The notes beneath the pieces were generated by a model that did no database searches, was not told the DNA's origin, and saw only the letters and a program-made list of their open reading frames with translations. Shown one piece after another: positions 1-64,000 of a stretch of DNA of 64,000 nt. The DNA comes from an uncultured Fibrobacter sp. (lineage in GTDB: Bacteria > Fibrobacterota > Fibrobacteria > Fibrobacterales > Fibrobacteraceae), in assembly GCF_947305105.1 (NCBI RefSeq), contig NZ_CAMZCS010000006.1:62001-126000 (forward strand), written 5' to 3'. The first letter of the stretch is position 1. Each line of letters starts with the position of its first letter. A program made the position numbers and the translations under genes.

Positions 1-336
1 GTTTTCGCAGCCAAAGGCGATTTCACTGTCGGTATCGATGTTGAAAAACTGCGAACGCGGATTTTGGAAAACGGAACCCACATATCGTGAAATTTCGGCG
101 AGTGTCATATCGGCGGTATTCTTGTCGCCGAGCAATACGTCGCCCGCCATCGTTCCCGATTGATAAAGCGGAATAAGCCCGTTAATCAGCTTAGAAATTG
201 TCGTCTTTCCGCAACCCGACTCCCCCGCCAATATCACACACTCCCCCGAACGGATTTCAAGGTTCAAATCCTTGATGACTGCATCGTACAAGGAATCAGT
301 GTAGGAGAAGGAAACGTTTTTTAAGGAGATGTTCAT
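1..336 (-). CDS. ECF-type ABC transporter ATPase, C-terminal part outside window
   Basis: Energy-coupling ATPase of an ECF uptake transporter; only the first 112 residues are in the window. Walker A GESGCGKTT lies at residues 38-46 and the Q-loop reads VFQNPRSQFFN, a form typical of CbiO/EcfA subunits. The ATG lies one base after the stop of the T-component gene, so the two are cotranscribed and probably translationally coupled; there is no clear Shine-Dalgarno because the preceding bases are repeat-derived. The order S-T-A on the minus strand is that of an ECF operon. Whether a second ATPase domain follows cannot be seen. Confidence 0.9.
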   Translation of the reverse strand, partial: MNISLKNVSFSYTDSLYDAVIKDLNLEIRSGECVILAGESGCGKTTISKLINGLIPLYQSGTMAGDVLLGDKNTADMTLAEISRYVGSVFQNPRSQFFNIDTDSEIAFGCEN

Positions 337-337
337 T

Positions 338-1066
338 TTATGAGAAAAGAGCACTTATAATGTCTATAATGGATTGTTTCGCTCTGCTCGCAATGACAAA
401 GCAGGTCGCAACAAAAATGCAATACACGAAGACAATCAAATCCTGCACATGGAAACCAATCGTCGCGACACAGGTGCGCTTTGTTTCGGGCGAAAGGCCG
501 CGGGTCACCGCCGCAATCGAAAGTTCATCGGCGATTTTTGTAAGCGAGACAAGCAACGGAACCAAACGATATTCCAGAATCGAGAACGGGTTCGTTAGCG
601 TACGCAAACTGAACAGCCGGATTCCACGCATCTGCATGGCATGCCCGATATCGCGAGCCTCGTCAAACAATGTCGGGAAAAAGCGAATCATCACCGTAAG
701 GGGTATCGTCAATTTATTCGGCACATGCATCCGGGCCATTGCCACCAAGAACTCGTTTACCTTGGTCGTCTGCATGACATAGTAAAGCACAATGCCGATG
801 GGCATCATGCGCGAAACAATCATCATCGTCGAAACACCCAAAGTGCCCACCCTCCCGACATCCATCGTCTTCAGGTGTTCAAATCCAAGTGCCGCCGTCA
901 AATATACCGAAAAGAAAATAAGAACGAATCTCCACTTTCTTTCGAACAAAAGTAAAACCGCCGGAACGGCAAACATCAACGAACTATAAGCAATTGGAGC
1001 CGAAAGGATTACGCTATTCGCCACCACGGCTAAAAATAATTTTGTCCGCGGATCTAACGTAAACAT
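338..1066 (-). CDS. ECF transporter transmembrane (T) component, CbiQ/EcfT family
   Basis: Membrane scaffold that links the ATPase to the substrate-binding S subunit. Several hydrophobic segments are followed by two cytoplasmic coupling helices with the family pattern: an Ala-rich helix ending MQMRGI and a second ending AAVTRGL. I place the start at FTLDPRTK (ATG at 1064-1066). An in-frame upstream start at 1138 would only add residues encoded by a dispersed repeat and by the end of the neighbouring gene. The last about 18 residues (VIASRAKQSI...) are also encoded by a copy of the same repeat, which supplies the new C-terminus shortly before the stop. Length of about 242 residues is normal for the family. 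Confidence 0.85.
   Translation of the reverse strand: MFTLDPRTKLFLAVVANSVILSAPIAYSSLMFAVPAVLLLFERKWRFVLIFFSVYLTAALGFEHLKTMDVGRVGTLGVSTMMIVSRMMPIGIVLYYVMQTTKVNEFLVAMARMHVPNKLTIPLTVMIRFFPTLFDEARDIGHAMQMRGIRLFSLRTLTNPFSILEYRLVPLLVSLTKIADELSIAAVTRGLSPETKRTCVATIGFHVQDLIVFVYCIFVATCFVIASRAKQSIIDIISALFS
371..400. repeat. Dispersed palindromic-type repeat, copy in the 3' end of the T-component gene
   Basis: GGATTGTTTCGCTCTGCTCG followed by CAATGACAAA matches the half-unit (GATTGCTTCGC...CTCGCAATGACA) found again at 1079, 29229 and 31235. Here it is read in frame as the C-terminus of the ECF T protein. Confidence 0.7.
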
Positions 1067-1078
1067 AAATTCAGCCCT

Positions 1079-1112
1079 AGATTGCTTCGTCACTTCGTTC
1101 CTCGCAATGACA
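1079..1112. repeat. Dispersed repeat copy between ECF S and T genes
   Basis: AGATTGCTTCGTCACTTCGT followed by TCCTCGCAATGACA, same family as the copies at 371, 29229 and 31235. It fills most of the 49-base gap between the S and T genes of the operon. Confidence 0.75.
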
Positions 1113-1115
1113 ATT

Positions 1116-1727
1116 CTATGCAAGTCCGATGCGTTCAAAATGCTTTTTCATTACGCGGCGAGCCACAAGCCCACCCACGATTGCACCCAAAATGCCAAAG
1201 GCATAAATCGCAACCAGAGGCCATGGGCTTTGAGAAAGTTCCGCCAATTTTGCCACATAACCCGCATCGCACATAGTGCGCGTATATTCCAGGTATTCTT
1301 CGGTTGATGTCCAAAGAGGAAGCATCATCGAAGAAGACATGAAGCTCATCACGATATTTGCAGAGAACAGTCCCGCAAAAGATTTACCTATAAACTTGAT
1401 GCATGAACCTGCAAGCAAACCGACAAGCAAGCTAATGGCAAGCATCAAAATGCCCTGTCCCATAACAAACATGGCCGTGCCGAAAAATCCGCAGAATATA
1501 AGACCGCAAAGAATAGAGCGTTCCACCTTCGAAAAGAACAGGAACAACGGAATACTTGTTACAAGAGCTATGCTACCTGTCGAAAAGACAATCAGCGCTG
1601 GAATGTAACCAATGCTCGAAGACAAGAACGAAAGTACAATGTATAGAGCAGCAAAAATGCCCACGTTCACCAGGTCGCGGACCAACGTATTCGAAGATTT
1701 CTTTCCCGTCGTTCTGATATTACTCAT
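1116..1727 (-). CDS. ECF transporter S component, MptE/Trep_Strep family
   Basis: Substrate-specific membrane subunit of the ECF transporter; the substrate of this family is not established. About 203 residues with five or six hydrophobic segments, beginning with a Lys/Arg-rich N-terminus and ending in a basic tail (RRVMKKHFERIGLA), as in Trep_Strep proteins. The start chosen is the ATG of MSNIRTTG, which has GGAG six bases upstream; an upstream in-frame TTG would place that GGAG inside the gene. It is the first gene of the S-T-A operon. Confidence 0.8.
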   Translation of the reverse strand: MSNIRTTGKKSSNTLVRDLVNVGIFAALYIVLSFLSSSIGYIPALIVFSTGSIALVTSIPLFLFFSKVERSILCGLIFCGFFGTAMFVMGQGILMLAISLLVGLLAGSCIKFIGKSFAGLFSANIVMSFMSSSMMLPLWTSTEEYLEYTRTMCDAGYVAKLAELSQSPWPLVAIYAFGILGAIVGGLVARRVMKKHFERIGLA

Positions 1728-1811
1728 AAAAAACTCCAATTAAATTTACAGGGTTACAGAGCGTAACAAATAGAGTTTTTAAAGCAAATTTTTTCTACTC
1801 CAATTAGACAG

Positions 1812-1841
1812 AAAAAAGGACCGCAGCTTTCGCCACAGTCC
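1812..1841 (-). terminator. Intrinsic terminator after the porin gene
   Basis: On the minus strand GGACTGTGGC-GAAA-GCTGCGGTCC (stem with G-U pairs) is followed by TTTTTT. It lies 24 bases past the stop of the porin gene. Confidence 0.7.
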
Positions 1842-1865
1842 CCTTCTGAGCACTTTATGAGATGA

Positions 1866-2993
1866 TTAGAAACTAAACACAGATTCAACACCGAACTTGA
1901 GACCTGCATCATCGCCAGCGTCATCCCCAACCGGGATATCCACCATGGCAAAGCCAGTAACTTCAAGCCCTTCCACCGGAGTGAAGTACGCACGGACACC
2001 GACATCGAACGTCGAAACATCGTCATTCTTGTCAACAGTATTCGTGTGGTATTCCAGCGGGATTCCCAAGGCAAGCGCATCCATGACACTTACACCCGGT
2101 TCTGCGTAGGCAAAGAAGTATTCCGGAATTTCTTCGCCATGATCAGTCGGTTCGTCTTCGTCAAAGTAAGCGTAGAAGGCAGTGCCCTTCACGTTCACCT
2201 TGCCTATTTCGAGCGAGGGTTCAGCCAAGAAAGCGTGCGCCGCCTTCGGAGAATCTTCACCGAGGTAATCCGAATGCAGGCCATAGACGGCATGCAGGCC
2301 GAAAGCACCGAACTTCAGATTCGCATCGAGACCGGCGTGCAGCTCATTGTGTTTCGCTTCCTGATAGGACTTGTAGTCCACATAGGGGCGCAGCACATGT
2401 TCGCCGAGACCGAGTTCGTAAGCAAGGTGGGCATCGTAAGCAACGCCTACACATTCCTCTTCATCTTCTTCTCCGGTGCAAACCTGGTTGTCGTTATCAC
2501 CACGACCAAAGCCGAGGCCGACAATCAAGCCATTGTAATCGACTTCAAAACCGCGGATATCGTGTTCTGTCATACCGGCAGCATTGTCAGCCGGATCATC
2601 ATAACCGTAATAGTTCAGGAACGCGCCTTCCGAGAAGGTCAAGTCTCCGAACTTCACCGCAGCATTTTCGCCATGCGTGTACTGGATAAATGCTCCATTG
2701 TAAATGGCAGTGGGGTCAGTCGTCTCGCCATCGGCTTCAAGCTGCACCGATGCAGACCACTTTTCATTAAACTGGACATCTACATTAAAGTCAAAGGTCG
2801 ATGCGTAACTATGGCTCTGTTTATCGTCGTTCAACACATCACCTGTATAGGCATCAAATTCTACTTCGCCAGAGAATTTGACTTCGGGGCCCTTAGATTC
2901 CGCAGCAGCAGATTCCTGAGCAAGCGCGGGCATTGCGAGGATTGCAGCGGCAGCAAGGCCGAACAAAAGATTAGACGACAAACGGTTTTTCAT
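1866..2993 (-). CDS. Outer-membrane beta-barrel (porin-like) protein, iron-linked by its promoter
   Basis: 375 residues with a clear signal peptide (MKNRLSSNLLFGLAAAAILA, cleavage probably after PALA-Q). The mature part consists of alternating short strands and acidic loops and ends in FSF, the aromatic end expected for BAM-assembled barrels. One loop holds a Cys pair in an acidic patch (CTGEEDEEEC). I cannot name a family with confidence; it resembles generic Fibrobacter-type porins. A perfect TTAG-N6-CTAA box about 150 bases upstream suggests control by the DtxR-type regulator encoded at 6390-6812, so a role in metal entry is plausible but inferred. Confidence 0.75.
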   Translation of the reverse strand: MKNRLSSNLLFGLAAAAILAMPALAQESAAAESKGPEVKFSGEVEFDAYTGDVLNDDKQSHSYASTFDFNVDVQFNEKWSASVQLEADGETTDPTAIYNGAFIQYTHGENAAVKFGDLTFSEGAFLNYYGYDDPADNAAGMTEHDIRGFEVDYNGLIVGLGFGRGDNDNQVCTGEEDEEECVGVAYDAHLAYELGLGEHVLRPYVDYKSYQEAKHNELHAGLDANLKFGAFGLHAVYGLHSDYLGEDSPKAAHAFLAEPSLEIGKVNVKGTAFYAYFDEDEPTDHGEEIPEYFFAYAEPGVSVMDALALGIPLEYHTNTVDKNDDVSTFDVGVRAYFTPVEGLEVTGFAMVDIPVGDDAGDDAGLKFGVESVFSF

Positions 2994-3141
2994 GATTTAC
3001 TCCTTTGACGGATTTCTGTTTTTTGTCGTTTTTGTAACACTCCGTCTACTTTTTTACAGTTCATGTTACAAAAACGGTTGGCATTCACTTTTTCACTCAT
3101 GATGATGCAAAATGCATGCCAATTTTTGTTCATTACATTTA

Positions 3142-3155
3142 TTAGTCTAGTCTAA
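3142..3155. promoter_or_regulatory. DtxR-type operator TTAGTCTAGTCTAA upstream of porin
   Basis: Exact match to TTAG-N6-CTAA, the form repeated five times before dtxR/feoA. It lies between the end of feoB and the porin start, both on the minus strand, so it can only serve the porin promoter. Confidence 0.65.
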
Positions 3156-3169
3156 CTTAAACTTTTTAA

Positions 3170-3206
3170 TTAAGGGCTGGCAGGTTTCGGGCCTACCAGC
3201 CCTTAA
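3170..3206 (-). terminator. Strong hairpin after feoB
   Basis: TTAAGGGCTGG and CCAGCCCTTAA form an 11-bp perfect stem with further pairing inside. On the minus strand it is followed by an A/T-rich stretch. It lies 22 bases beyond the feoB stop. Confidence 0.65.
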
Positions 3207-3228
3207 TGATTCTTGATTCTAAGAATGA

Positions 3229-6060
3229 TTAATCTTCGAAGCGTTTTTCCTTGTTAGCCTTCATACCGAAGAGCTTGAGGAATATTCCCGTACCCACAAG
3301 AGCCACGATAGCAGCGACAATCCACTTGGTATCGCCTCCAACCGGCACCTGATAGAGAAGAACAGCCACAGCCCAGGCAAGAATTGTCTGCACGGTAGCC
3401 ATGAGAACAGCGAGGCCGAGGCCGATTTCGCGGGCGACGACACCCATTGCGGCAAGGCAAGGCACATAGAGCAAGATGAAGATGAGGAATGCAAACACCT
3501 GCCAGTTGAATCCGTCCACAGGGTTCCCGTTCTTATCCGGGTTGTGGAAGTAAGAGCGGAGGTTGGCGTAGATGTCGGCGGTTTCGGAAAGGTCGCCTTC
3601 TTCGAGAGCGCCCATTTCGTCTTCGGAGAGTTCGAGGCCTGCGGCAGCGAGCTTTGCGAACACGGCTTCGCGGGTCTTCTCGTCCTCTTCTTCTTCGCCG
3701 AAGGTTTCGATGGCTGCATATTCTTCGCAGGTCAGCACCTTGGCGTCGGTAATCTTGTCAAGAGTTTCCTTCTTGAGTTCGGCGGCTTCCTGGCCTTCCA
3801 ATTCGCCGGTGGTTCCGAGCGGGTCGGTGAGCGAGCCAAAGACTTCGGCGAGGTTAGCGGGAATCGAACCGAGGGCTTCGAGCACGGCCCCCTTGATGTC
3901 GGGAGCGCCGCCTTCTTCCTCTTCTTCGGCGGGGCATTCGTCGATGCCTACGATAAGCGGCTTTTCTTCTGGAACGGTCACTTCGGCAGGCTCAGTGACC
4001 TTGTTCGTGTCAGTAGCAGCAGAGTCAGGAGCAGCAACAGCAGAATCTGTGGTAGCGGCAACTTCACTGGATCCTTCGCTAGCTTCGGGGCGTTGCGGGG
4101 TGTCCCCGCTAGAAGGGGTAGCGGATGCCGCGTCAGTGGCAGGAGCGAGGGGAAGGCCTTCCCCTCCATCAACTCTTTCGTCTTTCGTCTCTCGTCTTTC
4201 GTCTTCATTCTCCCCCGCCATCGAATACAGCGAGTTCATGGTACCGATAACGGCTTCCTTGGCCAAGAGGCCCGTGAACAGAGACACAGAGGCCGGCCAG
4301 TTTTCCTTTTCGACACCGAACGGTTCGAACACCGGCGTAATGGCCTTACCGATTACAGAGAGCAAGCTGTTTTCGGAGTCACCGTTACCGGCTGTAAATT
4401 CAAATCCGGCGGGTTCATTGGTCGGAGCATTTTCATCAACAGCCTTCTCCACGATGCCAAAACTATTGAGGAAGCCGAGAACAGCAACCGCAAGCGTAAT
4501 CACCTTACCGGCACGCCAAATGTAGTCACGCAGGCGCTGCCAGCAGTGAATCATCAGGGACTTGAACTTGGGCAAGTGATACGGCGGAAGTTCCATCACA
4601 AAGTTAGAGGCCTGACCCTGGAACAGGGACTTCTTCAAGAAGAGGCCGTAGGCAACGGCGAACAGCACACCGGCGAGGTAAAGCAGGAACACCACCGTGC
4701 CCGCCATCTTGCCAAAGAATGCGGCGGCAAACAGCGCGTACACCGGGAGGCGTGCGCCGCAACTCATGAACGGCACCAGGAAGACGGTAAGGAAGCGTTC
4801 ACGCTTGGATTCCAGCACGCGAGAGCCCATAATGCCCGGCACGCCGCAACCGAAGCCCACCATCATCGGCACGAAGGCACGACCCGGGAGCCCGAGAAAT
4901 CTCATGAAGCGGTCCGCGACGAAAGCCGCGCGGGCCATGTAACCCGAGTCTTCGAGGAACGAAAGACACAGGAACATGAAGAAGATGACCGGGATAAAGG
5001 TCGAAACCGTCTGGATACCGGCACCGATACCGTCGGCGAGAATAGCAGACACAAAGCCCGGCGCATGGAGGACATCCGTAAGCACGTAGCCGAGGCCATC
5101 CACAAAAATCGCACCGAACAACACATCAAAGAAATCAATGAATGCAGAACCGATGGTGACCGCAATCCAGAACACCAAATACATGATGACAAGGAAAATC
5201 GGGAGAGCGGCCCAACGGTTCAAAAGTACGGCGTCAAGCTTGTCCGAGAAAGTTTTCTTGGCACGCTTCTCCACAACAGCCTTCCCCGCCACTTCATGCG
5301 CAATGGAATAGCGGTTTTCGGCCATCGCGAACTCCGGCTCTTCGCCCAGAATCTTCACGACATCGGCCTTATGAAGCGTTACGCCCGCTTCGGCAAACTT
5401 GTCCGCATAACTCTTCTGGTTGCCCAAGTACATGAGCGAAACCCAACGGGCATCCGTCGCCAAGAGTTCTGCAACCGGAGCCACCTTCGGCTCCAAGACC
5501 TTCACAGCCTCTTCGACCTTATCGGCATAGGCAATCTGCTTCGGGACCGGCATCGGGGATGCAAGCACATGGCCCATCTGGCTGATAAAGTTGGTGACGC
5601 TCTTTTCGCTCACAGCAGAAAGCGGAATGCACGGTACGCCGTAGAAATCAGAAAGTTCATCGAGGTCCAGCTGGATTCCGCGATTTTCGGCGATGTCCAT
5701 CATGTTGACGGCAATCACCATCGGAATCTTCATGTCGGCAAGCTGGCTCGTGAGGAACAGGTTACGTTCGAGGTTCGTTGCATCGACAATGTTGATAATC
5801 AGGCTCGCTTCGCGGCTGAGCAAGTAGTCGACAGCGGCGCGTTCGTCTTCGGCATTGGCGAACAAGGCGTAAGTACCCGGAAGGTCCACCAGGCGAATCT
5901 GGCGGTCACCCAGTTCAAAGTAGCCTTCCTTCTTTTCGACAGTCACACCAGGCCAGTTACCCACATGCTGACGGGCACCCGTAAGCGCGTTGAAGAGCGC
6001 CGTCTTACCGCAGTTCGGGTTACCGGCAATCGCAATCGTCAAAAGTTTTCTTGCGGCCAT
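3229..6060 (-). CDS. feoB: Ferrous iron transporter FeoB with expanded acidic linker
   Basis: Inner-membrane Fe(II) transporter with an N-terminal GTPase. G1 is GNPNCGKT near residue 13, G3 is DLPGTY and G4 NMMD; Gate motifs with conserved Cys (GCGVPGIMG, SCGARLPVY) and the C-terminal segment YVPCLAAMG follow. At 943 residues it is about 200 longer than usual. The excess is a hydrophilic, very acidic segment of about 235 residues (from about 615) before the last membrane helices. Its first part is encoded by tandem GACGAAAGAC-type and palindromic repeat DNA in frame. The ATG overlaps the feoA stop by one base (TAATG). Operon dtxR-feoA-feoB. Confidence 0.95.
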   Translation of the reverse strand: MAARKLLTIAIAGNPNCGKTALFNALTGARQHVGNWPGVTVEKKEGYFELGDRQIRLVDLPGTYALFANAEDERAAVDYLLSREASLIINIVDATNLERNLFLTSQLADMKIPMVIAVNMMDIAENRGIQLDLDELSDFYGVPCIPLSAVSEKSVTNFISQMGHVLASPMPVPKQIAYADKVEEAVKVLEPKVAPVAELLATDARWVSLMYLGNQKSYADKFAEAGVTLHKADVVKILGEEPEFAMAENRYSIAHEVAGKAVVEKRAKKTFSDKLDAVLLNRWAALPIFLVIMYLVFWIAVTIGSAFIDFFDVLFGAIFVDGLGYVLTDVLHAPGFVSAILADGIGAGIQTVSTFIPVIFFMFLCLSFLEDSGYMARAAFVADRFMRFLGLPGRAFVPMMVGFGCGVPGIMGSRVLESKRERFLTVFLVPFMSCGARLPVYALFAAAFFGKMAGTVVFLLYLAGVLFAVAYGLFLKKSLFQGQASNFVMELPPYHLPKFKSLMIHCWQRLRDYIWRAGKVITLAVAVLGFLNSFGIVEKAVDENAPTNEPAGFEFTAGNGDSENSLLSVIGKAITPVFEPFGVEKENWPASVSLFTGLLAKEAVIGTMNSLYSMAGENEDERRETKDERVDGGEGLPLAPATDAASATPSSGDTPQRPEASEGSSEVAATTDSAVAAPDSAATDTNKVTEPAEVTVPEEKPLIVGIDECPAEEEEEGGAPDIKGAVLEALGSIPANLAEVFGSLTDPLGTTGELEGQEAAELKKETLDKITDAKVLTCEEYAAIETFGEEEEDEKTREAVFAKLAAAGLELSEDEMGALEEGDLSETADIYANLRSYFHNPDKNGNPVDGFNWQVFAFLIFILLYVPCLAAMGVVAREIGLGLAVLMATVQTILAWAVAVLLYQVPVGGDTKWIVAAIVALVGTGIFLKLFGMKANKEKRFED
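4050..4217. repeat. Repeat-derived DNA inside the feoB linker
   Basis: Contains a tandem run of TCTTTCGTCT/CTCGTCTTTC units (4170-4210), the palindrome GGGAAGGCCTTCCCC and a GCGGGGTGTCCCCGC hairpin. Read on the minus strand it encodes a low-complexity stretch (DERRETKDER, then Pro/Ser/Thr/Ala-rich) without breaking the frame. Confidence 0.65.
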
Positions 6061-6344
6061 TATACCCTCCTCAGCTTAAGAACGTTTGCTTCTTCCTTGC
6101 GCAGCGAAAGCCTGTACGAAAGTACTGCCACCTCGATCGGGTCGCCGAGAGGGGCCGCCTGCAAGACTTCAATCTGGACGCCACGCACAAGCCCCATCGA
6201 AAGGAGCTTGGACTTGTAAGCGGAATCGCCTTCGTTATAGCCGACGATTTCCACCTTGTCGCCCTTTTTGAGTTCCGAGAATTTGGGCTCGGTACTCCAC
6301 TTTTTTGTATGCGACTTACCGCCGCAACCACAATTACAGCTCAT
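6060..6344 (-). CDS. feoA: FeoA-type SH3-like protein with Cys-rich N-terminus
   Basis: Small cytosolic partner of FeoB. 94 residues; the FeoA/SH3-like core runs from about residue 20 (KFSELKKGDKVEIVGYNEG ... LLSMGLVRG ... PLGDPIEVAVLSYRLSLRK). The start at 6344 is set by GAGG seven bases upstream; an upstream in-frame ATG at 6362 has no such site. The N-terminus MSCNCGCGG carries three Cys in six residues, unusual for FeoA and perhaps a metal or cluster site. It lies between the dtxR-type gene (45-base gap) and feoB (one-base overlap). Confidence 0.92.
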   Translation of the reverse strand: MSCNCGCGGKSHTKKWSTEPKFSELKKGDKVEIVGYNEGDSAYKSKLLSMGLVRGVQIEVLQAAPLGDPIEVAVLSYRLSLRKEEANVLKLRRV

Positions 6345-6389
6345 ATTATCCTCATATAACAAGACAGCGCCTGAACAGCGCTTTCCAGT

Positions 6390-6812
6390 TTACTTTGTGT
6401 TTTTGACAACCTTCGTTTTTTTCGCCGGAGAAATCGCATCTGCCGGCTTCATAAAATCTTCAATTTTTCCGAGCGTTTCCGCCGATAAGATATGTTCCAT
6501 GCAGCAGGCGTCCTTGTCGGCAATCGCCTCGGACACGCCAAGCTTGATCAGGAACCCCTTCAGGAGAATGTGACGGTTCAGAATCATGGCCGCAACGCGC
6601 TGCCCTTCTTCGGTGAGTTCCACACCGCTATAAGGTTCCTGCCTTACAAGGCCCATTTTCTTGAGTTCGACCATCGCCTTAGCTACCGACGGCATCTTCA
6701 CCGAAAGGGCCGCAGCAATGTCCTTAACGCGGGCAAGTCCATTCGCGAGGCGCAGCATGTGCACCATTTCCAAATAGTCTTCAAGACTCTGAGTAAGTTT
6801 TGTATGGTCCAT
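6390..6812 (-). CDS. DtxR/MntR-family metal-dependent repressor
   Basis: 140-residue iron/manganese-dependent repressor. The N-terminal winged helix (SLEDYLEMVHML ... VKDIAAALSV ... PSVAKAMVELKKMGLV) is followed by the dimerisation domain with the metal-site pattern LNRHILL and ACCMEHILSAET. There is no C-terminal SH3 domain, so it is of the short MntR/TroR form, with a basic Lys-rich tail. It heads the operon with feoA and feoB, which points to Fe(II) sensing. Five TTAG-N6-CTAA boxes lie just upstream, so it is very likely autoregulated. RBS AAAGG at about 8 bases. Confidence 0.9.
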   Translation of the reverse strand: MDHTKLTQSLEDYLEMVHMLRLANGLARVKDIAAALSVKMPSVAKAMVELKKMGLVRQEPYSGVELTEEGQRVAAMILNRHILLKGFLIKLGVSEAIADKDACCMEHILSAETLGKIEDFMKPADAISPAKKTKVVKNTK

Positions 6813-6825
6813 TTCTTAGCCTTTA

Positions 6826-6910
6826 TTAGTTGCGGCTAATATAGTTTAATAAAACTAATTAGGCAAGGCTAAAATTATTATAGAAAGCATATTTATTTAG
6901 AGAAATCTAA
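6826..6910 (-). promoter_or_regulatory. dtxR-feoAB promoter with three DtxR-type operators
   Basis: Boxes TTAGTTGCGGCTAA (6826-6839), TTAGGCAAGGCTAA (6859-6872) and TTAGAGAAATCTAA (6897-6910) all fit TTAG-N6-CTAA. A minus-strand TATAAT lies at about 6877-6882, between the last two boxes, so binding there would block the promoter of the dtxR-feoA-feoB operon. Confidence 0.75.
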
Positions 6911-6963
6911 CATTATAACCAAAAATTTACGAAATTTACGTAAATTTTCCCTTGTTTTTCTAG

Positions 6964-6998
6964 TTAGATTTATCTAACTTTCAGTTAGACAAGTCTAA
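6964..6998 (+). promoter_or_regulatory. Two DtxR-type operators facing a plus-strand transcript
   Basis: TTAGATTTATCTAA (6964-6977) and TTAGACAAGTCTAA (6985-6998), 21 bp apart centre to centre. They are well upstream of the feo promoter and directly precede the gene-free segment 6999-7122 that ends in a plus-strand terminator. Confidence 0.65.
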
Positions 6999-7122
6999 CT
7001 CGGAAAGTAGCCATAGTTTCAGATGCCGACTTGTTTGGTTGAATAAAGATCCATTCCCTCTTGTGTCTCTTTGGGAATAAATCGCGCCCCCGCTCAAGTA
7101 GCTCTGAGTAGGGGCGTTTTTT
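6999..7122 (+). ncRNA. Candidate iron-responsive small RNA
   Basis: This gene-free segment (part of the 344-base gap between dtxR and the P1B ATPase) starts right after two DtxR boxes. It holds an ATTCCC...GGGAAT hairpin (7051-7078) and ends in a plus-strand intrinsic terminator. Both neighbouring genes are on the minus strand and end or start away from it, so the terminator has no protein gene to serve. I infer a short RNA of about 100-120 nt made when iron is low, comparable in logic to RyhB. No homology is claimed; the start site is not defined. Confidence 0.4.
7085..7122 (+). terminator. Intrinsic terminator of the candidate small RNA
   Basis: CGCCCC-CG-CTCA and TGAG-TA-GGGGCG form a stem with one 2x2 internal loop, followed by TTTTTT at 7117-7122. 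Read the other way it has no T-run. Confidence 0.75.
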
Positions 7123-7156
7123 GATAATTCAAGCCGATTTTTTAGGCGGAGGGTCC

Positions 7157-9238
7157 CTACGCCTGCTTCAACGGCGTCATGCTCTTGGCGCAGATCGCCA
7201 TGGTCGAGAGGTTGTGCAGAAGGGCCGAGGTCGAGGGGGCAAGTATTCCGAAGAATCCTGCGGCCAGGAGCGACGTGTTGAAGGCGACGATAAAGCGGTA
7301 ATTCGCCTGGATACGTTCCATAAGCTGGAAGCTCAATGTACGGAGTTCCGCAAGGTCGCGCAGGTCTTCGCTGCGAAGGGTCACGTCGGCGGTTTCGCGG
7401 GCAATGTCGCTCGCATCGCTCATGGCAACCGACACGTTCGCGGCGGCAAGAGCAGGAGCGTCATTGATACCATCCCCCACCATGATTACTCGGCGGCCTT
7501 CAGCCTTCATCTTTTCCACATAGCGGTGCTTGTCTTCGGGCAAAACCTGCGCAAAGAAGGTATCGATGCCCAAAAGTTGCGCCGTGCGTTCGGCGGCCTT
7601 CTGGCTATCGCCGGTAATCATCGCCACATATTTGATTCCGCGTTCGCGGAGCATGCGAATCGCTTCTGCTGCTTCGTCTCGCGGAGGATCGCTAATGCAA
7701 AGCACTCCCGCGAGGTTCCCGCCAATGGCAAGGTAAATCACGGAAGCGGCTCCGGCGAGTTCGTCAATACGCTGTTGTTCCGTGTCGCCGACGGAAACGT
7801 GCTCATCCTCGATAACAAAATGCTTGCTACCGATGACGGCACGTTCCCCGTTCAGAGTGGTCGCAATTCCATGCGCCACGATGTACTGAACGTCGGCGTG
7901 CTCTTCTTCGTGATCGATTTCCCTGTCGAGAGCCCCGCGCACAATGGCACGAGCCATACTGTGCGGGAAATGTTCCTCGATACAGGCCGCGATGCGAAGC
8001 ACCTCCTCTTCGCTACGGCCTTCAAAGGGAATGACACGTTCGAGCTTAGGTTCTGCTTTGGTGAGAGTCCCCGTCTTGTCGAAAATGATGGTGTCGGCAA
8101 GCGCAAATTCTTCCAGATACTTGCCGCCCTTCACGGTCATGTTGCGGTCGGCCGCTTCGCGGAGCGCCGAAATCACCGAAATCGGGGTTGAAAGCTTGAT
8201 GGCGCAAGAATAGTCCACCATCAGAATCGAGACGGCCTTGGTAATGTTGCGCGTAAACAGGAGCGTGAGCCCGAATCCGATAAAGCTGAACGGTACAATT
8301 CCGTCGGCCAGGCGTTCGGCGCGGCTCTGGATAGAAGCCTTCAGGTCTTCGGAGCGGTCAATGAGTTCGATGATTTTTTGAATCTTGGTGTTGCCGCTCA
8401 CGGCTCGCACAGATACTACGATGGAGCCTTCGTCCACGACAGTGCCTGCAAAAACGGACTTTCCGACCGTCTTGTGCACCGCCTGCGATTCGCCCGTCAT
8501 AGTCGCTTCGTTCACGAATGCATCGCCTTCGGCAACGGTTCCGTCCACCGGAATCATGCTGCCGGAACGAACGCGCACAAGGTCGCCCACCTGAACATCC
8601 TGCATACGCACCTGGACATCAACACCGTCCTTGACAACCCACACGCGGTCTACCTTCACGGCAAGGCTTGCGGTAAGGGCCGTGCGGGTACGCGCCTTGG
8701 TGTAATCTTCCAAGAGACTACTCACGTTCAACAGGAACATGATGGTCCCTGCCGATTCGTAATTGCGCTGCAAGATGCTCGCCCCGATGGCAGCACCGTC
8801 CAACACTTCGACGGAGAGTTTGCCTTCGCCAAGGCAGTTCAAGCCCTTCGCCACAAACTTGAGGCCCCTGTAAATCAGGTGCGCCGTGCGAATGGGGGCC
8901 GGAATCAGCAACTTGGCCAGGTAACGCCGCGCAATCATGAACGCAAGCCGGTTCTTGAAACGCGTATCGAGTTCCTGCAGTTGGTATTCAGTATCGGGCT
9001 CGCTCTCAGGGAGATTTGCAACATCCAGATTCCGGACAAAATCAATCACCTGTTCACGATAGCCGTTTTCGTATTCCAGCAGAATGCCGCCGTTTTCCGA
9101 ATGGACTACCGCTTTCTGGACATAAGGTTCACTCACGCATGCCTTGTGGATGCGCGATTCATGCACACGCTCAAATGCATAGGCCCCCGCCCGAAAGCGG
9201 ATTCGCCCCGGCTGATCGTAAACGATTCTAGACTTCAT
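7157..9238 (-). CDS. P1B-type metal ATPase of ferrosome (FezB / P1B-6) type
   Basis: 693-residue heavy-metal P-type ATPase. The N-terminus has an HMA-like fold without CxxC and begins with an Arg-rich motif PGRIRFR at residues 10-16. Then come TGES, phosphorylation loop DKTGTLT, an HP-type motif (HFPHSMA) and GDGINDAPAL. The membrane metal motif is YSC (VDYSCAIKLSTP) instead of CPC, which excludes the usual Cu and Zn/Cd classes. The C-terminus (LLHNLSTM) also fits the P1B-6 class to which FezB of ferrosomes belongs; this assignment is from memory of the family. It follows a 73-residue partner gene and adjoins the iron regulator and feoAB. Iron is the most likely substrate (inference). Confidence 0.85.
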   Translation of the reverse strand: MKSRIVYDQPGRIRFRAGAYAFERVHESRIHKACVSEPYVQKAVVHSENGGILLEYENGYREQVIDFVRNLDVANLPESEPDTEYQLQELDTRFKNRLAFMIARRYLAKLLIPAPIRTAHLIYRGLKFVAKGLNCLGEGKLSVEVLDGAAIGASILQRNYESAGTIMFLLNVSSLLEDYTKARTRTALTASLAVKVDRVWVVKDGVDVQVRMQDVQVGDLVRVRSGSMIPVDGTVAEGDAFVNEATMTGESQAVHKTVGKSVFAGTVVDEGSIVVSVRAVSGNTKIQKIIELIDRSEDLKASIQSRAERLADGIVPFSFIGFGLTLLFTRNITKAVSILMVDYSCAIKLSTPISVISALREAADRNMTVKGGKYLEEFALADTIIFDKTGTLTKAEPKLERVIPFEGRSEEEVLRIAACIEEHFPHSMARAIVRGALDREIDHEEEHADVQYIVAHGIATTLNGERAVIGSKHFVIEDEHVSVGDTEQQRIDELAGAASVIYLAIGGNLAGVLCISDPPRDEAAEAIRMLRERGIKYVAMITGDSQKAAERTAQLLGIDTFFAQVLPEDKHRYVEKMKAEGRRVIMVGDGINDAPALAAANVSVAMSDASDIARETADVTLRSEDLRDLAELRTLSFQLMERIQANYRFIVAFNTSLLAAGFFGILAPSTSALLHNLSTMAICAKSMTPLKQA

Positions 9239-9244
9239 AACTCA

Positions 9245-9321
9245 AGTGGTTGGTGATTAGTGGTTAGGATTACTATTAGAATATTCTTTCTTCATTCCTG
9301 TTTACTAACCACTAGCCACTA
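9245..9321. repeat. GTGGTTAG-type repeat, inverted copies
   Basis: AGTGGTTGGTGATTAGTGGT (9245-9264) and the inverted ACTAACCACTAGCCACTA (9304-9321) flank a short AT-rich loop in the gap between the two genes of the P1B ATPase operon. Related to the repeat at 37738-37772. Confidence 0.6.
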
Positions 9322-9322
9322 T

Positions 9323-9544
9323 TTACTTACCTGCTTCTTTCTTCGCGTCGTTGCAGATGTCGGCGGCTTCGTCCTTCATATCCTGGAAGGCGGCCTTGGC
9401 ATCGGCGGTGAGTTTCATGCCTTCGGCAAGTCCCTTGACTGCATATTCACGCGTCTTCGGAGCCTTGACAATCTTCTTAATAATGGCCGGGCCCACGACA
9501 CCCGCCACCACGCACCAGAACTTTTCATTTTTCCATACGGACAT
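9323..9544 (-). CDS. Small membrane-anchored protein, DUF6110-like, partner of the P1B ATPase
   Basis: 73 residues. One hydrophobic helix (FWCVVAGVVGPAIIKKIVK, about residues 9-27) with small residues Gly/Ala/Pro in a zipper-like spacing, then an amphipathic Lys/Ala/Glu-rich tail (LTADAKAAFQDMKDEAADIC) that could form a helix on a membrane surface. Small proteins of this type (DUF6110) commonly sit next to P1B ATPases; small helix proteins with glycine zippers are part of known ferrosome operons. It is the first gene of the operon; start with AGGAG about seven bases upstream. The function is not established. Confidence 0.7.
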   Translation of the reverse strand: MSVWKNEKFWCVVAGVVGPAIIKKIVKAPKTREYAVKGLAEGMKLTADAKAAFQDMKDEAADICNDAKKEAGK

Positions 9545-9685
9545 AGCTTACTCCTTTGTTGATTGTTTGCTAAAAATCTACCTAAAACTTCATTAAAAAG
9601 CAATTTACATACAAACTAACAAACAGACTTCAAACCCAAGTTCCATAAGCTTTCCAAGCAACTAACAATGTTGCAAATTCCCAAT

Positions 9686-9762
9686 TTAGTTCAGGCTATA
9701 CAACTTAGTTTCCATTCAAATAACTTAGTTAGATTGAACTATCCAAAGTTAGCGAACGCTAC
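9686..9762 (-). promoter_or_regulatory. Three degenerate DtxR-type boxes upstream of the P1B ATPase operon
   Basis: TTAGTTCAGGCTAT (9686-9699), TTAGATTGAACTAT (9729-9742) and TTAGCGAACGCTAC (9749-9762) each match TTAG-N6-CTAA except at the last base. The middle one sits in TTAGTTAGATTGAACTATCC, close to the perfect box at 6964. They are 140-220 bases upstream of the 73-residue gene; the last overlaps the end of the TonB receptor gene. Confidence 0.5.
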
Positions 9763-12035
9763 CTGAAGCTATACCTGATTTTTGTAGCGAAAGTGCGGCC
9801 AGGCTTGCTTTCGCCATATTTATCGTAAACAATTTCATCCATAAAGTTATCAACCTCAAAACTCCAGGCAAGTTTATTATCCCATACGGAGTATTCTATG
9901 CCCAAATCCTGCGTAAACGAGGCCTCAATTTTCCGGCTCTGGCGAGAACTGATTTTCCAACCATAATAGTATTCGTCAGTATAGTTTGCCGACCACCAGA
10001 ACTTGAGAAAATCATTTTTGTTGATTACATCGCCCATGTGGAATTCGGCAAGGTAATTCATGAAGAATCGCGGAATGTTCGGGATAATCGCATCTTCAAG
10101 AATGCCCTGTTTGGCGTTATAATCTATATTACGCAAATCTTGGAAAGTCCAGTTCGTTCCGAGCAAAATCCATTCATTCACATCGAGTTTCACGTCGCCT
10201 TCGTAACCCCATCCGCGAATCGGGTCCATATTAAAGTACGGCACAGACATCTGTGACGAGCCCATATAATGAATGCGGTTCTTGTAGTAAGAATAGAAAA
10301 CGTCACCATCAAATCGGAACCGTGCCACCAGCGGGATTTCTTGCAAATCAAGAGACAGGCCAACGTTAAAATTATCTGCTTCTTCGGGCTTGAGATTTGT
10401 TGCTGCACTCACGCGCACCCCATCGCCAAAGAGTTCATCGGGCGTGGGCAGGCGCACCGCATGCTGGTAAGACCCCTTGACCGCAAGCGGTTTTACAATC
10501 CGGAACATCAAACTTTCATCGTAACCAAAATCAGTATAATCATTTGATTCAACCGTCGCTTTCTGCAACCTACTTGTGGACGTGTTAGAGATATCCGCTT
10601 TCAGATAATGGAACTTGAAGCCCAGCAAGTTCTGCAACCGAGAATCAAAGAAATTATCTTCGAGCGAAAGGCCTGTTGTCACAGAAACTGTTTTCCCCGG
10701 GTACCCAGCCGTATTGAAACCTAACATTTTAGTGCCAAAATCATCTTCGGGGTCTTCTTTATGATACCTGAAAAGAGTATTCCAGTAAATAAATTGGTTC
10801 CTGATGAACTGATAATCCAAATTCAGCAAATCGTTGAAGTCATGCGCCTGAACGGTTCTAAGTTTCGGGAGTCCCATCGTAGATAGTTCGCCCACATTTT
10901 TTTTGGCGGTATCACAGGTGAACCAGTTGCGACAATGCACTCGGCTCGTATCAATGACCTTATTTTCGCTATACCCGAACGAAAAATGATTACCGAAATT
11001 CAGGTCGTTCACGAAAATATTTTTTTTGTCGAGCCCGAATGTGGCACCGAAATTGTACCCCTCATTTTTCGTTTCGACAATGCGGTTCGCATCTCCCTGA
11101 ATTTCCTTATCGAATGCACCATAACTTGCGCCCAACGAAACCTGGTCAAACCAAGCATTCATCAAGTTTGCAAAAGCCTGCACGTTATAAGAGGTATAAT
11201 GGTCGTGATCGCGAACGATGGTAGTATCTTTGCCTGTAGAACTTTTCATGTAGGGCGACGTAAACTCATAATCGTTATCAGAATGATTGAAATACCCCGA
11301 CACACCCACTTCTAAACCAGCGTGACCAACAATGCTATCAATCAAATGGCTTGCAGTAACAGACGCCTTGTGCGAATTAAAACTCGAAAAACTATAGGAC
11401 GCATCTACCGAATTGGCGGGACGCTTCTTGGTAATGATGTTTATTGCACCACCTGCACCATCTGTTGCAAAACGCGCAGGAACATAGCCCTTGTAAACTT
11501 CGATATCTGCAATCTGATCGATGGGAATATCGTCTAGGCCCAAGTTGCCCTGCGTTTCGACCGGGACTCCGTTCACGAGCACCTTGATATTCTTGCCTTC
11601 CATGCCGCGAATGTTGACCTTGCCTTCGCTGCCCATGCCACCAGACTTGCGCACCTTTACGCCCGAGGCAGAATTTATCGCTTTCGAAACGGTCTTACTT
11701 GTATTCTGCATCTCGGCAGCATCGATTGTCACGACAGCTTCTGCCTTTTTGGCTTGTTTTGCCTGTTCCGCTTCAACTTCAGATTCCACCGAGAGTTCGT
11801 CCAGTTGAGTGATTCCCGATGCATTGTCTACAGACGTACCCGATTGAGCCACAGCGCTATTCGTATTTCCATCTGCTGTGGCACTTTCCGGAGCTGATTC
11901 CTCCAAGAAATCGTCTATTGAGGTCACTTCGTCATCTTGGGCGCGAGCCGGCACCACGCCAAGCGTTGCAAATATAGCGGCAAACGCAATCGCCTTGTAA
12001 ATAAACATCTTTTTCATCGCAGCGCAATAGAGCAT
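9759..12035 (-). CDS. TonB-dependent outer-membrane receptor, probable ferric siderophore/chelate
   Basis: 758 residues. A signal peptide (cleaved near VPARA-Q) is followed by an acidic Ser-rich N-terminal stretch and then the plug domain (VVTIDAAEMQNTSKTVSKAI ... GGMGSEGKVNIRGMEGK ... IADIEVYKG ... GAGGAINIITKK), then a 22-strand-type barrel ending KIRYSFR. Start: GGAG six bases before the ATG at 12035, though a second ATG (MKKMFIYK, 12017) is possible because the -10 element is so near. Upstream lies a lipoprotein gene on the same strand. The CCATTTGG box pair directly precedes it. The iron-related setting suggests a ferric chelate; the substrate cannot be read. Confidence 0.92.
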   Translation of the reverse strand: MLYCAAMKKMFIYKAIAFAAIFATLGVVPARAQDDEVTSIDDFLEESAPESATADGNTNSAVAQSGTSVDNASGITQLDELSVESEVEAEQAKQAKKAEAVVTIDAAEMQNTSKTVSKAINSASGVKVRKSGGMGSEGKVNIRGMEGKNIKVLVNGVPVETQGNLGLDDIPIDQIADIEVYKGYVPARFATDGAGGAINIITKKRPANSVDASYSFSSFNSHKASVTASHLIDSIVGHAGLEVGVSGYFNHSDNDYEFTSPYMKSSTGKDTTIVRDHDHYTSYNVQAFANLMNAWFDQVSLGASYGAFDKEIQGDANRIVETKNEGYNFGATFGLDKKNIFVNDLNFGNHFSFGYSENKVIDTSRVHCRNWFTCDTAKKNVGELSTMGLPKLRTVQAHDFNDLLNLDYQFIRNQFIYWNTLFRYHKEDPEDDFGTKMLGFNTAGYPGKTVSVTTGLSLEDNFFDSRLQNLLGFKFHYLKADISNTSTSRLQKATVESNDYTDFGYDESLMFRIVKPLAVKGSYQHAVRLPTPDELFGDGVRVSAATNLKPEEADNFNVGLSLDLQEIPLVARFRFDGDVFYSYYKNRIHYMGSSQMSVPYFNMDPIRGWGYEGDVKLDVNEWILLGTNWTFQDLRNIDYNAKQGILEDAIIPNIPRFFMNYLAEFHMGDVINKNDFLKFWWSANYTDEYYYGWKISSRQSRKIEASFTQDLGIEYSVWDNKLAWSFEVDNFMDEIVYDKYGESKPGRTFATKIRYSFR

Positions 12036-12050
12036 TTTTTACTCCAAAAT

Positions 12051-12084
12051 TCTACTCCAAACGGGCCCTAAAAAATCCAAATGG
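12051..12084 (-). promoter_or_regulatory. AraC-type box pair at the TonB receptor promoter
   Basis: On the minus strand CCATTTGGATTTTTT (starting 12084) and CCGTTTGGAGTAGAAT (starting 12064) are direct repeats 20 bp apart. TAGAAT at the end of the second can serve as the -10 element. Confidence 0.65.
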
Positions 12085-12097
12085 ATTCTGTGCATAA

Positions 12098-12131
12098 AAA
12101 AAAATTCCGTCCTTGCCATAGGCAAGAACGG
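12098..12131 (-). terminator. Intrinsic terminator after the lipoprotein gene
   Basis: Minus strand: CCGTTCTTGCC-TAT-GGCAAGGACGG followed by AATTTTTTTTT. It separates the lipoprotein gene from the TonB receptor promoter. Confidence 0.85.
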
Positions 12132-12177
12132 AGGTTTGTGTTTATGAGGATACTGTGTTTTATGAAGAATTTTTCGC

Positions 12178-13506
12178 TTACTTCAGCGGCACAATCCACA
12201 TCGGGATCGGTTCAACCGTTGCAATCTTTTCGGCCTTTTTGGTATTCGGGTCATAGCGGAAGTAGGCGTTGCCATCTTTTTCGGTCGAAACTGCAAAAAT
12301 TACGGTGCCGTCGTCATCGATGTACTTGCCGTAGCTAGCCCAACTAGAAGTGTAATCAATCGGGAGCGCCTTCATTTTCTTTTTGGCAAGATCGATTTCT
12401 ACCGGCTTGCAGGTATTGTTGTGGTAGCTATCCATATCGGTCCAGACCTGTTGCAAATCCACCATCACGTTCAGGAAGGCATAGACCTTGGTGCCGACAG
12501 CGTATGTGGCCGGGCTCAGATATTTGAAGTTATCCTTCTTGGTGATGCCATCAATGGCAACTTCCTTGGTCACGAGCCATGCATAGTCCTTATCAAATTT
12601 GGTTTCGCCCACCTTGATACGCAGGAAACCGTCGGTCTGGCCATCCGGAGAATAGCCCCAGGAGGCGTTGCAGTAGCAATAAATGTAGCCATCAGCAAGA
12701 ATAAAAGCCTGATTCTGCGAGTCATCCAGCGAACCTACAGCCGCAACACGATTGTCTTCGGCCACGGCAATCACGGAATCCTTCTCGATGTCAATGATGG
12801 CGACCTGGGCCGTATAACCGGTCACATAGTCACTAATGCTCTGCAGCAGGCCCACATAAAGGCGCCCATCAACAATGAGTCCCGTGCCCGGAGACACGGC
12901 AATAGCATCATCGTTTTTATACTCGGAAAGGTCAATTGCGCCCGTGCGCTTCATGGTTTTCGGGTTGATAATGAGCAGGGAATCAAGTGCACCAGCCAAG
13001 TAAGCCTTTTCTTCGTTCACAAAGAAAATGTGGTTTACCCAGACGCCAGGGAGCGAAAGCTCCGCAGTTTTTTTGCCAATCTTATTGTTTTTGTCAAGGC
13101 TGTAGCGTGCAATGGAGCCCACACTAAGGTCAGCAATGAACAGAGAATTGTCGTAATAGACAACGCCAGCGCGGGTGCCGACTTCAATGAAGTCCTTGCC
13201 CAAATCGTCCGTGTGGTCCAGGGACATCGTGCCGATGAACATTGTTTCGCCCGAAGCGATAGCAGTTGCGAATTCGCGCTTATATTCGCCCTTTTCTTCC
13301 TTCTTAGAACTGCTGGATTTGCCCTTACTGTCGCTAGATTTGCCTTTACTGCTGCTGGACTTTTTGTCTTTATTACCGGACTTTTCAACCGAAGAAGAGG
13401 AAAGCTCCTTTTCATCGTCTCCGCTTGCAGAAGAGGAGGAATCGTCACCACAAGCAACAAGCATGCCGAAAGACACTGCAAGTGCCATCAAAAAACTTTT
13501 TTTCAT
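12178..13506 (-). CDS. Ser-rich surface lipoprotein with beta-propeller-like repeats (DUF4374/XusB-like)
   Basis: 442 residues. Lipoprotein signal (lipobox LVAC at residues 16-19) is followed by a Fibrobacter-type linker of Ser clusters (about 20-72). The mature domain has repeated four-strand units (FIADLSVGSIARYSL, KAYLAGALDSLLIINPKT, RLYVGLLQ, YIYCYCNASWGYSPDG) as in six- or seven-bladed propellers. In Bacteroides, DUF4374 propeller lipoproteins such as XusB capture ferric siderophores for a neighbouring TonB receptor; the same arrangement here suggests the same job (inference). It has its own CCATTTGG box pair and a terminator. Possible alternative: a generic propeller with no metal role. 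Confidence 0.75.
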   Translation of the reverse strand: MKKSFLMALAVSFGMLVACGDDSSSSASGDDEKELSSSSVEKSGNKDKKSSSSKGKSSDSKGKSSSSKKEEKGEYKREFATAIASGETMFIGTMSLDHTDDLGKDFIEVGTRAGVVYYDNSLFIADLSVGSIARYSLDKNNKIGKKTAELSLPGVWVNHIFFVNEEKAYLAGALDSLLIINPKTMKRTGAIDLSEYKNDDAIAVSPGTGLIVDGRLYVGLLQSISDYVTGYTAQVAIIDIEKDSVIAVAEDNRVAAVGSLDDSQNQAFILADGYIYCYCNASWGYSPDGQTDGFLRIKVGETKFDKDYAWLVTKEVAIDGITKKDNFKYLSPATYAVGTKVYAFLNVMVDLQQVWTDMDSYHNNTCKPVEIDLAKKKMKALPIDYTSSWASYGKYIDDDGTVIFAVSTEKDGNAYFRYDPNTKKAEKIATVEPIPMWIVPLK

Positions 13507-13585
13507 ATTAGCTCCTGTAAGACTATGCGGAAAAAACCGCGTTATTCAATTTGCAGGAGCATTTTAGAAATGTCTTTTGGTTGAT

Positions 13586-13632
13586 TCTACTCCAAATGGT
13601 GTTAGAAAAACCCAAATGGATAATCCAAATAG
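13586..13632 (-). promoter_or_regulatory. AraC-type boxes at the lipoprotein promoter
   Basis: Minus strand: CCATTTGGAGTAGAAT (starts 13599), CCATTTGGGTTTTTC (starts 13619, exactly 20 bp upstream) and a third CTATTTGGATTA (starts 13632). This is the best preserved copy of the motif. The rest of the 314-base gap 13507-13820 holds the divergent araC promoter and nothing else I can see. Confidence 0.7.
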
Positions 13633-13733
13633 AGCACTAATTTTCTCGTCTTTTTCAATCCCAATCAGTCGCATTTGACTCCATTTAGGCAAAATCGTAA
13701 TCAAAAAATTATATACGCAAAACAAAATTAGCC

Positions 13734-13769
13734 TTGACAAAGTTTTAATAGCTAGTTAGATTTGTCTTA
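13734..13769 (+). promoter_or_regulatory. araC promoter with DtxR-type box over the -10
   Basis: TTGACA (13734-13739), 17-base spacer, TAGATT (13757-13762). The box TTAGATTTGTCTTA (13756-13769) overlaps the -10; its surroundings AGTTAGATTTGTCTTACTTT match the perfect box region at 6962 in 18 of 20 bases. Confidence 0.65.
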
Positions 13770-13820
13770 CTTTTTAAGACGTGACTAACAAAACAATTCA
13801 GATTGATTTATGAGGAAAAC

Positions 13821-14657
13821 ATGTTAAGTATCAACGGAATTGAATGGCTGCACAAGATTGGGTGCTACCACACGACTCTCACAAGGGAACCGCTTTTGGT
13901 CCTTGAATTTTGCCGGAAGGGACGTATCAGTTGGGCCGGGGGCGCACTCCCCTGTAATCAGCTGAAAGCCGGAGAATTGCTGGTTTACGACGCATGGACT
14001 TCGGGAGCGTTGACCCGTTCCGCAGATTATTGCGGCGACCGCATCCTGTTCTACGAGGAATCCACAAAATACATACAAGAACATTTTGCAGGTTTCCAAC
14101 TTGATATCAAGATGCTCGCTCAAAAAATCTGCCGTCCAGGACGTCCGTTCATCGTTCACACCAAAGAAGAAGTCGCCCGCGCTTTCGAAATGGTCGAAAA
14201 CAAGACGAAGAATTCTTTGACAGAATACGGCAGGCTCGCAATTTTGGAACTGCTACTCACCTTGAAAAATCTAGATACACAAAGGGAATACGCCTGCCGT
14301 GAATGTAACCTGTCGTCGTTACAGATTGAAAAAATTTACGGAATCCGCACGTTCATTTGTGAAAACATGGATAGCCATTTCACCATTGAAGAGCTTTCCG
14401 ACAAGTTCGACATGCCCCCCACCGCAATGAAGCTCTGTTTCAAGAACGTATTCGGGCTGCCCGTATTTACTTATGCACGTCGCGAGCGCATGAAAATTGC
14501 AGCCAAGGAGCTCCGTGAAAGTGACCATGGAATTCTGCAAATCGCAGGCACGGTCGGGTACAATAACGGGAGCAAGTTCGCCCACGCTTTCCAAGATGTA
14601 ATGGGCATGACCCCGAAGGAATACAGGAAACGATACAGACTTACAAATGTAGCATGA
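13821..14657 (+). CDS. AraC-family transcriptional activator of the iron region
   Basis: 278 residues. The C-terminal AraC DNA-binding domain has two helix-turn-helix motifs: FTIEELSDKFDMPPTAMKLC and ILQIAGTVGYNNGSKFAHAF, ending with the family signature MGMTPKEYRKRY. The N-terminal half is a sensor domain like those of YbtA/PchR-type regulators. The start at 13821 is fixed by GAGGAAAAC before ATG. It precedes the two ABC half-transporter genes on the same strand, as YbtA does next to YbtPQ. Its promoter carries a DtxR-type box, so it is probably made when iron is low; it is the likely reader of the CCATTTGG boxes. Confidence 0.9.
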   Translation: MLSINGIEWLHKIGCYHTTLTREPLLVLEFCRKGRISWAGGALPCNQLKAGELLVYDAWTSGALTRSADYCGDRILFYEESTKYIQEHFAGFQLDIKMLAQKICRPGRPFIVHTKEEVARAFEMVENKTKNSLTEYGRLAILELLLTLKNLDTQREYACRECNLSSLQIEKIYGIRTFICENMDSHFTIEELSDKFDMPPTAMKLCFKNVFGLPVFTYARRERMKIAAKELRESDHGILQIAGTVGYNNGSKFAHAFQDVMGMTPKEYRKRYRLTNVA

Positions 14658-14662
14658 CAGGT

Positions 14663-14722
14663 ATGAGCTATGAGGTCGTGCTTCGCACTCTGAGGTCGCC
14701 TTGCAGAGCAAGGCTTTGAGGA
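14663..14722. repeat. Hairpin-rich dispersed repeat between araC and the ABC genes
   Basis: Contains TGAGGTCGTGCTTCGCACTC (hairpin GTGC-TTC-GCAC), a second TGAGGTCGCC, and CCTTGCAGAGCAAGG. Two TGAGGTCG units and a TGAGGAAT give a loose direct repeat. It separates araC from the ABC pair without an obvious terminator. Confidence 0.5.
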
Positions 14723-14742
14723 ATATAACCTTTAAAACAACT

Positions 14743-16527
14743 ATGAAAAACACGTTCAAAAAACTTTATGCATACATGGGATCACGAAAACCGCTGTTCC
14801 CGCTAGCTTTGATTCTCTCGGCATTGAGCGCCATCGCGGGGCTCGTGCCGTTTTTACTGATGTGGCTGATTGTCCGCGAGGTTATCTCTGGCGGTGACAT
14901 GACGAACATCAAGATTTTTGACTACTCCATCGGGGCAGTCCTCGCTTCGGTCGCAAGCGTATTGCTCTACTTTGCGGCCCTTGCCTGTTCGCACTTGGTG
15001 GCATTCAGGCTCGAAGGCGACTTGCGTCGTTCCGCGATGAAAAAACTGATGAGCGCTCCGCTCGGATTTTTTGACAAGAACCCGACGGGCAAGCTCCGCA
15101 AGATTATTGACGACAATGCGGCCATCACCCACACCTTCCTCGCGCACGAGATGCCCGATATTTCGAGCACAATCTTGATTCCCATTGTGGCGCTCGTGAT
15201 GATGTTCGTTTTTGATTGGCGACTTGGGCTAGCTTCGCTCATTCCGATTGTCTACGCAATCTTTATTCTCGGGACCTTGGGCAAAAAAGGAACCAAGTTC
15301 ATGGAACGCTACATGCAGTCGCTCGAAGAAATGAACTCCGAAGCAGTCGAGTATGTGCGCGGCATCCCCGTAGTCAAGGTTTTCCAACAAACCATCTATT
15401 CGTTCAAGAATTTCTATAAGACCATTGAGGTTTACCACCAGATGGTGACCGCCTATTCCGACAGTTGGAAAAAGGCCTACTGCATCTACACCACACTCGT
15501 GAACGGCTTCGTACTCTTCCTAGTCCCGACAGCTGTACTCATTATCGGGAGCGGTGATAACATACAGCAAACCATCGTAAACATGATGATTTATGTGCTG
15601 GTAACGCCGTTATTCTCGCAGTGCGTGATGCGCAGCATGTACCTGAGCAACGCCACGAACCAGGCGGGCATTGCAATTGACCGCATCAACGATATCGCCC
15701 GCACCAAGGATTTGGAAGTTTGTGAAAATCCGGTGCCGATGCAAAAGTTCGATGTAGAATTCCGGAACGTGAACTTTACCTACCCCGATACCGACAAACA
15801 AGTGCTGAACGACATTTCGCTCTCGGTGCCCGCTGGCCATACGGTAGCTCTTGTCGGGCCTTCGGGCGGCGGCAAGAGCACGATTGCAAAACTCCTGCCG
15901 CGCTTCTTCGACGTTGATAGCGGCGAAATTACTATTGGCGGTGTTCCCGTAAAGCAGATTAACCCGAAGGAACTGATGAAGAACGTTTCGTTTGTGTTCC
16001 AGAATACTCGCCTTTTCAAGATGAGCATTTTGGATAACGTTCGCTACGGCATGCCCGACGCGACTCTCGAGCAGGTAAACAAGGCTCTTGACCTTGCGCA
16101 GTGCCGTGAAATCATTGACAAGCTGCCGGGCGGTATCGACACCGTTATCGGGAGCAAGGGAACTTATCTTTCGGGTGGCGAGCAGCAGCGAGTTGTGCTT
16201 GCGCGCGCTATCTTGAAGAATGCTCCCATCGTGGTGCTAGACGAGGCGACCGCCTTTGCTGACCCAGAAAACGAACGCTTAATTCAAGAAGCTTTGCACA
16301 AACTGGCCGCAGGCAAGACCGTTTTGATGATAGCCCACAGGCTTACAAGCGTGGTGAACGCCGACCAGATTATTGTGGTCGAAGAAGGCAAAATCGCTGA
16401 ACGCGGAACGCACGGCGAATTACTTGAAAAGAACGGCATTTACGCCAAGATGTGGGCCGAATACCAGCAGTCTGTCACATGGACCCTCGACAATTCCAAG
16501 GATAATGAAGGAGGCGAAAATGTATAA
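14743..16527 (+). CDS. ABC half-transporter 1, YbtP/IrtA-like
   Basis: 594 residues: six-helix exporter-fold membrane domain (about 1-310) and an ATPase domain with Walker A GPSGGGKST, signature LSGGEQQRV and Walker B VVLDEAT followed by AFADPEN. Fused half-transporters of this kind next to an AraC regulator resemble YbtP/YbtQ and IrtA/IrtB, which import ferric siderophores despite their exporter fold. The ATG at 14743 is chosen because the upstream in-frame part is repeat-derived. Its stop overlaps the next gene by eight bases. Confidence 0.88.
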   Translation: MKNTFKKLYAYMGSRKPLFPLALILSALSAIAGLVPFLLMWLIVREVISGGDMTNIKIFDYSIGAVLASVASVLLYFAALACSHLVAFRLEGDLRRSAMKKLMSAPLGFFDKNPTGKLRKIIDDNAAITHTFLAHEMPDISSTILIPIVALVMMFVFDWRLGLASLIPIVYAIFILGTLGKKGTKFMERYMQSLEEMNSEAVEYVRGIPVVKVFQQTIYSFKNFYKTIEVYHQMVTAYSDSWKKAYCIYTTLVNGFVLFLVPTAVLIIGSGDNIQQTIVNMMIYVLVTPLFSQCVMRSMYLSNATNQAGIAIDRINDIARTKDLEVCENPVPMQKFDVEFRNVNFTYPDTDKQVLNDISLSVPAGHTVALVGPSGGGKSTIAKLLPRFFDVDSGEITIGGVPVKQINPKELMKNVSFVFQNTRLFKMSILDNVRYGMPDATLEQVNKALDLAQCREIIDKLPGGIDTVIGSKGTYLSGGEQQRVVLARAILKNAPIVVLDEATAFADPENERLIQEALHKLAAGKTVLMIAHRLTSVVNADQIIVVEEGKIAERGTHGELLEKNGIYAKMWAEYQQSVTWTLDNSKDNEGGENV

Positions 16528-18253
16528 GTGGGTTCAGAATACTTTTGCTCTTTCGGAAGAAGGCTCCCGCACGTTTGTCCGTGGCGTCGTCTGGACATTC
16601 CTGCACTTTGTTTCGCTCATGTTCCCGATGATGATGCTCTTTTATTTTTTGATGGAGCAGATGGGCATTGGTGAATTTGCTGGCAAAACTCCGCACGGAA
16701 CCTTATTCTACGTAGGAATTGCGGTAGTCCTGTTTATCGTGATGCTAGTCATTTACAGGTTTTCGTACAGTGCGACTTACAGCAGCGTTTACGACGAAAG
16801 CATGCGCCGCCGAGTCTCGATTGCCGAAAAGCTCCGCAAGTTGCCACTCTCGTTCTTTGGCAAGAAGAACCTTTCGGATTTGACGTCAACAATCATGGAC
16901 GACTGCAATGCGCTCGAAATGATTTTCTCGCACGCAGTGCCGGAACTTTTCGCCGCCATCGGAAGCGTCACCGTTATCGGAATCATGCTGTTCTGCTACA
17001 ACTGGAAAATGTCCATCGCGCTCTTTTGGGTGGTGCCTGCCGCTGCGCTTTTGATTGCTCTTTCCAAGAAAATTCAGGATCACTGGTTCGAAGGTTCGTA
17101 CAACGCACGTCGTGAAATCATGGAAGATATCCAGGAAGGCCTCGAAAACGTGCAGGAAATCCGTTCCTACTCCGGCGAAGCCGCCTATCTCGACCATTTT
17201 GACAAGAACTGCATCAAGTACGAAAAAACGCAAATAGATTCTGACGTGAAAGTCGGTATGTTCCTGAATTCGGCGCAAGGCATTCTCAAGATGGGTCTTG
17301 CTACAGTGCTGATTACGGGCGCACGCCTTTGGACCAAGGGTGAAATCGATGTATTCACCTACTTGGTATTCATCGTGTGCGCAGCGACCATCTACAATCC
17401 GGTTTTCCTTGTATTCAACAACCTTGCCGAACTGTTCTTCGTGAATGTGCGCCTGCGCCGTTTCCGCGAAATGGACCAAATGCCCATACAACATGGCGAA
17501 ACAGAATTTACGCCTGCCAATTACGATATTGAATTCAAGGACGTCGACTTCAATTACAACGAGAACAAGCAAGTCCTGAAAAAAGTTTCGTTCACGGCAA
17601 AGCAGGGCGAAATCACCGCACTTGTGGGCCCGAGCGGCAGCGGAAAGACGACTGCAGCAAAACTCGCGGCACGCTTCTGGGATATTCAAGGCGGCAAGGT
17701 GACCCTCGGCGGGCAGGACATCAGCAAGATTGACCCTGAAACGCTCCTCAAGAATTTCTCCATCGTCTTCCAGGACGTGGTGCTGTTCAACACAAGCATC
17801 AAGGACAATATCCGCATCGGCAAGCGCGATGCCAGCGACGAAGAAATCCTGAAGGTCGCAAAACTCGCGGGATGCGACGATTTCGTGCAGAAGATGCCGC
17901 AAGGCTATGACACCGTCATCGGCGAAAACGGCGAAACGCTCTCGGGCGGTGAACGTCAGAGAATCTCGATTGCGCGTGCATTGTTAAAGGACGCTCCCAT
18001 CATCCTGCTTGACGAAGCGACAGCAAGCCTTGACGTAGAAAACGAATCCAAGATCCAGCGCGGCATTTCGCAGTTGGTGAAGGGCAAAACCGTCATCATC
18101 ATTGCACACCGTATGCGTACCATCGCAAACGCCGACAAGGTCGTGGTGCTGCAGGACGGTCACATCGCCGAGACAGGTTCTCCCGCCGAACTCAAGGCGA
18201 AAGGCGGCCTGTTCAGCAAGATGCTGGAATTGCAGATGAAGAGTGGGCAGTAG
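16520..18253 (+). CDS. ABC half-transporter 2, YbtQ/IrtB-like
   Basis: 577 residues with the same architecture: six membrane helices, Walker A GPSGSGKTT, signature LSGGERQRI, Walker B ILLDEATASLD. The start at 16520 has a perfect AAGGAGG site and overlaps the first ABC gene by eight bases, so the two are translated together and very likely form a heterodimer. A longer in-frame reading (from 16373) would only translate the partner gene out of frame. Confidence 0.9.
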   Translation: MYKWVQNTFALSEEGSRTFVRGVVWTFLHFVSLMFPMMMLFYFLMEQMGIGEFAGKTPHGTLFYVGIAVVLFIVMLVIYRFSYSATYSSVYDESMRRRVSIAEKLRKLPLSFFGKKNLSDLTSTIMDDCNALEMIFSHAVPELFAAIGSVTVIGIMLFCYNWKMSIALFWVVPAAALLIALSKKIQDHWFEGSYNARREIMEDIQEGLENVQEIRSYSGEAAYLDHFDKNCIKYEKTQIDSDVKVGMFLNSAQGILKMGLATVLITGARLWTKGEIDVFTYLVFIVCAATIYNPVFLVFNNLAELFFVNVRLRRFREMDQMPIQHGETEFTPANYDIEFKDVDFNYNENKQVLKKVSFTAKQGEITALVGPSGSGKTTAAKLAARFWDIQGGKVTLGGQDISKIDPETLLKNFSIVFQDVVLFNTSIKDNIRIGKRDASDEEILKVAKLAGCDDFVQKMPQGYDTVIGENGETLSGGERQRISIARALLKDAPIILLDEATASLDVENESKIQRGISQLVKGKTVIIIAHRMRTIANADKVVVLQDGHIAETGSPAELKAKGGLFSKMLELQMKSGQ

Positions 18254-18295
18254 GAAGTAGGAAGTAGGAAGTAGACAGTAGACAGTAGGCAGTGG
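18244..18295. repeat. GTAGGAA/GTAGACA minisatellite
   Basis: Seven-base units GTAGGAA (three), GTAGACA (two), GTAGGCA in tandem just after the ABC stop; the same units occur at 29190-29219. Confidence 0.7.
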
Positions 18296-18322
18296 TTGGT
18301 AAAAAGCAGAAAGGTAGAAGAA

Positions 18323-18347
18323 GATTGCATTGCAAGCGAAGCAATCC
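18323..18347. repeat. Short copy of the dispersed repeat before DUF3793
   Basis: GATTGCATTGCAAGCGAAGC followed by AATCC, an imperfect palindrome (GATTGC...GCAATC) of the family described at 31235. Confidence 0.55.
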
Positions 18348-18361
18348 TTAGAGGAATAACG

Positions 18362-18976
18362 ATGACGGCACAACGATTGATGGATTACAAACTGGTTCGC
18401 CAATGCGCGCCAACACTTGCCGCCCGCAAGGTCGGCAGCCTCTTCTGCATGGAAAAAGCGCCCGCAGAACACGAACCGCTTTGCGCCATTCTCGCTCGCT
18501 GGAACCGCGAACTGAATCCGTCGGGCATATTCGTGCGCATCGTCGCAGAGCGCTGCGGTCGCAGCTTTGTGTACGTCTACCGCCGCAATGTGTTAAGCCA
18601 GTTGTTCAACAAAAATGAAATCCGTCAATTCCTGGGAGTTTACGGCTACCAGCATTTTGACGAAGAAACGCTTATCGCAAAACTCACCCACCGTATCGCA
18701 AAATGCCATTGCTTTCCACATGAAATCGGACTTTTCCTGGGGTACCCACTCGAAGACGTCAAAGGTTTCATCGCCAATGGCGGGCAAAATTGCAAAAGTA
18801 CGGGCTACTGGAAAGTGTATGGCGACGTTGCCGAATCGGAAAAGAAATTCGAATGCTTCCGAAAATGCTTTTCGGTCATGAGTTCACTTTTCGAACGTGG
18901 TTACTCACTACCGATGCTCGCTGTAGCAAGTACAAAAAATTGCTCAATACGTCAGCCCGAGCGGAACGCTGCATAG
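18362..18976 (+). CDS. DUF3793 family protein
   Basis: 204 residues, cytosolic, no signal or membrane segment. The family core HCFPHEIGLFLGYPLEDVKG and the following NCKSTGYWKVYGD (about 115-160) are clear; several Cys (CAPT, CHCF, NCKS, CFRKCF) are conserved in such proteins. Function unknown; these genes regularly sit beside flavodoxins and iron transport genes in anaerobes. The start at 18362 has GAGG eight bases upstream. The last 10-15 residues run into a copy of the dispersed repeat (AACGCTGCATAGCGAAGCAA), so the C-terminus is probably not native. Confidence 0.85.
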   Translation: MTAQRLMDYKLVRQCAPTLAARKVGSLFCMEKAPAEHEPLCAILARWNRELNPSGIFVRIVAERCGRSFVYVYRRNVLSQLFNKNEIRQFLGVYGYQHFDEETLIAKLTHRIAKCHCFPHEIGLFLGYPLEDVKGFIANGGQNCKSTGYWKVYGDVAESEKKFECFRKCFSVMSSLFERGYSLPMLAVASTKNCSIRQPERNAA

Positions 18977-19021
18977 CGAAGCAATCTCAGAAATTTAACG
19001 TAATAACATAGGAGAATCATA

Positions 19022-19450
19022 ATGGAAAAAATCGCAGTCATTTATTGGAGCGGAACAGGAAACACCGAAATGATGGCAAAATACGTCGCTGAAGGAGCCA
19101 AGGCTGCCGGCGCCGAAGCCGATGTTTTTGACGTTTCTAATTTTTCGCAGGAAAAACTGAGCGAATACGGTCGCTACGCGCTGGGTTGCCCCGCCATGGG
19201 CGCCGAAGAGCTCGAAGATTCCGAATTCCAGCCGTTTTACGATGCCGTCAAGCCGTCCCTTGCCGGCAAGAAAGTCGCCCTGTTTGGCTCTTACGGCTGG
19301 GGTGGCGGCGAATGGATGAATCCGTGGAAGGCCGATGCCGAAGCTGCCGGTCTCGTACTTGTAGCAGAACCGCTCGCCATCGAGAACACCCCCGATGACG
19401 CAGGCAAAGCCTCCTGCCAGGAACTCGGCAAAACGCTCGCCACCGCCTAA
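19022..19450 (+). CDS. Flavodoxin (cytosolic, short chain)
   Basis: 142 residues, FMN electron carrier. The phosphate loop WSGTGNTEMMA is at residues 10-20; GCPAMGAEEL and GSYGWGGGEWM are the other FMN-contact loops. No signal peptide, unlike the flavodoxins at 52-60 kb. AGGAG seven bases upstream. As last gene after araC, ABC pair and DUF3793 it fits the replacement of ferredoxin by flavodoxin in iron shortage, or reduction of imported ferric chelates (inference). A strong terminator follows. Confidence 0.92.
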   Translation: MEKIAVIYWSGTGNTEMMAKYVAEGAKAAGAEADVFDVSNFSQEKLSEYGRYALGCPAMGAEELEDSEFQPFYDAVKPSLAGKKVALFGSYGWGGGEWMNPWKADAEAAGLVLVAEPLAIENTPDDAGKASCQELGKTLATA

Positions 19451-19489
19451 AATACCTGTCCTCTTTTATTGTGTTGTTGTTTTGAATCA

Positions 19490-19523
19490 AGCCCCGACGG
19501 AATTAAATCCGTTGGGGCTTTTA
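19490..19523 (+). terminator. Intrinsic terminator after flavodoxin
   Basis: AGCCCCGACGGA and TCCGTTGGGGCT pair (one G-U), loop ATTAAA, then TTTTAATT. Confidence 0.9.
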
Positions 19524-19564
19524 ATTACGCTGCAAGAATTTCCCCTCCCCTTTTCAATCTCCGT

Positions 19565-19578
19565 CCATTTGGAGTAGA
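19565..19578 (+). promoter_or_regulatory. AraC-type box CCATTTGGAGTAGA before MMPL gene 1
   Basis: Exact 14-base match to the motif at 13586 and 25954, followed by AAAAAA, 42 bases before the gene start. The second copy expected 20 bp upstream is not recognisable here. Confidence 0.6.
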
Positions 19579-19619
19579 AAAAAAGGCATTGAAACGCTAT
19601 TTTTCGCGAGAAATTATTA

Positions 19620-21983
19620 ATGGGATGTTTTATGCAAGTTTCTCGTGTCAACAAGGTTTTTGCCCAGTTGGGGCATTTTCAGGTCAAGTTTCGCTGGCTG
19701 ATATTGCTGGCGACAGTTGTTGTGACGGTTTTGGCGTGTCTCGGTTTGCCGCATCTGCAGATGACGAGCAGCGAAGAGGAATGGTTTGACGACTGGGACA
19801 AGGTAAAGATTGACCAGGCGCACTTTAACGAAAAATTCGGAAGTGACGATACCTACATGGTGATGGTCCGTGCCGACGACGTGTTCGCGCCAGAAGTATT
19901 GCAAGCGATTGATAGGCTTTCGCGCAGGCTCGAAAACGAGGTGCCTTATGCCGACCGCGTCGTTTCGCTGACGCACAATTTGTCGATTCCAGTCGCCAAT
20001 GACGAAGGTTTTGAAGTCATTGATCCGTTCGAGAGCGGCATTCCCGACAACCCACAGGAACTAGAAGCGAAAAAGCGGCTGATCCTTTCCCGCGAATCGC
20101 TCGTGAACAATATCGTCTCGGACGACGCGAAGGAAACTTGGGTTATCCTCTCGCTAAAATCTTACGAGGGCGGAGTTGATTTCGGCAAGGACAGCATCGC
20201 GCCTTTCGCCCGCGAAGTCATCTATTCCGACGAATTCAAAAGCGACAAGTTCGAGATGCTCCCGACAGGCATGAGCTACACCGAGATGGAAGAAAACGAA
20301 GTCATTTCGCGTGAATGCGCCATACGCATCGGCATCGGATTCATGGTGATGCTCGTATGCCTCATTTTATTTGTGCGTTCGTTCCGTGGCGTGGTAGTGC
20401 CCGCGATTGCAACGGTCGGCGGTATCGCCTCGGTACTCGGCATCAACGCCTGGCTCGGCATTATCGGCGATGAAAGCATGGTCGCGCTTCCGGTGCTTTT
20501 GGGTATGGCACTTTCGGTGGGCTATTCCATCCACTACATCAATTCGTTCCGCATGCACTTTAGGCGCACAGGCAACCGCCACGAATCCGTGATTTGCGCC
20601 GTCGAAGAAACGGGCTGGCCAATCCTCTTTACAGTCATTACCACAGTCGCATCGCTGATTTCGTTCCTGTTCGCAGGCATTCGCCCCATCCGCTGGATTG
20701 GCGGGATTTCGGCGGGCATCGTCACGATGGTTTATCTGTACGTCATCATCCTGATTCCGATCCTCATGAGCTTCGGCAAGAATGCAGAACCCGACCCGAC
20801 GCAAGTAAAGTCGGCAGGAGCCACCAAGGCGGACATCCTCTTTGAATTCTTTGGGCGCAAGGTGTGCAGGCACAGCGTTGTTGTCGCAGTAATTTCGGCG
20901 GCGGTGATGTTGCTGCAAATTCCAGGAATGATGCGTATCGACGTGAATATGGATTACACTGAGACCATGGGCGAAAAGATTCCCTTCGTGACGCGGCTCA
21001 AGGACATGCTCAGCGGAAAACTCGGGAGCCTTTACGACTTTAACGTGATGGTGGAATTTGAGGACGACGACGCGCTCAAGGATCCCGCCAACATGAAACG
21101 CATTGAGCAACTTGAACAGAACCTCGGCACGCTCCAGCTCACCAAGATTTCGGGCGACAAGCCGCGCGTGCAATCGGTGACGCGCCTCGTGAAAGAGATG
21201 AACCGCACGCTGAACGCCGACAGCATCAAGTATTACAAGATTCCCGACGCGCAGGACATGCTCACGCAACTGCTTTTCTTGTACGAGATTTCGGACCCAG
21301 ACGCTCTCTTTGAACGCATGGACGAAAATTACAAGACAACCTTCATTCACATAGAACTGGCCGGCTACGACGCCAACAAAATCGTCGAAGACCTGGATTC
21401 CGCAAACGCTTATGCCGCCCGCATTTTCCCCGACGCAAAAGTCTCCGTGGTGGGAGAAGTCGTGAACTACGCCGAGATGAACGGCAAACTCGTTGGCGGG
21501 CTGTTGCGTTCGTTCGGTGGTTCGTTCGTGATTATCGCCATCATGATGATTCTTGCGTTCGGGAGCATCAAGGCCGGCCTTATCGGGATGATTCCGAACG
21601 TCGCGCCTGTACTCCTGATTGGCGGCGTCATGGGCTATTCGGGCATGCCGCTCGACATGATCACGATGATCGTGATGCCAATGATTTTGGGCATCGCCGT
21701 CGATGACACCATCCACATGAATAACCACATCAAATACGGATTCGAGCGCACGGGCAGCTACAGGCACGCGCTACTGCTCTCTTACCGCGAAATCGGGAAG
21801 ACCATGGGCATGACCACCTTCATTCTTTGCGCGATGTTCTTCGTATTCATCTTCAGCCCCATGGGCGCACTCCACAACGTGGGCCTGCTTTCCATCGTGG
21901 GCCTTGGTGCCGCCCTCATCGCCGACTACACGCTTACCACGGCACTCGTGTACCTCACAAAACCGTACGGGAAAGAGCGGTAG
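19620..21983 (+). CDS. MMPL/RND-superfamily membrane exporter 1
   Basis: 787 residues. Two repeats of one helix, a large periplasmic domain and five helices, as in MMPL/HpnN-type proteins; GMALSVGYSIHYINSF and GIAVDDTIHMNNHIKYGF are the paired TM4-type motifs (GxxxD/SxxIH). A second ATG (MQVSRVNK, 19632) is an equally possible start. Such proteins move lipids or lipophilic molecules, in mycobacteria also siderophores. The AraC-type box places it with iron genes, so export of an iron-binding or envelope lipid is possible; the substrate is not readable. Confidence 0.88.
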   Translation: MGCFMQVSRVNKVFAQLGHFQVKFRWLILLATVVVTVLACLGLPHLQMTSSEEEWFDDWDKVKIDQAHFNEKFGSDDTYMVMVRADDVFAPEVLQAIDRLSRRLENEVPYADRVVSLTHNLSIPVANDEGFEVIDPFESGIPDNPQELEAKKRLILSRESLVNNIVSDDAKETWVILSLKSYEGGVDFGKDSIAPFAREVIYSDEFKSDKFEMLPTGMSYTEMEENEVISRECAIRIGIGFMVMLVCLILFVRSFRGVVVPAIATVGGIASVLGINAWLGIIGDESMVALPVLLGMALSVGYSIHYINSFRMHFRRTGNRHESVICAVEETGWPILFTVITTVASLISFLFAGIRPIRWIGGISAGIVTMVYLYVIILIPILMSFGKNAEPDPTQVKSAGATKADILFEFFGRKVCRHSVVVAVISAAVMLLQIPGMMRIDVNMDYTETMGEKIPFVTRLKDMLSGKLGSLYDFNVMVEFEDDDALKDPANMKRIEQLEQNLGTLQLTKISGDKPRVQSVTRLVKEMNRTLNADSIKYYKIPDAQDMLTQLLFLYEISDPDALFERMDENYKTTFIHIELAGYDANKIVEDLDSANAYAARIFPDAKVSVVGEVVNYAEMNGKLVGGLLRSFGGSFVIIAIMMILAFGSIKAGLIGMIPNVAPVLLIGGVMGYSGMPLDMITMIVMPMILGIAVDDTIHMNNHIKYGFERTGSYRHALLLSYREIGKTMGMTTFILCAMFFVFIFSPMGALHNVGLLSIVGLGAALIADYTLTTALVYLTKPYGKER

Positions 21984-22071
21984 AACAGAGCGTCACCCTC
22001 TATTATCCCTAACGCAAGACGTTTTCGCAAAAAAAATTGATTCTGTTAAATAAATTATATTTCAGTCCAAG

Positions 22072-22746
22072 ATGATAAATCGCATATCAGTAAAAATTGC
22101 GTTAGCCGTATTTGTTTTAGCAGGATTGTGCCACGCTGGCGATGCATCTAATCGTTTTTTCAGGCTCGGTACTAGCATCGGCCTTTCCTACGATTTTTTG
22201 ATCGGTAAAGAGGGAAATCTGATGGATCCCAAGGATTTCAGCGGTCCAGGTTTTCTGCTTGCAATCAACACAATCTTTAACTTTCACGATCTGCCAGCAC
22301 TCCGTACGGGGCTGACGTACAATGTCCGCTCACTTGAGAACAATGTGGGCTTTGCAGACGAAAACCTTAATCGCGACACCTATGTACATTACGAAGCAGT
22401 CAGTTTCGGAATTCCCGTTCTTGCACATTTTCAAACTCAAAGTCGCATCTATTTTGATGCGGGTTTGACATTCGCGTATACCATAAAAGCGACAGAGGGC
22501 TATAGCCGGAGAAAAAACAGCACCTACGGGTTTAAAACAAAATGGGATGGCGAGGGACTTTCATTTTGCGACATACAACTCACCGCAGGGACAGGAATTA
22601 TGCTCGGGAACCGTTTCGAACTGGGTTTACAATCGCTATTTGGCTTAACAACTGTTTTAGACGCAAGCGAAATAAACGAGCAATACGACAACATTAGCGT
22701 ACACCTATTATCATTTAGCGTAGCCCTCGGTTTCTATTTCATTTAG
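22072..22746 (+). CDS. Outer-membrane beta-barrel protein (PorT/OMP_b-brl-like)
   Basis: 224 residues with signal peptide (to about AGLCHA-G). Eight-strand barrel pattern with alternating aromatic/hydrophobic residues (LGTSIGLSYDF, LRTGLTYNVRS, IYFDAGLTFAYTI, FELGLQSLFGL) and aromatic end GFYFI. No functional residues recognised. It lies between MMPL 1 and the ZIP gene on the same strand and could be cotranscribed with ZIP (13-base gap). Confidence 0.7.
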   Translation: MINRISVKIALAVFVLAGLCHAGDASNRFFRLGTSIGLSYDFLIGKEGNLMDPKDFSGPGFLLAINTIFNFHDLPALRTGLTYNVRSLENNVGFADENLNRDTYVHYEAVSFGIPVLAHFQTQSRIYFDAGLTFAYTIKATEGYSRRKNSTYGFKTKWDGEGLSFCDIQLTAGTGIMLGNRFELGLQSLFGLTTVLDASEINEQYDNISVHLLSFSVALGFYFI

Positions 22747-22759
22747 CGTAGCATTAAGT

Positions 22760-23548
22760 ATGAACGAGCCGGTTATACAAATTGCCCAAGGTCTTGCCAT
22801 TCCGTTCTTAGGGACGGTTCTCGGGGCCGCCTGCGTCTTCTTTATGAAGAAGCAGATGGGGCAAAACCTCAAGCGCGGCCTATTGTCGTTTGCGGCAGGC
22901 GTCATGGTGGCAGCCTCCGTCTGGAGCCTGCTTTTGCCTGCAATCAGCGCGAGCGAATCGATGGGCAAACTGGCTTTCATCCCGGCGACGGTCGGCTTCT
23001 GGGCCGGTATCCTGTTCCTGTTTATTCTAGATAAAATCACGCCGCATTTGCATTTAGGCAGCGCGACACCCGAAGGCCCCAAGGCAAAACTCAAGCGCAC
23101 GACCATGCTTACGCTGGCGGTAACTTTGCACAACTTGCCCGAGGGCATGGCTGTCGGTATCGTTTTCGCAGGCTGGCTTTCGGGGAATGTGGCCATCACA
23201 CTTTCGGGTGCGTTTGCGCTTGCCATAGGCATCGCCATCCAGAATTTCCCTGAAGGGGCGGTGGTTTCGCTCCCGCTCCGTGCCGAAGGAGCGTCGCGCA
23301 AAAAAGCATTTGCCCTTGGAGCGCTCTCCGGAGCCGTAGAACCCGTAGGCGCGTTAATCACGCTGCTTGCGGCTGAGGCGCTCTCGCCGTTCATGCCCTA
23401 CCTGCTCTCGCTTGCGGCGGGCGCCATGATTTACGTGGTTGTGGAAGAAATGCTTCCCGAAGTCAGCGAAGGCGAGCACTTTGATGCCGGCACCATCCTT
23501 TTTGCCGTGGGCTTCACGCTCATGATGGTGCTCGACAGCGCGCTATAA
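22760..23548 (+). CDS. ZIP-family divalent metal transporter (GufA/ZupT type)
   Basis: 262 residues, eight helices. The metal site is seen in helix IV (HNLPEGMAVG) and helix V (QNFPEGA), with a further EEMLPE in the C-terminal part. The His-rich loop is short (HLHLG). Family members take up Zn, Fe or Mn into the cytosol; near feoAB it may supply iron or manganese. It converges with feoB2, eight bases apart. Confidence 0.9.
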   Translation: MNEPVIQIAQGLAIPFLGTVLGAACVFFMKKQMGQNLKRGLLSFAAGVMVAASVWSLLLPAISASESMGKLAFIPATVGFWAGILFLFILDKITPHLHLGSATPEGPKAKLKRTTMLTLAVTLHNLPEGMAVGIVFAGWLSGNVAITLSGAFALAIGIAIQNFPEGAVVSLPLRAEGASRKKAFALGALSGAVEPVGALITLLAAEALSPFMPYLLSLAAGAMIYVVVEEMLPEVSEGEHFDAGTILFAVGFTLMMVLDSAL

Positions 23549-23556
23549 AATTTCAC

Positions 23557-25605
23557 TTAGAAAATCAGCAATCCGATGTGGTAGCCGATAAAGGCGAGCC
23601 CCAACGAAAGCGCCAAATAATACCCCATGATGGTGGCTAGCCACTTGAACGAACCGGCCTCACGGTAGGTAGTACCCATCGCCAGCACGCAGGGAACATT
23701 GAACATTGACGCAAACAGGAACGCGAGCGCTTCGGGCTTGCTGATGGTACTTGCAAGCGCCTCGCCCAAGTTTTCGCTTGCAGCCACGCGGGTCACAAGA
23801 GAGAACGCCTCGCCGGTGTGGTTGAAGAGCGTGCTCATGATGCCAAGCGAAGCTTCCTTGCTGAACATGCCGCCCAGATAAGAGACAAACAGTTCCCAAC
23901 GCATTCCGAAGAACATCGTCACCGGTTCAATCGCATTGCCAATCTTGTACAGGAGCGTATTTTCCACATTTCCGTCGCCCGCGTAAGAGAGCGCCCAGAA
24001 AAGAGCCGCCACCATCAGGATCATCTTCAAGGCCTTCTTGAAAATGCCCCAGGTGCTGCGCCCGACCATCGCGGCAATCATCTTCCAATGTGGCTTGTGA
24101 TACGGCGGAAGTTCCATAATCATGCCCACGCGTTCATTCTGCGGGACAAGCTTTTTGCCGAACAGACGTGAAGACAGGTAGAAACTCGCAAAAATCAATG
24201 CCACGTAACCGATGCCGAACAGCGGAGCTGCCGACCCGAAGAAAGTTGATGCAAGGAACAGCACCACAGCCACCTTGCTCCCGCACGGAATCGCCCACAA
24301 TAAAACGAGCGCCAACAGGCGTTGTCCACGAGTGTCGAGTACGCGCGTTCCGCAAACTGCACCCGCCGTACAACCAATTCCAGAAAACAGCGGCATGATG
24401 GCCTTGCCCTGCAAACCGAGGCGCGAAAGCCAACTATCGAACGCATACGAAAAACGCGCCATATAGCCGATTTCTTCGAGGATGCGGAACACGAAAATAA
24501 TGGAGAAAATAAAGCTCGTCATGCAAACAGTAATGCACGTGCCACCAACCAGAACCAGCTTGACAAACGAAATGACAACAGGCCAGATTCCGAGCGCATT
24601 GCCCACACGTTCCACCACCGATTCCAAGACAGGTTGCAAACCAAAACCGATTCCCATGCCAGGGAACGCGAGAATCATGCACGCAATCAGCGAAACAACC
24701 ATGATTCCGAATGCAAAGAACTTGCCCTTGATATGGTGCGTCGCGATGCGGTCCCACTTGCTAAAGACTTTCTCAATGGACTTGGGCGTTGCCGATTCAC
24801 GCACAATCTTCGAAACCCAGCGGTACTTGGCCTCACCGGTGAGAATGCCGCCGTCACGCCCTTCTTCGCTATCGAGGATTGTTTCAATCGCATTCTTCCT
24901 CGCGAACGGAAGCATTTCATTCACGACACCGCAAATGAGCTTGTCTTTTTCGAGAAGTTTTTCTGCAATCCAGAGTTTTTCGCACACGCCGTATTCAAAA
25001 TCGCCGAGGGCCACTTCGATGCGGCTAACGATATCATCCATTTTTTCGCCAAGCGCTCCCCCGCTAACGAGTTCCTCGCGCAGGCTCCCGCTATCTAAGC
25101 AAACGGGCGTCTTGATGGCCGAAACCATCTTCTTGAAAAATTCAGGATAACGCTTTGTTTCTGCGGCGCTGAAGCCGAGAACAGGAATGCCGAGGAGCTT
25201 TTCAATAGCAGCAGCATCTATCTTCTTGCCCGCCGCTTCAGCTACATCCATCATGTTGAGCACTAGCATCACAGGCATGCGAACGCCCACAAAATCAGCC
25301 AACATGTAAAGGCTGCGTTCCAACTGCGAAGCGTCCACCAGAATGCACACAAGGTCCGCCTTGCCGCTTTGAATATAGTCGCGGGTGACAACTTCTTCTT
25401 CGGAGTTTGCCGAAAGTCCGTAACTCCCCGGAAGGTCAACAACCTTGTATGTAATACCATCGAAAACGAAAGAACCTTCGGCCTTTTCCACCGTTTTGCC
25501 GGGCCAGTTGCCCACGCGCTGATGAAGCCCTGTAAGGTTGTTAAAAAGCGTCGATTTACCAGAATTAGGCTGTCCGAGCAAAGCAATAGTCTTGATTTCG
25601 CTCAT
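23557..25605 (-). CDS. feoB: Second ferrous iron transporter FeoB
   Basis: 682 residues, normal length. G1 GQPNSGKS at residues 10-17, G3 DLPGSYGL, G4 NMMD, Gate motifs GCTAGAVCG and PCGSKVAVV, and the late segment FNVPCLVLAMG-like (FNVPCVLAMGT). Unlike the first FeoB there is no long acidic linker. It follows a feoA by two bases. The box before this operon is the AraC-type one, not the DtxR-type one, so the two Feo systems appear to answer to different signals. Confidence 0.94.
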   Translation of the reverse strand: MSEIKTIALLGQPNSGKSTLFNNLTGLHQRVGNWPGKTVEKAEGSFVFDGITYKVVDLPGSYGLSANSEEEVVTRDYIQSGKADLVCILVDASQLERSLYMLADFVGVRMPVMLVLNMMDVAEAAGKKIDAAAIEKLLGIPVLGFSAAETKRYPEFFKKMVSAIKTPVCLDSGSLREELVSGGALGEKMDDIVSRIEVALGDFEYGVCEKLWIAEKLLEKDKLICGVVNEMLPFARKNAIETILDSEEGRDGGILTGEAKYRWVSKIVRESATPKSIEKVFSKWDRIATHHIKGKFFAFGIMVVSLIACMILAFPGMGIGFGLQPVLESVVERVGNALGIWPVVISFVKLVLVGGTCITVCMTSFIFSIIFVFRILEEIGYMARFSYAFDSWLSRLGLQGKAIMPLFSGIGCTAGAVCGTRVLDTRGQRLLALVLLWAIPCGSKVAVVLFLASTFFGSAAPLFGIGYVALIFASFYLSSRLFGKKLVPQNERVGMIMELPPYHKPHWKMIAAMVGRSTWGIFKKALKMILMVAALFWALSYAGDGNVENTLLYKIGNAIEPVTMFFGMRWELFVSYLGGMFSKEASLGIMSTLFNHTGEAFSLVTRVAASENLGEALASTISKPEALAFLFASMFNVPCVLAMGTTYREAGSFKWLATIMGYYLALSLGLAFIGYHIGLLIF

Positions 25606-25607
25606 TT

Positions 25608-25859
25608 TTACGATTCCACCTTGACAAAAATCTGTGAGCTTTCCTTATGATTGACAGCGATAACTGTATCGCGACAAAAAACGAGCACCGGCGAGCGCCC
25701 ATCATTCTTGAGGAGCGTAAAGGCGGAACCCGGCGTAAGCCCGATGGAAACAATTCTTGAAATAAAGCGGGAATCTCCCTCAATTTGGGCAACCGTTCCG
25801 CAACGATTTTCGCCCATTTCGGCGAGGCTCAAATGGTCAACAAAATCAGCGTTTTTCAT
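25608..25859 (-). CDS. feoA: Second FeoA-domain protein
   Basis: 83 residues: FeoA/SH3-like core (LSLAEMGENRCGTVAQIEG, RFISRIVSIGLTPGSAF, VLVFCRDTVIAVNH). Two bases before feoB2, so the pair is an operon. No strong Shine-Dalgarno is visible upstream of the ATG. Confidence 0.88.
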   Translation of the reverse strand: MKNADFVDHLSLAEMGENRCGTVAQIEGDSRFISRIVSIGLTPGSAFTLLKNDGRSPVLVFCRDTVIAVNHKESSQIFVKVES

Positions 25860-25894
25860 GCGCCAAAAGTAGCCGAAAATCGCTCAAAAAACCG

Positions 25895-25904
25895 CTCCAA
25901 ATGG
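25895..25904 (-). promoter_or_regulatory. Partial AraC-type box before feoA2-feoB2
   Basis: Minus strand CCATTTGGAG, then CGG in place of TAGA; 36 bases before the feoA start. The upstream half-site position (20 bp) reads CTTTCCAGATTATTT, a weak match. Confidence 0.45.
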
Positions 25905-25933
25905 ACTGCAAATAATCTGGAAAGATTTAGAGT

Positions 25934-25967
25934 CTGTTCGGTTTTAAGCAAAACCATTTGGAGTAGA
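25934..25967 (+). promoter_or_regulatory. AraC-type box pair before MMPL gene 2
   Basis: CTGTTCGGTTTT (25934) and, 20 bp on, CCATTTGGAGTAGATT (25954). 53 bases before the start codon. It is divergent from the feoA2 box in the same intergenic region. Confidence 0.65.
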
Positions 25968-26019
25968 TTTTTTAGGCTCATATCTCTACTTTTTGCTCTG
26001 CAAAAAAAGAGAGGATACA

Positions 26020-28395
26020 ATGAGCCTTCCAAAGATCAACATTGAAAAAATTAACGAGCGATTCGGCCGTTTTGGCGAATTCTTGCTCAATCACCGCGCC
26101 ATTTTGCTGGTGGCGTTTATCGTTTTGCTCGCGGTTTCCGTCGTGGGCATGAAAAAAATCTACGTCGAGGCGTCTTGGGACAGCTACTTTATCGAGGGCG
26201 ACCCGATGCTTGTCGAAACGGACAAGTTCAAGGAAACTTTCGGTAACGACTATTTCGTGGGCGTACTGGTCGAGAGCGACCATTCCATCTTGACGCCGGA
26301 CAATCTGAAACTTTTACGCGAACTTTCGAACGAACTGCGCGATAGTCTTTCGTATTCCGACGGCAAGGCGACTTCGATTGTCGATTTGGAATACATGCTC
26401 GGCACCGAAGAGGGCATGGAAATCACGCAGATTGTGCCCGAAGAAATCCCGACAGACGAAGCGGGACTTGCCGAAATCGAGAAGCGCCTGGCTGACAAGC
26501 CGGAACTGGCGAAGAAGCTGATTTCGAGTGACCGCAAGCAGGCCTTCATCAACATCAAGCTGCGCCCCTTCCCTGAAGATTCCGTGTGGAAGGCCGAAGG
26601 CGAAGCGAAGGGCGTGAAGGCAGAAGCGCCCGACATGCAGACGGGCCGCGAAACAACCGAAATCATCGCGAAGGAAAAGTATGCGCCGCTGCACCCGCGT
26701 GCTACAGGCATGCCCTACCTGAGTTTCCAGAAGTTGAAATATATCGGCGAAGAAATGGGACGCATTTTCATCATCACCATTCTCTGCGCCATCATCGTGA
26801 TGTTCCTCGTGACACGTTCGCTCCGCGGAATTGTCTCTCCGCTGATTACGACTTTTGCAGGCGTCATCATGACATTTGGCCTGGTGGGTTACCTCGGGCT
26901 TTACATGGATGCGACCAACATCATGGTGCCCGTGATTTTGGCCTTCGCTGTTTCGATTGCGTACAACATCCACATCAACTCGTTCTTCCGCAAGAACATG
27001 ATGCTTACGGGCAAGCGCAAGGAATCGGTGCTTTACGCCATGCGTGAAACGGGATGGTCGGTGCTGTTCTCGGGCCTTACCACGATTGTCGCGTTACTCA
27101 GCTTCCTTTCGGTGATGCTCAAGCCGATTCGTTCCGTGGGCATTCTCTCGTCGATTGCGATTGCGTTTATTCTTCTCGTGGCGCTGACGGTTTCGCCGAT
27201 TCTCCTGAGTTTCGGCAAAGACAAGAAGCCGAACGCCAAGGTGCTTGAACGCGGCGACACGCGCATGGGAGTCATTCTCGATTCTATCGGCAAATTCGTT
27301 CTCGGACACGGCAAGCCGATTGCGATTGTATTCGCCATCGTAACTGCAATTTCGGTTTTTGGGCTCACCAAGATAGAACCCGCCTTTGACGTGGAACGCA
27401 CCATGGGCCGCAAGGTCGAATACGTGAACAAGATGCTCTACGTGGCAGAATCCGAAATCGGAAGCTTCTATTCGTACGACTTGGTGATTGACTTTGGTAC
27501 AAACGACAAGGCCAAGGAAGTCGAAAACCTTAAAAAGTTGGAACAGTTGCAGGATCATGCCGGCAAGTACCCGCTCACCAAGCGTTCCACCTCCATTCTT
27601 GACATCGTCAAGGATTTGGACCGCACGCTGAACGAAAACCGTCAGGAAAAATACGCCATTCCCGAAACGGAAGAAGAAGTCGCTCAGTTGCTTTTGCTCT
27701 ACGAAAATGCGGGCGGTAGTGAAGCAACTTACTGGATGGATTACGATTACAGAAAACTCCGCTTGATGATTGAAATTTCAAGTTACAACTCCAACGAACT
27801 CCAGAAGGAAATCGAGGACTTGCAGAATTTCGCACGCAAGCTTTACCCGGACGCAAAGGTGACTGCCGTAGGAAACTTGCCGCAGTTCACCGCCATGCAG
27901 CAGTACCTGGAAGTGGGCCAGATGACGTCGTTCCTGATTTCTGTGGTCATTGTGGCAGTTCTTTTGATGATAGTCTTCGGCAGCATCCGTACGGGCCTTA
28001 TCGGCATGATTCCGAACATCGCGCCGGGTATTTTCGTTGGTGGCTACCTTGGACTCACGGACATTCCGCTTGACATGATGACGGCGACACTCATCCCGAT
28101 GATTATCGGCCTTTCCGTTGACGATACGATTCACTTTATCAACCACGGGCATGTGGAATTCGACCGCACCCACGATTACCGCGAATCGATTCTCAATGTG
28201 TTCCGCACGGCGGGCCCGGCACTCGTGATGACGACGATTATCATGGTGGCGACATTTGCGGGCTTTACCACCTCGGCCGCAACGCAGATGTTCAACTTCG
28301 GCTTCGTGGTGTTCGTGGGCCTTGTCTCGGCATTGCTCGCCGACCTGTTCGTGACACCGCTTTTAATCAAGAAATTCAAGATTTTTGGAAAATAG
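26020..28395 (+). CDS. MMPL/RND-superfamily membrane exporter 2
   Basis: 791 residues, paralogous to the protein at 19620: the same two-repeat layout with AFAVSIAYNIHINSFF and GLSVDDTIHFINHGHVEF as the paired helix motifs, and similar periplasmic segments (WDSYFIEGDP, ERTMGRKVEYVNK). Start set by GAGG seven bases before ATG. It forms a set with the LolA-like gene nine bases downstream and the barrel gene after that, which suggests an envelope-spanning lipid or hydrophobe export path. Confidence 0.9.
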   Translation: MSLPKINIEKINERFGRFGEFLLNHRAILLVAFIVLLAVSVVGMKKIYVEASWDSYFIEGDPMLVETDKFKETFGNDYFVGVLVESDHSILTPDNLKLLRELSNELRDSLSYSDGKATSIVDLEYMLGTEEGMEITQIVPEEIPTDEAGLAEIEKRLADKPELAKKLISSDRKQAFINIKLRPFPEDSVWKAEGEAKGVKAEAPDMQTGRETTEIIAKEKYAPLHPRATGMPYLSFQKLKYIGEEMGRIFIITILCAIIVMFLVTRSLRGIVSPLITTFAGVIMTFGLVGYLGLYMDATNIMVPVILAFAVSIAYNIHINSFFRKNMMLTGKRKESVLYAMRETGWSVLFSGLTTIVALLSFLSVMLKPIRSVGILSSIAIAFILLVALTVSPILLSFGKDKKPNAKVLERGDTRMGVILDSIGKFVLGHGKPIAIVFAIVTAISVFGLTKIEPAFDVERTMGRKVEYVNKMLYVAESEIGSFYSYDLVIDFGTNDKAKEVENLKKLEQLQDHAGKYPLTKRSTSILDIVKDLDRTLNENRQEKYAIPETEEEVAQLLLLYENAGGSEATYWMDYDYRKLRLMIEISSYNSNELQKEIEDLQNFARKLYPDAKVTAVGNLPQFTAMQQYLEVGQMTSFLISVVIVAVLLMIVFGSIRTGLIGMIPNIAPGIFVGGYLGLTDIPLDMMTATLIPMIIGLSVDDTIHFINHGHVEFDRTHDYRESILNVFRTAGPALVMTTIIMVATFAGFTTSAATQMFNFGFVVFVGLVSALLADLFVTPLLIKKFKIFGK

Positions 28396-28404
28396 GAGAA
28401 ATTT

Positions 28405-29187
28405 ATGAATATGAAATTCGCAAAAACAGCCGCGACAATTATTATCGCCTTGAGCGCCATGGTGAGCGCAGAAACTTTAACCGGCCGCGACATCGTGCAG
28501 AAGGTACATGACCGCCCCGATGGCGACACCCGCAGTTCCGAACTCTCGATGACGCTCGTGAACAAGAGCGGCAGCAAACGCGAACGCAAGATTACCTCGT
28601 TTGCGATGGACGTGGGCAAAGACACCAAACAGATTATGTTCTTCCGCTACCCCAACGACGTGAAGGGCACGGGATTCCTGACGGTCGATTACGACGACAT
28701 CAACAAGGATGACGACAAGTGGCTCTATCTGCCAGCCATGAAGAAGACGCGCCGTATTAGCGGAAAGAGTTCCAAAACGGACTACTTCATGGGTTCCGAC
28801 TTCACTTACGACGATGTGGGCCAACGCAATATCGACGAAGACACGCATACATTCGTGCGCGAAGAAAAAGTCGATGGCGTAGACTGCTGGGTCGTGGAAT
28901 CCGTTCCGAAAAAGGGCGACGAAATCTTCTCGAAGAAAATTTCCTGGATCCGCAAGGACTGCCTGATTGCCGCCAAGGTGGAATACTACGACAAGCTCGG
29001 CAAGCTGCACCGTTTGCTGAAGGTCGAAAAAGTCGTGCAGGTAGACGGTTTCTGGGCCATTGGCAAGATGACCATGGAAAACGTGCAGAGCAACCACAAG
29101 ACGCTCCTTGAATTCGGTGACATCAAGTTCAACATTCCGCTGGACGCGAAGACGTTCACCGTCCCGCGCCTGGAAAGAGGACTTTAA
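28405..29187 (+). CDS. LolA-like periplasmic outer-membrane lipoprotein-sorting family protein
   Basis: 260 residues with signal peptide ([20 protein letters not shown], cleaved after VSA). The mature part is the half-barrel of the LolA-like family often found beside MMPL proteins ([77 protein letters not shown]). RBS AGGAG. A carrier for the lipid handled by MMPL 2 is the natural guess. Confidence 0.85.
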
Positions 29188-29189
29188 AA

Positions 29190-29267
29190 TAGTAGGCAGT
29201 AGGAAGTAGACAGTAGGAAGTGTTAATGAAAATGTCATTGCGAGCGAAACGAAGTGTAGCGAAGCAA
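29190..29267. repeat. GTAGGAA minisatellite joined to a dispersed repeat
   Basis: AGTAGGCAGTAGGAAGTAGA-type units (29191-29219) are followed by TGTCATTGCGAGCGAAACGA and AGTGTAGCGAAGCAATCTC (29231-29267). The latter is translated as the N-terminus of the next protein. Confidence 0.7.
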
Positions 29268-30467
29268 TCTCTAGTAGCATTGTTGTTAGCGTCGGCATCT
29301 GCCTTTGCTCAAGAGTCCCCGTTTCAATTCAATGGATTCGTGGACACGTATCATGCTGTGCAGACGGAGCATCCGCACGACTTCACGACGTCGCGGACGC
29401 GCCTGCGAGCGGAACTCCGCGTGGATTACGAGAACGCTTACTTGTTCACAAGCCTGAATGGCGTACACAACAGCATTCTCGATGACCGCACCGGCGTGCA
29501 ACTGCAAGAGGCATATTTCAACTACCAGAATGACCTCGTGGAGTTCAAAGCGGGTCGCCAGATTGTAGTGTGGGGCATTGCCGATGGGTTGCGCGTCACC
29601 GATCTGATTTCGCCTGTAGATTACACCGAATTCATGTCGAGCGATTACGACGACATGCGCATGGCCGTTGACGGTTTCCGCGTCAAGTACCCCGGCGAGC
29701 GGGTAAACGCCGAAATCGTCTATGTGCCTGTACCACGATACTTCCAGATGCCCCTCGGCGAGGACAATCCCTGGCGCCCGAACTTGCCCGAGAAAGCGGG
29801 GCTTGATTTCCCTGAAGGCCCCGAGCCACGTCTCAAGAATGGAGATTTCGGAACACGAGTCTCTTTCTTCCTCTCGAACCTGGACTTTTCCATTTCGGCG
29901 CTCCATACGCACAACCAGTCGCCCGTCACCGTCGCAGGCTACGATTCTGTCAAGGATTCCATAGTCATTCGCGGAATCCATGAAACAATGACCATGTTCG
30001 GTGGCGACATGTCGATGCCCATTGGCGAATTTGTGATTCGAGCCGAAGTTGCGGAATATTTCAGAGAAGCACTCGGTTATGCCAACAACCTCGATTACGC
30101 CCGCAAGAACACGTTCAACGTGCTCGGTGGAATTGACTGGTACGCAGGCAACAACTGGACCTTCATGGTACAGTATTTGCACAAGTACATCGCCGACTAT
30201 TCAGATGAACTCGCAAATGAAAAGAATTCCTCCGAAATGACTTTCCGCATTTCAAAGGAACTCCTGAACAACACGCTAAAGCTCTCGCTCTACGGCATGT
30301 TTGACATTGATAACCTCGGCTACTATGGCCGTGCCTCGGGCGATTACTCGCTTACCGATCAGGTGATGCTCTCGCTCGGCTATGACCACTTTGGAGGCAA
30401 GCGTGGACAACTCGCAGGTTACAAGAAGAACCGCGAAGTTTGGGCGAAAGCGAAGTATTACTTCTAA
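29226..30467 (+). CDS. Outer-membrane beta-barrel protein, DUF1302-like, third member of the MMPL set
   Basis: About 413 residues. Signal peptide whose basic n-region (SLRAKRSVAKQS) is encoded by a dispersed repeat and whose core is LVALLLASASAFA. The mature barrel has AGRQIVVWGIADGLRVTD near residue 115, a hallmark of DUF1302-type barrels, and ends AKAKYYF. Start: ATG 29226 with AGGAAG upstream, or ATG 29232. In DUF1302/MMPL/LolA-like gene sets the barrel accepts or exports the transported molecule at the outer membrane (inference). Confidence 0.78.
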   Translation: MKMSLRAKRSVAKQSLVALLLASASAFAQESPFQFNGFVDTYHAVQTEHPHDFTTSRTRLRAELRVDYENAYLFTSLNGVHNSILDDRTGVQLQEAYFNYQNDLVEFKAGRQIVVWGIADGLRVTDLISPVDYTEFMSSDYDDMRMAVDGFRVKYPGERVNAEIVYVPVPRYFQMPLGEDNPWRPNLPEKAGLDFPEGPEPRLKNGDFGTRVSFFLSNLDFSISALHTHNQSPVTVAGYDSVKDSIVIRGIHETMTMFGGDMSMPIGEFVIRAEVAEYFREALGYANNLDYARKNTFNVLGGIDWYAGNNWTFMVQYLHKYIADYSDELANEKNSSEMTFRISKELLNNTLKLSLYGMFDIDNLGYYGRASGDYSLTDQVMLSLGYDHFGGKRGQLAGYKKNREVWAKAKYYF

Positions 30468-30476
30468 TAAAATCTA

Positions 30477-31193
30477 ATGTATCCTGAATTTGAATCAAAA
30501 CCCCGCAATCCCTATTCTGCGTTCACGATGCGGCGAGTATTTTGCGTAGGCATTGTTATCGCAGTCTTACTGCATGTGGGCTTTTATGCTTGGGGATTCT
30601 TAAAGCGAACACAGGTGGTCACCACCCGCGAAGATGCCGAGGTGATTCATGTGGAGCGCTTGCTGCTCCAGCCACCTCCGCCCCCGCCTGAAGTCAAAAA
30701 AATCGTACAGAAGGTGGTTCGTGCGAAGATTATCCCCAATATCGTGCAAGACACAGTACCGGAACCTGAACCCGAACCGGAGCCAGAACCGATTGTGGTT
30801 ACGGACGCAGAACCCGTTGTAGAGCCCCCCGCAGAGCCTGTGGCACCGCCACCGCCGCCACCACCACCTCCTCCGCCGAAGCCCTCGAAGGATTCGTTGA
30901 TGAAGGTAACAAAGGCATACCTCATCGGGCTTTCCAAGGCATTCGAAAAGCAGAAGGACTACCCCGCCACAGCCCGTCGCCTCAAGCAAGAAGGCACTGT
31001 GCGTGTGCAGTTCACTGTTGCAAAAGACGGAAGCATCAGCGGAGCAGTCGTTGCAAAACCATGCCCGTATTCTTCGCTGAACGAGAGTGCGCTTGCCGCC
31101 GTGCAGGCAGTACCCAAATTTGACCCCATTCCAGCAGTGCTTGGCAAGGACACCTGGAAAATGGAGATACCTATAAAATACAACCTGCATTAA
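30477..31193 (+). CDS. tonB: TonB energy-transducing protein
   Basis: 238 residues: N-terminal anchor (FCVGIVIAVLLHVGFYAWG), a proline-rich span with EPEPEPEPEP and a run of 11 prolines, and the TonB C-terminal domain from about residue 155 (YPATARRLKQEGTVRVQFTV, VPKFDPIPAV). It powers TonB-dependent receptors such as those at 9759 and 33466. It is nine bases after the barrel gene and upstream of exbB-exbD. Confidence 0.93.
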   Translation: MYPEFESKPRNPYSAFTMRRVFCVGIVIAVLLHVGFYAWGFLKRTQVVTTREDAEVIHVERLLLQPPPPPPEVKKIVQKVVRAKIIPNIVQDTVPEPEPEPEPEPIVVTDAEPVVEPPAEPVAPPPPPPPPPPPKPSKDSLMKVTKAYLIGLSKAFEKQKDYPATARRLKQEGTVRVQFTVAKDGSISGAVVAKPCPYSSLNESALAAVQAVPKFDPIPAVLGKDTWKMEIPIKYNLH

Positions 31194-31234
31194 CACTATT
31201 TTCATTGTGCAAGCTTTTCTGCAGCACTCGGCAC

Positions 31235-31322
31235 CCATGTCATTGCGAGCGTAGCGAAGCAATCTCAATCCAAAATTTGGTAAGAGATTGCCACGGTCAC
31301 TAAGTGACCTCGCAATGACAAA
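31235..31322. repeat. Full-length palindromic dispersed repeat within tonB-exbB
   Basis: TGTCATTGCGAGCGTAGCGA...AGCAATCTC at one end and GAGATTGCC...GACCTCGCAATGACA at the other form a long inverted repeat of about 88 bases (outer arms TGTCATTGCGAG / CTCGCAATGACA). This seems to be the complete unit; other copies in the window are halves. Confidence 0.8.
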
Positions 31323-31352
31323 GTAAAGACTTAAAAAAAAGGAAAGATAAAC

Positions 31353-31928
31353 ATGAACTACATCTTAGACTTTATCCAACAGGGCGGCGTTATCGCCTAC
31401 GTTCTCGTAGCCATGAATTTTGTAGGCTACTCCATCATCGTGTGGAAAATCATTTCGCTGATTCTTTTTAACAGGAGCATTCGCAAACGACTCCCATCCA
31501 AAATTTTACATCGCGTAGTGACGCACAATACCGATCACCACATCATTATCGAAAGCATCCGCACCGAAATCGCGCTCGCATTTTCTCCATTACAAAAGGG
31601 AATGACCACGATTGAAAACATCGCAAGCATTTCTCCGCTACTCGGCCTCTTGGGCACTGTTTTCGGCATCTTCAACGCATTCAGCGTCATTGCCGTTTCT
31701 GGCCTTTCTGACGCAGGCGCTTTTGCCACCGGCATCAAGCTTGCCCTCATCACGACCGTGATTGGCCTTGTGGTTGCCATTCCGCACGTCATTTCGTTCA
31801 ACTACCTGAATGCCCGCATGGAATCGGAGCAGGACAATGTGGAAAACGATGTACTTTTGCAACTGGGCCGCATTCTGAAGGAAAAGGACCACAGACGCGC
31901 CACGCATTCTATAAACGAGGATGCGTAA
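31353..31928 (+). CDS. exbB: ExbB/MotA-TolQ family proton channel subunit
   Basis: 191 residues with three helices: YVLVAMNFVGYSIIVWKII near the N-terminus, then TTIENIASISPLLGLLGTVF and ALITTVIGLVVAIPHVISF, the family's conserved pair. With ExbD it uses the proton gradient to energise TonB. RBS AAAGGAAAG. One base before exbD. Confidence 0.95.
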   Translation: MNYILDFIQQGGVIAYVLVAMNFVGYSIIVWKIISLILFNRSIRKRLPSKILHRVVTHNTDHHIIIESIRTEIALAFSPLQKGMTTIENIASISPLLGLLGTVFGIFNAFSVIAVSGLSDAGAFATGIKLALITTVIGLVVAIPHVISFNYLNARMESEQDNVENDVLLQLGRILKEKDHRRATHSINEDA

Positions 31929-32324
31929 ATGGCAAAGCGAACCCGCCGAATCCGCCCCGACATGACGCCGCTGATTGACTGCGTTTTCTTGCTGCTCGTA
32001 TTTTTCCTAGTAACTTCCGTCTTCAAGCAAGACGAATCCGTGCTCAAGCTGATTTTGCCCGAAACGCAGAGCGAAGTCAAGCGCGACACGCCCGAGGGCC
32101 TGTACATCGAGCTTTCCGAAACAGAACTCGCCTTTAATGGCCAGCGTGGCACGCCCGACGAACTTCGCGAAAAAGCCGCTACGGTACAGAATAAGAAATC
32201 CCCTGTCGCCATCAAAATCGACAAGGGCACCACTTACGAACGCATCGCTGTCATCCTCGATATTTTACAGGTGCAAAAACTGTACAACATCCAGCTGATT
32301 AACGAGATGGAAAGCGCTGAATAA
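31929..32324 (+). CDS. exbD: ExbD/TolR family protein
   Basis: 131 residues: one N-terminal helix with the essential Asp (MTPLIDCVFLLLVFFLVTS) and a periplasmic domain (PVAIKIDKGTTYERIAVILD). Directly follows exbB. Converges with the zinc locus, 29 bases away. Confidence 0.95.
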   Translation: MAKRTRRIRPDMTPLIDCVFLLLVFFLVTSVFKQDESVLKLILPETQSEVKRDTPEGLYIELSETELAFNGQRGTPDELREKAATVQNKKSPVAIKIDKGTTYERIAVILDILQVQKLYNIQLINEMESAE

Positions 32325-32353
32325 AACCTTTTGCGACATTTAGCCGCAAGGGA

Positions 32354-33367
32354 TTACACTCTTCCGGCAAACTGATTGGCAAACAACAAGAGCCCCGAAA
32401 CAAAAATCAAGAGTCCGCCCACAAGGGTTGCTACAGTGTAAATCTTCGTAGCGACATGCGTGTGGGCACTCCCCTTGTCAATACCCTTGCGGAAGGCTAC
32501 AGCGGCAATACCGAAAGCCACATTTGTAATAGTCATGCCAATGCAGATGACTAACGCTCCTAAAAGTGAAAGCGCGACCATTGAATTCAGCAGGCAGAAC
32601 AGCACAATCAATGCGACAGCCGGGCAGGGTACAACACCGGTAACAGCAGCTACCCCGATAATTTCACGCCAGCGAGCAGTAGGCGGGAGCGATTCCTCTT
32701 TTTCTACTTCCCCACAATGCTTACGCTGCGTGAAAAAGTCCTTGATTCCAAGCACCACCAGCAAAACACCCGTGAGCATAATCAATGCGTAGCTCGCCCT
32801 TTCAATGCCAATACGTCCCGTCTCGAACGCATTAAACACGGTCGCTTTGAAAATTGCATATAAAACAAGCAACAAGAGGACAGCACTCATCGTATGCGTC
32901 ACGGTAATGCCCGCGCCAAGAGCAACGCCTTGCCGCCAGCGACCACGACGCGCAATAAAATACCCCACGACAATCGATTTTCCGTGTCCTGGGCCAAGCG
33001 CATGCAGCATGCCGTACAAAAGGCAAATAACAAGGAATTTCCAAATGGCACCCCAGTCACCGCTCTTCATTGCAGAAATCGCGGCCGTCAGTTTTTCACG
33101 GAGAACCTTTTGCTCACGAGCAATGAGCATATAGAAGGATTCCGATTTTTGTACAGGCTTTTCAGGTTCTGCAACAGCCGGCGTCACCGATACAGCAGAT
33201 TCATTTACAGGCGTTCCATCCATTGCAGCACCTTCCACAGGCGCCACGACCTCAGTCGCGGCAGGAACATCCCCCGCCCCGCCAACATCAAAACGCTTTT
33301 TCTTGACTGCAGCAGGAACTGCAATCGCAATCAAAAGGACAAGCAAAAATACAATAGACTTTCTCAT
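32354..33367 (-). CDS. NicO/RcnA-family metal transporter, last gene of the zinc locus
   Basis: 337 residues. Signal-like N-terminal helix, a Pro/Ala/Val-rich periplasmic stretch to about 70, then six helices with the family motif HALGPGHGKS (about residue 123) and the second motif TGVVPCPAVALIVLFC. The usual His-rich loop is minimal (QRKHCGE). Family members move Ni or Co, in or out; in a zur-znu-TonB receptor locus a zinc role is likely but not shown. 98 bases after the receptor gene. Confidence 0.82.
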   Translation of the reverse strand: MRKSIVFLLVLLIAIAVPAAVKKKRFDVGGAGDVPAATEVVAPVEGAAMDGTPVNESAVSVTPAVAEPEKPVQKSESFYMLIAREQKVLREKLTAAISAMKSGDWGAIWKFLVICLLYGMLHALGPGHGKSIVVGYFIARRGRWRQGVALGAGITVTHTMSAVLLLLVLYAIFKATVFNAFETGRIGIERASYALIMLTGVLLVVLGIKDFFTQRKHCGEVEKEESLPPTARWREIIGVAAVTGVVPCPAVALIVLFCLLNSMVALSLLGALVICIGMTITNVAFGIAAVAFRKGIDKGSAHTHVATKIYTVATLVGGLLIFVSGLLLFANQFAGRV

Positions 33368-33465
33368 AGCGCTCTGGCAAAAGAACTGCCAGTGCCTCTA
33401 ATATAAATAAAAAAGCGGAGAAACTGATATAAAGTTTCATAGATTAACCATATGAGCAATCCTGT

Positions 33466-35436
33466 CTAGAATTCTGCCTTGGCAAGGACACTGAAATTAC
33501 GCCCTTTTTCGGGCATTACCGATTTCAAACGAGAAAGATGGTTGCGTACATCAGAATCAAAAAGATTATCAACACGAAAGACAATTGTATAACGAGCTAA
33601 CTCAAGTTCCCAATAGATTTCAGCCAAAAGCCCGAAGGTAATGTAGCCAGGAGTTGAACCTTCATAGCGATCCACAAACCTCTGCGCCAGCGCGAAATCC
33701 GTGTATGCAGAAGTGCGCAAACCATCCCAGATATAGCCTAACTCCCCATGGAACTTGAATGGTGGAATCTGCGGCATATTTCCCCAGTCGCCATCGCGGA
33801 GAACACCCCGCACATAGCTTGCACTTGCCAATGAGTAGACTCCGCGCTCTGCAGAAGTCTCAACAGATGAACTTGCACCGAAAAGTAAAGCCCTATCCCC
33901 TTGCACCTGATAAATGGGGAGCAACTGCGACCAGTTGGTGTCTCCTGTAGCACGAGGCGCAAGGTAATTCAAGAAATAAGTTGCATGGGTTATGGCACGC
34001 CATGTAAACCAATCCCCATAAGAGCGATATTCCAATTCGCTACCGTAGCCGCTTTCAGCATCTAGTTTGTGAGATCCGCGTTCGTAAGTATAAGCGGCAA
34101 GATGTGGGCCTTGATTATAGAGTTCCTCGATTGTCGGGGCACGCGTCGTCCTGAAAGCATCAAAGGTGAGGAACTTTCCGACACCTACACGCTGCGAGAA
34201 CTCGACATCAAATGCCCATAATCCAAAAGTACGTTCATCAATGGAATTTTTATCGGCAACAACACTTTCGCGCGGTTTGAAAATAGAAGCACCAACTCTT
34301 GCAGACAACGATATTTCAAGACCTTGCCACCCATTTGTACTTGCCATTGCAAATAGGGCGGCATTATACGAACGAGTCGGTGGAGTAAACACGTAGCCGC
34401 CCATTTTGACAGAACGAATTTCAGTTTCGGCCCCAATTCGCAAACCGAAAAGGGGGCCAAGATTTGCCATGAACTTTTCCAAGCGAAGATTTTCCTGATT
34501 CACAGCAAACTCAGCCCCCACGGTTTCTCCTTCTAGTTCTTTGTGGTGATACTGATTCATGCGTAAAGTTACATCTAACGTATCGCTTATTGCAGACGCA
34601 GGCAAATACAATCCGCGAAGCGTGAGATCTCGTTTTAAAAGTTCGATATCCACTCCATTAGGGTGACCGCCGATAAAGCCTCCAGGAATACCATAGTCGC
34701 TATTGAACCAGCGATAAGATGTTCCAAATTTAAAGCGTCCGAGTCCATAAGCTGCACCCACCGCTCCACTACTATTCTTGATTTCGGTGTTGTCAAGTAT
34801 CCCATCGGGAGTTTCCATATTGCCCATTCGGCGTGCAGAAAGTTCGCCCTTGAGGGACAATTCCTTCACCGACGCATTTGCGCCGACGGCTGTTGCAAAG
34901 CCCGGTTGAGCACTTTCAACATAATCGGCGATGTAACCATGGAAAACAGAATCATCGAAGGGAATATCGTTGCGCTCTACTTGTACAACTCCGCCCGCTG
35001 CAGAATAACTATGTCGTAAAATATGAGGACCGCGCAACACACGAAGTCGGAGCGCAGTAAGAACTTCCGATGCAACGGCGTGGTCGGGCGACGTGGCGCT
35101 CATGTCACCGCAAAATACACCATCTTCGATCAATTCAACATGGTTTCCCGAAAGTCCCTTGATGACAGGTCGTGCTGCAGCAGGGCCCATTGAACGAATC
35201 GCAACGTCGGGCTCGTTCTTGATTGTTTCGGCAATGGTCGTTGCCAAGGAACGATTCAGTTTTTGGTCTTTTAAATCATCGTCTTCGCGGAGTCCTTCCA
35301 AAATGGCTTTCGAAGGCAAATCAGCTTGCACTACAGAACTTCCCAAATCCTGTACAGATTCCTGTGCAAAAGAAAGATGAAGGAAGCCTCCCAAAAGGAG
35401 GCTCCCCATGGCTACCCTCAAAAGGCTAGTCTTCAT
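33466..35436 (-). CDS. TonB-dependent receptor, ZnuD-like zinc receptor
   Basis: 656 residues from ATG 35436. Signal peptide (MKTSLLRVAMGSLLLGGFLH ... SFA), plug with AARPVIKGLSGNHVELIEDG followed by CGDMSATSPDHAV, the segment that in ZnuD-type receptors reads GDxSxTSxDHAV, and barrel ending VLAKAEF. The start overlaps the His-rich lipoprotein gene by 11 bases. An ATG further upstream would extend into the out-of-frame His/Asp codons of that gene and gives no signal peptide at the end. Zinc is inferred from the znu genes upstream. Confidence 0.9.
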   Translation of the reverse strand: MKTSLLRVAMGSLLLGGFLHLSFAQESVQDLGSSVVQADLPSKAILEGLREDDDLKDQKLNRSLATTIAETIKNEPDVAIRSMGPAAARPVIKGLSGNHVELIEDGVFCGDMSATSPDHAVASEVLTALRLRVLRGPHILRHSYSAAGGVVQVERNDIPFDDSVFHGYIADYVESAQPGFATAVGANASVKELSLKGELSARRMGNMETPDGILDNTEIKNSSGAVGAAYGLGRFKFGTSYRWFNSDYGIPGGFIGGHPNGVDIELLKRDLTLRGLYLPASAISDTLDVTLRMNQYHHKELEGETVGAEFAVNQENLRLEKFMANLGPLFGLRIGAETEIRSVKMGGYVFTPPTRSYNAALFAMASTNGWQGLEISLSARVGASIFKPRESVVADKNSIDERTFGLWAFDVEFSQRVGVGKFLTFDAFRTTRAPTIEELYNQGPHLAAYTYERGSHKLDAESGYGSELEYRSYGDWFTWRAITHATYFLNYLAPRATGDTNWSQLLPIYQVQGDRALLFGASSSVETSAERGVYSLASASYVRGVLRDGDWGNMPQIPPFKFHGELGYIWDGLRTSAYTDFALAQRFVDRYEGSTPGYITFGLLAEIYWELELARYTIVFRVDNLFDSDVRNHLSRLKSVMPEKGRNFSVLAKAEF

Positions 35437-36004
35437 GTTCATGCTCGTGGTCGTGATCATGTTCGTGGTCATGGCCTTCGTGATCGTGTTCTTCACCCTC
35501 TTCGTCTTCTTGGAACGGACATTCTTCTGCCTTAAGCGCCTTATCAACAATTACATTGATTTCGGGAGTACGAGCATCGGCGTGATCATGGTGATTGACC
35601 TTGAGAATCAAAGTGGTCTTACCTTCTTTAACCCCTTTTAGGTGAAATCCCCAACCACCTTCAAATTCAATGTCCAAGATTTTCTCATCACCGACAGTCC
35701 AAGCAAGGGAATGTTCATCGTCTTTGGGGCCCGAAACTTCTTTTTTGTTTCCATCGAGAAATTTGATGTTAATGTGTTCACTCAAACAATTTGCGTTGAC
35801 ATGGAGTTCTTTGTGGTCGGCGTCAACCTTGCCACGATACACGCTATAAGCCAAGCTCCAATCAGGCCAGTAGAGGTTCCAGCCTTCGGCTTCAAAATGT
35901 TCATGTTGATCGGTAGATGTGCTGTTGTCGTCGCCGCAAGCAACGAAGAATGCACTAAGAACGAAGCCCAAAAAGGCGATAGAAAGGGTTTTAAAAGTTT
36001 TCAT
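35426..36004 (-). CDS. His-rich lipoprotein, probable zinc-binding partner of the receptor
   Basis: 192 residues. Lipobox FVAC at residues 20-23, then a beta-sandwich-like domain (about 40-160) and a tail dominated by Glu, Asp and His (EHDHEGHDHEHDHDHEHEHE). The tail is a likely zinc sponge at the cell surface or in the periplasm. The 3' end encoding the tail overlaps the TonB receptor start, so the two proteins are translationally coupled. Role inferred from composition and locus. Confidence 0.85.
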   Translation of the reverse strand: MKTFKTLSIAFLGFVLSAFFVACGDDNSTSTDQHEHFEAEGWNLYWPDWSLAYSVYRGKVDADHKELHVNANCLSEHINIKFLDGNKKEVSGPKDDEHSLAWTVGDEKILDIEFEGGWGFHLKGVKEGKTTLILKVNHHDHADARTPEINVIVDKALKAEECPFQEDEEGEEHDHEGHDHEHDHDHEHEHED

Positions 36005-36153
36005 TTTTCTCTCGTTTGTTCAGCCATCGCAAAAGACAGCTTTAGAATACAACAATCCTATCCGCAAAAAAGCAAGCGGACAATACGCCCAAAACACCTA
36101 GCGAAAAAAACGCAAGGCAAAAAGCAGGAAGTTGCGATTAAAGTTTTAACAGA

Positions 36154-36420
36154 TTATGTCAAAAGACAAGGCGGAGCACGTGGCCGAGAAAAATGAAAGC
36201 GCAGATTTGTCTTGAAAACGCGTATTTCACTTGCCAATTCACAGACAACCACCAAAAACACAGCGACATTCAAGACATCGTCACCAAAGTCAAGACCATT
36301 CTGTACCAGCGCACAGACCGGGCAATCGTCATGCACATCAAAATCGTCATGATGATGTTGAGCGATAGCCAATAGGCCTGCCACCATCAATGTAACGACT
36401 ATGGTCCTCAAGAGCTTCAC
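36154..36420 (-). CDS. Small membrane protein with HHHDD...CPVC motif (zinc locus, member 1)
   Basis: 88 residues from a GTG. N-terminal hydrophobic helix (LRTIVVTLMVAGLLAIA), a short loop with HHHDDFDVHDDCPVC, then a second helix (VLNVAVFLVVVCELA) and a basic tail. The pattern helix, His/Cys loop with CxVC, helix is shared with the product of 39563-39829 in the same locus, although the sequences are otherwise diverged. Function unknown; the loop could bind zinc in the periplasm. Confidence 0.65.
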   Translation of the reverse strand: MKLLRTIVVTLMVAGLLAIAQHHHDDFDVHDDCPVCALVQNGLDFGDDVLNVAVFLVVVCELASEIRVFKTNLRFHFSRPRAPPCLLT

Positions 36421-36452
36421 TTAAAAATTTCCAATCAAAATAACATGTAAAA

Positions 36453-36878
36453 CTATTCGTTCAACAATTTCGCATTGCGGATAATCGGGTAAGACGCCCC
36501 GTCCTCTTCTTTCACAAAGTCAAAGTCTCCTGTAATTGTAATTACAGAGCCCTCAGCAGGGTATTCCTTCGGATATTTGCGAGGTTTTGAAAGTTCAAAA
36601 GCAAGCCCCTGCGAGCAACAAGCGAGAGCATCTTGGATAACGCAGCCGTAAAAACGCTGTTCTGTCTCTTCGTCAAAATAACTTGAGAAAAAGCCCTTCA
36701 TCTTGATGTGTTTCCCGATGAACTTCTTGGGCTCCGTCACCATCTTATAAACCTGCGCATACACCATGGTTCCGCTCATACGAGCGAGATCAATGTCTAT
36801 TTTTTCAGAAACAGCATTCAAATCTTTCGCACAGCAAAAAGTGACTGCAAATAGAATGGAAAGGAATATTCTATACAA
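36453..36878 (-). CDS. Secreted OB-fold-like protein with GCVIQDALACC motif
   Basis: 141 residues with a signal peptide (MYRIFLSILFAVTFCCA). The mature part resembles the OB-like domain of TIGR03943/DUF-type proteins that accompany metal transporters: PKKFIGKHIKMKGFFSSYFD, GCVIQDALACCSQGLAFEL, GSVITITGDFDF. The start is a TTG two bases before the znuB stop end, with GGAA upstream. The three clustered Cys may bind metal. No function is established. Confidence 0.7.
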   Translation of the reverse strand: MYRIFLSILFAVTFCCAKDLNAVSEKIDIDLARMSGTMVYAQVYKMVTEPKKFIGKHIKMKGFFSSYFDEETEQRFYGCVIQDALACCSQGLAFELSKPRKYPKEYPAEGSVITITGDFDFVKEEDGASYPIIRNAKLLNE

Positions 36879-36879
36879 A

Positions 36880-37731
36880 TCAAGCTTCCCGGCCTTGGAT
36901 CAGGCTAATTGAATAAAACAAGCCGAACGTTACAATATCTGCCGCAACAATCGTCGAACCCACGGGAGTCCCCGCAAGGATGGCAATAACGATACCAATC
37001 AGCGAGCATACAACCGAAATCACGGCTGCCGCCATCGTCACCGCACGGAAACTTTTGAACACACGCATTGCAGAGAGCGAAGGGAACACCACCAAAGCCG
37101 ACACCAGCAAAGCGCCCACCAGGTTCATGGCAAGCACGATGATGACAGCCACAATCACCGCAATCAATAAATTGAAAACAGTTGTATTGACTCCCGTCGC
37201 CTGCGCAAAATTTTCATCGAACGTGATAGCGAAAATCTTGTGATAGAACAGCACAAATACAAAAAGTACAATGCAAGAAAGTACCACGCAGAGAATCACC
37301 TCTTCTGCACGGAGCGTGAGGATGGACGTTGAACCGAAAAGAGTCGTACAAACGTCACCCGAAATATTCGCCGACGTAGAAAACACATTCATCAACAAGT
37401 AACCGATAGCAAGCGCCCCCACCGACACCATAGCGACAGCCGCATCCCCCTTGATGCGCGCATTCTTGCCCGTACAGAGCAAAAGTACCGCCACGGCAAT
37501 TGTCACCGGCAAGATGATAAACATGTTATTCGTCACCTTCAGCACAGAAGCGACAGCAAGTGCGCCGAAAGCCACATGCGAAAGCCCGTCGCCGATATAG
37601 GAGTAACGCTTGAGAACGAGAGTCACGCCCAACAACGACGAACAAAGGGAAACCAGCACACCCACGATAATCGCGTAGCGCACAAAAGGAAATTCCAGGT
37701 AGAACGAAAGTTTTTCTATAAGTTCAGGCAT
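36880..37731 (-). CDS. znuB: Zinc ABC transporter permease ZnuB
   Basis: 283 residues, eight or nine helices of the ABC-3 (ZnuB/TroC) family: SLLGVTLVLKRYSYIGDGLSHVAFG at the N-terminus contains the family segment, and GALLVSALVVFPSLSAMR the coupling region. Forms the channel through which zinc delivered by ZnuA crosses the inner membrane. Confidence 0.93.
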   Translation of the reverse strand: MPELIEKLSFYLEFPFVRYAIIVGVLVSLCSSLLGVTLVLKRYSYIGDGLSHVAFGALAVASVLKVTNNMFIILPVTIAVAVLLLCTGKNARIKGDAAVAMVSVGALAIGYLLMNVFSTSANISGDVCTTLFGSTSILTLRAEEVILCVVLSCIVLFVFVLFYHKIFAITFDENFAQATGVNTTVFNLLIAVIVAVIIVLAMNLVGALLVSALVVFPSLSAMRVFKSFRAVTMAAAVISVVCSLIGIVIAILAGTPVGSTIVAADIVTFGLFYSISLIQGREA

Positions 37732-37737
37732 GAAATT

Positions 37738-37772
37738 GTGGTTAGTGGTTGGTGGTTAGTGGTTAGGGTTGA
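37738..37772. repeat. GTGGTTAG/GTGGTTGG tandem repeat between znuC and znuB
   Basis: GTGGTTAGTGGTTGGTGGTT followed by AGTGGTTAGGGTTG: seven-base units in tandem that fill the 41-base gap. Related to the copies at 9245 and 9304. Confidence 0.7.
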
Positions 37773-38438
37773 TTACTTTCCTTTGACGGAGATTGTGTTG
37801 AAATCCATCACACGGGAGGCATCCCCTAGAGCTGTATCCACATCATGGGTTACCATGACGACGGTCATACCCTTCTGATGCAGGTCCTTGATAATGCGGT
37901 ACATCGTCTCGGCAGATTCTGGGTCAAGGCCTGTCACCGGTTCATCAAGCAAAAGCAGGCGCTCGGCGGCGCAGAGGGCACGAGCCAAGAGCACGCGCTG
38001 CTTCTGCCCTCCCGAAAGCTCGCGGAAGCAAGACTTCGCGAGGCTTTCGGTCCGGGTAAGCGCCATGGCCTCCATGGCGGCTTCCCGGTGCGCCGCCCTG
38101 TAGAATGGCAACAATCGATGCTTTCCCTGGAAAGCCGACAACACGATTTCTTCGACCGAAGCCGGGAAATCCTTCTGAACAAGCGTCATCTGCGGCAAGT
38201 AACCAATTTGACTACGGCGCAAGCCGTCGCAAAGTTCAATGCTACCCGATTTCGGCTTAAGCAGACCCGCAAGCCCCCGCAAAAAAGTCGTCTTCCCGGA
38301 ACCGTTGCGACCCACGATACACAGGTAATCACCTACGTTCACATCGTAGTCCAGGTCGCGAACAAGATCCTTGCTCCCGTAACCGAGAGTCAACTGGCGA
38401 CACTTGAGCAACTTATTTTGTCCATCTTCACCAATCAT
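37773..38438 (-). CDS. znuC: Zinc ABC transporter ATPase ZnuC
   Basis: 221 residues: Walker A GRNGSGKTT at about 43-51, signature LSGGQKQRVLLAR, Walker B LLLLDEP, H-loop MVTHDVD. Between znuA and znuB on the same strand. Confidence 0.93.
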   Translation of the reverse strand: MIGEDGQNKLLKCRQLTLGYGSKDLVRDLDYDVNVGDYLCIVGRNGSGKTTFLRGLAGLLKPKSGSIELCDGLRRSQIGYLPQMTLVQKDFPASVEEIVLSAFQGKHRLLPFYRAAHREAAMEAMALTRTESLAKSCFRELSGGQKQRVLLARALCAAERLLLLDEPVTGLDPESAETMYRIIKDLHQKGMTVVMVTHDVDTALGDASRVMDFNTISVKGK

Positions 38439-38473
38439 TAGCCATTCTTCGTTTTTAATGGTTCACTATTAAT

Positions 38474-39496
38474 TTATTTAATCGCTTTCTTCAGAACTTC
38501 GAGATTTGACAGCATCATCGAAAGGTAGTCCATGCCGGATTTTATCTGTTCATCCGTCACCGACTGCATTGAGTTCAGCGTCAGCACCTGGGCATTCTTC
38601 GATTTCTTACTCGCCTCAAGGATAGCCTGTGCAATTTTGCCATTACTTCCGTCAATCTTGAAGATTGCAGGCAACGATAACGAATCCATCTTCCCCGCAA
38701 GGAACGCGACCGTTTCAAAGCTCGCCTCGCTCTCGGCGGAACAGCCAACAAACGCGGCATAATACTTAATGCCATAATCATCCACCAAATAACGAAACGG
38801 AAAACGGTCGCCAAACAAAACAGTCTTGCCTTCGGCCCCCGAAATGGCGGCAGCAAAGTTTCCATCCAGTTCCTGAAGTTTCGCAACATAAGCAGAAGCA
38901 TTCGCCTTGTAGGTCGCAGCATTTGCAGCATCCACCTTCGCAAGCGATTCAGCAAGAGCATTCACCAGAATTTCGGCGTTCTTCAGCGAGAGCCAGATAT
39001 GCTCATCGTTTTCCGCCTCCTCAGCGTGCTCTTCGCCATGTTCGTGGTGGTGTTCCTCGGCGTGCTCTTCACCATGCTCGTGTTCCTCTTCGGCCTGCAT
39101 GCCTTCCACGACTTCTTCTTCCTTGACGCGGTCACCCAGAGCCTGCATCAAGTTCAACTGCACGCGGCCAGCCTTCGGGGTTGCCTCAAGGGCCTTCTTG
39201 ATCCATTCGTCGGATTCCCCACCCACATACACAACCATGTCGGTACTTGCGATGGAGGCAATATCTTGTGCCGAAGGCTTGTAGCTGTGCAAATCCGTGC
39301 CGTTCTTGATAAGCAACTTAAGGTCTACCGCACCCAAACGGTCTCCCAGGACATTTTTCAACCAATCGTACTGCGGATAAATTGTCGCTACGATGGATAC
39401 CTTTTTATTTTCAGAATCCTTCTTTCCAGATTCCAAACCGCAACCAACGAGCAGGAGTACTGCCGCTAGAGCTGCAAAAAATGCAAACTTTTTCAT
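38474..39496 (-). CDS. znuA: Zinc-binding periplasmic lipoprotein ZnuA
   Basis: 340 residues, cluster A-I (ZnuA) solute-binding protein with lipobox LVGC (residues 16-19). ATIYPQYDWLKNVLGDR, the first metal His in GTDLHSYKPS, a His/Glu-rich loop (EEEHEHGEEHAEEHHHEHGE) followed by DEHIWLSLKNA, then LFGDRFPFRYLVDDYGIKY. In this last motif the usual His of the family (HxAF) is replaced by FGDRFPF, seen in some ZnuA relatives. Delivers Zn to ZnuB. Confidence 0.93.
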   Translation of the reverse strand: MKKFAFFAALAAVLLLVGCGLESGKKDSENKKVSIVATIYPQYDWLKNVLGDRLGAVDLKLLIKNGTDLHSYKPSAQDIASIASTDMVVYVGGESDEWIKKALEATPKAGRVQLNLMQALGDRVKEEEVVEGMQAEEEHEHGEEHAEEHHHEHGEEHAEEAENDEHIWLSLKNAEILVNALAESLAKVDAANAATYKANASAYVAKLQELDGNFAAAISGAEGKTVLFGDRFPFRYLVDDYGIKYYAAFVGCSAESEASFETVAFLAGKMDSLSLPAIFKIDGSNGKIAQAILEASKKSKNAQVLTLNSMQSVTDEQIKSGMDYLSMMLSNLEVLKKAIK

Positions 39497-39562
39497 TTAA
39501 AATCCTTCGCCCATCGGGGCGTCTGTTGAATTAACCACACCCAAGTTTCCCGCCGAAACGGA

Positions 39563-39829
39563 TCAATTTAACAGAAGGACTTTTTGCGAGACAAGGGTCA
39601 CCGGCCGAGAAGCCACCGACTTAAAACAAACCAGCCTAAAGAAGAAAAAATGAATCAGAACTACGAACGGTGCCACAACCATTTCTAGGCACATGGAAAT
39701 CAATTCCAAACACCGGTGGATATGATGGCAGACATGGCAATGTTCGCCATGACAATGGTGCTCCAAATGGCGAGACACATAGAGCGACGCCAAAACGACC
39801 AGCAACTTATTGAACAAGGCGTTAACCAT
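39563..39829 (-). CDS. Small membrane protein with HHCHGEHCHVCHHIH motif (zinc locus, member 2)
   Basis: 88 residues. N-terminal helix (VNALFNKLLVVLASLYVS), loop HLEHHCHGEHCHVCHHIH with seven His and three Cys, then a long hydrophobic helix (VVAPFVVLIHFFFFRLVC). The ATG overlaps the zur stop by eight bases (ATGGTTAA) and has GGAGG four to five bases upstream, which is among the best ribosome sites of the locus. I therefore take it as a real gene although a longer reading frame runs through it. Its layout matches the protein at 36154. Possibly a zinc chaperone or sensor in the envelope (inference). Confidence 0.75.
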   Translation of the reverse strand: MVNALFNKLLVVLASLYVSRHLEHHCHGEHCHVCHHIHRCLELISMCLEMVVAPFVVLIHFFFFRLVCFKSVASRPVTLVSQKVLLLN

Positions 39830-40214
39830 GACGCCTCCGCGAACAACCAGCACAACGGCCGAGCAACACAGATTGCTTCTGATCCAATTCAAATCCGCTG
39901 CGTTGGACAGAAAGTTGCAGCACCTTGAGCGCAGGGCCTTCGAGGTGGAAGAACTTACCACATTCCTTGCAAACCAAGTGCATTTTTTCTTCGCAGCGAC
40001 CCGGACCCGTATAACGGTACTGCAATTCATTATTTTCAGCAGCACCGACAATCTGAATCATCCCCGCCTTTTCGAGACGGGACAGGTTCCTATATATGGT
40101 GCTGAGCGAAACCTCGGACAAACTTTTGGCAATTTCAGAGGCCATAAAAATCCGGTCGGGATTTTCGGCCATGAAATCCATAATCATCTGTCGTGTTTGC
40201 GTCTTGTATTCCAT
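39822..40214 (-). CDS. zur: Fur-family zinc repressor (Zur)
   Basis: About 130 residues from MEYKTQTRQ; ATG 40262 (MQIRFDDE) is an alternative, but the promoter found upstream would give it only a ten-base leader. Winged helix (SEIAKSLSEVSLSTIYRNLSRLEKAG) and the C-terminal structural zinc pairs CKEC and CAGC are clear. Head of the zinc operon with a palindrome over its promoter, so autoregulation by zinc is expected. The operon content makes Zur much likelier than Fur or PerR. Confidence 0.88.
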   Translation of the reverse strand: MEYKTQTRQMIMDFMAENPDRIFMASEIAKSLSEVSLSTIYRNLSRLEKAGMIQIVGAAENNELQYRYTGPGRCEEKMHLVCKECGKFFHLEGPALKVLQLSVQRSGFELDQKQSVLLGRCAGCSRRRHG

Positions 40215-40265
40215 AGTCAGTTGTCGATTTCGCTGCAATTCGTCATCAAAACGAATTTGCATCTC

Positions 40266-40307
40266 ATTCGCAAATTCAAATATAGTCAATTTGCGAATGA
40301 TTGTCAA
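40266..40307 (-). promoter_or_regulatory. zur-znu promoter with 33-bp palindromic operator
   Basis: Minus strand TTGACA (40307-40302), 17-base spacer, TATATT (40284-40279). ATTCGCAAATT (40266-40276) and AATTTGCGAAT (40288-40298) are perfect 11-base inverted arms spanning the spacer and -10. The remaining gap to carB (40308-40595) shows AT-rich sequence and no gene I can support. Confidence 0.8.
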
Positions 40308-40595
40308 ATTCGGGACAGAACAGCATTAGACGGTTTTACATTTTATGTAAACCAATTGCGCTTTTAGAAAGAAAATGTAAAAGAATTGTCGTTTTTAAGC
40401 AAAAATACGCAAAATTTTTCAGATTTTGCATCTTACCAACGGGAGCCCAAATTTCTAGATTTTGGCCTCGATGAAGATATCGGAAACCATCGAAGCACAC
40501 ATGAGCGCAGCCGTTGCAGCAATCTCGCAACGGAACCAAGCGACCCTTCCTGGTCATCTGATTTTTATTCCTGTTCAAAACGTTTTTAATTGTTC

Positions 40596-40628
40596 GGCAA
40601 AAGCTTTTGGCTTTTGCCTTTCTTTTTA
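40596..40628 (+). terminator. Terminator/attenuator directly before carB
   Basis: GGCAAAAGC-TTTTG-GCTTTTGCC followed by TTTCTTTTT. It ends four bases before the carB ribosome site, so any transcript for carB from an upstream promoter must read through it. Confidence 0.75.
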
Positions 40629-40642
40629 TTCGGAGAAATGCT

Positions 40643-43906
<3,264 letters not shown>

Positions 43907-43951
43907 TTTGCTATATTATAAATAAGCCGGCGTAAAGCCGACAAGCTCACA

Positions 43952-44008
43952 AAAGAGCCGTTTCCTATATCGTATTGATTTATCGACATAGGAACGGCTC
44001 TTTTTTTT
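43952..44008 (+). terminator. Intrinsic terminator after carB
   Basis: AGAGCCGTTTCCTAT pairs with ATAGGAACGGCTCT (one bulged T) around a 19-base loop, followed by TTTTTTTTG. Confidence 0.85.
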
Positions 44009-44057
44009 GTTTAACCGAAAAAGGCTCGGATTAAACCTCCCTGCCAAAGGAGTAAAA

Positions 44058-44915
44058 ATGGAAGCGAATCACATCCCGTTCGAACAGCTGCCCATCACGA
44101 ACCGCTTCATGTTCGCTTTGGTGTTCAGCCACAAGCACATTGCAAAGCCTTTCCTAGAGGCCCTTCTCGGATTCAAGATTTTTGATTTGCAGGAACCGGA
44201 GCCAGAGAAAAGTACCGAAAGCAGCCCCTTTAACAAAGGTGTTCGCTACGATGTATTCGTAAAGGAACAGGGGCCCAAAGGCGAAATTACACGTACATTT
44301 GACATCGAAATGCAGATAGAAGATACTCACGAACTTCCGAAACGGGCCCGATACTATCAAGCACTGTGCGACTCAGAAGCCTTGAACAAAGGCGAATCCT
44401 ATCGAAACCTCAAGGAACAATACATCATATTCATCTGCCCCGACGACATTTTCAAGCAAGGCCGAGCTGTTTACAGGTTCATGAATTTGGAAAAAGGTCA
44501 TTCTGAGCATGAATTGGGCGACCTGTGCTTCAAAAATTTTTATATATTCAGTAAGTATAAGGATGTTGCCGAGCAGTCGGTTAAGGAATATCTTGAATAC
44601 TTTGCGACCAACAAGGCTACGTCCAAGGAAACAAAGGACATTGAACGCCAACGGCAATGGTATCTGTCGGACAACGAAACAAGGAAGCGCTATATGACTT
44701 GGCAGCAAGAAATTGACGAAGCCGTATATCTAGAGCGCGAACGCGCCAATGCGGCAGAACGCCGCGCCGACGAGGCAGAATCCCGCGCAGACAAAGCGGA
44801 GTCCCGTGCCGACGAGGCGGAGTCCCGTGCCAACGAAGCAAAATCTCGTGCCGACGAAGCAATATCTCGAGCCGAAAAGTATGAGAAAATTCTCAAGGAG
44901 CATGGCCTTCTTTAA
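44058..44915 (+). CDS. Rpn-type PD-(D/E)XK nuclease-family transposase with heptad-repeat tail
   Basis: 285 residues. N-terminal PD-(D/E)XK domain (about 10-215) as in Rpn/PDDEXK_2 proteins: ITNRFMFALVFSHKHIAKPF, VRYDVFVKEQ with FDIEMQ as the likely catalytic D-x(n)-ExQ, and RARYYQALCD. The tail (about 240-275) is a run of seven-residue units RADEAES/RADKAES encoded by 21-bp tandem repeats, predicted coiled coil. Such genes occur in many variable copies in gut bacteria, with proposed roles in recombination or phage defence. Start with AAGGAG at 7-8 bases. Its 3' end is duplicated downstream. Confidence 0.85.
   Translation: MEANHIPFEQLPITNRFMFALVFSHKHIAKPFLEALLGFKIFDLQEPEPEKSTESSPFNKGVRYDVFVKEQGPKGEITRTFDIEMQIEDTHELPKRARYYQALCDSEALNKGESYRNLKEQYIIFICPDDIFKQGRAVYRFMNLEKGHSEHELGDLCFKNFYIFSKYKDVAEQSVKEYLEYFATNKATSKETKDIERQRQWYLSDNETRKRYMTWQQEIDEAVYLERERANAAERRADEAESRADKAESRADEAESRANEAKSRADEAISRAEKYEKILKEHGLL
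44764..44875 (+). repeat. 21-bp tandem repeat encoding RADEAES units
   Basis: About five units related to GCCGACGAGGCAGAATCCCG. Related units recur in the downstream partial copy at 45057-45150 with a different number and sequence (RADEAKR). Confidence 0.85.
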
Positions 44916-44963
44916 TTTTAGAGGCTGCTCCTTCTTATCACTCAAAGTCTTGAGTATTTGTCG

Positions 44964-45188
44964 TACATCGAAACAAGGAAGCGCTATATGACTTGGCAGC
45001 AGGAAATTGACGAAGCCGTATATCTAGAGCGCGAACGCGCCAATGCGGCAGAACGCCGTGCCGACGAAGCAAAACGCCGTGCCGACGAAGCAAAGCGCCG
45101 CGCCGACGAAGCAAAGCGCCGCGCCGACGAAGCAGAATCTCGTGCCGATAGGTATGAAAAGATTCTTAGGGAGCACGGCCTTCTTTAA
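44964..45188 (+). pseudogene. Orphan 3' end of an Rpn-type gene (duplicated tail)
   Basis: From ATCGAAACAAGGAAGCGCTA onward this repeats the last part of the gene at 44058 (ETRKRYMTWQQEIDEAVYLE ... EKILREHGLL), with the repeat region changed to RADEAKR units. There is no nuclease domain and no ribosome site, so it is a silent cassette or remnant. Confidence 0.75.
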
Positions 45189-45242
45189 TTTTTGCTGGAC
45201 AATTCCAGCCACCGAGCCGGAATATCCCTTCAAAATTTTAAA

Positions 45243-45271
45243 CGCAGACTCATCTGAGCCTGCATTTTTTC
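45243..45271 (+). terminator. Intrinsic terminator after the Rpn region
   Basis: GCAGACTCA-TC-TGAGCCTGC with one mismatch, followed by ATTTTTTC. Confidence 0.65.
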
Positions 45272-45302
45272 ATTCATAACATCTGTCTTTGTCTCTATCG
45301 GC

Positions 45303-46865
45303 CTACTTCAAAACCATATATTGCGTTTTAGCTTTGCCGCATTTGACCATGTACACACCGCGACCTAGGCCTGCGCTTGTCATGGCATTGCGGAGTTCGC
45401 CAATATGTCCGGCCTCAAATTCGCCGACAAACGCGCCAAGCGGGCTAAATACTTTATATGTACGTTGAATATTTTGGGGTACAGAAAGCTTCCCGAAGGC
45501 AATTGCCGTTATTGAATCCGTGGGCGTGGTGCTGACGAGGCTGGTGTCACTCTTTGCCGTGTTAGTGTCGTTCTTTGCCGTGTCGGCGGGCGGTTCTACC
45601 TTTGGTTCCTGCCACAGAATGAATTCGACTGTCGTTGCACTACGGGCCGGAACGTTGTAACTGCACTTTGTATCGTCGACTTGGACTTTTTCGCCTTCCT
45701 TGAGGTTGTTATTGTCGTCGGTGACATAGGGTTTGAAACTTCCAATTTTTGTGTTTCCGAAATCAAAGTCCGCCTTGAATTCCTCGTTCTTGGAATTGAG
45801 AATGACGACTGCGATTTTCGTCTTGAGGGAATCGCGGTAGGCGGTGACCTTTACGTTTGCTTCCGGATTCTTGGTGGCGTCGATTCTCCTCGCGCCGGGG
45901 CGTGCGAAGCGGCTGAAGTTCCCCATGACCCAGAGTCGCTTGGTAGGCTCCACATTGTCGGGGTTGCCTTGTCCTTGCGGCCAGAGGGCTCCGTTGCCGC
46001 AACTGGCTTCACTGCAGGAATAAATCCACCAGAAATGCCAGGCGTTCATATTCGCAATAGTCAGGGCGTCGTGAATTACGCCTGCAACGCGGAGAGCACT
46101 TCCCATGCCCACGTCTTCCTTGTTGCTTCCAAGATCATAGACTTCGGTTTCCCAGAATTCCTTGCCGGCTTCGTGAATTTCTGGGTAGGCCGCAGGATCT
46201 CCGCCATATTCGTGCGTTCCGAAGATGTCCGTGTATTTCAGGGCGGCGGGATTGTTGAAGAAGGCTTTTTTGTAATTGGGGAATCCGTACCAGTTGATGG
46301 CTTCGGTGCCAATAATTTTGATGCCCGTGGTATCGAGAGTGGGACCAAGGTAGTCGCCGACCCAGCGCGCCAATTCATTGGGTTCATAGTGGTTGTCGCC
46401 GGTGCCGTCGGGCTCATTTTGCGACGAAATTGCATATAGATTCACGCCAGCCTTCCGCATGTCTTGCGTAAACTTCAAGATGGTGTTGGCCCAGTCTTGG
46501 GCGTGATTGAAATCCAGATGCTTTTTGTCGCCGTCGTAATTGACTGTGTATCTGGATGTCCATGGGGCTGCCCAGACTTTGACGCCGTATTCACTCGCCT
46601 TTTTTGCGATACTCGTTTCAGAGGTGGTACCATCCGGAGCGATGCGGATACGGTGCAGCGTAAGCCCTGCGCCACTGGTGGAGTCCCAAAGGAAAGCGGC
46701 ATTCTTGTCGGTGATGGAACCGGCCCATGCCGAGGCGGCCCCAAAGCCGCTGATGCGCTGGTATTCTTTGCCGATGTCAACGTTTATCGTTGCGGCATTA
46801 GCAAGCGTGCCCAAAAATACAACGGAACACGCAAAAAGAGACAATTTCTTAATTGCAAACGACAT
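45303..46865 (-). CDS. Secreted GH30-family glycosidase (xylanase-type) with C-terminal sorting tail
   Basis: 520 residues. Signal peptide (MSFAIKKLSLFACSVVFLGT ... ANA). The (beta/alpha)8 domain has FGAASAWAGSI near the start, acid/base Glu in ISSQNEPDGT and nucleophile Glu in FWETEVYD; the beta-sandwich typical of GH30 follows (VKVTAYRDSLKTKIAVVILN ... VPARSATTVEFILW). Then an Asp/Thr/Ser/Lys linker and a 60-residue C-terminal domain (TYKVFSPLGAFVGEF ... GLGRGVYMVKCG) like the type IX secretion tails of Fibrobacter enzymes. GGGAGG sets the start at 46865. It probably cleaves xylan or a related hemicellulose. Confidence 0.88.
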   Translation of the reverse strand: MSFAIKKLSLFACSVVFLGTLANAATINVDIGKEYQRISGFGAASAWAGSITDKNAAFLWDSTSGAGLTLHRIRIAPDGTTSETSIAKKASEYGVKVWAAPWTSRYTVNYDGDKKHLDFNHAQDWANTILKFTQDMRKAGVNLYAISSQNEPDGTGDNHYEPNELARWVGDYLGPTLDTTGIKIIGTEAINWYGFPNYKKAFFNNPAALKYTDIFGTHEYGGDPAAYPEIHEAGKEFWETEVYDLGSNKEDVGMGSALRVAGVIHDALTIANMNAWHFWWIYSCSEASCGNGALWPQGQGNPDNVEPTKRLWVMGNFSRFARPGARRIDATKNPEANVKVTAYRDSLKTKIAVVILNSKNEEFKADFDFGNTKIGSFKPYVTDDNNNLKEGEKVQVDDTKCSYNVPARSATTVEFILWQEPKVEPPADTAKNDTNTAKSDTSLVSTTPTDSITAIAFGKLSVPQNIQRTYKVFSPLGAFVGEFEAGHIGELRNAMTSAGLGRGVYMVKCGKAKTQYMVLK

Positions 46866-47049
46866 AAAGCCTCCCATTCGAACTTTACTTACCATAAGAT
46901 AAATTGGGAAATTCACTTTTTTCATACTCAAATTCAAATTCGTTTTGATAAAATGACAACAGAATGTTTTTTTTCGCATAGTCACCAAAAAAACGCTCGA
47001 AAATAATTTAAAGAAAAACGTTAAAATATAAAAAGGTATATTAAACGGT

Positions 47050-47754
47050 GTGACATCTAAAAAATACATTCAGCACAGATTGAAGATTCTAAAAAAAGCA
47101 ATAATTTGTCTCACAGTTATTGTTATAGTCTGCATTATCGCCCTAGCGTGTTATATTTTTTATGCTGCATATATTCTGGGGAAAGCACCTGCTCCACATT
47201 ACGAGGAAATGGATTACGCCCCCGAATACGAGCTTGACGACATCAATCCTAGGGTAAGCAACGGACCCCAAAAACATATAAAGAAAAGAGATTTTGATTA
47301 CAGTATCGCAATCACAGATAAATTTATATACAATGATGGATTCGCCCCTTATCTAATTATTAACGCGACACAAAATGAAATCTTTACCACAGTCCATTAC
47401 GTAAAAGATGAACACTGCCACTACACTCCCGATGGCGGGTGGTTCTGTGACCGGACAATCATTGGAAGCTGTCCAGCTCCCCAAATAACGAAATTACAGG
47501 CAGACAATCTTTTAAGAGCATACCTCAGTTTCAATGCAGAAGACACATCTGTTCCTCTTCACGGAAAAATTTTTTCGCCATTTGATATTTACGTCATAAG
47601 AAAAGACAAATACCTGGACGCTTCTATCATACATGTGCCAAAGCTTTCAGTCCGTGCAAAAAAATCAACCATGGCCTTAATTCAAGAATTGCAAAATACA
47701 GTCCCCGAAATAGAAACGCTTTTTCTAAATTGTCGAAATAAATTTAATTTTTAA
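47050..47754 (+). CDS. Membrane-anchored hypothetical protein, AT-rich
   Basis: 234 residues from a GTG. One N-terminal helix (AIICLTVIVIVCIIALACYI) followed by an extracytoplasmic domain with four or five Cys (EHCHYTPDGGWFCDRTI, GSC) that may form disulfides. I do not recognise the family. Base composition and codon use are clearly more AT-rich than the neighbours, which suggests recent acquisition. Confidence 0.65.
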   Translation: MTSKKYIQHRLKILKKAIICLTVIVIVCIIALACYIFYAAYILGKAPAPHYEEMDYAPEYELDDINPRVSNGPQKHIKKRDFDYSIAITDKFIYNDGFAPYLIINATQNEIFTTVHYVKDEHCHYTPDGGWFCDRTIIGSCPAPQITKLQADNLLRAYLSFNAEDTSVPLHGKIFSPFDIYVIRKDKYLDASIIHVPKLSVRAKKSTMALIQELQNTVPEIETLFLNCRNKFNF

Positions 47755-47771
47755 GCACACCGGAGTTTATC

Positions 47772-48353
47772 ATGAAAGTCGTCTTGTTTAACGGCAGCCG
47801 TCGCGAAAAGGGCTGCACCTACACCGCCCTGAACATTGTCACAGGCGAACTCAACGCCGCAGGCATCGAAACCGAAATCTTCTTTGTCGGGGGCCGCGTG
47901 CTCAAGGGCGAAACGGATGCCGTCGTCCACGAAGCCAAGGAAATCTTGAAGTCCGCCGACGCCGTGGTCTACGGCTCGCCGGTCTACTACGCCTCCCCCA
48001 GTGGCGAAATGCTGATGTTCCTCGACAGGCTCTACGGCCTCGCCGAAGCGGAACTGCTTTTCAAGCCCGCCGCCACGGTTGCATCAGCACGCCGCGCAGG
48101 CACCAGCGCCACCCTCGACGCGCTGAACAAGTACCCCACATTCGCGCAGCAGCCTCTCGTGGCATCGCGCTATTGGAACATGGTCCACGGTTCCAGTCCC
48201 GAAGACGTACTCAAGGACGAAGAAGGCGTGCAGATCATGCGCGAACTCGGCCGCAACATGGCCTGGCTTCTCAAAAGCATTGAGGCCGGCAAGCAGGCGG
48301 GCGTTTCGCAGCCTGTCGCCGAGAAGAAGGTGTTCACGAACTTTATCCGCTAA
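47772..48353 (+). CDS. NADPH-dependent FMN reductase / flavodoxin-family protein
   Basis: 193 residues. FMN-binding loop GSRREKGCTYTA at residues 8-19 and GSPVYYASPSGEM at about 74 are the family's two flavin contacts. The CxxxA at the first loop recalls iron-sulfur flavoproteins, but the cluster Cys motif is absent. GGAG six bases before ATG. It is followed by the acetyltransferase gene (10 bases). Confidence 0.88.
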   Translation: MKVVLFNGSRREKGCTYTALNIVTGELNAAGIETEIFFVGGRVLKGETDAVVHEAKEILKSADAVVYGSPVYYASPSGEMLMFLDRLYGLAEAELLFKPAATVASARRAGTSATLDALNKYPTFAQQPLVASRYWNMVHGSSPEDVLKDEEGVQIMRELGRNMAWLLKSIEAGKQAGVSQPVAEKKVFTNFIR

Positions 48354-48363
48354 GAGTTAAAGC

Positions 48364-48942
48364 ATGACCGAAAAAGAAAAGATGCTCGCGGGCGAGCTTT
48401 ACGACCCCTCCGACGCTGAACTCGTAAGACTGCGCCAGACCGCGCATTCCCTGTGCCGCCAGTACAACAACCTCGACGAGACGGACGACGAGCGCGAAAG
48501 CATCTTGGACAAACTGTTTGTAAAGCGCGAGCCGGGCGTATACCTGCAAGGTCCGATTTTCTTCGACTACGGCGTGAATACGCAAATCGGCAAAAACACC
48601 TACGCGAACTTCAACTTCACCGTTCTCGACTGCGCACCGGTCACCATCGGCAAGAATGTCTTTTTCGGCCCGAATGTCGCCATCTACACTCCCCTGCATC
48701 CGCTCCGCTGGCAGGAACGCAACATGTTCAAGAAGCCCGACGGAACACTTACAGACAACGAATACGCGAAGCCCATCACCATCGGGAATAACTGCTGGAT
48801 TGCAGGCAACGTCACCATCTGCGCGGGCGTTACCATCGGCGAAGGGAGCGTCATCGGGGCGGGCAGCGTCGTGACCCGCGACATCCCCGCAGGCGTCGTT
48901 GCCGTCGGAAATCCGTGCAGGGTATTGAAGAAAGTCGAGTAA
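48364..48942 (+). CDS. Maltose/galactoside O-acetyltransferase family (hexapeptide)
   Basis: 192 residues. N-terminal Mac domain (EKEKMLAGELYDPSDAELVR) and a left-handed beta-helix of hexapeptides (VTIGKNVFFGPNVAIYTPLH, ITIGNNCWIAGNVTICAGVT, IGAGSVVTRDIPAGVVAVGNP). His in the TPLHP segment is the catalytic His. Acetylates sugars from acetyl-CoA, probably in detoxification or cell-surface decoration. Confidence 0.93.
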   Translation: MTEKEKMLAGELYDPSDAELVRLRQTAHSLCRQYNNLDETDDERESILDKLFVKREPGVYLQGPIFFDYGVNTQIGKNTYANFNFTVLDCAPVTIGKNVFFGPNVAIYTPLHPLRWQERNMFKKPDGTLTDNEYAKPITIGNNCWIAGNVTICAGVTIGEGSVIGAGSVVTRDIPAGVVAVGNPCRVLKKVE

Positions 48943-48955
48943 AACAGGAATCATT

Positions 48956-50068
48956 ATGAACGAAGCGGAAAACCGTCAAAAGATCATTGTCCGGACAAGC
49001 ATCATCGGCATCGCGGCAAACATCGTGCTGTCGGCGTTCAAGGCATTCGTCGGCTTTGCAACAAATTCTATCGCCGTGACGCTCGACGCGGTGAACAACC
49101 TTTCCGACGCGCTGTCTTCGGTCATTACGATTGTGGGCGCGAAGCTTTCAAACAAGTTGCCCGACAAGAAACATCCGCTCGGCTACGGGCGGATCGAATA
49201 CCTGAGCGCAATGGTGGTCGCGGCAATCGTGCTCTACGCCGGCGGCACCTCGGCTGTGGAATCGGTCAAGAAAATCATCCACCCCGAAGCGGCCGACTAC
49301 TCCACTGTTTCGCTGGTGATTATCGCCTCGGCAGTAGTAGTGAAACTCGTACTCGGCAAATTCGTGAAGCGCCAGGGCGAACGTGTGAACTCGGGCGCTC
49401 TCGTGGCATCGGGCGCAGACGCATTGTTCGACGCCATTCTCTCCCTTTCGGTGCTGGCCTCGGCCATCGTCTTCGTTCTCACGGGAATTTCACTTGAAGC
49501 CTACGTGGGTCTCGTAATTTCGGGATTCATCATCAAGTCGGGCATCGGCATGCTGATCGAGACGCTGGACGACATTCTGGGCAAACGCGCCGACGGCGAC
49601 CTGGTCAAGAAAATCAAGAAACTGCTCACCGAAGAACCGCAAGTCCATGGTGCCTACGACGTCATTCTCAACAACTACGGCCCGGACAAGTTCCTCGGTT
49701 CCGTGCACCTGGAACTCCCCGACACCATGACAGTCGAAGAACTCGACGAACTCACCCGCAGGGTGCAGGCTCGCGTGCATAAAGAAACCGGCGTACTTCT
49801 GACAGGCGTGGGCGTCTATTCCTACAATACCAAGAACGATGAAGCAGCCAAGATCCGCAGCAACGTCTTGAAGCTGGTAAAAGCACATGAATGGGCGTTG
49901 CAGCTCCACGGCTTTTACGTAAACTTCGAAGAAAAGGCAATCCGTTTCGACGTGGTCATGAATTTCGAAATCAAGCCGCAAGAAGGCCTCGACATCCTTT
50001 ACAAGGAAATCAGCGAAGCCTACCCCGACTACGATTTACATATCGCCGCCGATATTGACGCATCGTAA
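48956..50068 (+). CDS. Cation diffusion facilitator (CDF) metal efflux protein
   Basis: 370 residues: six helices with the metal-site residues of TM2 (ALDAVNNLSDALSS, HxxxD-type position replaced by NNLSD) and TM5 (SGADALFDAILS), the conserved KKHPLGYGRIEYLS, and a C-terminal dimer domain with an additional about 70 residues. Exports Zn, Fe or Mn from the cytosol. Likely cotranscribed with the two preceding genes (gaps of 10 and 13 bases). Confidence 0.9.
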   Translation: MNEAENRQKIIVRTSIIGIAANIVLSAFKAFVGFATNSIAVTLDAVNNLSDALSSVITIVGAKLSNKLPDKKHPLGYGRIEYLSAMVVAAIVLYAGGTSAVESVKKIIHPEAADYSTVSLVIIASAVVVKLVLGKFVKRQGERVNSGALVASGADALFDAILSLSVLASAIVFVLTGISLEAYVGLVISGFIIKSGIGMLIETLDDILGKRADGDLVKKIKKLLTEEPQVHGAYDVILNNYGPDKFLGSVHLELPDTMTVEELDELTRRVQARVHKETGVLLTGVGVYSYNTKNDEAAKIRSNVLKLVKAHEWALQLHGFYVNFEEKAIRFDVVMNFEIKPQEGLDILYKEISEAYPDYDLHIAADIDAS

Positions 50069-50118
50069 CGCCAACCAGACTGTTTCAATTCACAAGCTAT
50101 CCTTGCGAAGCCGTAGGT

Positions 50119-51201
50119 TTATTCCAGGTAAACGACTTCACCCATTTGCGGCATGAGCACGGGCTTGCCCGATTCCTGGGCGGCACGTTTCGCATTTTCG
50201 AGCGGTTCGAAGTAAGTATGGTAAGCTAAGCAGAACTTAGAATGATGAACCGTCATGTAGCGGTTTGCATTCAGGTCCAGCATTTCTTTGCTGAGCTGTT
50301 CGGGCAAGGCATGAATTTGGTTCCAATCTTCATTGTACTGCCCGTTTTCCAAAATAGCCAGATCGATATCCGCAAATTTTTCACCAATCTTCTTAAAATG
50401 TTTACCATAGCCGCTATCTCCGCCAATCCAAACGGAACGCTTTGGCGTCTTGAATACAAACGAAGACCACAACGTTTTATTCGACCTTATTCCACGACCC
50501 GAAAAATGCCTTGCCGGAGTCGAGGTCACGTTAAAGCCTTCGCCCAGATCGGTTGAATCCCACCAATCAAGTTCTACGAGTTTCTCAACGGGGTATCCCC
50601 AGTATTCAAAATGTTCACCCACACCAAGCGCCGTCATCACACGCTTTACGCGCGGTTCGAGTTCCTTCACGGCCTGATAATCCAGATGATCCCAATGATC
50701 GTGCGAAATAACCAGGCAATCGATATCCGGCATGTCAACAGGCTTGTAAACGTCGGTTCCCTTGAACATCTTGTTCACAAAGCTTACTGGCGAACCCTGA
50801 TAAAATACGGGATCCACAAGAATCTTCTTCCCAGATAAGTTCATCAAATACGAAGAGTGTCCGAACCAGACAATCCAATCCTTATCGGCAGGGAGCATTT
50901 TCAAATCCGTCTTGACGACTGTTAGCGCTGTATCGGGAACGGTTTGCGATCTTTTGCCGAACAAGAATTCAAGCGTCGTTTCAAACAAGTTCTTATCGCC
51001 TGTCATCATGGCGGTCTTTTCGTCATTCACGAACTTTTGACCATCGTAATGCGGTGACTGTTTGATGCGTTCAAGACGATCGCCTTGAGGAATACGCCCA
51101 AATTTTGCCTGGTTCAGGAATAGCACGCCAGCGGCTCCAAGAATAAAAAGGGTCGAAAGTGCGATAATCATAATTTTCATTTTCTTCGTTAGTTTTTTCA
51201 C
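50119..51201 (-). CDS. Membrane-anchored metallo-beta-lactamase-fold hydrolase (NAPE-PLD/UlaG-like)
   Basis: 360 residues. N-terminal anchor (MIIALSTLFILGAAGVLFLN), then the metal site SHDHWDHLDY, the first-strand IVWFGHSSYLMN, TPARHFSGRG and IGGDSGYG with the later metal ligands, and VHHSKF near the C-terminus. This is the NAPE-PLD-like subgroup, often phosphodiesterases or lactonases. Substrate unknown. The helix could also be an uncleaved signal. Confidence 0.88.
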   Translation of the reverse strand: MKKLTKKMKIMIIALSTLFILGAAGVLFLNQAKFGRIPQGDRLERIKQSPHYDGQKFVNDEKTAMMTGDKNLFETTLEFLFGKRSQTVPDTALTVVKTDLKMLPADKDWIVWFGHSSYLMNLSGKKILVDPVFYQGSPVSFVNKMFKGTDVYKPVDMPDIDCLVISHDHWDHLDYQAVKELEPRVKRVMTALGVGEHFEYWGYPVEKLVELDWWDSTDLGEGFNVTSTPARHFSGRGIRSNKTLWSSFVFKTPKRSVWIGGDSGYGKHFKKIGEKFADIDLAILENGQYNEDWNQIHALPEQLSKEMLDLNANRYMTVHHSKFCLAYHTYFEPLENAKRAAQESGKPVLMPQMGEVVYLE

Positions 51202-51270
51202 GTCTGGTCCGTTACCATACCTAAAGTTAGCTCTAAGTCAAAATAAAAAAAATCCATTCTCCCAAAGATA

Positions 51271-51887
51271 ACGCTCTCCCGGATTACCCGAGAGAGCGTT
51301 GTTTTGGCTTTACGTCCGTTTATTTCACGAAAACGGCGAGAAGTTTATGCGCCTCGTCGCCTTCGACAAAACGGATTCCACCTACGTTATGGTACTCGAA
51401 TCCCGAGAACTGCTGCAATTGCAGTGCCGCAAATTCGCGGTCCTGCGAATAGCAAAGATTCAGCCGGTAGTTTCCATTGTCGCTTGTTTTAGGCCGCCCC
51501 TCTCTTTGAATTGTTGCATCCAGAGATTCCAAAGACGCTTCGACAATCGCCTGGACTTTTTGCCCTTCCGTGGGGCTAAATTTCGGTCTTGATATAGGGC
51601 TTATTGAAGAGGGCGTTAGCCATCTCCATCTTGGAAATGTTTTCCATGTTCTTTCTCTTTTTTTAAATGAATGATGTCGCGCACCCGGTAAGGGCCGCGG
51701 CTATTTACTAGTGTTTAAGGCTTGGAGAAAGAACTTGCTAACAGAGCATTCGCTCTAGCGTGTAAACGTAATATTCTTTAGGTTTTTGATAAACTAGCGG
51801 TAAAGGGAAGCCGCAATGGATGCAAATAGTTGACCGCGCGATTTTAGTCGCAAACGGTGTAGCCTGTTTAGATGTTGCCGAACTGCG
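51271..51887. repeat. 617-bp duplicated element, copy 1
   Basis: Nearly identical to 54031-54648, with a long stretch (about 51390-51850) apparently identical. It starts with a hairpin (ACGCTCTCCCGG...CGAGAGAGCGT) and ends at GTTGCCGAACTGCG. It contains a frameshifted minus-strand gene, an AGAGC-ATTC-GCTCT hairpin and a conserved coding-like fragment at its right end. Copy 1 ends inside larE, whose N-terminus is missing. Confidence 0.85.
51320..51647 (-). pseudogene. Frameshifted small gene in element copy 1
   Basis: ATG 51647 opens MENISKMEMANALFNKPYIK..., which stops at TAG (51576-51578). The +1 frame continues without a break as KFSPTEGQKVQAIVEASLES... to a stop at 51320, together about 108 residues. 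The stop context is ATT-TAG-C. The same arrangement exists in copy 2. Family not recognised. Confidence 0.55.
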
Positions 51888-52516
51888 CCCGCGAAAGCAT
51901 CGCCCACGTTGTCCGCGAACACGACGAACTTTCAATCGAAGGTTTCGCGCAGAATCCCAAGGACCGCTGCTACCTCTGCAAGAAATCCGTATTCGGCCTG
52001 ATCGGACAAGTCGCCGACGAACTTTCGCTCCGCTACATCTGCGAAGGCTCCAACACCGACGACAATCGCGATTACAGGCCGGGCCACCGCGCCATCGCCG
52101 AACTGGGAATCAGAAGCCCCCTGCGGGACTGCGGTTTTTCAAAGGCAGACATCCGGGAACTCTCCAGGCAGTTGAACTTGCCGACCGCCGAAAAGCCCTC
52201 GTTCGCATGCCTTTCCAGCCGTTTCGTGTATGGCGAAACCATCACGGAACAGAAACTCCGCATGGTAGAAAAAGGCGAAGAATTCTTGCGGACTTTGGGA
52301 ATAAAGCAACTGCGGGTGCGCATCCACGGCGAAAACGTCGCCCGCATCGAGGTGCTGCCCGAAAATTTCGATACGGTGCTAAAAAATCGCGAACAAATTT
52401 TCGCGACTTTCAAGAATATCGGGTTTGCGTACGTGTCGCTGGACCTGCAGGGCTACCGAACCGGCAGCATGAACGAGACTCTGCCTGCAACGGAACGCAG
52501 CATCGCAGCGATTTAA
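51872..52516 (+). pseudogene. larE: larE remnant (ATP-dependent sacrificial sulfur transferase), 5' end replaced
   Basis: The readable protein matches the C-terminal two thirds of LarE: LSIEGFAQNPKDRCYLCKKS, ICEGSNTDDNRDYRPGHRA, LRDCGFSKADIRELSRQLNL, KPSFACLSSRFVYGE. The N-terminal pyrophosphatase part with the SGGVDS loop is absent; the sequence upstream is instead the right end of the 617-bp element. The remaining frame is intact for about 210 codons, so the loss is recent. No lar partner genes are in the window. Confidence 0.8.
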
Positions 52517-52530
52517 GCGAACTTAATGCC

Positions 52531-53154
52531 TTATTTTTTGCCGAAACCCAGCTTTTTCACCCAGGCGCGGACTTCTTCTTCGGATTTGGCGGTCTTGCTC
52601 CCGCGAATGGAAAGGGCATCGCCAGCCTTGACGTTTGCGCCCTTGGAAAGTTTCACCACCGTAGGAACCGCGGCGGAGCCATCGGAAGTTCCCTCGTGGC
52701 TAAAGAACGGGATAACCGTCTTGCCTTCCAGCTTCATGTTCTCAAGGAAAGTCCACATGGGCATGGGCAAATCGTACCACCAAACCGGGAAACCGACGAA
52801 AATCGTCTCGTACTGTGAATAATCATGTGCGGAAAAATCCACGTTGATTGCAGGGCGGATGCCTTTATCCTTTTCGACTTTAGCCCGATCCACCGTTTCG
52901 TTGTAAGTCAACGGATACGGGTCTTTTGCCAAGACGCGAATGTAGTCCGCTCCGGTTTCGTCTGCAATCCAGTGAGAAATTGTTTTCAAATGCCCCGACC
53001 AGGTAAAATAGGCAACCAAGATTTTGGAATTGCCAGTCAAACGCGCATCCTCGTTAGTATCGGTGGGGTTGCGTTCGGCACAACCGCTAAAAAGGCTCGC
53101 AACAAGGAGCAGGGTAAAAGCGACGATGGATATTTTTATTCTTGAAAATTTCAT
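52531..53154 (-). CDS. Exported flavodoxin lipoprotein
   Basis: 207 residues. Lipobox LFSGC at residues 21-25, then a complete flavodoxin domain: FMN loop FTWSGHLKTIS, FPVWWYDLPMPMWTFLENM, and FFSHEGTSDGS. This flavodoxin_4-type fold is usually cytosolic; here it is exported and lipid-anchored. It is 14 bases downstream of an HxlR regulator gene on the same strand. One of three exported flavodoxin-domain proteins in the last 12 kb. Confidence 0.9.
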   Translation of the reverse strand: MKFSRIKISIVAFTLLLVASLFSGCAERNPTDTNEDARLTGNSKILVAYFTWSGHLKTISHWIADETGADYIRVLAKDPYPLTYNETVDRAKVEKDKGIRPAINVDFSAHDYSQYETIFVGFPVWWYDLPMPMWTFLENMKLEGKTVIPFFSHEGTSDGSAAVPTVVKLSKGANVKAGDALSIRGSKTAKSEEEVRAWVKKLGFGKK

Positions 53155-53168
53155 AAGATTTTCCCCTG

Positions 53169-53510
53169 TTATTTTATTTTGTCAAAAATTTTTCGGTGAG
53201 ATTCGCCCCATTCAATCATAGAATCGATAATCGGCAGAAGGCTGCGTCCCAGTTCCGTTATAAAATACACAGATCGAGGAGGAAGCTCCGGAAATACAGT
53301 CTTGCCCACAAGCCCGTTGCGTTCCAGTTCCTTGAGTTGGATATCCAAAACGCGAGGCGCGGCCTCGGAAAGACGGCGGTGAATTTCACTTGGTCGAAGT
53401 TCGACATTGCGGAGCTCGTCAAGAATACAGCAATTCCACTTGCTGCTCATCAGGCTCATCGTCAGCCGAAGGGGACAAGTCAGGTCGATTGGATTTTTTC
53501 TCTGGTACAT
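53169..53510 (-). CDS. HxlR-family transcriptional regulator
   Basis: 113 residues, winged helix typical of HxlR: CPLRLTMSLMSSKWNCCILDEL, RPSEIHRRLSEAAPRVLDIQLKELERNGLV, PRSVYFITELGRSLLPI. The N-terminal Cys (LTC) and the CC pair could sense electrophiles or oxidants, as in the family's YodB/HypR members. It is cotranscribed with the flavodoxin gene. The divergent spacer holds CCGAAAAA...TTTTTTCGG inverted arms (53559-53596), a possible operator. Confidence 0.9.
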   Translation of the reverse strand: MYQRKNPIDLTCPLRLTMSLMSSKWNCCILDELRNVELRPSEIHRRLSEAAPRVLDIQLKELERNGLVGKTVFPELPPRSVYFITELGRSLLPIIDSMIEWGESHRKIFDKIK

Positions 53511-53656
53511 CGTTTAACAAATTAGAAAATATCCCCATTTTGTGGGCATACCGAAAAATTATTCGTGTACTGAAAATTTTTTCGGATATTGCGATTTTTT
53601 GCAAGTAGGTATAAATTTTGAATGTCGAACAAAAAACAATCAAAAAAGGATAAAAA

Positions 53657-54016
53657 ATGAACAAAGAAAAAAAGATTGCAGGCATTCTCAACGCCATTGA
53701 ACTTTACGCCGAAGCAGGTCGCAAGGGTGAAGGTAAGCTGGTCGGGCAAGCATTCATCCCAGAAGCAACCATGACCTGGGTCGCTGACGGAAAAATCACA
53801 GCCGTGCCTATCGCCGCCCTCGCCGATGCCCTCGACAAGACCGGAGCAGAAGAAGTGACCTACGAAGTTTCAGACATCACCCTTGCACAGGATGTCGCAT
53901 TTGTCCGCATTGAATCCTCCTTCAGCAAGTTGGGAAGTTTCAGCGACATGTTCACACTCGCTGAACAGGCCGACGGGACCTGGAAAATCGTAAGCAAAAT
54001 CTACCACGCAAAATAA
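53657..54016 (+). CDS. NTF2-like / lumazine-binding-like family protein
   Basis: 119 residues, cytosolic alpha+beta cone of the SnoaL/NTF2 superfamily (ILNAIELYAEAGRKGEGKLV, FIPEATMTWVADGKI, FTLAEQADGTWKIVSKIYH). Small proteins of this type often accompany HxlR/flavodoxin genes; the ligand is unknown. RBS AAAAGGATAAAAA. The hairpin at the start of element copy 2 could end its transcript. Confidence 0.82.
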   Translation: MNKEKKIAGILNAIELYAEAGRKGEGKLVGQAFIPEATMTWVADGKITAVPIAALADALDKTGAEEVTYEVSDITLAQDVAFVRIESSFSKLGSFSDMFTLAEQADGTWKIVSKIYHAK

Positions 54017-54030
54017 TTCGTTTACAAACA

Positions 54031-54648
54031 GTGCTCTCCCGGATTATCCGAGAGAGCGCTATTTTTAGCTTTATGTCCGTTTATTTCACTAAAACGGCGA
54101 GAAGTTTACGCGCTTCGTCACCTTCGGCAAATCGGATTTCACCTACGTTATGGTACTCGAATCCCGAGAACTGCTGCAATTGCAGTGCCGCAAATTCGCG
54201 GTCCTGCGAATAGCAAAGATTCAGCCGGTAGTTTCCATTGTCGCTTGTTTTAGGCCGCCCCTCTCTTTGAATTGTTGCATCCAGAGATTCCAAAGACGCT
54301 TCGACAATCGCCTGGACTTTTTGCCCTTCCGTGGGGCTAAATTTCGGTCTTGATATAGGGCTTATTGAAGAGGGCGTTAGCCATCTCCATCTTGGAAATG
54401 TTTTCCATGTTCTTTCTCTTTTTTTAAATGAATGATGTCGCGCACCCGGTAAGGGCCGCGGCTATTTACTAGTGTTTAAGGCTTGGAGAAAGAACTTGCT
54501 AACAGAGCATTCGCTCTAGCGTGTAAACGTAATATTCTTTAGGTTTTTGATAAACTAGCGGTAAAGGGAAGCCGCAATGGATGCAAATAGTTGACCGCGC
54601 GATTTTAGTCGCAAATGGCGTGGCGTGTTTGGAAGTTGCCGAACTGCG
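54031..54648. repeat. 617-bp duplicated element, copy 2
   Basis: Direct repeat of 51271-51887, 2.76 kb apart, with the left hairpin (GTGCTCTCCCGG...CGAGAGAGCGC) and the same right end GTTGCCGAACTGCG. Differences cluster at both ends; the middle is apparently identical, which points to recent duplication or gene conversion. Confidence 0.85.
54081..54408 (-). pseudogene. Frameshifted small gene in element copy 2
   Basis: Same 23-codon opening frame and +1 continuation as at 51320-51647, with a few substitutions near the C-terminus (GEIRFAEGDEARKLLAVLVK). Confidence 0.55.
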
Positions 54649-54924
54649 ATTGCTATACCCTTGAAGGCTACCGCTTCGCGATGTCCGCAATGAAACCTGC
54701 CGGCCCAACCTGCGTGTAAGCAGTGTTGCATCAGCTGTTGATTCTCGAGACAGGTATAACGGATTATCGGCAAAATCGTGAGCAGTGAAAACTTTCTCAC
54801 TTTCTGCAACCTGACCAAGTTCAGTGCCGTAATCGTAAACAAAAGAACCCTCGACAATAGCAGAAAGAATCGCGAATAACGCGACTGCAATCATCGACAG
54901 AATATTTTGTTTAATACGCTTCAT
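54499..54924 (-). CDS. Chimeric small membrane protein formed with the element
   Basis: 142 residues from MKRIKQNILSMIAVALFAIL, which has one helix and then a Ser/Thr/Arg-rich part. The last about 50 residues (SATSKHATPFATKIARST ... YYVYTLERMLC) are encoded by the right end of element copy 2. It probably represents a host or remnant gene read into the element; whether it is expressed is doubtful. Confidence 0.3.
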   Translation of the reverse strand: MKRIKQNILSMIAVALFAILSAIVEGSFVYDYGTELGQVAESEKVFTAHDFADNPLYLSRESTADATLLTRRLGRQVSLRTSRSGSLQGYSNRSSATSKHATPFATKIARSTICIHCGFPLPLVYQKPKEYYVYTLERMLC

Positions 54925-54944
54925 TGTACTAATAATGTACAAAT

Positions 54945-55610
54945 CTACGCCTTCATGAGTTTCGCCACATAATGCACCGTGACGGCAAACAGCACGACGA
55001 TGGCGATATAGTCCGCGAAAAAGAGGGCGTAGCCGCGTTCCGTGTCAAAGAAGAAAAACGGCTGCTGCAGGAACATGTATTTCCAAAGCCCGCGAATGGC
55101 GAAGGCGTAAATTCCGTAACCCGCCACGAGAGCGGCAACCACGCGGGTTGCGACAAGTGCCGCCTTTGACTTGAAAGCGCCCGCAAGTCCCAAGCGGTTT
55201 GCAATCAGACTCACATGCAGCCCGATGTGGAGCGACATGAACACGTAATACCAGTGGCTTGCGAGCAGGTGCGCCGTACGGGCAAAATTCGAGCCGCTTT
55301 CGATGCCAAGCCAAGCAAACACATGGGTCGAGAGCATCACGCCGCTCACCATCAAGAACAATACGCACACGATAACGCCTGCGTTAATGATGGTCCGCAC
55401 GATGCGGAATGCGTTGTAGCGGCCCTTGAACAACGAAAGGAAGAATCGCCGGTTCAGCGTGATGTGCACCGCCCACAGAACAAGCAGCACCACGCCCAGA
55501 ATCTCGTGAACGGCAGTCGATTCAAAGAAATAATTGCCGCCCATCAGCACGAGCGTCGCGACCGTCATCGCGATATCAAGCGGCATACGGATTTTGGCGG
55601 AAATAGGCAT
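54945..55610 (-). CDS. DUF4405-type membrane cytochrome-b-like protein
   Basis: 221 residues, five or six helices. His in pairs on helices: AVHEILGVVLLVLWAVHITL and ASHWYYVFMSLHIGLH give the spacing seen in di-heme cytochrome b-type DUF4405 proteins. It is the third gene of the operon after CMD-cupin and SUMF1-flavodoxin (15-base gap). It could pass electrons across the membrane to the exported flavodoxins (inference). Confidence 0.82.
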   Translation of the reverse strand: MPISAKIRMPLDIAMTVATLVLMGGNYFFESTAVHEILGVVLLVLWAVHITLNRRFFLSLFKGRYNAFRIVRTIINAGVIVCVLFLMVSGVMLSTHVFAWLGIESGSNFARTAHLLASHWYYVFMSLHIGLHVSLIANRLGLAGAFKSKAALVATRVVAALVAGYGIYAFAIRGLWKYMFLQQPFFFFDTERGYALFFADYIAIVVLFAVTVHYVAKLMKA

Positions 55611-55625
55611 ATCAAGGAATATACA

Positions 55626-57062
55626 TTATTTCGTCTTCACGCCGTTTTTCTCGAGCCACTTGGCCACATCTTTCGAGAGGCTCGAACCGCCGGAGTAATG
55701 TACCGAAAGGCCTTCGCCGATTTTTGCGTTGGGCGCGAGTTTCGCTATCGCGGTGATGCTCTGGCCAAATCGCCCGCCGCCGTGGGAGCAGAACGGCAGA
55801 ATCCGCTTGCCCGTAAAGTCGTAACTTTCGAGCAAAGTCGCGATAGGCATCGGGATACTCGCCCACCAGTTGGGGTAACCGATGATAATCGTTTCGTAAT
55901 CGGCCCACTTCTTTGCGTCAGGCTTTTTCTTGAGGGCCGGGCGCGCCTGTTTGTGCTGGTCGTTCTGCGCCTGCTTCAAGACGGTGTTGTAGTCGTCGGA
56001 ATAGGGCTTCACGAGTTCAAGTTCCACCATGTCGAAACCGGTCTGTTTCTTGATTTCGCGGGCGACACCACGGGTATTCCCGCTCCAGGAATAGAAAACA
56101 ATCAGCGCACGGGATCCGCTTTTCGGGTTCGACGCCGCTTGCGTCTTTTCGCCCTTAAAGCCCGCCGCTTCCTGGGTCACAAATGTTCCCTTGACGCCTG
56201 CACCCGCATTCATAGCAAGCCGGAGCCCCACATTGTAACTCTTGCTGGATTGCTGCATGGCTCCGCGATAGGCGCTGCGGAGGTTCTTGCCGAAATCGTT
56301 CCAGCCGCCACCGCGATGCACGCGCCTTGTGCCCGAAGGTTTGCCCGCCGGATCAACCGTCACGCTTGTCGAGCCCGCAGAAACACCGTAATCGCCGTAA
56401 AAGTCAAAGCACCATTCGCCCACATTCCCGTAAATGTCATAAAGCCCGAAGGGATTGGGCTTGAATTTGCCCACGGGGAGCGTGTTCCCGCGATAAACGC
56501 CGGGGCGGGTTTCCAGAACCTCGTCGTTGAAATAGTTCTGCTCGATTTGATACGGATAATGCCCGTAAAAATTCACGTCGTCTGCACCGGGAGCCTTCTT
56601 TGTGTAGAATGGCGTGGTCGTGCCGCCTCGGGCCGCGTATTCCCATTCCGCTTCGGTAGGGAGCCTGTAGCCATTCGCCTCACGATTCCAGCTAACCGCA
56701 TCGCCTTCGATAGCGTAAACGGGAGTGCGTCCGTCGCGTTCGCTTAACTTGTTGCAAAAACGAGCCGCTTCGAGCCACGTGATGTTTTCGACGGGCAAGT
56801 CATCACCCTTGAAACTGGAGGGATTTTCGCCCATCACTTCGCGGTAAAGCTTTTGCGTCACCTCGTATTTGCCCAAGTAAAAATCGGAGACTTTCACCTT
56901 GTGCAGCGTCTCGTCGTTGACGCGCCAGTCCTCGTTTGCGGGACTTCCCATGTTGAAAGTCCCGCCCTTGATAAGCACGAAGCCGTCGGGTGCAGGTGCC
57001 GCCGCAAAAGTTCCTACCGTCATAAGGCCAATAAATGCGCAAGCGAGAATTCTGGCAAACAT
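55626..57062 (-). CDS. Exported SUMF1 (formylglycine-generating-like)-flavodoxin fusion
   Basis: 478 residues. Signal peptide (to about GTFAA-A); residues about 25-290 are an FGE-sulfatase/SUMF1 domain (GGTFNMGSPANEDWRVNDE, KYEVTQKLYREVMGENPS, RLPTEAEWEYAARGG, GNVGEWCFDFYG, RRVHRGGGWNDF). Residues about 315-478 are a flavodoxin (FYSWSGNTRGVAREI, GYPNWWASIPMPIATLLESY, FCSHGGGRFGQS). I know of no described role for this pairing. The two-Cys copper site of true FGE is not evident, so the first domain may bind rather than catalyse. The start overlaps the preceding stop by one base. Confidence 0.88.
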   Translation of the reverse strand: MFARILACAFIGLMTVGTFAAAPAPDGFVLIKGGTFNMGSPANEDWRVNDETLHKVKVSDFYLGKYEVTQKLYREVMGENPSSFKGDDLPVENITWLEAARFCNKLSERDGRTPVYAIEGDAVSWNREANGYRLPTEAEWEYAARGGTTTPFYTKKAPGADDVNFYGHYPYQIEQNYFNDEVLETRPGVYRGNTLPVGKFKPNPFGLYDIYGNVGEWCFDFYGDYGVSAGSTSVTVDPAGKPSGTRRVHRGGGWNDFGKNLRSAYRGAMQQSSKSYNVGLRLAMNAGAGVKGTFVTQEAAGFKGEKTQAASNPKSGSRALIVFYSWSGNTRGVAREIKKQTGFDMVELELVKPYSDDYNTVLKQAQNDQHKQARPALKKKPDAKKWADYETIIIGYPNWWASIPMPIATLLESYDFTGKRILPFCSHGGGRFGQSITAIAKLAPNAKIGEGLSVHYSGGSSLSKDVAKWLEKNGVKTK

Positions 57063-58264
57063 TATTTCAACTTCCCGTAGTCTTCGTCGCTCACGGGCTC
57101 AAGCCATTCATTGCTTCCGCCTTCGCCGGGAACTTCGATTGCCAAATGCTGGAACCAGGAATCCGGAGCAGCCCCATGCCAATGCTTGACACCAGCCGGA
57201 ATATTCACCACGTCGCCGGGCTTCAATTCCACCGCCGGCTTGCCCCATTCCTGATAGTAGCCGCGGCCCGCTGTAGCAATGAGAATCTGCCCACCGCCCT
57301 TCTTTGCATGATGGATATGCCAGTTGTTGCGACATGCCGGTTCAAAAGTCACATTCCCGACCCCCACCTGTTCCTTGCTGATCATGTCGAGATAGCTCTT
57401 GCCCACGAAATACTTGGCGTAGGCGTCGTTCGGCTTGCCCACCGGGAACACGCTCCAGTCCTTGCCTGGCATGTTTTTTGCGACCGTTGCGACCTTCGTC
57501 TCAGCCACCGCTTCCTTGAGCAGTCGCAGCGCGTTCAGCGTGCGCGGGTAACCGCAATACGGCAAGCAGTTGTAAATCGCCTGTTCCACGTAATCGGTCG
57601 TGCGAATCTTGAGGTTCGCGCCGATATGCGCCTTGAGCTGCGGCTCCGTTCCCAAGTTCACGAGAATCGCCATCGTCAAAAGTTCGCGGGTATTCAGGTC
57701 AAGCCCCTTGCGGGTGTAGTAATCGCCAAAGCAGTTGCTCGCAAGGAAGTAGTTGATAGTCGGCATACCGCTCTTGCCGTTCTTCGCCATGTCGCGGAAA
57801 GTCTGGCCGAACAGCGTTCCCTGCGCGTCGGCACCCGCCTCCAAGCGGGACTGCGCCGTCACCGTCGCACGGTTTTCGTCCACCTTCACGTTCTTCGCCT
57901 TGAACACGCTGCGGGCAATTTCAACCGCATCCACCGTCCGCGGGAACCCGGTGTAGGGGGCACACTGGTAAATCGCCTCGAGAATCTCTTCGGGAGCAAG
58001 CCCCTGCGCAAGCGCCGTCGCCACTTCTTCTTGCAAAAGAGCGCCCGACTGCTGCGTCACAAGCGACACCAGGCGAATCAACTCCACCTCGCGCTTTTCC
58101 ACAAGCGGAGTCGTCGTCGGAACCTCGTTCTGCGTGAAGTTGTCCATCACGGCACGCAGTTCCTTGTCTTGCGAAAGCGCCTTAGCCTCGCCCTGCGGGC
58201 AGCAATCACACGCGGCAAGCACCGCACCCATACCAAGCATCGTCATAATCGTCCCTAGTTTCAT
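57062..58264 (-). CDS. Lipoprotein with two carboxymuconolactone-decarboxylase-like domains and a cupin
   Basis: 400 residues. Lipobox LAAC at residues 16-19. CMD-like domain 1 (about 55-125, EVELIRLVSLVTQQSGALLQ ... EAIYQCAPYTGFPRTVDAVE) and domain 2 (about 185-265, LNTRELLTMAILVNLGTEPQ ... AIYNCLPYCGYPRTLNALRL). Each keeps one Cys but not the CxxC of AhpD. The C-terminal cupin has metal ligands NNWHIHHAKKGGGQ and GVKHWHGA. First gene of a three-gene operon under a LysR-type palindrome. Exported CMD-cupin proteins occur beside flavodoxins and aldo-keto reductases in gut anaerobes; the substrate is unknown. Confidence 0.9.
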   Translation of the reverse strand: MKLGTIMTMLGMGAVLAACDCCPQGEAKALSQDKELRAVMDNFTQNEVPTTTPLVEKREVELIRLVSLVTQQSGALLQEEVATALAQGLAPEEILEAIYQCAPYTGFPRTVDAVEIARSVFKAKNVKVDENRATVTAQSRLEAGADAQGTLFGQTFRDMAKNGKSGMPTINYFLASNCFGDYYTRKGLDLNTRELLTMAILVNLGTEPQLKAHIGANLKIRTTDYVEQAIYNCLPYCGYPRTLNALRLLKEAVAETKVATVAKNMPGKDWSVFPVGKPNDAYAKYFVGKSYLDMISKEQVGVGNVTFEPACRNNWHIHHAKKGGGQILIATAGRGYYQEWGKPAVELKPGDVVNIPAGVKHWHGAAPDSWFQHLAIEVPGEGGSNEWLEPVSDEDYGKLK

Positions 58265-58291
58265 GGTTTATTCCTTTTTTTCTACGCCTTT

Positions 58292-58358
58292 AATATAAAT
58301 AAATGCGCAAACCCCGCAAAATACCATTTTTTCATGCTCAGTATGCGTGAAACGCATA
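58292..58358 (-). promoter_or_regulatory. LysR-controlled promoter of the CMD-cupin operon
   Basis: Palindrome TATGCGTGAAACGCATA (58342-58358) is centred 55.5 bp upstream of the minus-strand -10 TATATT (58297-58292), i.e. near -65 from the expected start, the classical LysR recognition position. Between them lies TTTTTTCATGCTCAG, shared with the site at 63015. A second palindrome TGTCATTTTATGACA is at 58393-58407. Confidence 0.75.
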
Positions 58359-58549
58359 GTGAAAACGACAAAATTCCGTTTCTTTTCCATTTTGTCATTT
58401 TATGACACTCTAAAAATATATTTTTGCTCTTGCATGGTCAAAAGGCTTCATTTTCCTCAAATAAGCCAATTGACTCAAGTTTCACCACTTGCACCAGCAC
58501 GAGGAAAAATGTATATTGACTATAGTTCAATTCAACAATGGAGGTCATC

Positions 58550-58717
58550 ATGGCACTAGCAATCGCATCAGTACCGATACTGACCGGCGAAGCGTCGGAC
58601 AGGTTTGACCTCATGATGGAAGAAAGCGAAAAGCGTCGCGGTTCCATCGATTTCTCCAAGCAGATTGAACAGGCCAGGGACATTCTCTCCAAGGCCGATT
58701 TTAGAGAATTTAAGTAA
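58550..58717 (+). CDS. Small antitoxin-like protein upstream of a GNAT fragment
   Basis: 55 residues (MALAIASVPILTGEASDRF ... DILSKADFREFK) with GGAGG five bases before the ATG. The Glu/Arg-rich helix (LMMEESEKRRGSIDFSKQIE) and the overlap of its stop with the ATG of an acetyltransferase fragment (TAATG) fit an antitoxin of a GNAT toxin pair. It is preceded by the partial palindrome TTGACTATAGTTCAA. Confidence 0.6.
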   Translation: MALAIASVPILTGEASDRFDLMMEESEKRRGSIDFSKQIEQARDILSKADFREFK

Positions 58718-59140
58718 TGAACTTTCTCCAACAGAATTGCCGCTTTGGGTTCTACACTCAAGGCAAGGCCGCCCTATGCAAATATTGAGAAGAACATCCC
58801 CCGCGAAAAGATATACAGCAGTTATCCGGCAGTCATGATCGGTCGTCTCGGAATTAGCCAAAATTTCCAAAGCAAGCATTTGGGAAGCGACGTCCTGAGT
58901 TTTATAAAGGCTTGGTTCGTTGATCCGCTTAACAAGATCGGTTGCCGTTTTTTGCTGGTAGATTCCTACAACAAGGAACGAAACCTCAAATTCTATCAGA
59001 ACAATGAGTTCAAATTCTTGTTCAGCACTGAAGAACAAGAACGCGAATTCCGGGGACTCGCAACAGAGAAGCCATTAAACAGTCGCCTGATGTATTTCGA
59101 CTTGATTGAATTAAAGAAAAGGAACAGCAATCCTAAGTAA
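58717..59140 (+). pseudogene. GNAT-family acetyltransferase (toxin-like), N-terminal part lost and frameshifted
   Basis: The ATG at 58717 gives only MNFLQQNCRFGFYT before the match shifts to the +1 frame (LKARPPYANIEKNIPREKIY ... SSYPAVMIGRLGISQNFQSK). The acetyl-CoA loop region (GISQNFQSKHLGSDVL) and the C-terminal half (RFLLVDSYNKERNLKFYQNN) are intact. About 60 residues of the usual N-terminus are missing. A decayed toxin with its antitoxin retained. Confidence 0.6.
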
Positions 59141-59149
59141 GGCGCAAGC

Positions 59150-59710
59150 CTACTTCACCCACTTGTCGACTTCTTTCTGGGCTTTGTCGCGTTCGTTCTG
59201 GGCCACGTGTCCGTAGATGGCAAGGCCGGGGGTCACATTCGCGCCGGTCACCTTCTTGAGGCGCTGCACACCCGAGAGGCCGCTGCCTTCGTGGGTCACG
59301 AACGGGTGAATCGTCTTGCCCTTCAGGTTATACTTCTCGAAGAAAGTGAACATGGGCATGGGCATTTCGCCCCACCACACCGGGTAACCGACGTAAATCT
59401 CGTCGAATTCTTCGGGGTTCACGTTCACCGGCTTGATGGCCGGGCGTGCGTCCTGCGCAAGTTCCTTCTTGGCCACGTTAATGCAGTCGTCGTATTTCTT
59501 GGGGTATTCCTTCGCGGGCTCCACATGCAAAAGCGTGCCGCCCGTCTTTTTCGCAATCATCTCGGCAATGATTTCAGTATTGCCCTTGGAAATGTTCCCG
59601 ACGGTGTAGTTTTCATCGGCACGGGAATAGTAAACGACGAGGATTTTCTTTTCTGCTGCCATAGAGACTCCTAGAAGAAGTGATAAAAGAATCAAGGTGA
59701 TTTTTTTCAT
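59150..59710 (-). CDS. Exported flavodoxin
   Basis: 186 residues from ATG 59710 (GGCGG upstream). Signal peptide MKKITLILLSLLLGVSMA, then flavodoxin: YYSRADENYTVGNISKGNTE, GYPVWWGEMPMPMFTFFEKY, FVTHEGSGLSGVQ. An upstream in-frame reading has no ribosome site and lies within the promoter. Single gene under the same LysR-type promoter architecture as the CMD-cupin operon. Confidence 0.92.
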   Translation of the reverse strand: MKKITLILLSLLLGVSMAAEKKILVVYYSRADENYTVGNISKGNTEIIAEMIAKKTGGTLLHVEPAKEYPKKYDDCINVAKKELAQDARPAIKPVNVNPEEFDEIYVGYPVWWGEMPMPMFTFFEKYNLKGKTIHPFVTHEGSGLSGVQRLKKVTGANVTPGLAIYGHVAQNERDKAQKEVDKWVK

Positions 59711-59755
59711 GGAATCCGCCTTTTTTGTTAAAAATTTCTTGAACCGGTTGAGTAT

Positions 59756-59823
59756 AATATAAATAAATCTAGAACGGCCGCGTAATGCGTAATTTTTATG
59801 CCCACTATGCGTGTGATGCATAG
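59756..59823 (-). promoter_or_regulatory. LysR-controlled promoter of the exported flavodoxin
   Basis: Palindrome CTATGCGTGTGATGCATAG (59805-59823) centred 55.5 bp upstream of the minus-strand -10 TATATT (59761-59756). Beyond it, the 300-base stretch 59824-60126 shows only the palindrome AATGTCATATTATGACATT (60000-60018) and no gene. Confidence 0.75.
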
Positions 59824-60126
59824 CGGAAGTAACCATCTGCTCTTGAAAAAAACAAATAATCCATTTTCGGGCTAAAATTCCATTTGAACAGGCGCAAAAT
59901 TTGCGACCGTTGGAAAGCCCTTAAATTCTTCATTTAGGGAGTTGTTGATATGCTTGAAATTGCGAGTCTTTTCTGCTCATTGCAAATATACAATCTCGCA
60001 ATGTCATATTATGACATTTTCAAAAAAAATGTAAAACTATGCCTTCAAAGCATATCTTTTATGCGAAATAAGTATTTTGATTTATGGCGGGATTTGGTTA
60101 TTTTTAGGGCATGAGGTGGTTCAAGC

Positions 60127-60291
60127 GTGCAGAATAGCAAAGGGGCGGCCCCAACGGTCAAGTTGAATTCGGGTTTCGACATGCCGGTTCTCGGGCTTGG
60201 CACTTGGACTTTGCGCGGCAAGGTGGCTGAAGACGCTGTCTATGTCGCCATCAAGAACGGGTATCGATTGATTGATACGGCAAAATATTAA
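60127..60291 (+). pseudogene. Aldo/keto reductase N-terminal fragment
   Basis: GTG followed by 53 codons: the AKR start (VKLNSGFDMPVLGLGTWTL, VAIKNGYRLIDTAKY) ends in TAA where a full gene continues with the catalytic Asp-Tyr region. The rest of the gene is absent. AKR genes commonly join flavodoxin, CMD-cupin and LysR clusters, so it marks what this locus once held. Confidence 0.7.
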
Positions 60292-60354
60292 GACATCGAC
60301 GACTCAGACACCGCTACGAGAACTGGTGAAAATCGTCAAGATTTTAGTCAAACT

Positions 60355-60379
60355 GGATAAAAAAGTACATTTTTTATCC
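60355..60379. promoter_or_regulatory. Inverted repeat before the DUF4143 ATPase gene
   Basis: GGATAAAAAA-GTACA-TTTTTTATCC has perfect ten-base arms, and GTACATTT recurs at 60387. Operator or hairpin; 60-85 bases before the ATPase start. Confidence 0.5.
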
Positions 60380-60439
60380 AATACAGTACATTTATTGAAT
60401 AAAAAAAGCTATTTTTATGGGTAAAGGACGGTTCATCCT

Positions 60440-61657
60440 ATGAAGATAGCCATACAAAACCAGCGCAAGGAACGGGACAGACTTCTCGGTCTGCCGTATA
60501 TCCCCCGTCAAACCATATACGACTTTGACGAATTGCTGAAAAGCCCAAACATCAAGCTTTTGACGGGGCCGAGGCGTGTCGGAAAATCCACCCAGGCCCT
60601 TTTGATGTTGCGAGGCAAGAACTTCGCCTACCTGAATTTTGACGATAACGAACTATTGAACAAGTGGGACGAACAGCAGGCCGAACAGCTGCTCAGCGAA
60701 ATCTATCCGAATTACGAGTACCTGCTACTGGACGAAGTGCAGAACATTGACGATTGGGATGTCTGGGTAAATAAACTTTATCGACGTGGCGTGAATTTGG
60801 TCATAACCGGCAGTAACGCCAAAATGCTTTCTGGCGAAATGGCAACCGTACTAACTGGCCGCTACCTTGAAATCAACATGCTGCCATTTAGCCTTGCCGA
60901 AGCATCGCAGTTTGCTAGCCGCTTGGGTAATGCGGAAAAAATACAAGACGACTTCTTGAAAAACGGCGGTTATCCGGAGACTTTTACTCAAAGGTCTATT
61001 ACCCAGAGTTATTTACAGACCCTTTTCGATTCCATTCTGTACAAGGATATTGTCAGAAGACATAAGATCAGAAACGCAACTGACTTGAACAATGTAGCCA
61101 TGTTTCTTTTGTCCAATTTCACGGGAACATTTAGCTACAACGACGTGGCCGATGACCTTGGGCTCTCTAGCGTCACCACAACAAAAAAGTTCATGGATTA
61201 CTTGCACGAGCCGTTTCTGTTTTATTATCTGGACAGGTATAACAACAAACTAAAGTTGATGAAAAAAGCGCCCCGCAAGGTGTATGTGGTTGATAACGGT
61301 TTTGTTGCATCGAAGGCTTTCAATTTGAGCGAAAATCTCGGGAAATTGCTGGAAAACCAGGTCTTTGTGGAGTTGCTCCATCGCGGGTATGACACCGAAA
61401 AGACTTTGTTCTATTACCATTCCCGAAACGACAAGGAAACCGACTTTGTACTTCGTGAAGGCAACAAGGTCAAGGAACTTATCCAGGTTTGCTACGACAT
61501 GTCCAAAGAAAAGACTATAAAGCGGGAAGTGGACAGCATCGTCGAATGTGCGGGAGAACTAGGCTGCGACAACCTGACTATTGTGACATGGAACGAGGAA
61601 AGGACTATCGAAAAGAAAGGCTACACAATCAAGATTGTGCCTGTGGGTAAGTTTTAA
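60440..61657 (+). CDS. AAA ATPase with DUF4143 domain
   Basis: 405 residues. Walker A GPRRVGKS near residue 43, Walker B YLLLDEVQN, sensor VITGSNAKML, then the DUF4143 C-terminal domain (VVDNGFVASKAFNLSENLGK, ENQVFVELLHRGYD) with a PD-(D/E)XK-like segment DKETDFVL. Such proteins are abundant in gut bacteria, have many paralogs, and their function is unknown; defence or mobile-element roles are suspected. It interrupts the LysR cluster, and base composition is close to its surroundings. Confidence 0.9.
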   Translation: MKIAIQNQRKERDRLLGLPYIPRQTIYDFDELLKSPNIKLLTGPRRVGKSTQALLMLRGKNFAYLNFDDNELLNKWDEQQAEQLLSEIYPNYEYLLLDEVQNIDDWDVWVNKLYRRGVNLVITGSNAKMLSGEMATVLTGRYLEINMLPFSLAEASQFASRLGNAEKIQDDFLKNGGYPETFTQRSITQSYLQTLFDSILYKDIVRRHKIRNATDLNNVAMFLLSNFTGTFSYNDVADDLGLSSVTTTKKFMDYLHEPFLFYYLDRYNNKLKLMKKAPRKVYVVDNGFVASKAFNLSENLGKLLENQVFVELLHRGYDTEKTLFYYHSRNDKETDFVLREGNKVKELIQVCYDMSKEKTIKREVDSIVECAGELGCDNLTIVTWNEERTIEKKGYTIKIVPVGKF

Positions 61658-61664
61658 ACGTCCA

Positions 61665-61698
61665 CTATTCACTTGACGCATAGCGGATTTATTATATT
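61665..61698 (+). promoter_or_regulatory. Autoregulatory LysR site at the lysR promoter
   Basis: CTATTCACTTGACGCATAG (61665-61683), same sequence class as the three other sites, centred only 21.5 bp upstream of the -10 TATATT (61693-61698). It would cover the -35 region, a repression position. Confidence 0.7.
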
Positions 61699-61718
61699 CT
61701 CCCCAAAAGGGGCTTTTT

Positions 61719-62522
61719 ATGTTTGTCGAGACCTACATTTTACGATTGCTGGCCGGGTTCCTGGAATACGGGACGCTTTCTGCCGTTGCGGACAAGCTCT
61801 ACACTTCGCAGCCGGCGGTGAGCCGCGCGTTCAAGAAGCTGGAAGACGAAATCGGTGCTCCGCTCTTCGAGCGCAAAAAGAACCGCATCGAGCTGAACGA
61901 GAAGGGACGCACGGTCGCCGAATACGCGAAGCGCATCATGGATTTGCAGGGCGAAATGCTGGAAAAGGTAAGCCCGCAGGGGGCCATGCGCATGTTCTCT
62001 ATCGCGTCGGTGGCCATTCTCCCTGCCATGCGGATGGTGCAGGAACTGCAGGAAAAATACCCCGGCGCGCAGGTCACTTACGAGATTATCGACAACGAGT
62101 CGGGCGTGCTGAAGGCGCTGAACGAAGGCACTGCGGACATCGGCATCACGCTTAGGGCCCCACGCGCAAAGAAATACCGCGCCGAAAAATACATGCAGGA
62201 GCGGCTCTCGATTGCGCTCCCCAAAAAGCACCCGCTTGCGAAGCGCAAGTCCATCCGGCTCCGGGAACTCAAGGGCGAAACCATCATCCAGCGCAGCAAC
62301 GTAGGGTTCTGGGAGCAGGTCAAGCGCAAGAAGATTCCCGACGTCACCTTCATCAAACACGACAGCACGAAGGGCATTTCAAAGCTCATCGAGCAGTCTT
62401 CGCTGTTGACGTTCGTTTCGGACCAGAAGTTTGATTACGAAATTCCCAAGGACCGCAAGATTGTACCGCTCGCTGACCGCGAAATGAACGTGGAATTTTT
62501 CAAGGTGAAGTTAATGAAATAG
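61719..62522 (+). CDS. LysR-family transcriptional regulator of the exported-flavodoxin regulon
   Basis: 267 residues, somewhat short for LysR. N-terminal winged helix (AGFLEYGTLSAVADKLYTSQPAVSRAFKKLEDEIG ... FERKKNRIELNEKGRTV, read here as two parts) and the effector domain from about residue 90 (MFSIASVAILPAMRMV, LKALNEGTADIGITL). The palindromes at 58342, 59805, 61665 and 63027 are its likely sites. RBS AAAAGGGG. The inducer is unknown; electrophiles or quinones would fit the target genes. Confidence 0.92.
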   Translation: MFVETYILRLLAGFLEYGTLSAVADKLYTSQPAVSRAFKKLEDEIGAPLFERKKNRIELNEKGRTVAEYAKRIMDLQGEMLEKVSPQGAMRMFSIASVAILPAMRMVQELQEKYPGAQVTYEIIDNESGVLKALNEGTADIGITLRAPRAKKYRAEKYMQERLSIALPKKHPLAKRKSIRLRELKGETIIQRSNVGFWEQVKRKKIPDVTFIKHDSTKGISKLIEQSSLLTFVSDQKFDYEIPKDRKIVPLADREMNVEFFKVKLMK

Positions 62523-62547
62523 CGCGCGGGCGTTGCATTTTCGCGAC

Positions 62548-62949
62548 TCACTTCCTGATGAACTTTTCGTCGGTCTTGGGCATGGTGTTGTCGGGCGTGT
62601 AGCGTTCGACAGTCATTTTCAAGTCGTACTTGTCGCGGAGCTTCGCAATCGTCTTCATCATGGGCGAAGCATGGTGCACGTCGATGGCCGCCTGGCTTTC
62701 CCACGCGTCAATCAACAAGATGGTTTCGGGATCGTCCAGCGACTGGAAATATTCGTAGCGGATGTTGCCCTTCTCGGCACGGATTTTCGCCACCGTTCCG
62801 CTAGAAACCATCTCTTCGGCGAACTTCTTTGCCGCCCCGTTCTTACCCGTATAGCGCAGGTTTACCGTAATGTTGCTCATGGCACTCTCCGCAAAAACGC
62901 TCGCAGCGAGCGCAAGGATTGAAAATAGTGTTAAAAATTTGAGTTTCAT
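62548..62949 (-). CDS. Exported ABM-family (quinol monooxygenase-like) protein
   Basis: 133 residues with signal peptide (MKLKFLTLFSILALAASVFA). The mature part is an antibiotic-biosynthesis-monooxygenase ferredoxin-like domain (ITVNLRYTGKNGAAKKFAEE, GNIRYEYFQSLDDPETILLI, WESQAAIDVHHASPMMKTIA). The motif set is as in YgiN-type quinol monooxygenases, which are normally cytosolic. Own LysR-type promoter. Confidence 0.88.
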   Translation of the reverse strand: MKLKFLTLFSILALAASVFAESAMSNITVNLRYTGKNGAAKKFAEEMVSSGTVAKIRAEKGNIRYEYFQSLDDPETILLIDAWESQAAIDVHHASPMMKTIAKLRDKYDLKMTVERYTPDNTMPKTDEKFIRK

Positions 62950-62976
62950 TTTGCCACTCCGAAATGTTTCATATGT

Positions 62977-63043
62977 AATATAAATATTTTCGGAGTATGC
63001 GCAAAATGCTTAATTTTCATGCTCAGTATGCGCATGACGCATA
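62977..63043 (-). promoter_or_regulatory. LysR-controlled promoter of the ABM gene
   Basis: Palindrome TATGCGCATGACGCATA (63027-63043) centred 55.5 bp upstream of the minus-strand -10 TATATT (62982-62977). Confidence 0.75.
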
Positions 63044-63051
63044 GCGAAAAC

Positions 63052-63942
63052 TTAAATTCTCACGCTGAGCACGGCGCCTTTGGTGTCGTCGTAAAATAGC
63101 GGGGCGATGGTAACCTTGGGCGGGGTCAGCTTTTCGCCGACTTTTTCCTTGTAGAACACGCTGCCGATGTACCAGCCGATGGAGGCTCCCATCAGGGTGC
63201 CCGCGACGGCGTCGGAAAACCAGTGGGCCTCCCCTTTTGCGCCGAGCACCATGCTTGTCGCGATATAGCCCGCATACAGGGCGCAGCCCGCCACGACGAG
63301 GGGCTTGTCGCGGTTGTAGCTTGCGATGCTCATGGCCATAGCCGCGTTGGTCATGGAATGTCCCGAGGGCCAGCCGTAAAAGACGCCGCGCCTAAAAAAT
63401 CCCCATTTGAAATCGCGGGAACGCTCGCCACTGTTGAGTTCTGCGTCAGGGTGCTCGCGTGCCGAAATCGCCTTGAGGATGTTGTTGTAGAGGAAAGCCA
63501 CGGCGGTAGCCTGCACGGCGACGGCACCGGTGTTGTTCAGCGCGCGGTTGTCGCTGATAAAGTACATGTAGCCCGGAACAAGAATCGGGAAAAATGTCCC
63601 CATCATCATGCCGGGAGTGAACGCAATGCCGTAAACAAGTTGATCCTGACGTGCCGCAAAACGGGCCACCATCAGGTCGTTATTTTCCATTGAGAACTTG
63701 TACGTGAGCGCACCGCCGAGCATGTGGAATCCGAGCGGCCAGCCGAACGCACTCAGCAACATGTTATGGCCCAGATGGTCGAGCGGGGAAAGCTTTTGTG
63801 CGGCATCGACATTCGCCGAGGTTACTGCAGAATCCACGGTTGTTGAATCAATCGAAGGCGTTTCGGCATGAGCGAAACTTGCAAATGCCGCGAGCAGCAC
63901 AAGCACCAATATCTTTTTAAATGTCGCTAACGATTGTTTCAT
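63052..63942 (-). CDS. PAP2-family membrane phosphatase
   Basis: 296 residues from ATG 63942 (GGAT upstream). Signal peptide to AHA, a short Ser/Thr linker, then about five helices with the PAP2 active site split in three: KAISAREHP, GWPSGHSMTN and GEAHWFSDAVAG. Dephosphorylates lipid phosphates such as undecaprenyl-PP, phosphatidylglycerol-P or lipid A. The third motif has GEAHW where many members have SRxxxxxH. The 5' side of the gene is at the window edge; nothing else is visible there. Confidence 0.88.
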   Translation of the reverse strand: MKQSLATFKKILVLVLLAAFASFAHAETPSIDSTTVDSAVTSANVDAAQKLSPLDHLGHNMLLSAFGWPLGFHMLGGALTYKFSMENNDLMVARFAARQDQLVYGIAFTPGMMMGTFFPILVPGYMYFISDNRALNNTGAVAVQATAVAFLYNNILKAISAREHPDAELNSGERSRDFKWGFFRRGVFYGWPSGHSMTNAAMAMSIASYNRDKPLVVAGCALYAGYIATSMVLGAKGEAHWFSDAVAGTLMGASIGWYIGSVFYKEKVGEKLTPPKVTIAPLFYDDTKGAVLSVRI

Positions 63943-64000
63943 ATATCCATATAAAATATACAAACACTCTAGATTCATTTTTTTTTGCTATTTTGACAAA

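Follow-up and report, generated by a model that had tools for sequence, protein, structure and literature searches.

Many bacteria use iron-repressed small RNAs, among them RyhB, PrrF and FsrA. RyhB and PrrF are controlled by Fur and depend on Hfq; the Fibrobacter RNA described here shares their logic as proposed, an iron-repressed RNA turning off iron enzymes, but has no homology to them. FsrA of Bacillus subtilis binds the Shine-Dalgarno region through a C-rich motif and has the sdhCAB leader (cytochrome b558 SdhC) as a target (PMC9410917, PMC11257911). Control by a metal repressor, a C-rich motif on the Shine-Dalgarno region and a targeted sdhCAB leader are likewise predicted for the Fibrobacter RNA; FsrA, however, has Fur and the FbpABC helpers, whereas the Fibrobacter RNA would answer to a DtxR-family repressor and has no Rfam match. 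MrsI of Mycobacterium tuberculosis carries an IdeR box in its promoter, occurs in a host without Hfq and is iron-sparing (PMC8628891, PMC9410917). DtxR-family control, a host without Hfq and an iron-sparing role are what is proposed in Fibrobacter as well; the phylum, the sequence and the seed are different, and the reported targets of MrsI are hypF, bfrA and fprA.

IsrR of Staphylococcus is Hfq-independent and genus-restricted, has C-rich single-stranded parts and counts sdhC among its predicted targets (PMC9410917, PMC11257911). The Fibrobacter RNA as proposed is like it in all four respects; IsrR, though, is under Fur control and has a different structure. RsaC of Staphylococcus aureus resembles the Fibrobacter RNA in its link to an MntR-type repressor (PMC9294342), but answers manganese, whereas the Fibrobacter element stands beside feoAB. 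No homology to FsrA, MrsI, RyhB or IsrR was found, so the Fibrobacter RNA would be part of a similar circuit while standing outside these RNA families. As to small RNAs associated with iron-sensing DtxR, a review from 2022 gives 'none reported' (PMC9294342); the one near case is MrsI under IdeR (PMC8628891). A literature search returned no small RNA described for Fibrobacter, nor such an RNA for the phylum.

Layout of the locus

The DNA analysed, referred to as the window, is a 64-kb stretch (G000:C6:62001-126000) of a 3.57-Mb genome in 72 contigs. Conservation, structure, promoter, operators, terminator and complementarity were determined by computation. The following features were assigned (window coordinates, strand in brackets where one applies):

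3229-6060 (-): feoB (PF02421, TIGR00437)
6060-6345 (-): feoA (PF04023)
6390-6812 (-): dtxR, gene of a DtxR/MntR-family repressor, 140 aa (Pfam PF01325 and PF02742)
6826-6839, 6859-6872 and 6897-6910: three more TTAGN6CTAA boxes, at the minus-strand dtxR-feoAB promoter
6952-6957 (+): -35-like hexamer TTGTTT; TTGNNN-17-TAACTT is conserved
6962-6979: operator 1, perfect 18-bp palindrome AGTTAGATTTATCTAACT, between and over the promoter hexamers; 33 of 33 loci
6975-6980 (+): -10-like hexamer TAACTT, overlapping operator 1
6983-7000: operator 2, perfect 18-bp palindrome AGTTAGACAAGTCTAACT, over the predicted start site; 28 of 33 loci
6986-7038 (+): stem-loop 1 (SL1), with invariant GCCAUAG in its apical part; covariation
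about 6987-7122 (+): putative small RNA gene, ~136 nt, 5' end placed from the promoter and 3' end from the terminator
7053-7078 (+): stem-loop 2 (SL2), AUUCCC/GGGAAU stem, sequence invariant
7059-7072 (+): proposed seed, the SL2 loop UCUUGUGUCUCUUU, predicted to be unpaired
7084-7122 (+): intrinsic terminator made up of stem-loop 3 (SL3) and a T run of six (7117-7122)
7157-9238 (-): gene of a P-type ATPase (P1B in the first-pass annotation), flanking the element downstream

The first-pass annotation of this DNA had described two perfect DtxR-type boxes, two hairpins and a plus-strand terminator with six Ts between two minus-strand genes. Both boxes are indeed perfect palindromes, both flanking genes (dtxR and the ATPase gene) lie on the minus strand, and the terminator with its six Ts was recovered. 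The hairpins are also present, but they number three, as SL1 uses operator 2 as its 5' arm.

Distribution and conservation

Loci were sought with a covariance model across 111 genomes of the family. The element was found at 33 loci in 32 of them, all within the genus; strong matches to the stretch itself were obtained in 16 of 61 genomes, again all of the same genus, where most of the element aligned at 82-99% identity. When named genomes were scanned for the seed hairpin, the hits fell in records bearing the name Fibrobacter or F. succinogenes, almost exclusively MAGs. The locus of G015 is cut in the terminator, and G001 and G085 are possibly mixed MAGs. Three kinds of outside match were discarded: one in Desulfobacterales from the collection scan, a chance hit that lacks all other parts of the element; one filed under a Clostridia MAG (JAFWZN010000087.1), which is Fibrobacter DNA with the dtxR-feo RNA locus; and those of a model of the 3' half on 40 RNA-free genomes, which were ordinary terminators only, the best included (E 0.0087, G012). 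The 3'-half model thus revealed no hidden homologue of the RNA in these 40 genomes, and phage records gave no match to the element.

In the alignments, conservation begins at the promoter and ends with the T run; G000 and G031, for instance, are 99% identical in the element and differ in the DNA behind the T run. At 32 of the 33 loci the element is oriented divergently to dtxR-feoA-feoB, or to feoAB alone in G033 and G015, whose loci lack dtxR. The ATPase gene adjoins it in fewer than half of the loci, and the downstream gene varies. A free-standing copy in G085, flanked by genes for a transporter and a small protein, has its own boxes, promoter and a rebuilt terminator; in G008 the element is absent and dtxR abuts the ATPase gene. 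The first-pass annotation had counted a lack of conservation as evidence against its small-RNA reading; the element proved to be both conserved and structured, whichever gene lies downstream.

These data bear on a reading without any RNA gene, by which the stretch would merely join the terminator of the ATPase gene to the operators of the dtxR-feo promoter. A hairpin does lie ~35 nt past the ATPase stop codon, but its T run belongs to the plus strand, the stretch persists in full at loci without the ATPase gene and in a copy away from dtxR-feo, and SL1 covaries as RNA (see below); this reading is very improbable. Hardly more credible, and if anything less, is the idea that the stretch encodes a small protein or leads a plus-strand gene downstream as a riboswitch or attenuator. 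A terminator hairpin follows a structured stretch, as that proposal has it, but here the neighbouring downstream gene runs on the other strand, and it differs between genomes. The best Rfam match, to a microRNA model with a cut-off of 211 bits, scored 24.6 bits, far from threshold, and no bacterial small-RNA family appeared at E values up to 10. Indels of one to three bases break all reading frames; no frame survives them, which speaks against a small protein gene.

Predicted structure of the RNA

Seven of the 20 pairs of SL1 are changed on both sides, and the covariation score exceeds that of all 500 shuffles, a comparison weakened by the relatedness of the loci. Pairing is kept in 86% of cells, as against 26-51% in slid controls. 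Operator 2 is missing from one clade that retains the RNA stem: the five loci without it keep SL1 by compensating changes (GGCGGGUC/GAGCCUGCC replacing GACAAGUC/GGCUUGUC), so selection seems to act on the RNA itself and not on the operator alone. The terminator stem shows a C-G/U-A exchange, and the same stem is made from other letters in G085. Because SL2 never varies, covariation cannot judge its pairing; the conservation of hairpins in related genomes, which had been suggested as a check, is borne out by covariation in SL1 and by pair exchange in SL3, with SL2 constant in sequence.

Fold prediction gave the seed loop an unpaired probability of 0.75-1.0 across 7060-7072. Its core UUGUGUCUCUUU occurs in every aligned locus except one, where it is displaced by an indel, and the loop is the most constant part of the element, even in G085 with its rewritten SL1 and SL3. 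The element folds better than shuffles (z -2.1). The terminator pattern by itself is within chance (2 found, 1.5 expected in the terminator scan), so the case for an RNA rests on conservation. Taken together, the stretch is very probably a real gene for a structured small RNA. In the G108 RNA, ~20 nt are duplicated in tandem after SL1.

Operators and promoter

A pattern search of the whole genome for exact GTTAGANNNNTCTAAC returned operators 1 and 2 only; with one mismatch allowed, the hits were the same intergenic stretch and a site before an AraC-type regulator gene at 13803. The shorter pattern TTAGN6CTAA occurs six times in the 64-kb window (0.48 expected; none of 100 shuffles reaches six), and five of the six boxes fall in 6826-6998. 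The dtxR-feoAB operon has a promoter-like match at 6866-6838 on the minus strand. On the plus strand, TTGNNN-17-TAACTT with its 17-bp spacing is present at 32 of the 33 loci, the remaining locus having one substitution in the -10 hexamer. The exact operators are unique in the genome and overlap this conserved promoter, which supports control of the RNA gene; repression of the small RNA by metal through the DtxR-family protein is probable.

Further sites were seen in the window. The one-mismatch operator GTTAGATTTGTCTTAC (13755-13770) lies directly upstream of the AraC-type regulator gene (13803-14657, plus strand), which is followed by ABC transporter genes from 14701; these genes probably belong to the same metal regulon. 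A site of TTAGN6CTAA type, TTAGTCTAGTCTAA (3142-3155), lies between feoB and an ORF resembling an outer-membrane protein (1866-2993, minus strand). A two-mismatch operator (9728-9743) was noted upstream of a weak DUF1490 match (9323-9544, minus strand) and the P-type ATPase gene; the DUF1490-like gene and the ATPase could be a metal-efflux pair.

Repressor and metal

The top NCBIfam scores of the repressor are those of MntR models, yet they remain under the model cut-offs, and its nearest solved structures (PDB) are also MntR. Asp12 aligns with Asp8 of MntR, and Cys103 aligns with Cys102 of DtxR and Glu99 of MntR, residues with roles at the metal site (MntR Asp8 and Glu99; DtxR Cys102). The protein thus appears closer to MntR than to DtxR, with a mixed metal site (D12/C103). 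Since the repressor is partly MntR-like, the metal sensed may be iron or manganese; Fe2+ is the likelier signal, as the repressor gene shares an operon with feoAB.

A metal-repressed small RNA that senses manganese, as an analogue of RsaC under MntR, would agree with the NCBIfam and PDB matches and with Asp12 at the place of MntR Asp8, and RsaC is the MntR-linked RNA on record (PMC9294342). Such an RNA is nevertheless unlikely here: the repressor is encoded in one operon with feoAB, Cys103 corresponds to DtxR Cys102 where MntR has Glu99, three further boxes lie at the feo promoter, and iron enzymes head the predicted targets. Another gene of the DtxR family (79% identity) is located at G000:C6:48158-48577, ~13 kb before the window. 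FeoB has 943 aa, and its second half contains a long acidic, low-complexity insert.

Predicted target sdhC

Targets were sought by pattern searches and in genome stretches. The loop complement AAAGAGACACAA was searched with at most one mismatch in nine RNA-bearing genomes, and AAGGAGACACAA (one G-U pair) was found over the sdhC ribosome-binding site in all nine of this first scan. Where the sdhC start of an RNA-bearing genome could be read, this motif was there in 26 of 27 cases; the one without it (G001) is a suspect MAG. The gene was identified as sdhC by TIGR02046 and is followed by genes for the flavoprotein and iron-sulphur subunits (sdhCAB fumarate reductase/succinate dehydrogenase). The predicted duplex has 16 continuous pairs with UCUCAAGGAGACACAA at positions -20 to -5. 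Pairing of the loop with sdhC was calculated at -24.7 kcal/mol, as against -14.2 +/- 3.1 at other starts, the background being the 250 best-pairing of 288 other starts in the genome, which is conservative. Against this background, z values were -3.4 for sdhC, -2.3 for sodB and -1.6 for rubrerythrin; none of 200 shuffled loops equalled the sdhC value or the sum. The motif AAGGAGACA occurs at one of 59 AAGGAG starts in 459 kb. RNA-bearing and RNA-free genomes differ significantly for sdhC only (rubrerythrin p 0.11, sodB p 0.10), shared ancestry being ignored in this contrast.

Proposed role

Fibre-degrading Fibrobacter ferment mainly to succinate, and the final steps of that route are catalysed by fumarase and fumarate reductase. 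We infer transcription of the RNA, the metal sensed, repression by the DtxR-family protein and the effect on targets from the patterns above, as follows. With plentiful metal, most likely Fe2+, the neighbouring DtxR-family repressor would bind the palindromes and block transcription of the RNA; under iron shortage, the RNA would be switched on along with the divergent dtxR-feoAB operon. The RNA would work without Hfq, which was detected in none of 37 genomes by a search that found it in five of 14 control genomes. The SL2 loop UUGUGUCUCUUU and flanking GGGA would pair over 16 bp with the sdhC ribosome-binding site UCUCAAGGAGACACAA and so block translation of sdhCAB, with leuC, class I fumarase, rubrerythrin and Fe-type superoxide dismutase as probable further targets in some species. 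The cell would then spend less iron as FeoAB imports more.

An iron-sparing role with sdhC as target appears somewhat better founded than not, judging from sequence. The explanation as a whole, a trans-acting small RNA of Fibrobacter that is the functional counterpart of FsrA and RyhB, is reasonably likely, and the RNA very probably represents a new small-RNA family, with a likely iron-sparing role. This agrees with the earlier suggestion of an iron-linked counterpart, which is now favoured by a conserved gene, by a 16-bp complementary match with the sdhC ribosome-binding site and by shorter ones at other iron enzymes. The evidence is evenly poised on whether this is the first iron-sparing small RNA of the Fibrobacterota, DtxR-family-controlled, Hfq-independent and lowering fumarate reductase (in some species fumarase), so that iron sets fermentation output. 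If true, the iron-sparing circuit would have been invented independently once more, again around its favourite target, in bacteria where Hfq was not detected, and a link between iron supply and succinate in the rumen would become directly testable.

Other candidate targets

All start matches were read in five genomes and part of them in the others. Some 12 distinct genes have a near-complete loop match at the start, and by plain count five of the 12 are iron enzymes: sdhC, leuC (G000, G029 and G033), class I fumarase (G029 and G005), rubrerythrin (rbr) and sodB (both G033). The fumarase start of the source genome, G000, has no loop-complement site. Rubrerythrin leaders carry AGACAC-type matches at shifting positions, which are statistically weak; sodB and rubrerythrin are not claimed as firm targets, the statistics being too weak. 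Motifs were also found at non-iron genes in some genomes (gpmI, alaS, a TolA/OmpA-like gene and several single cases). The target prediction against mRNAs of iron proteins that the first-pass annotation had proposed came out strongly for sdhC and in some species for leuC, fumarase, rbr and sodB, with sites also in RNA-free relatives.

The same sdhC site is present in ~8 relatives without detectable RNA, and the leuC start of RNA-free G008 and G024 has a perfect 12-mer complementary to the RNA loop. Consequently, the sdhC and leuC sites are not maintained by the Fibrobacter RNA alone: either they predate the RNA, whose loop fits them, or the outgroup has another RNA of similar seed that was missed. 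A metal-repressed RNA with other targets, or one acting on protein, would make the iron-gene matches old and conserved ribosome-binding sites that fit by accident. The persistence of sites in RNA-free relatives, the similar 12-mers at gpmI, alaS and other genes, and the likewise conserved SL1 and terminator loop are in keeping with this. Against it stand the rarity of AAGGAGACA at start sites, the lack of any shuffled loop that matches equally well, the constancy of the loop in G085 and the over-representation of iron enzymes among the matches; this alternative is rather unlikely.

A loop-like sequence in RNA-free G008 and G024, considered as an RNA gene, was traced to the leuC start, where it is the loop complement; the leuC and sdhC sites of these two genomes hint at another RNA with a similar seed there. 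The strongest pairing in the background was that with the start of a 265-aa protein (AAGGAGACTCAAAATG, -25.9 kcal/mol; G000:C6:126001-146000, minus strand, near 9605), which is without an NCBIfam match.
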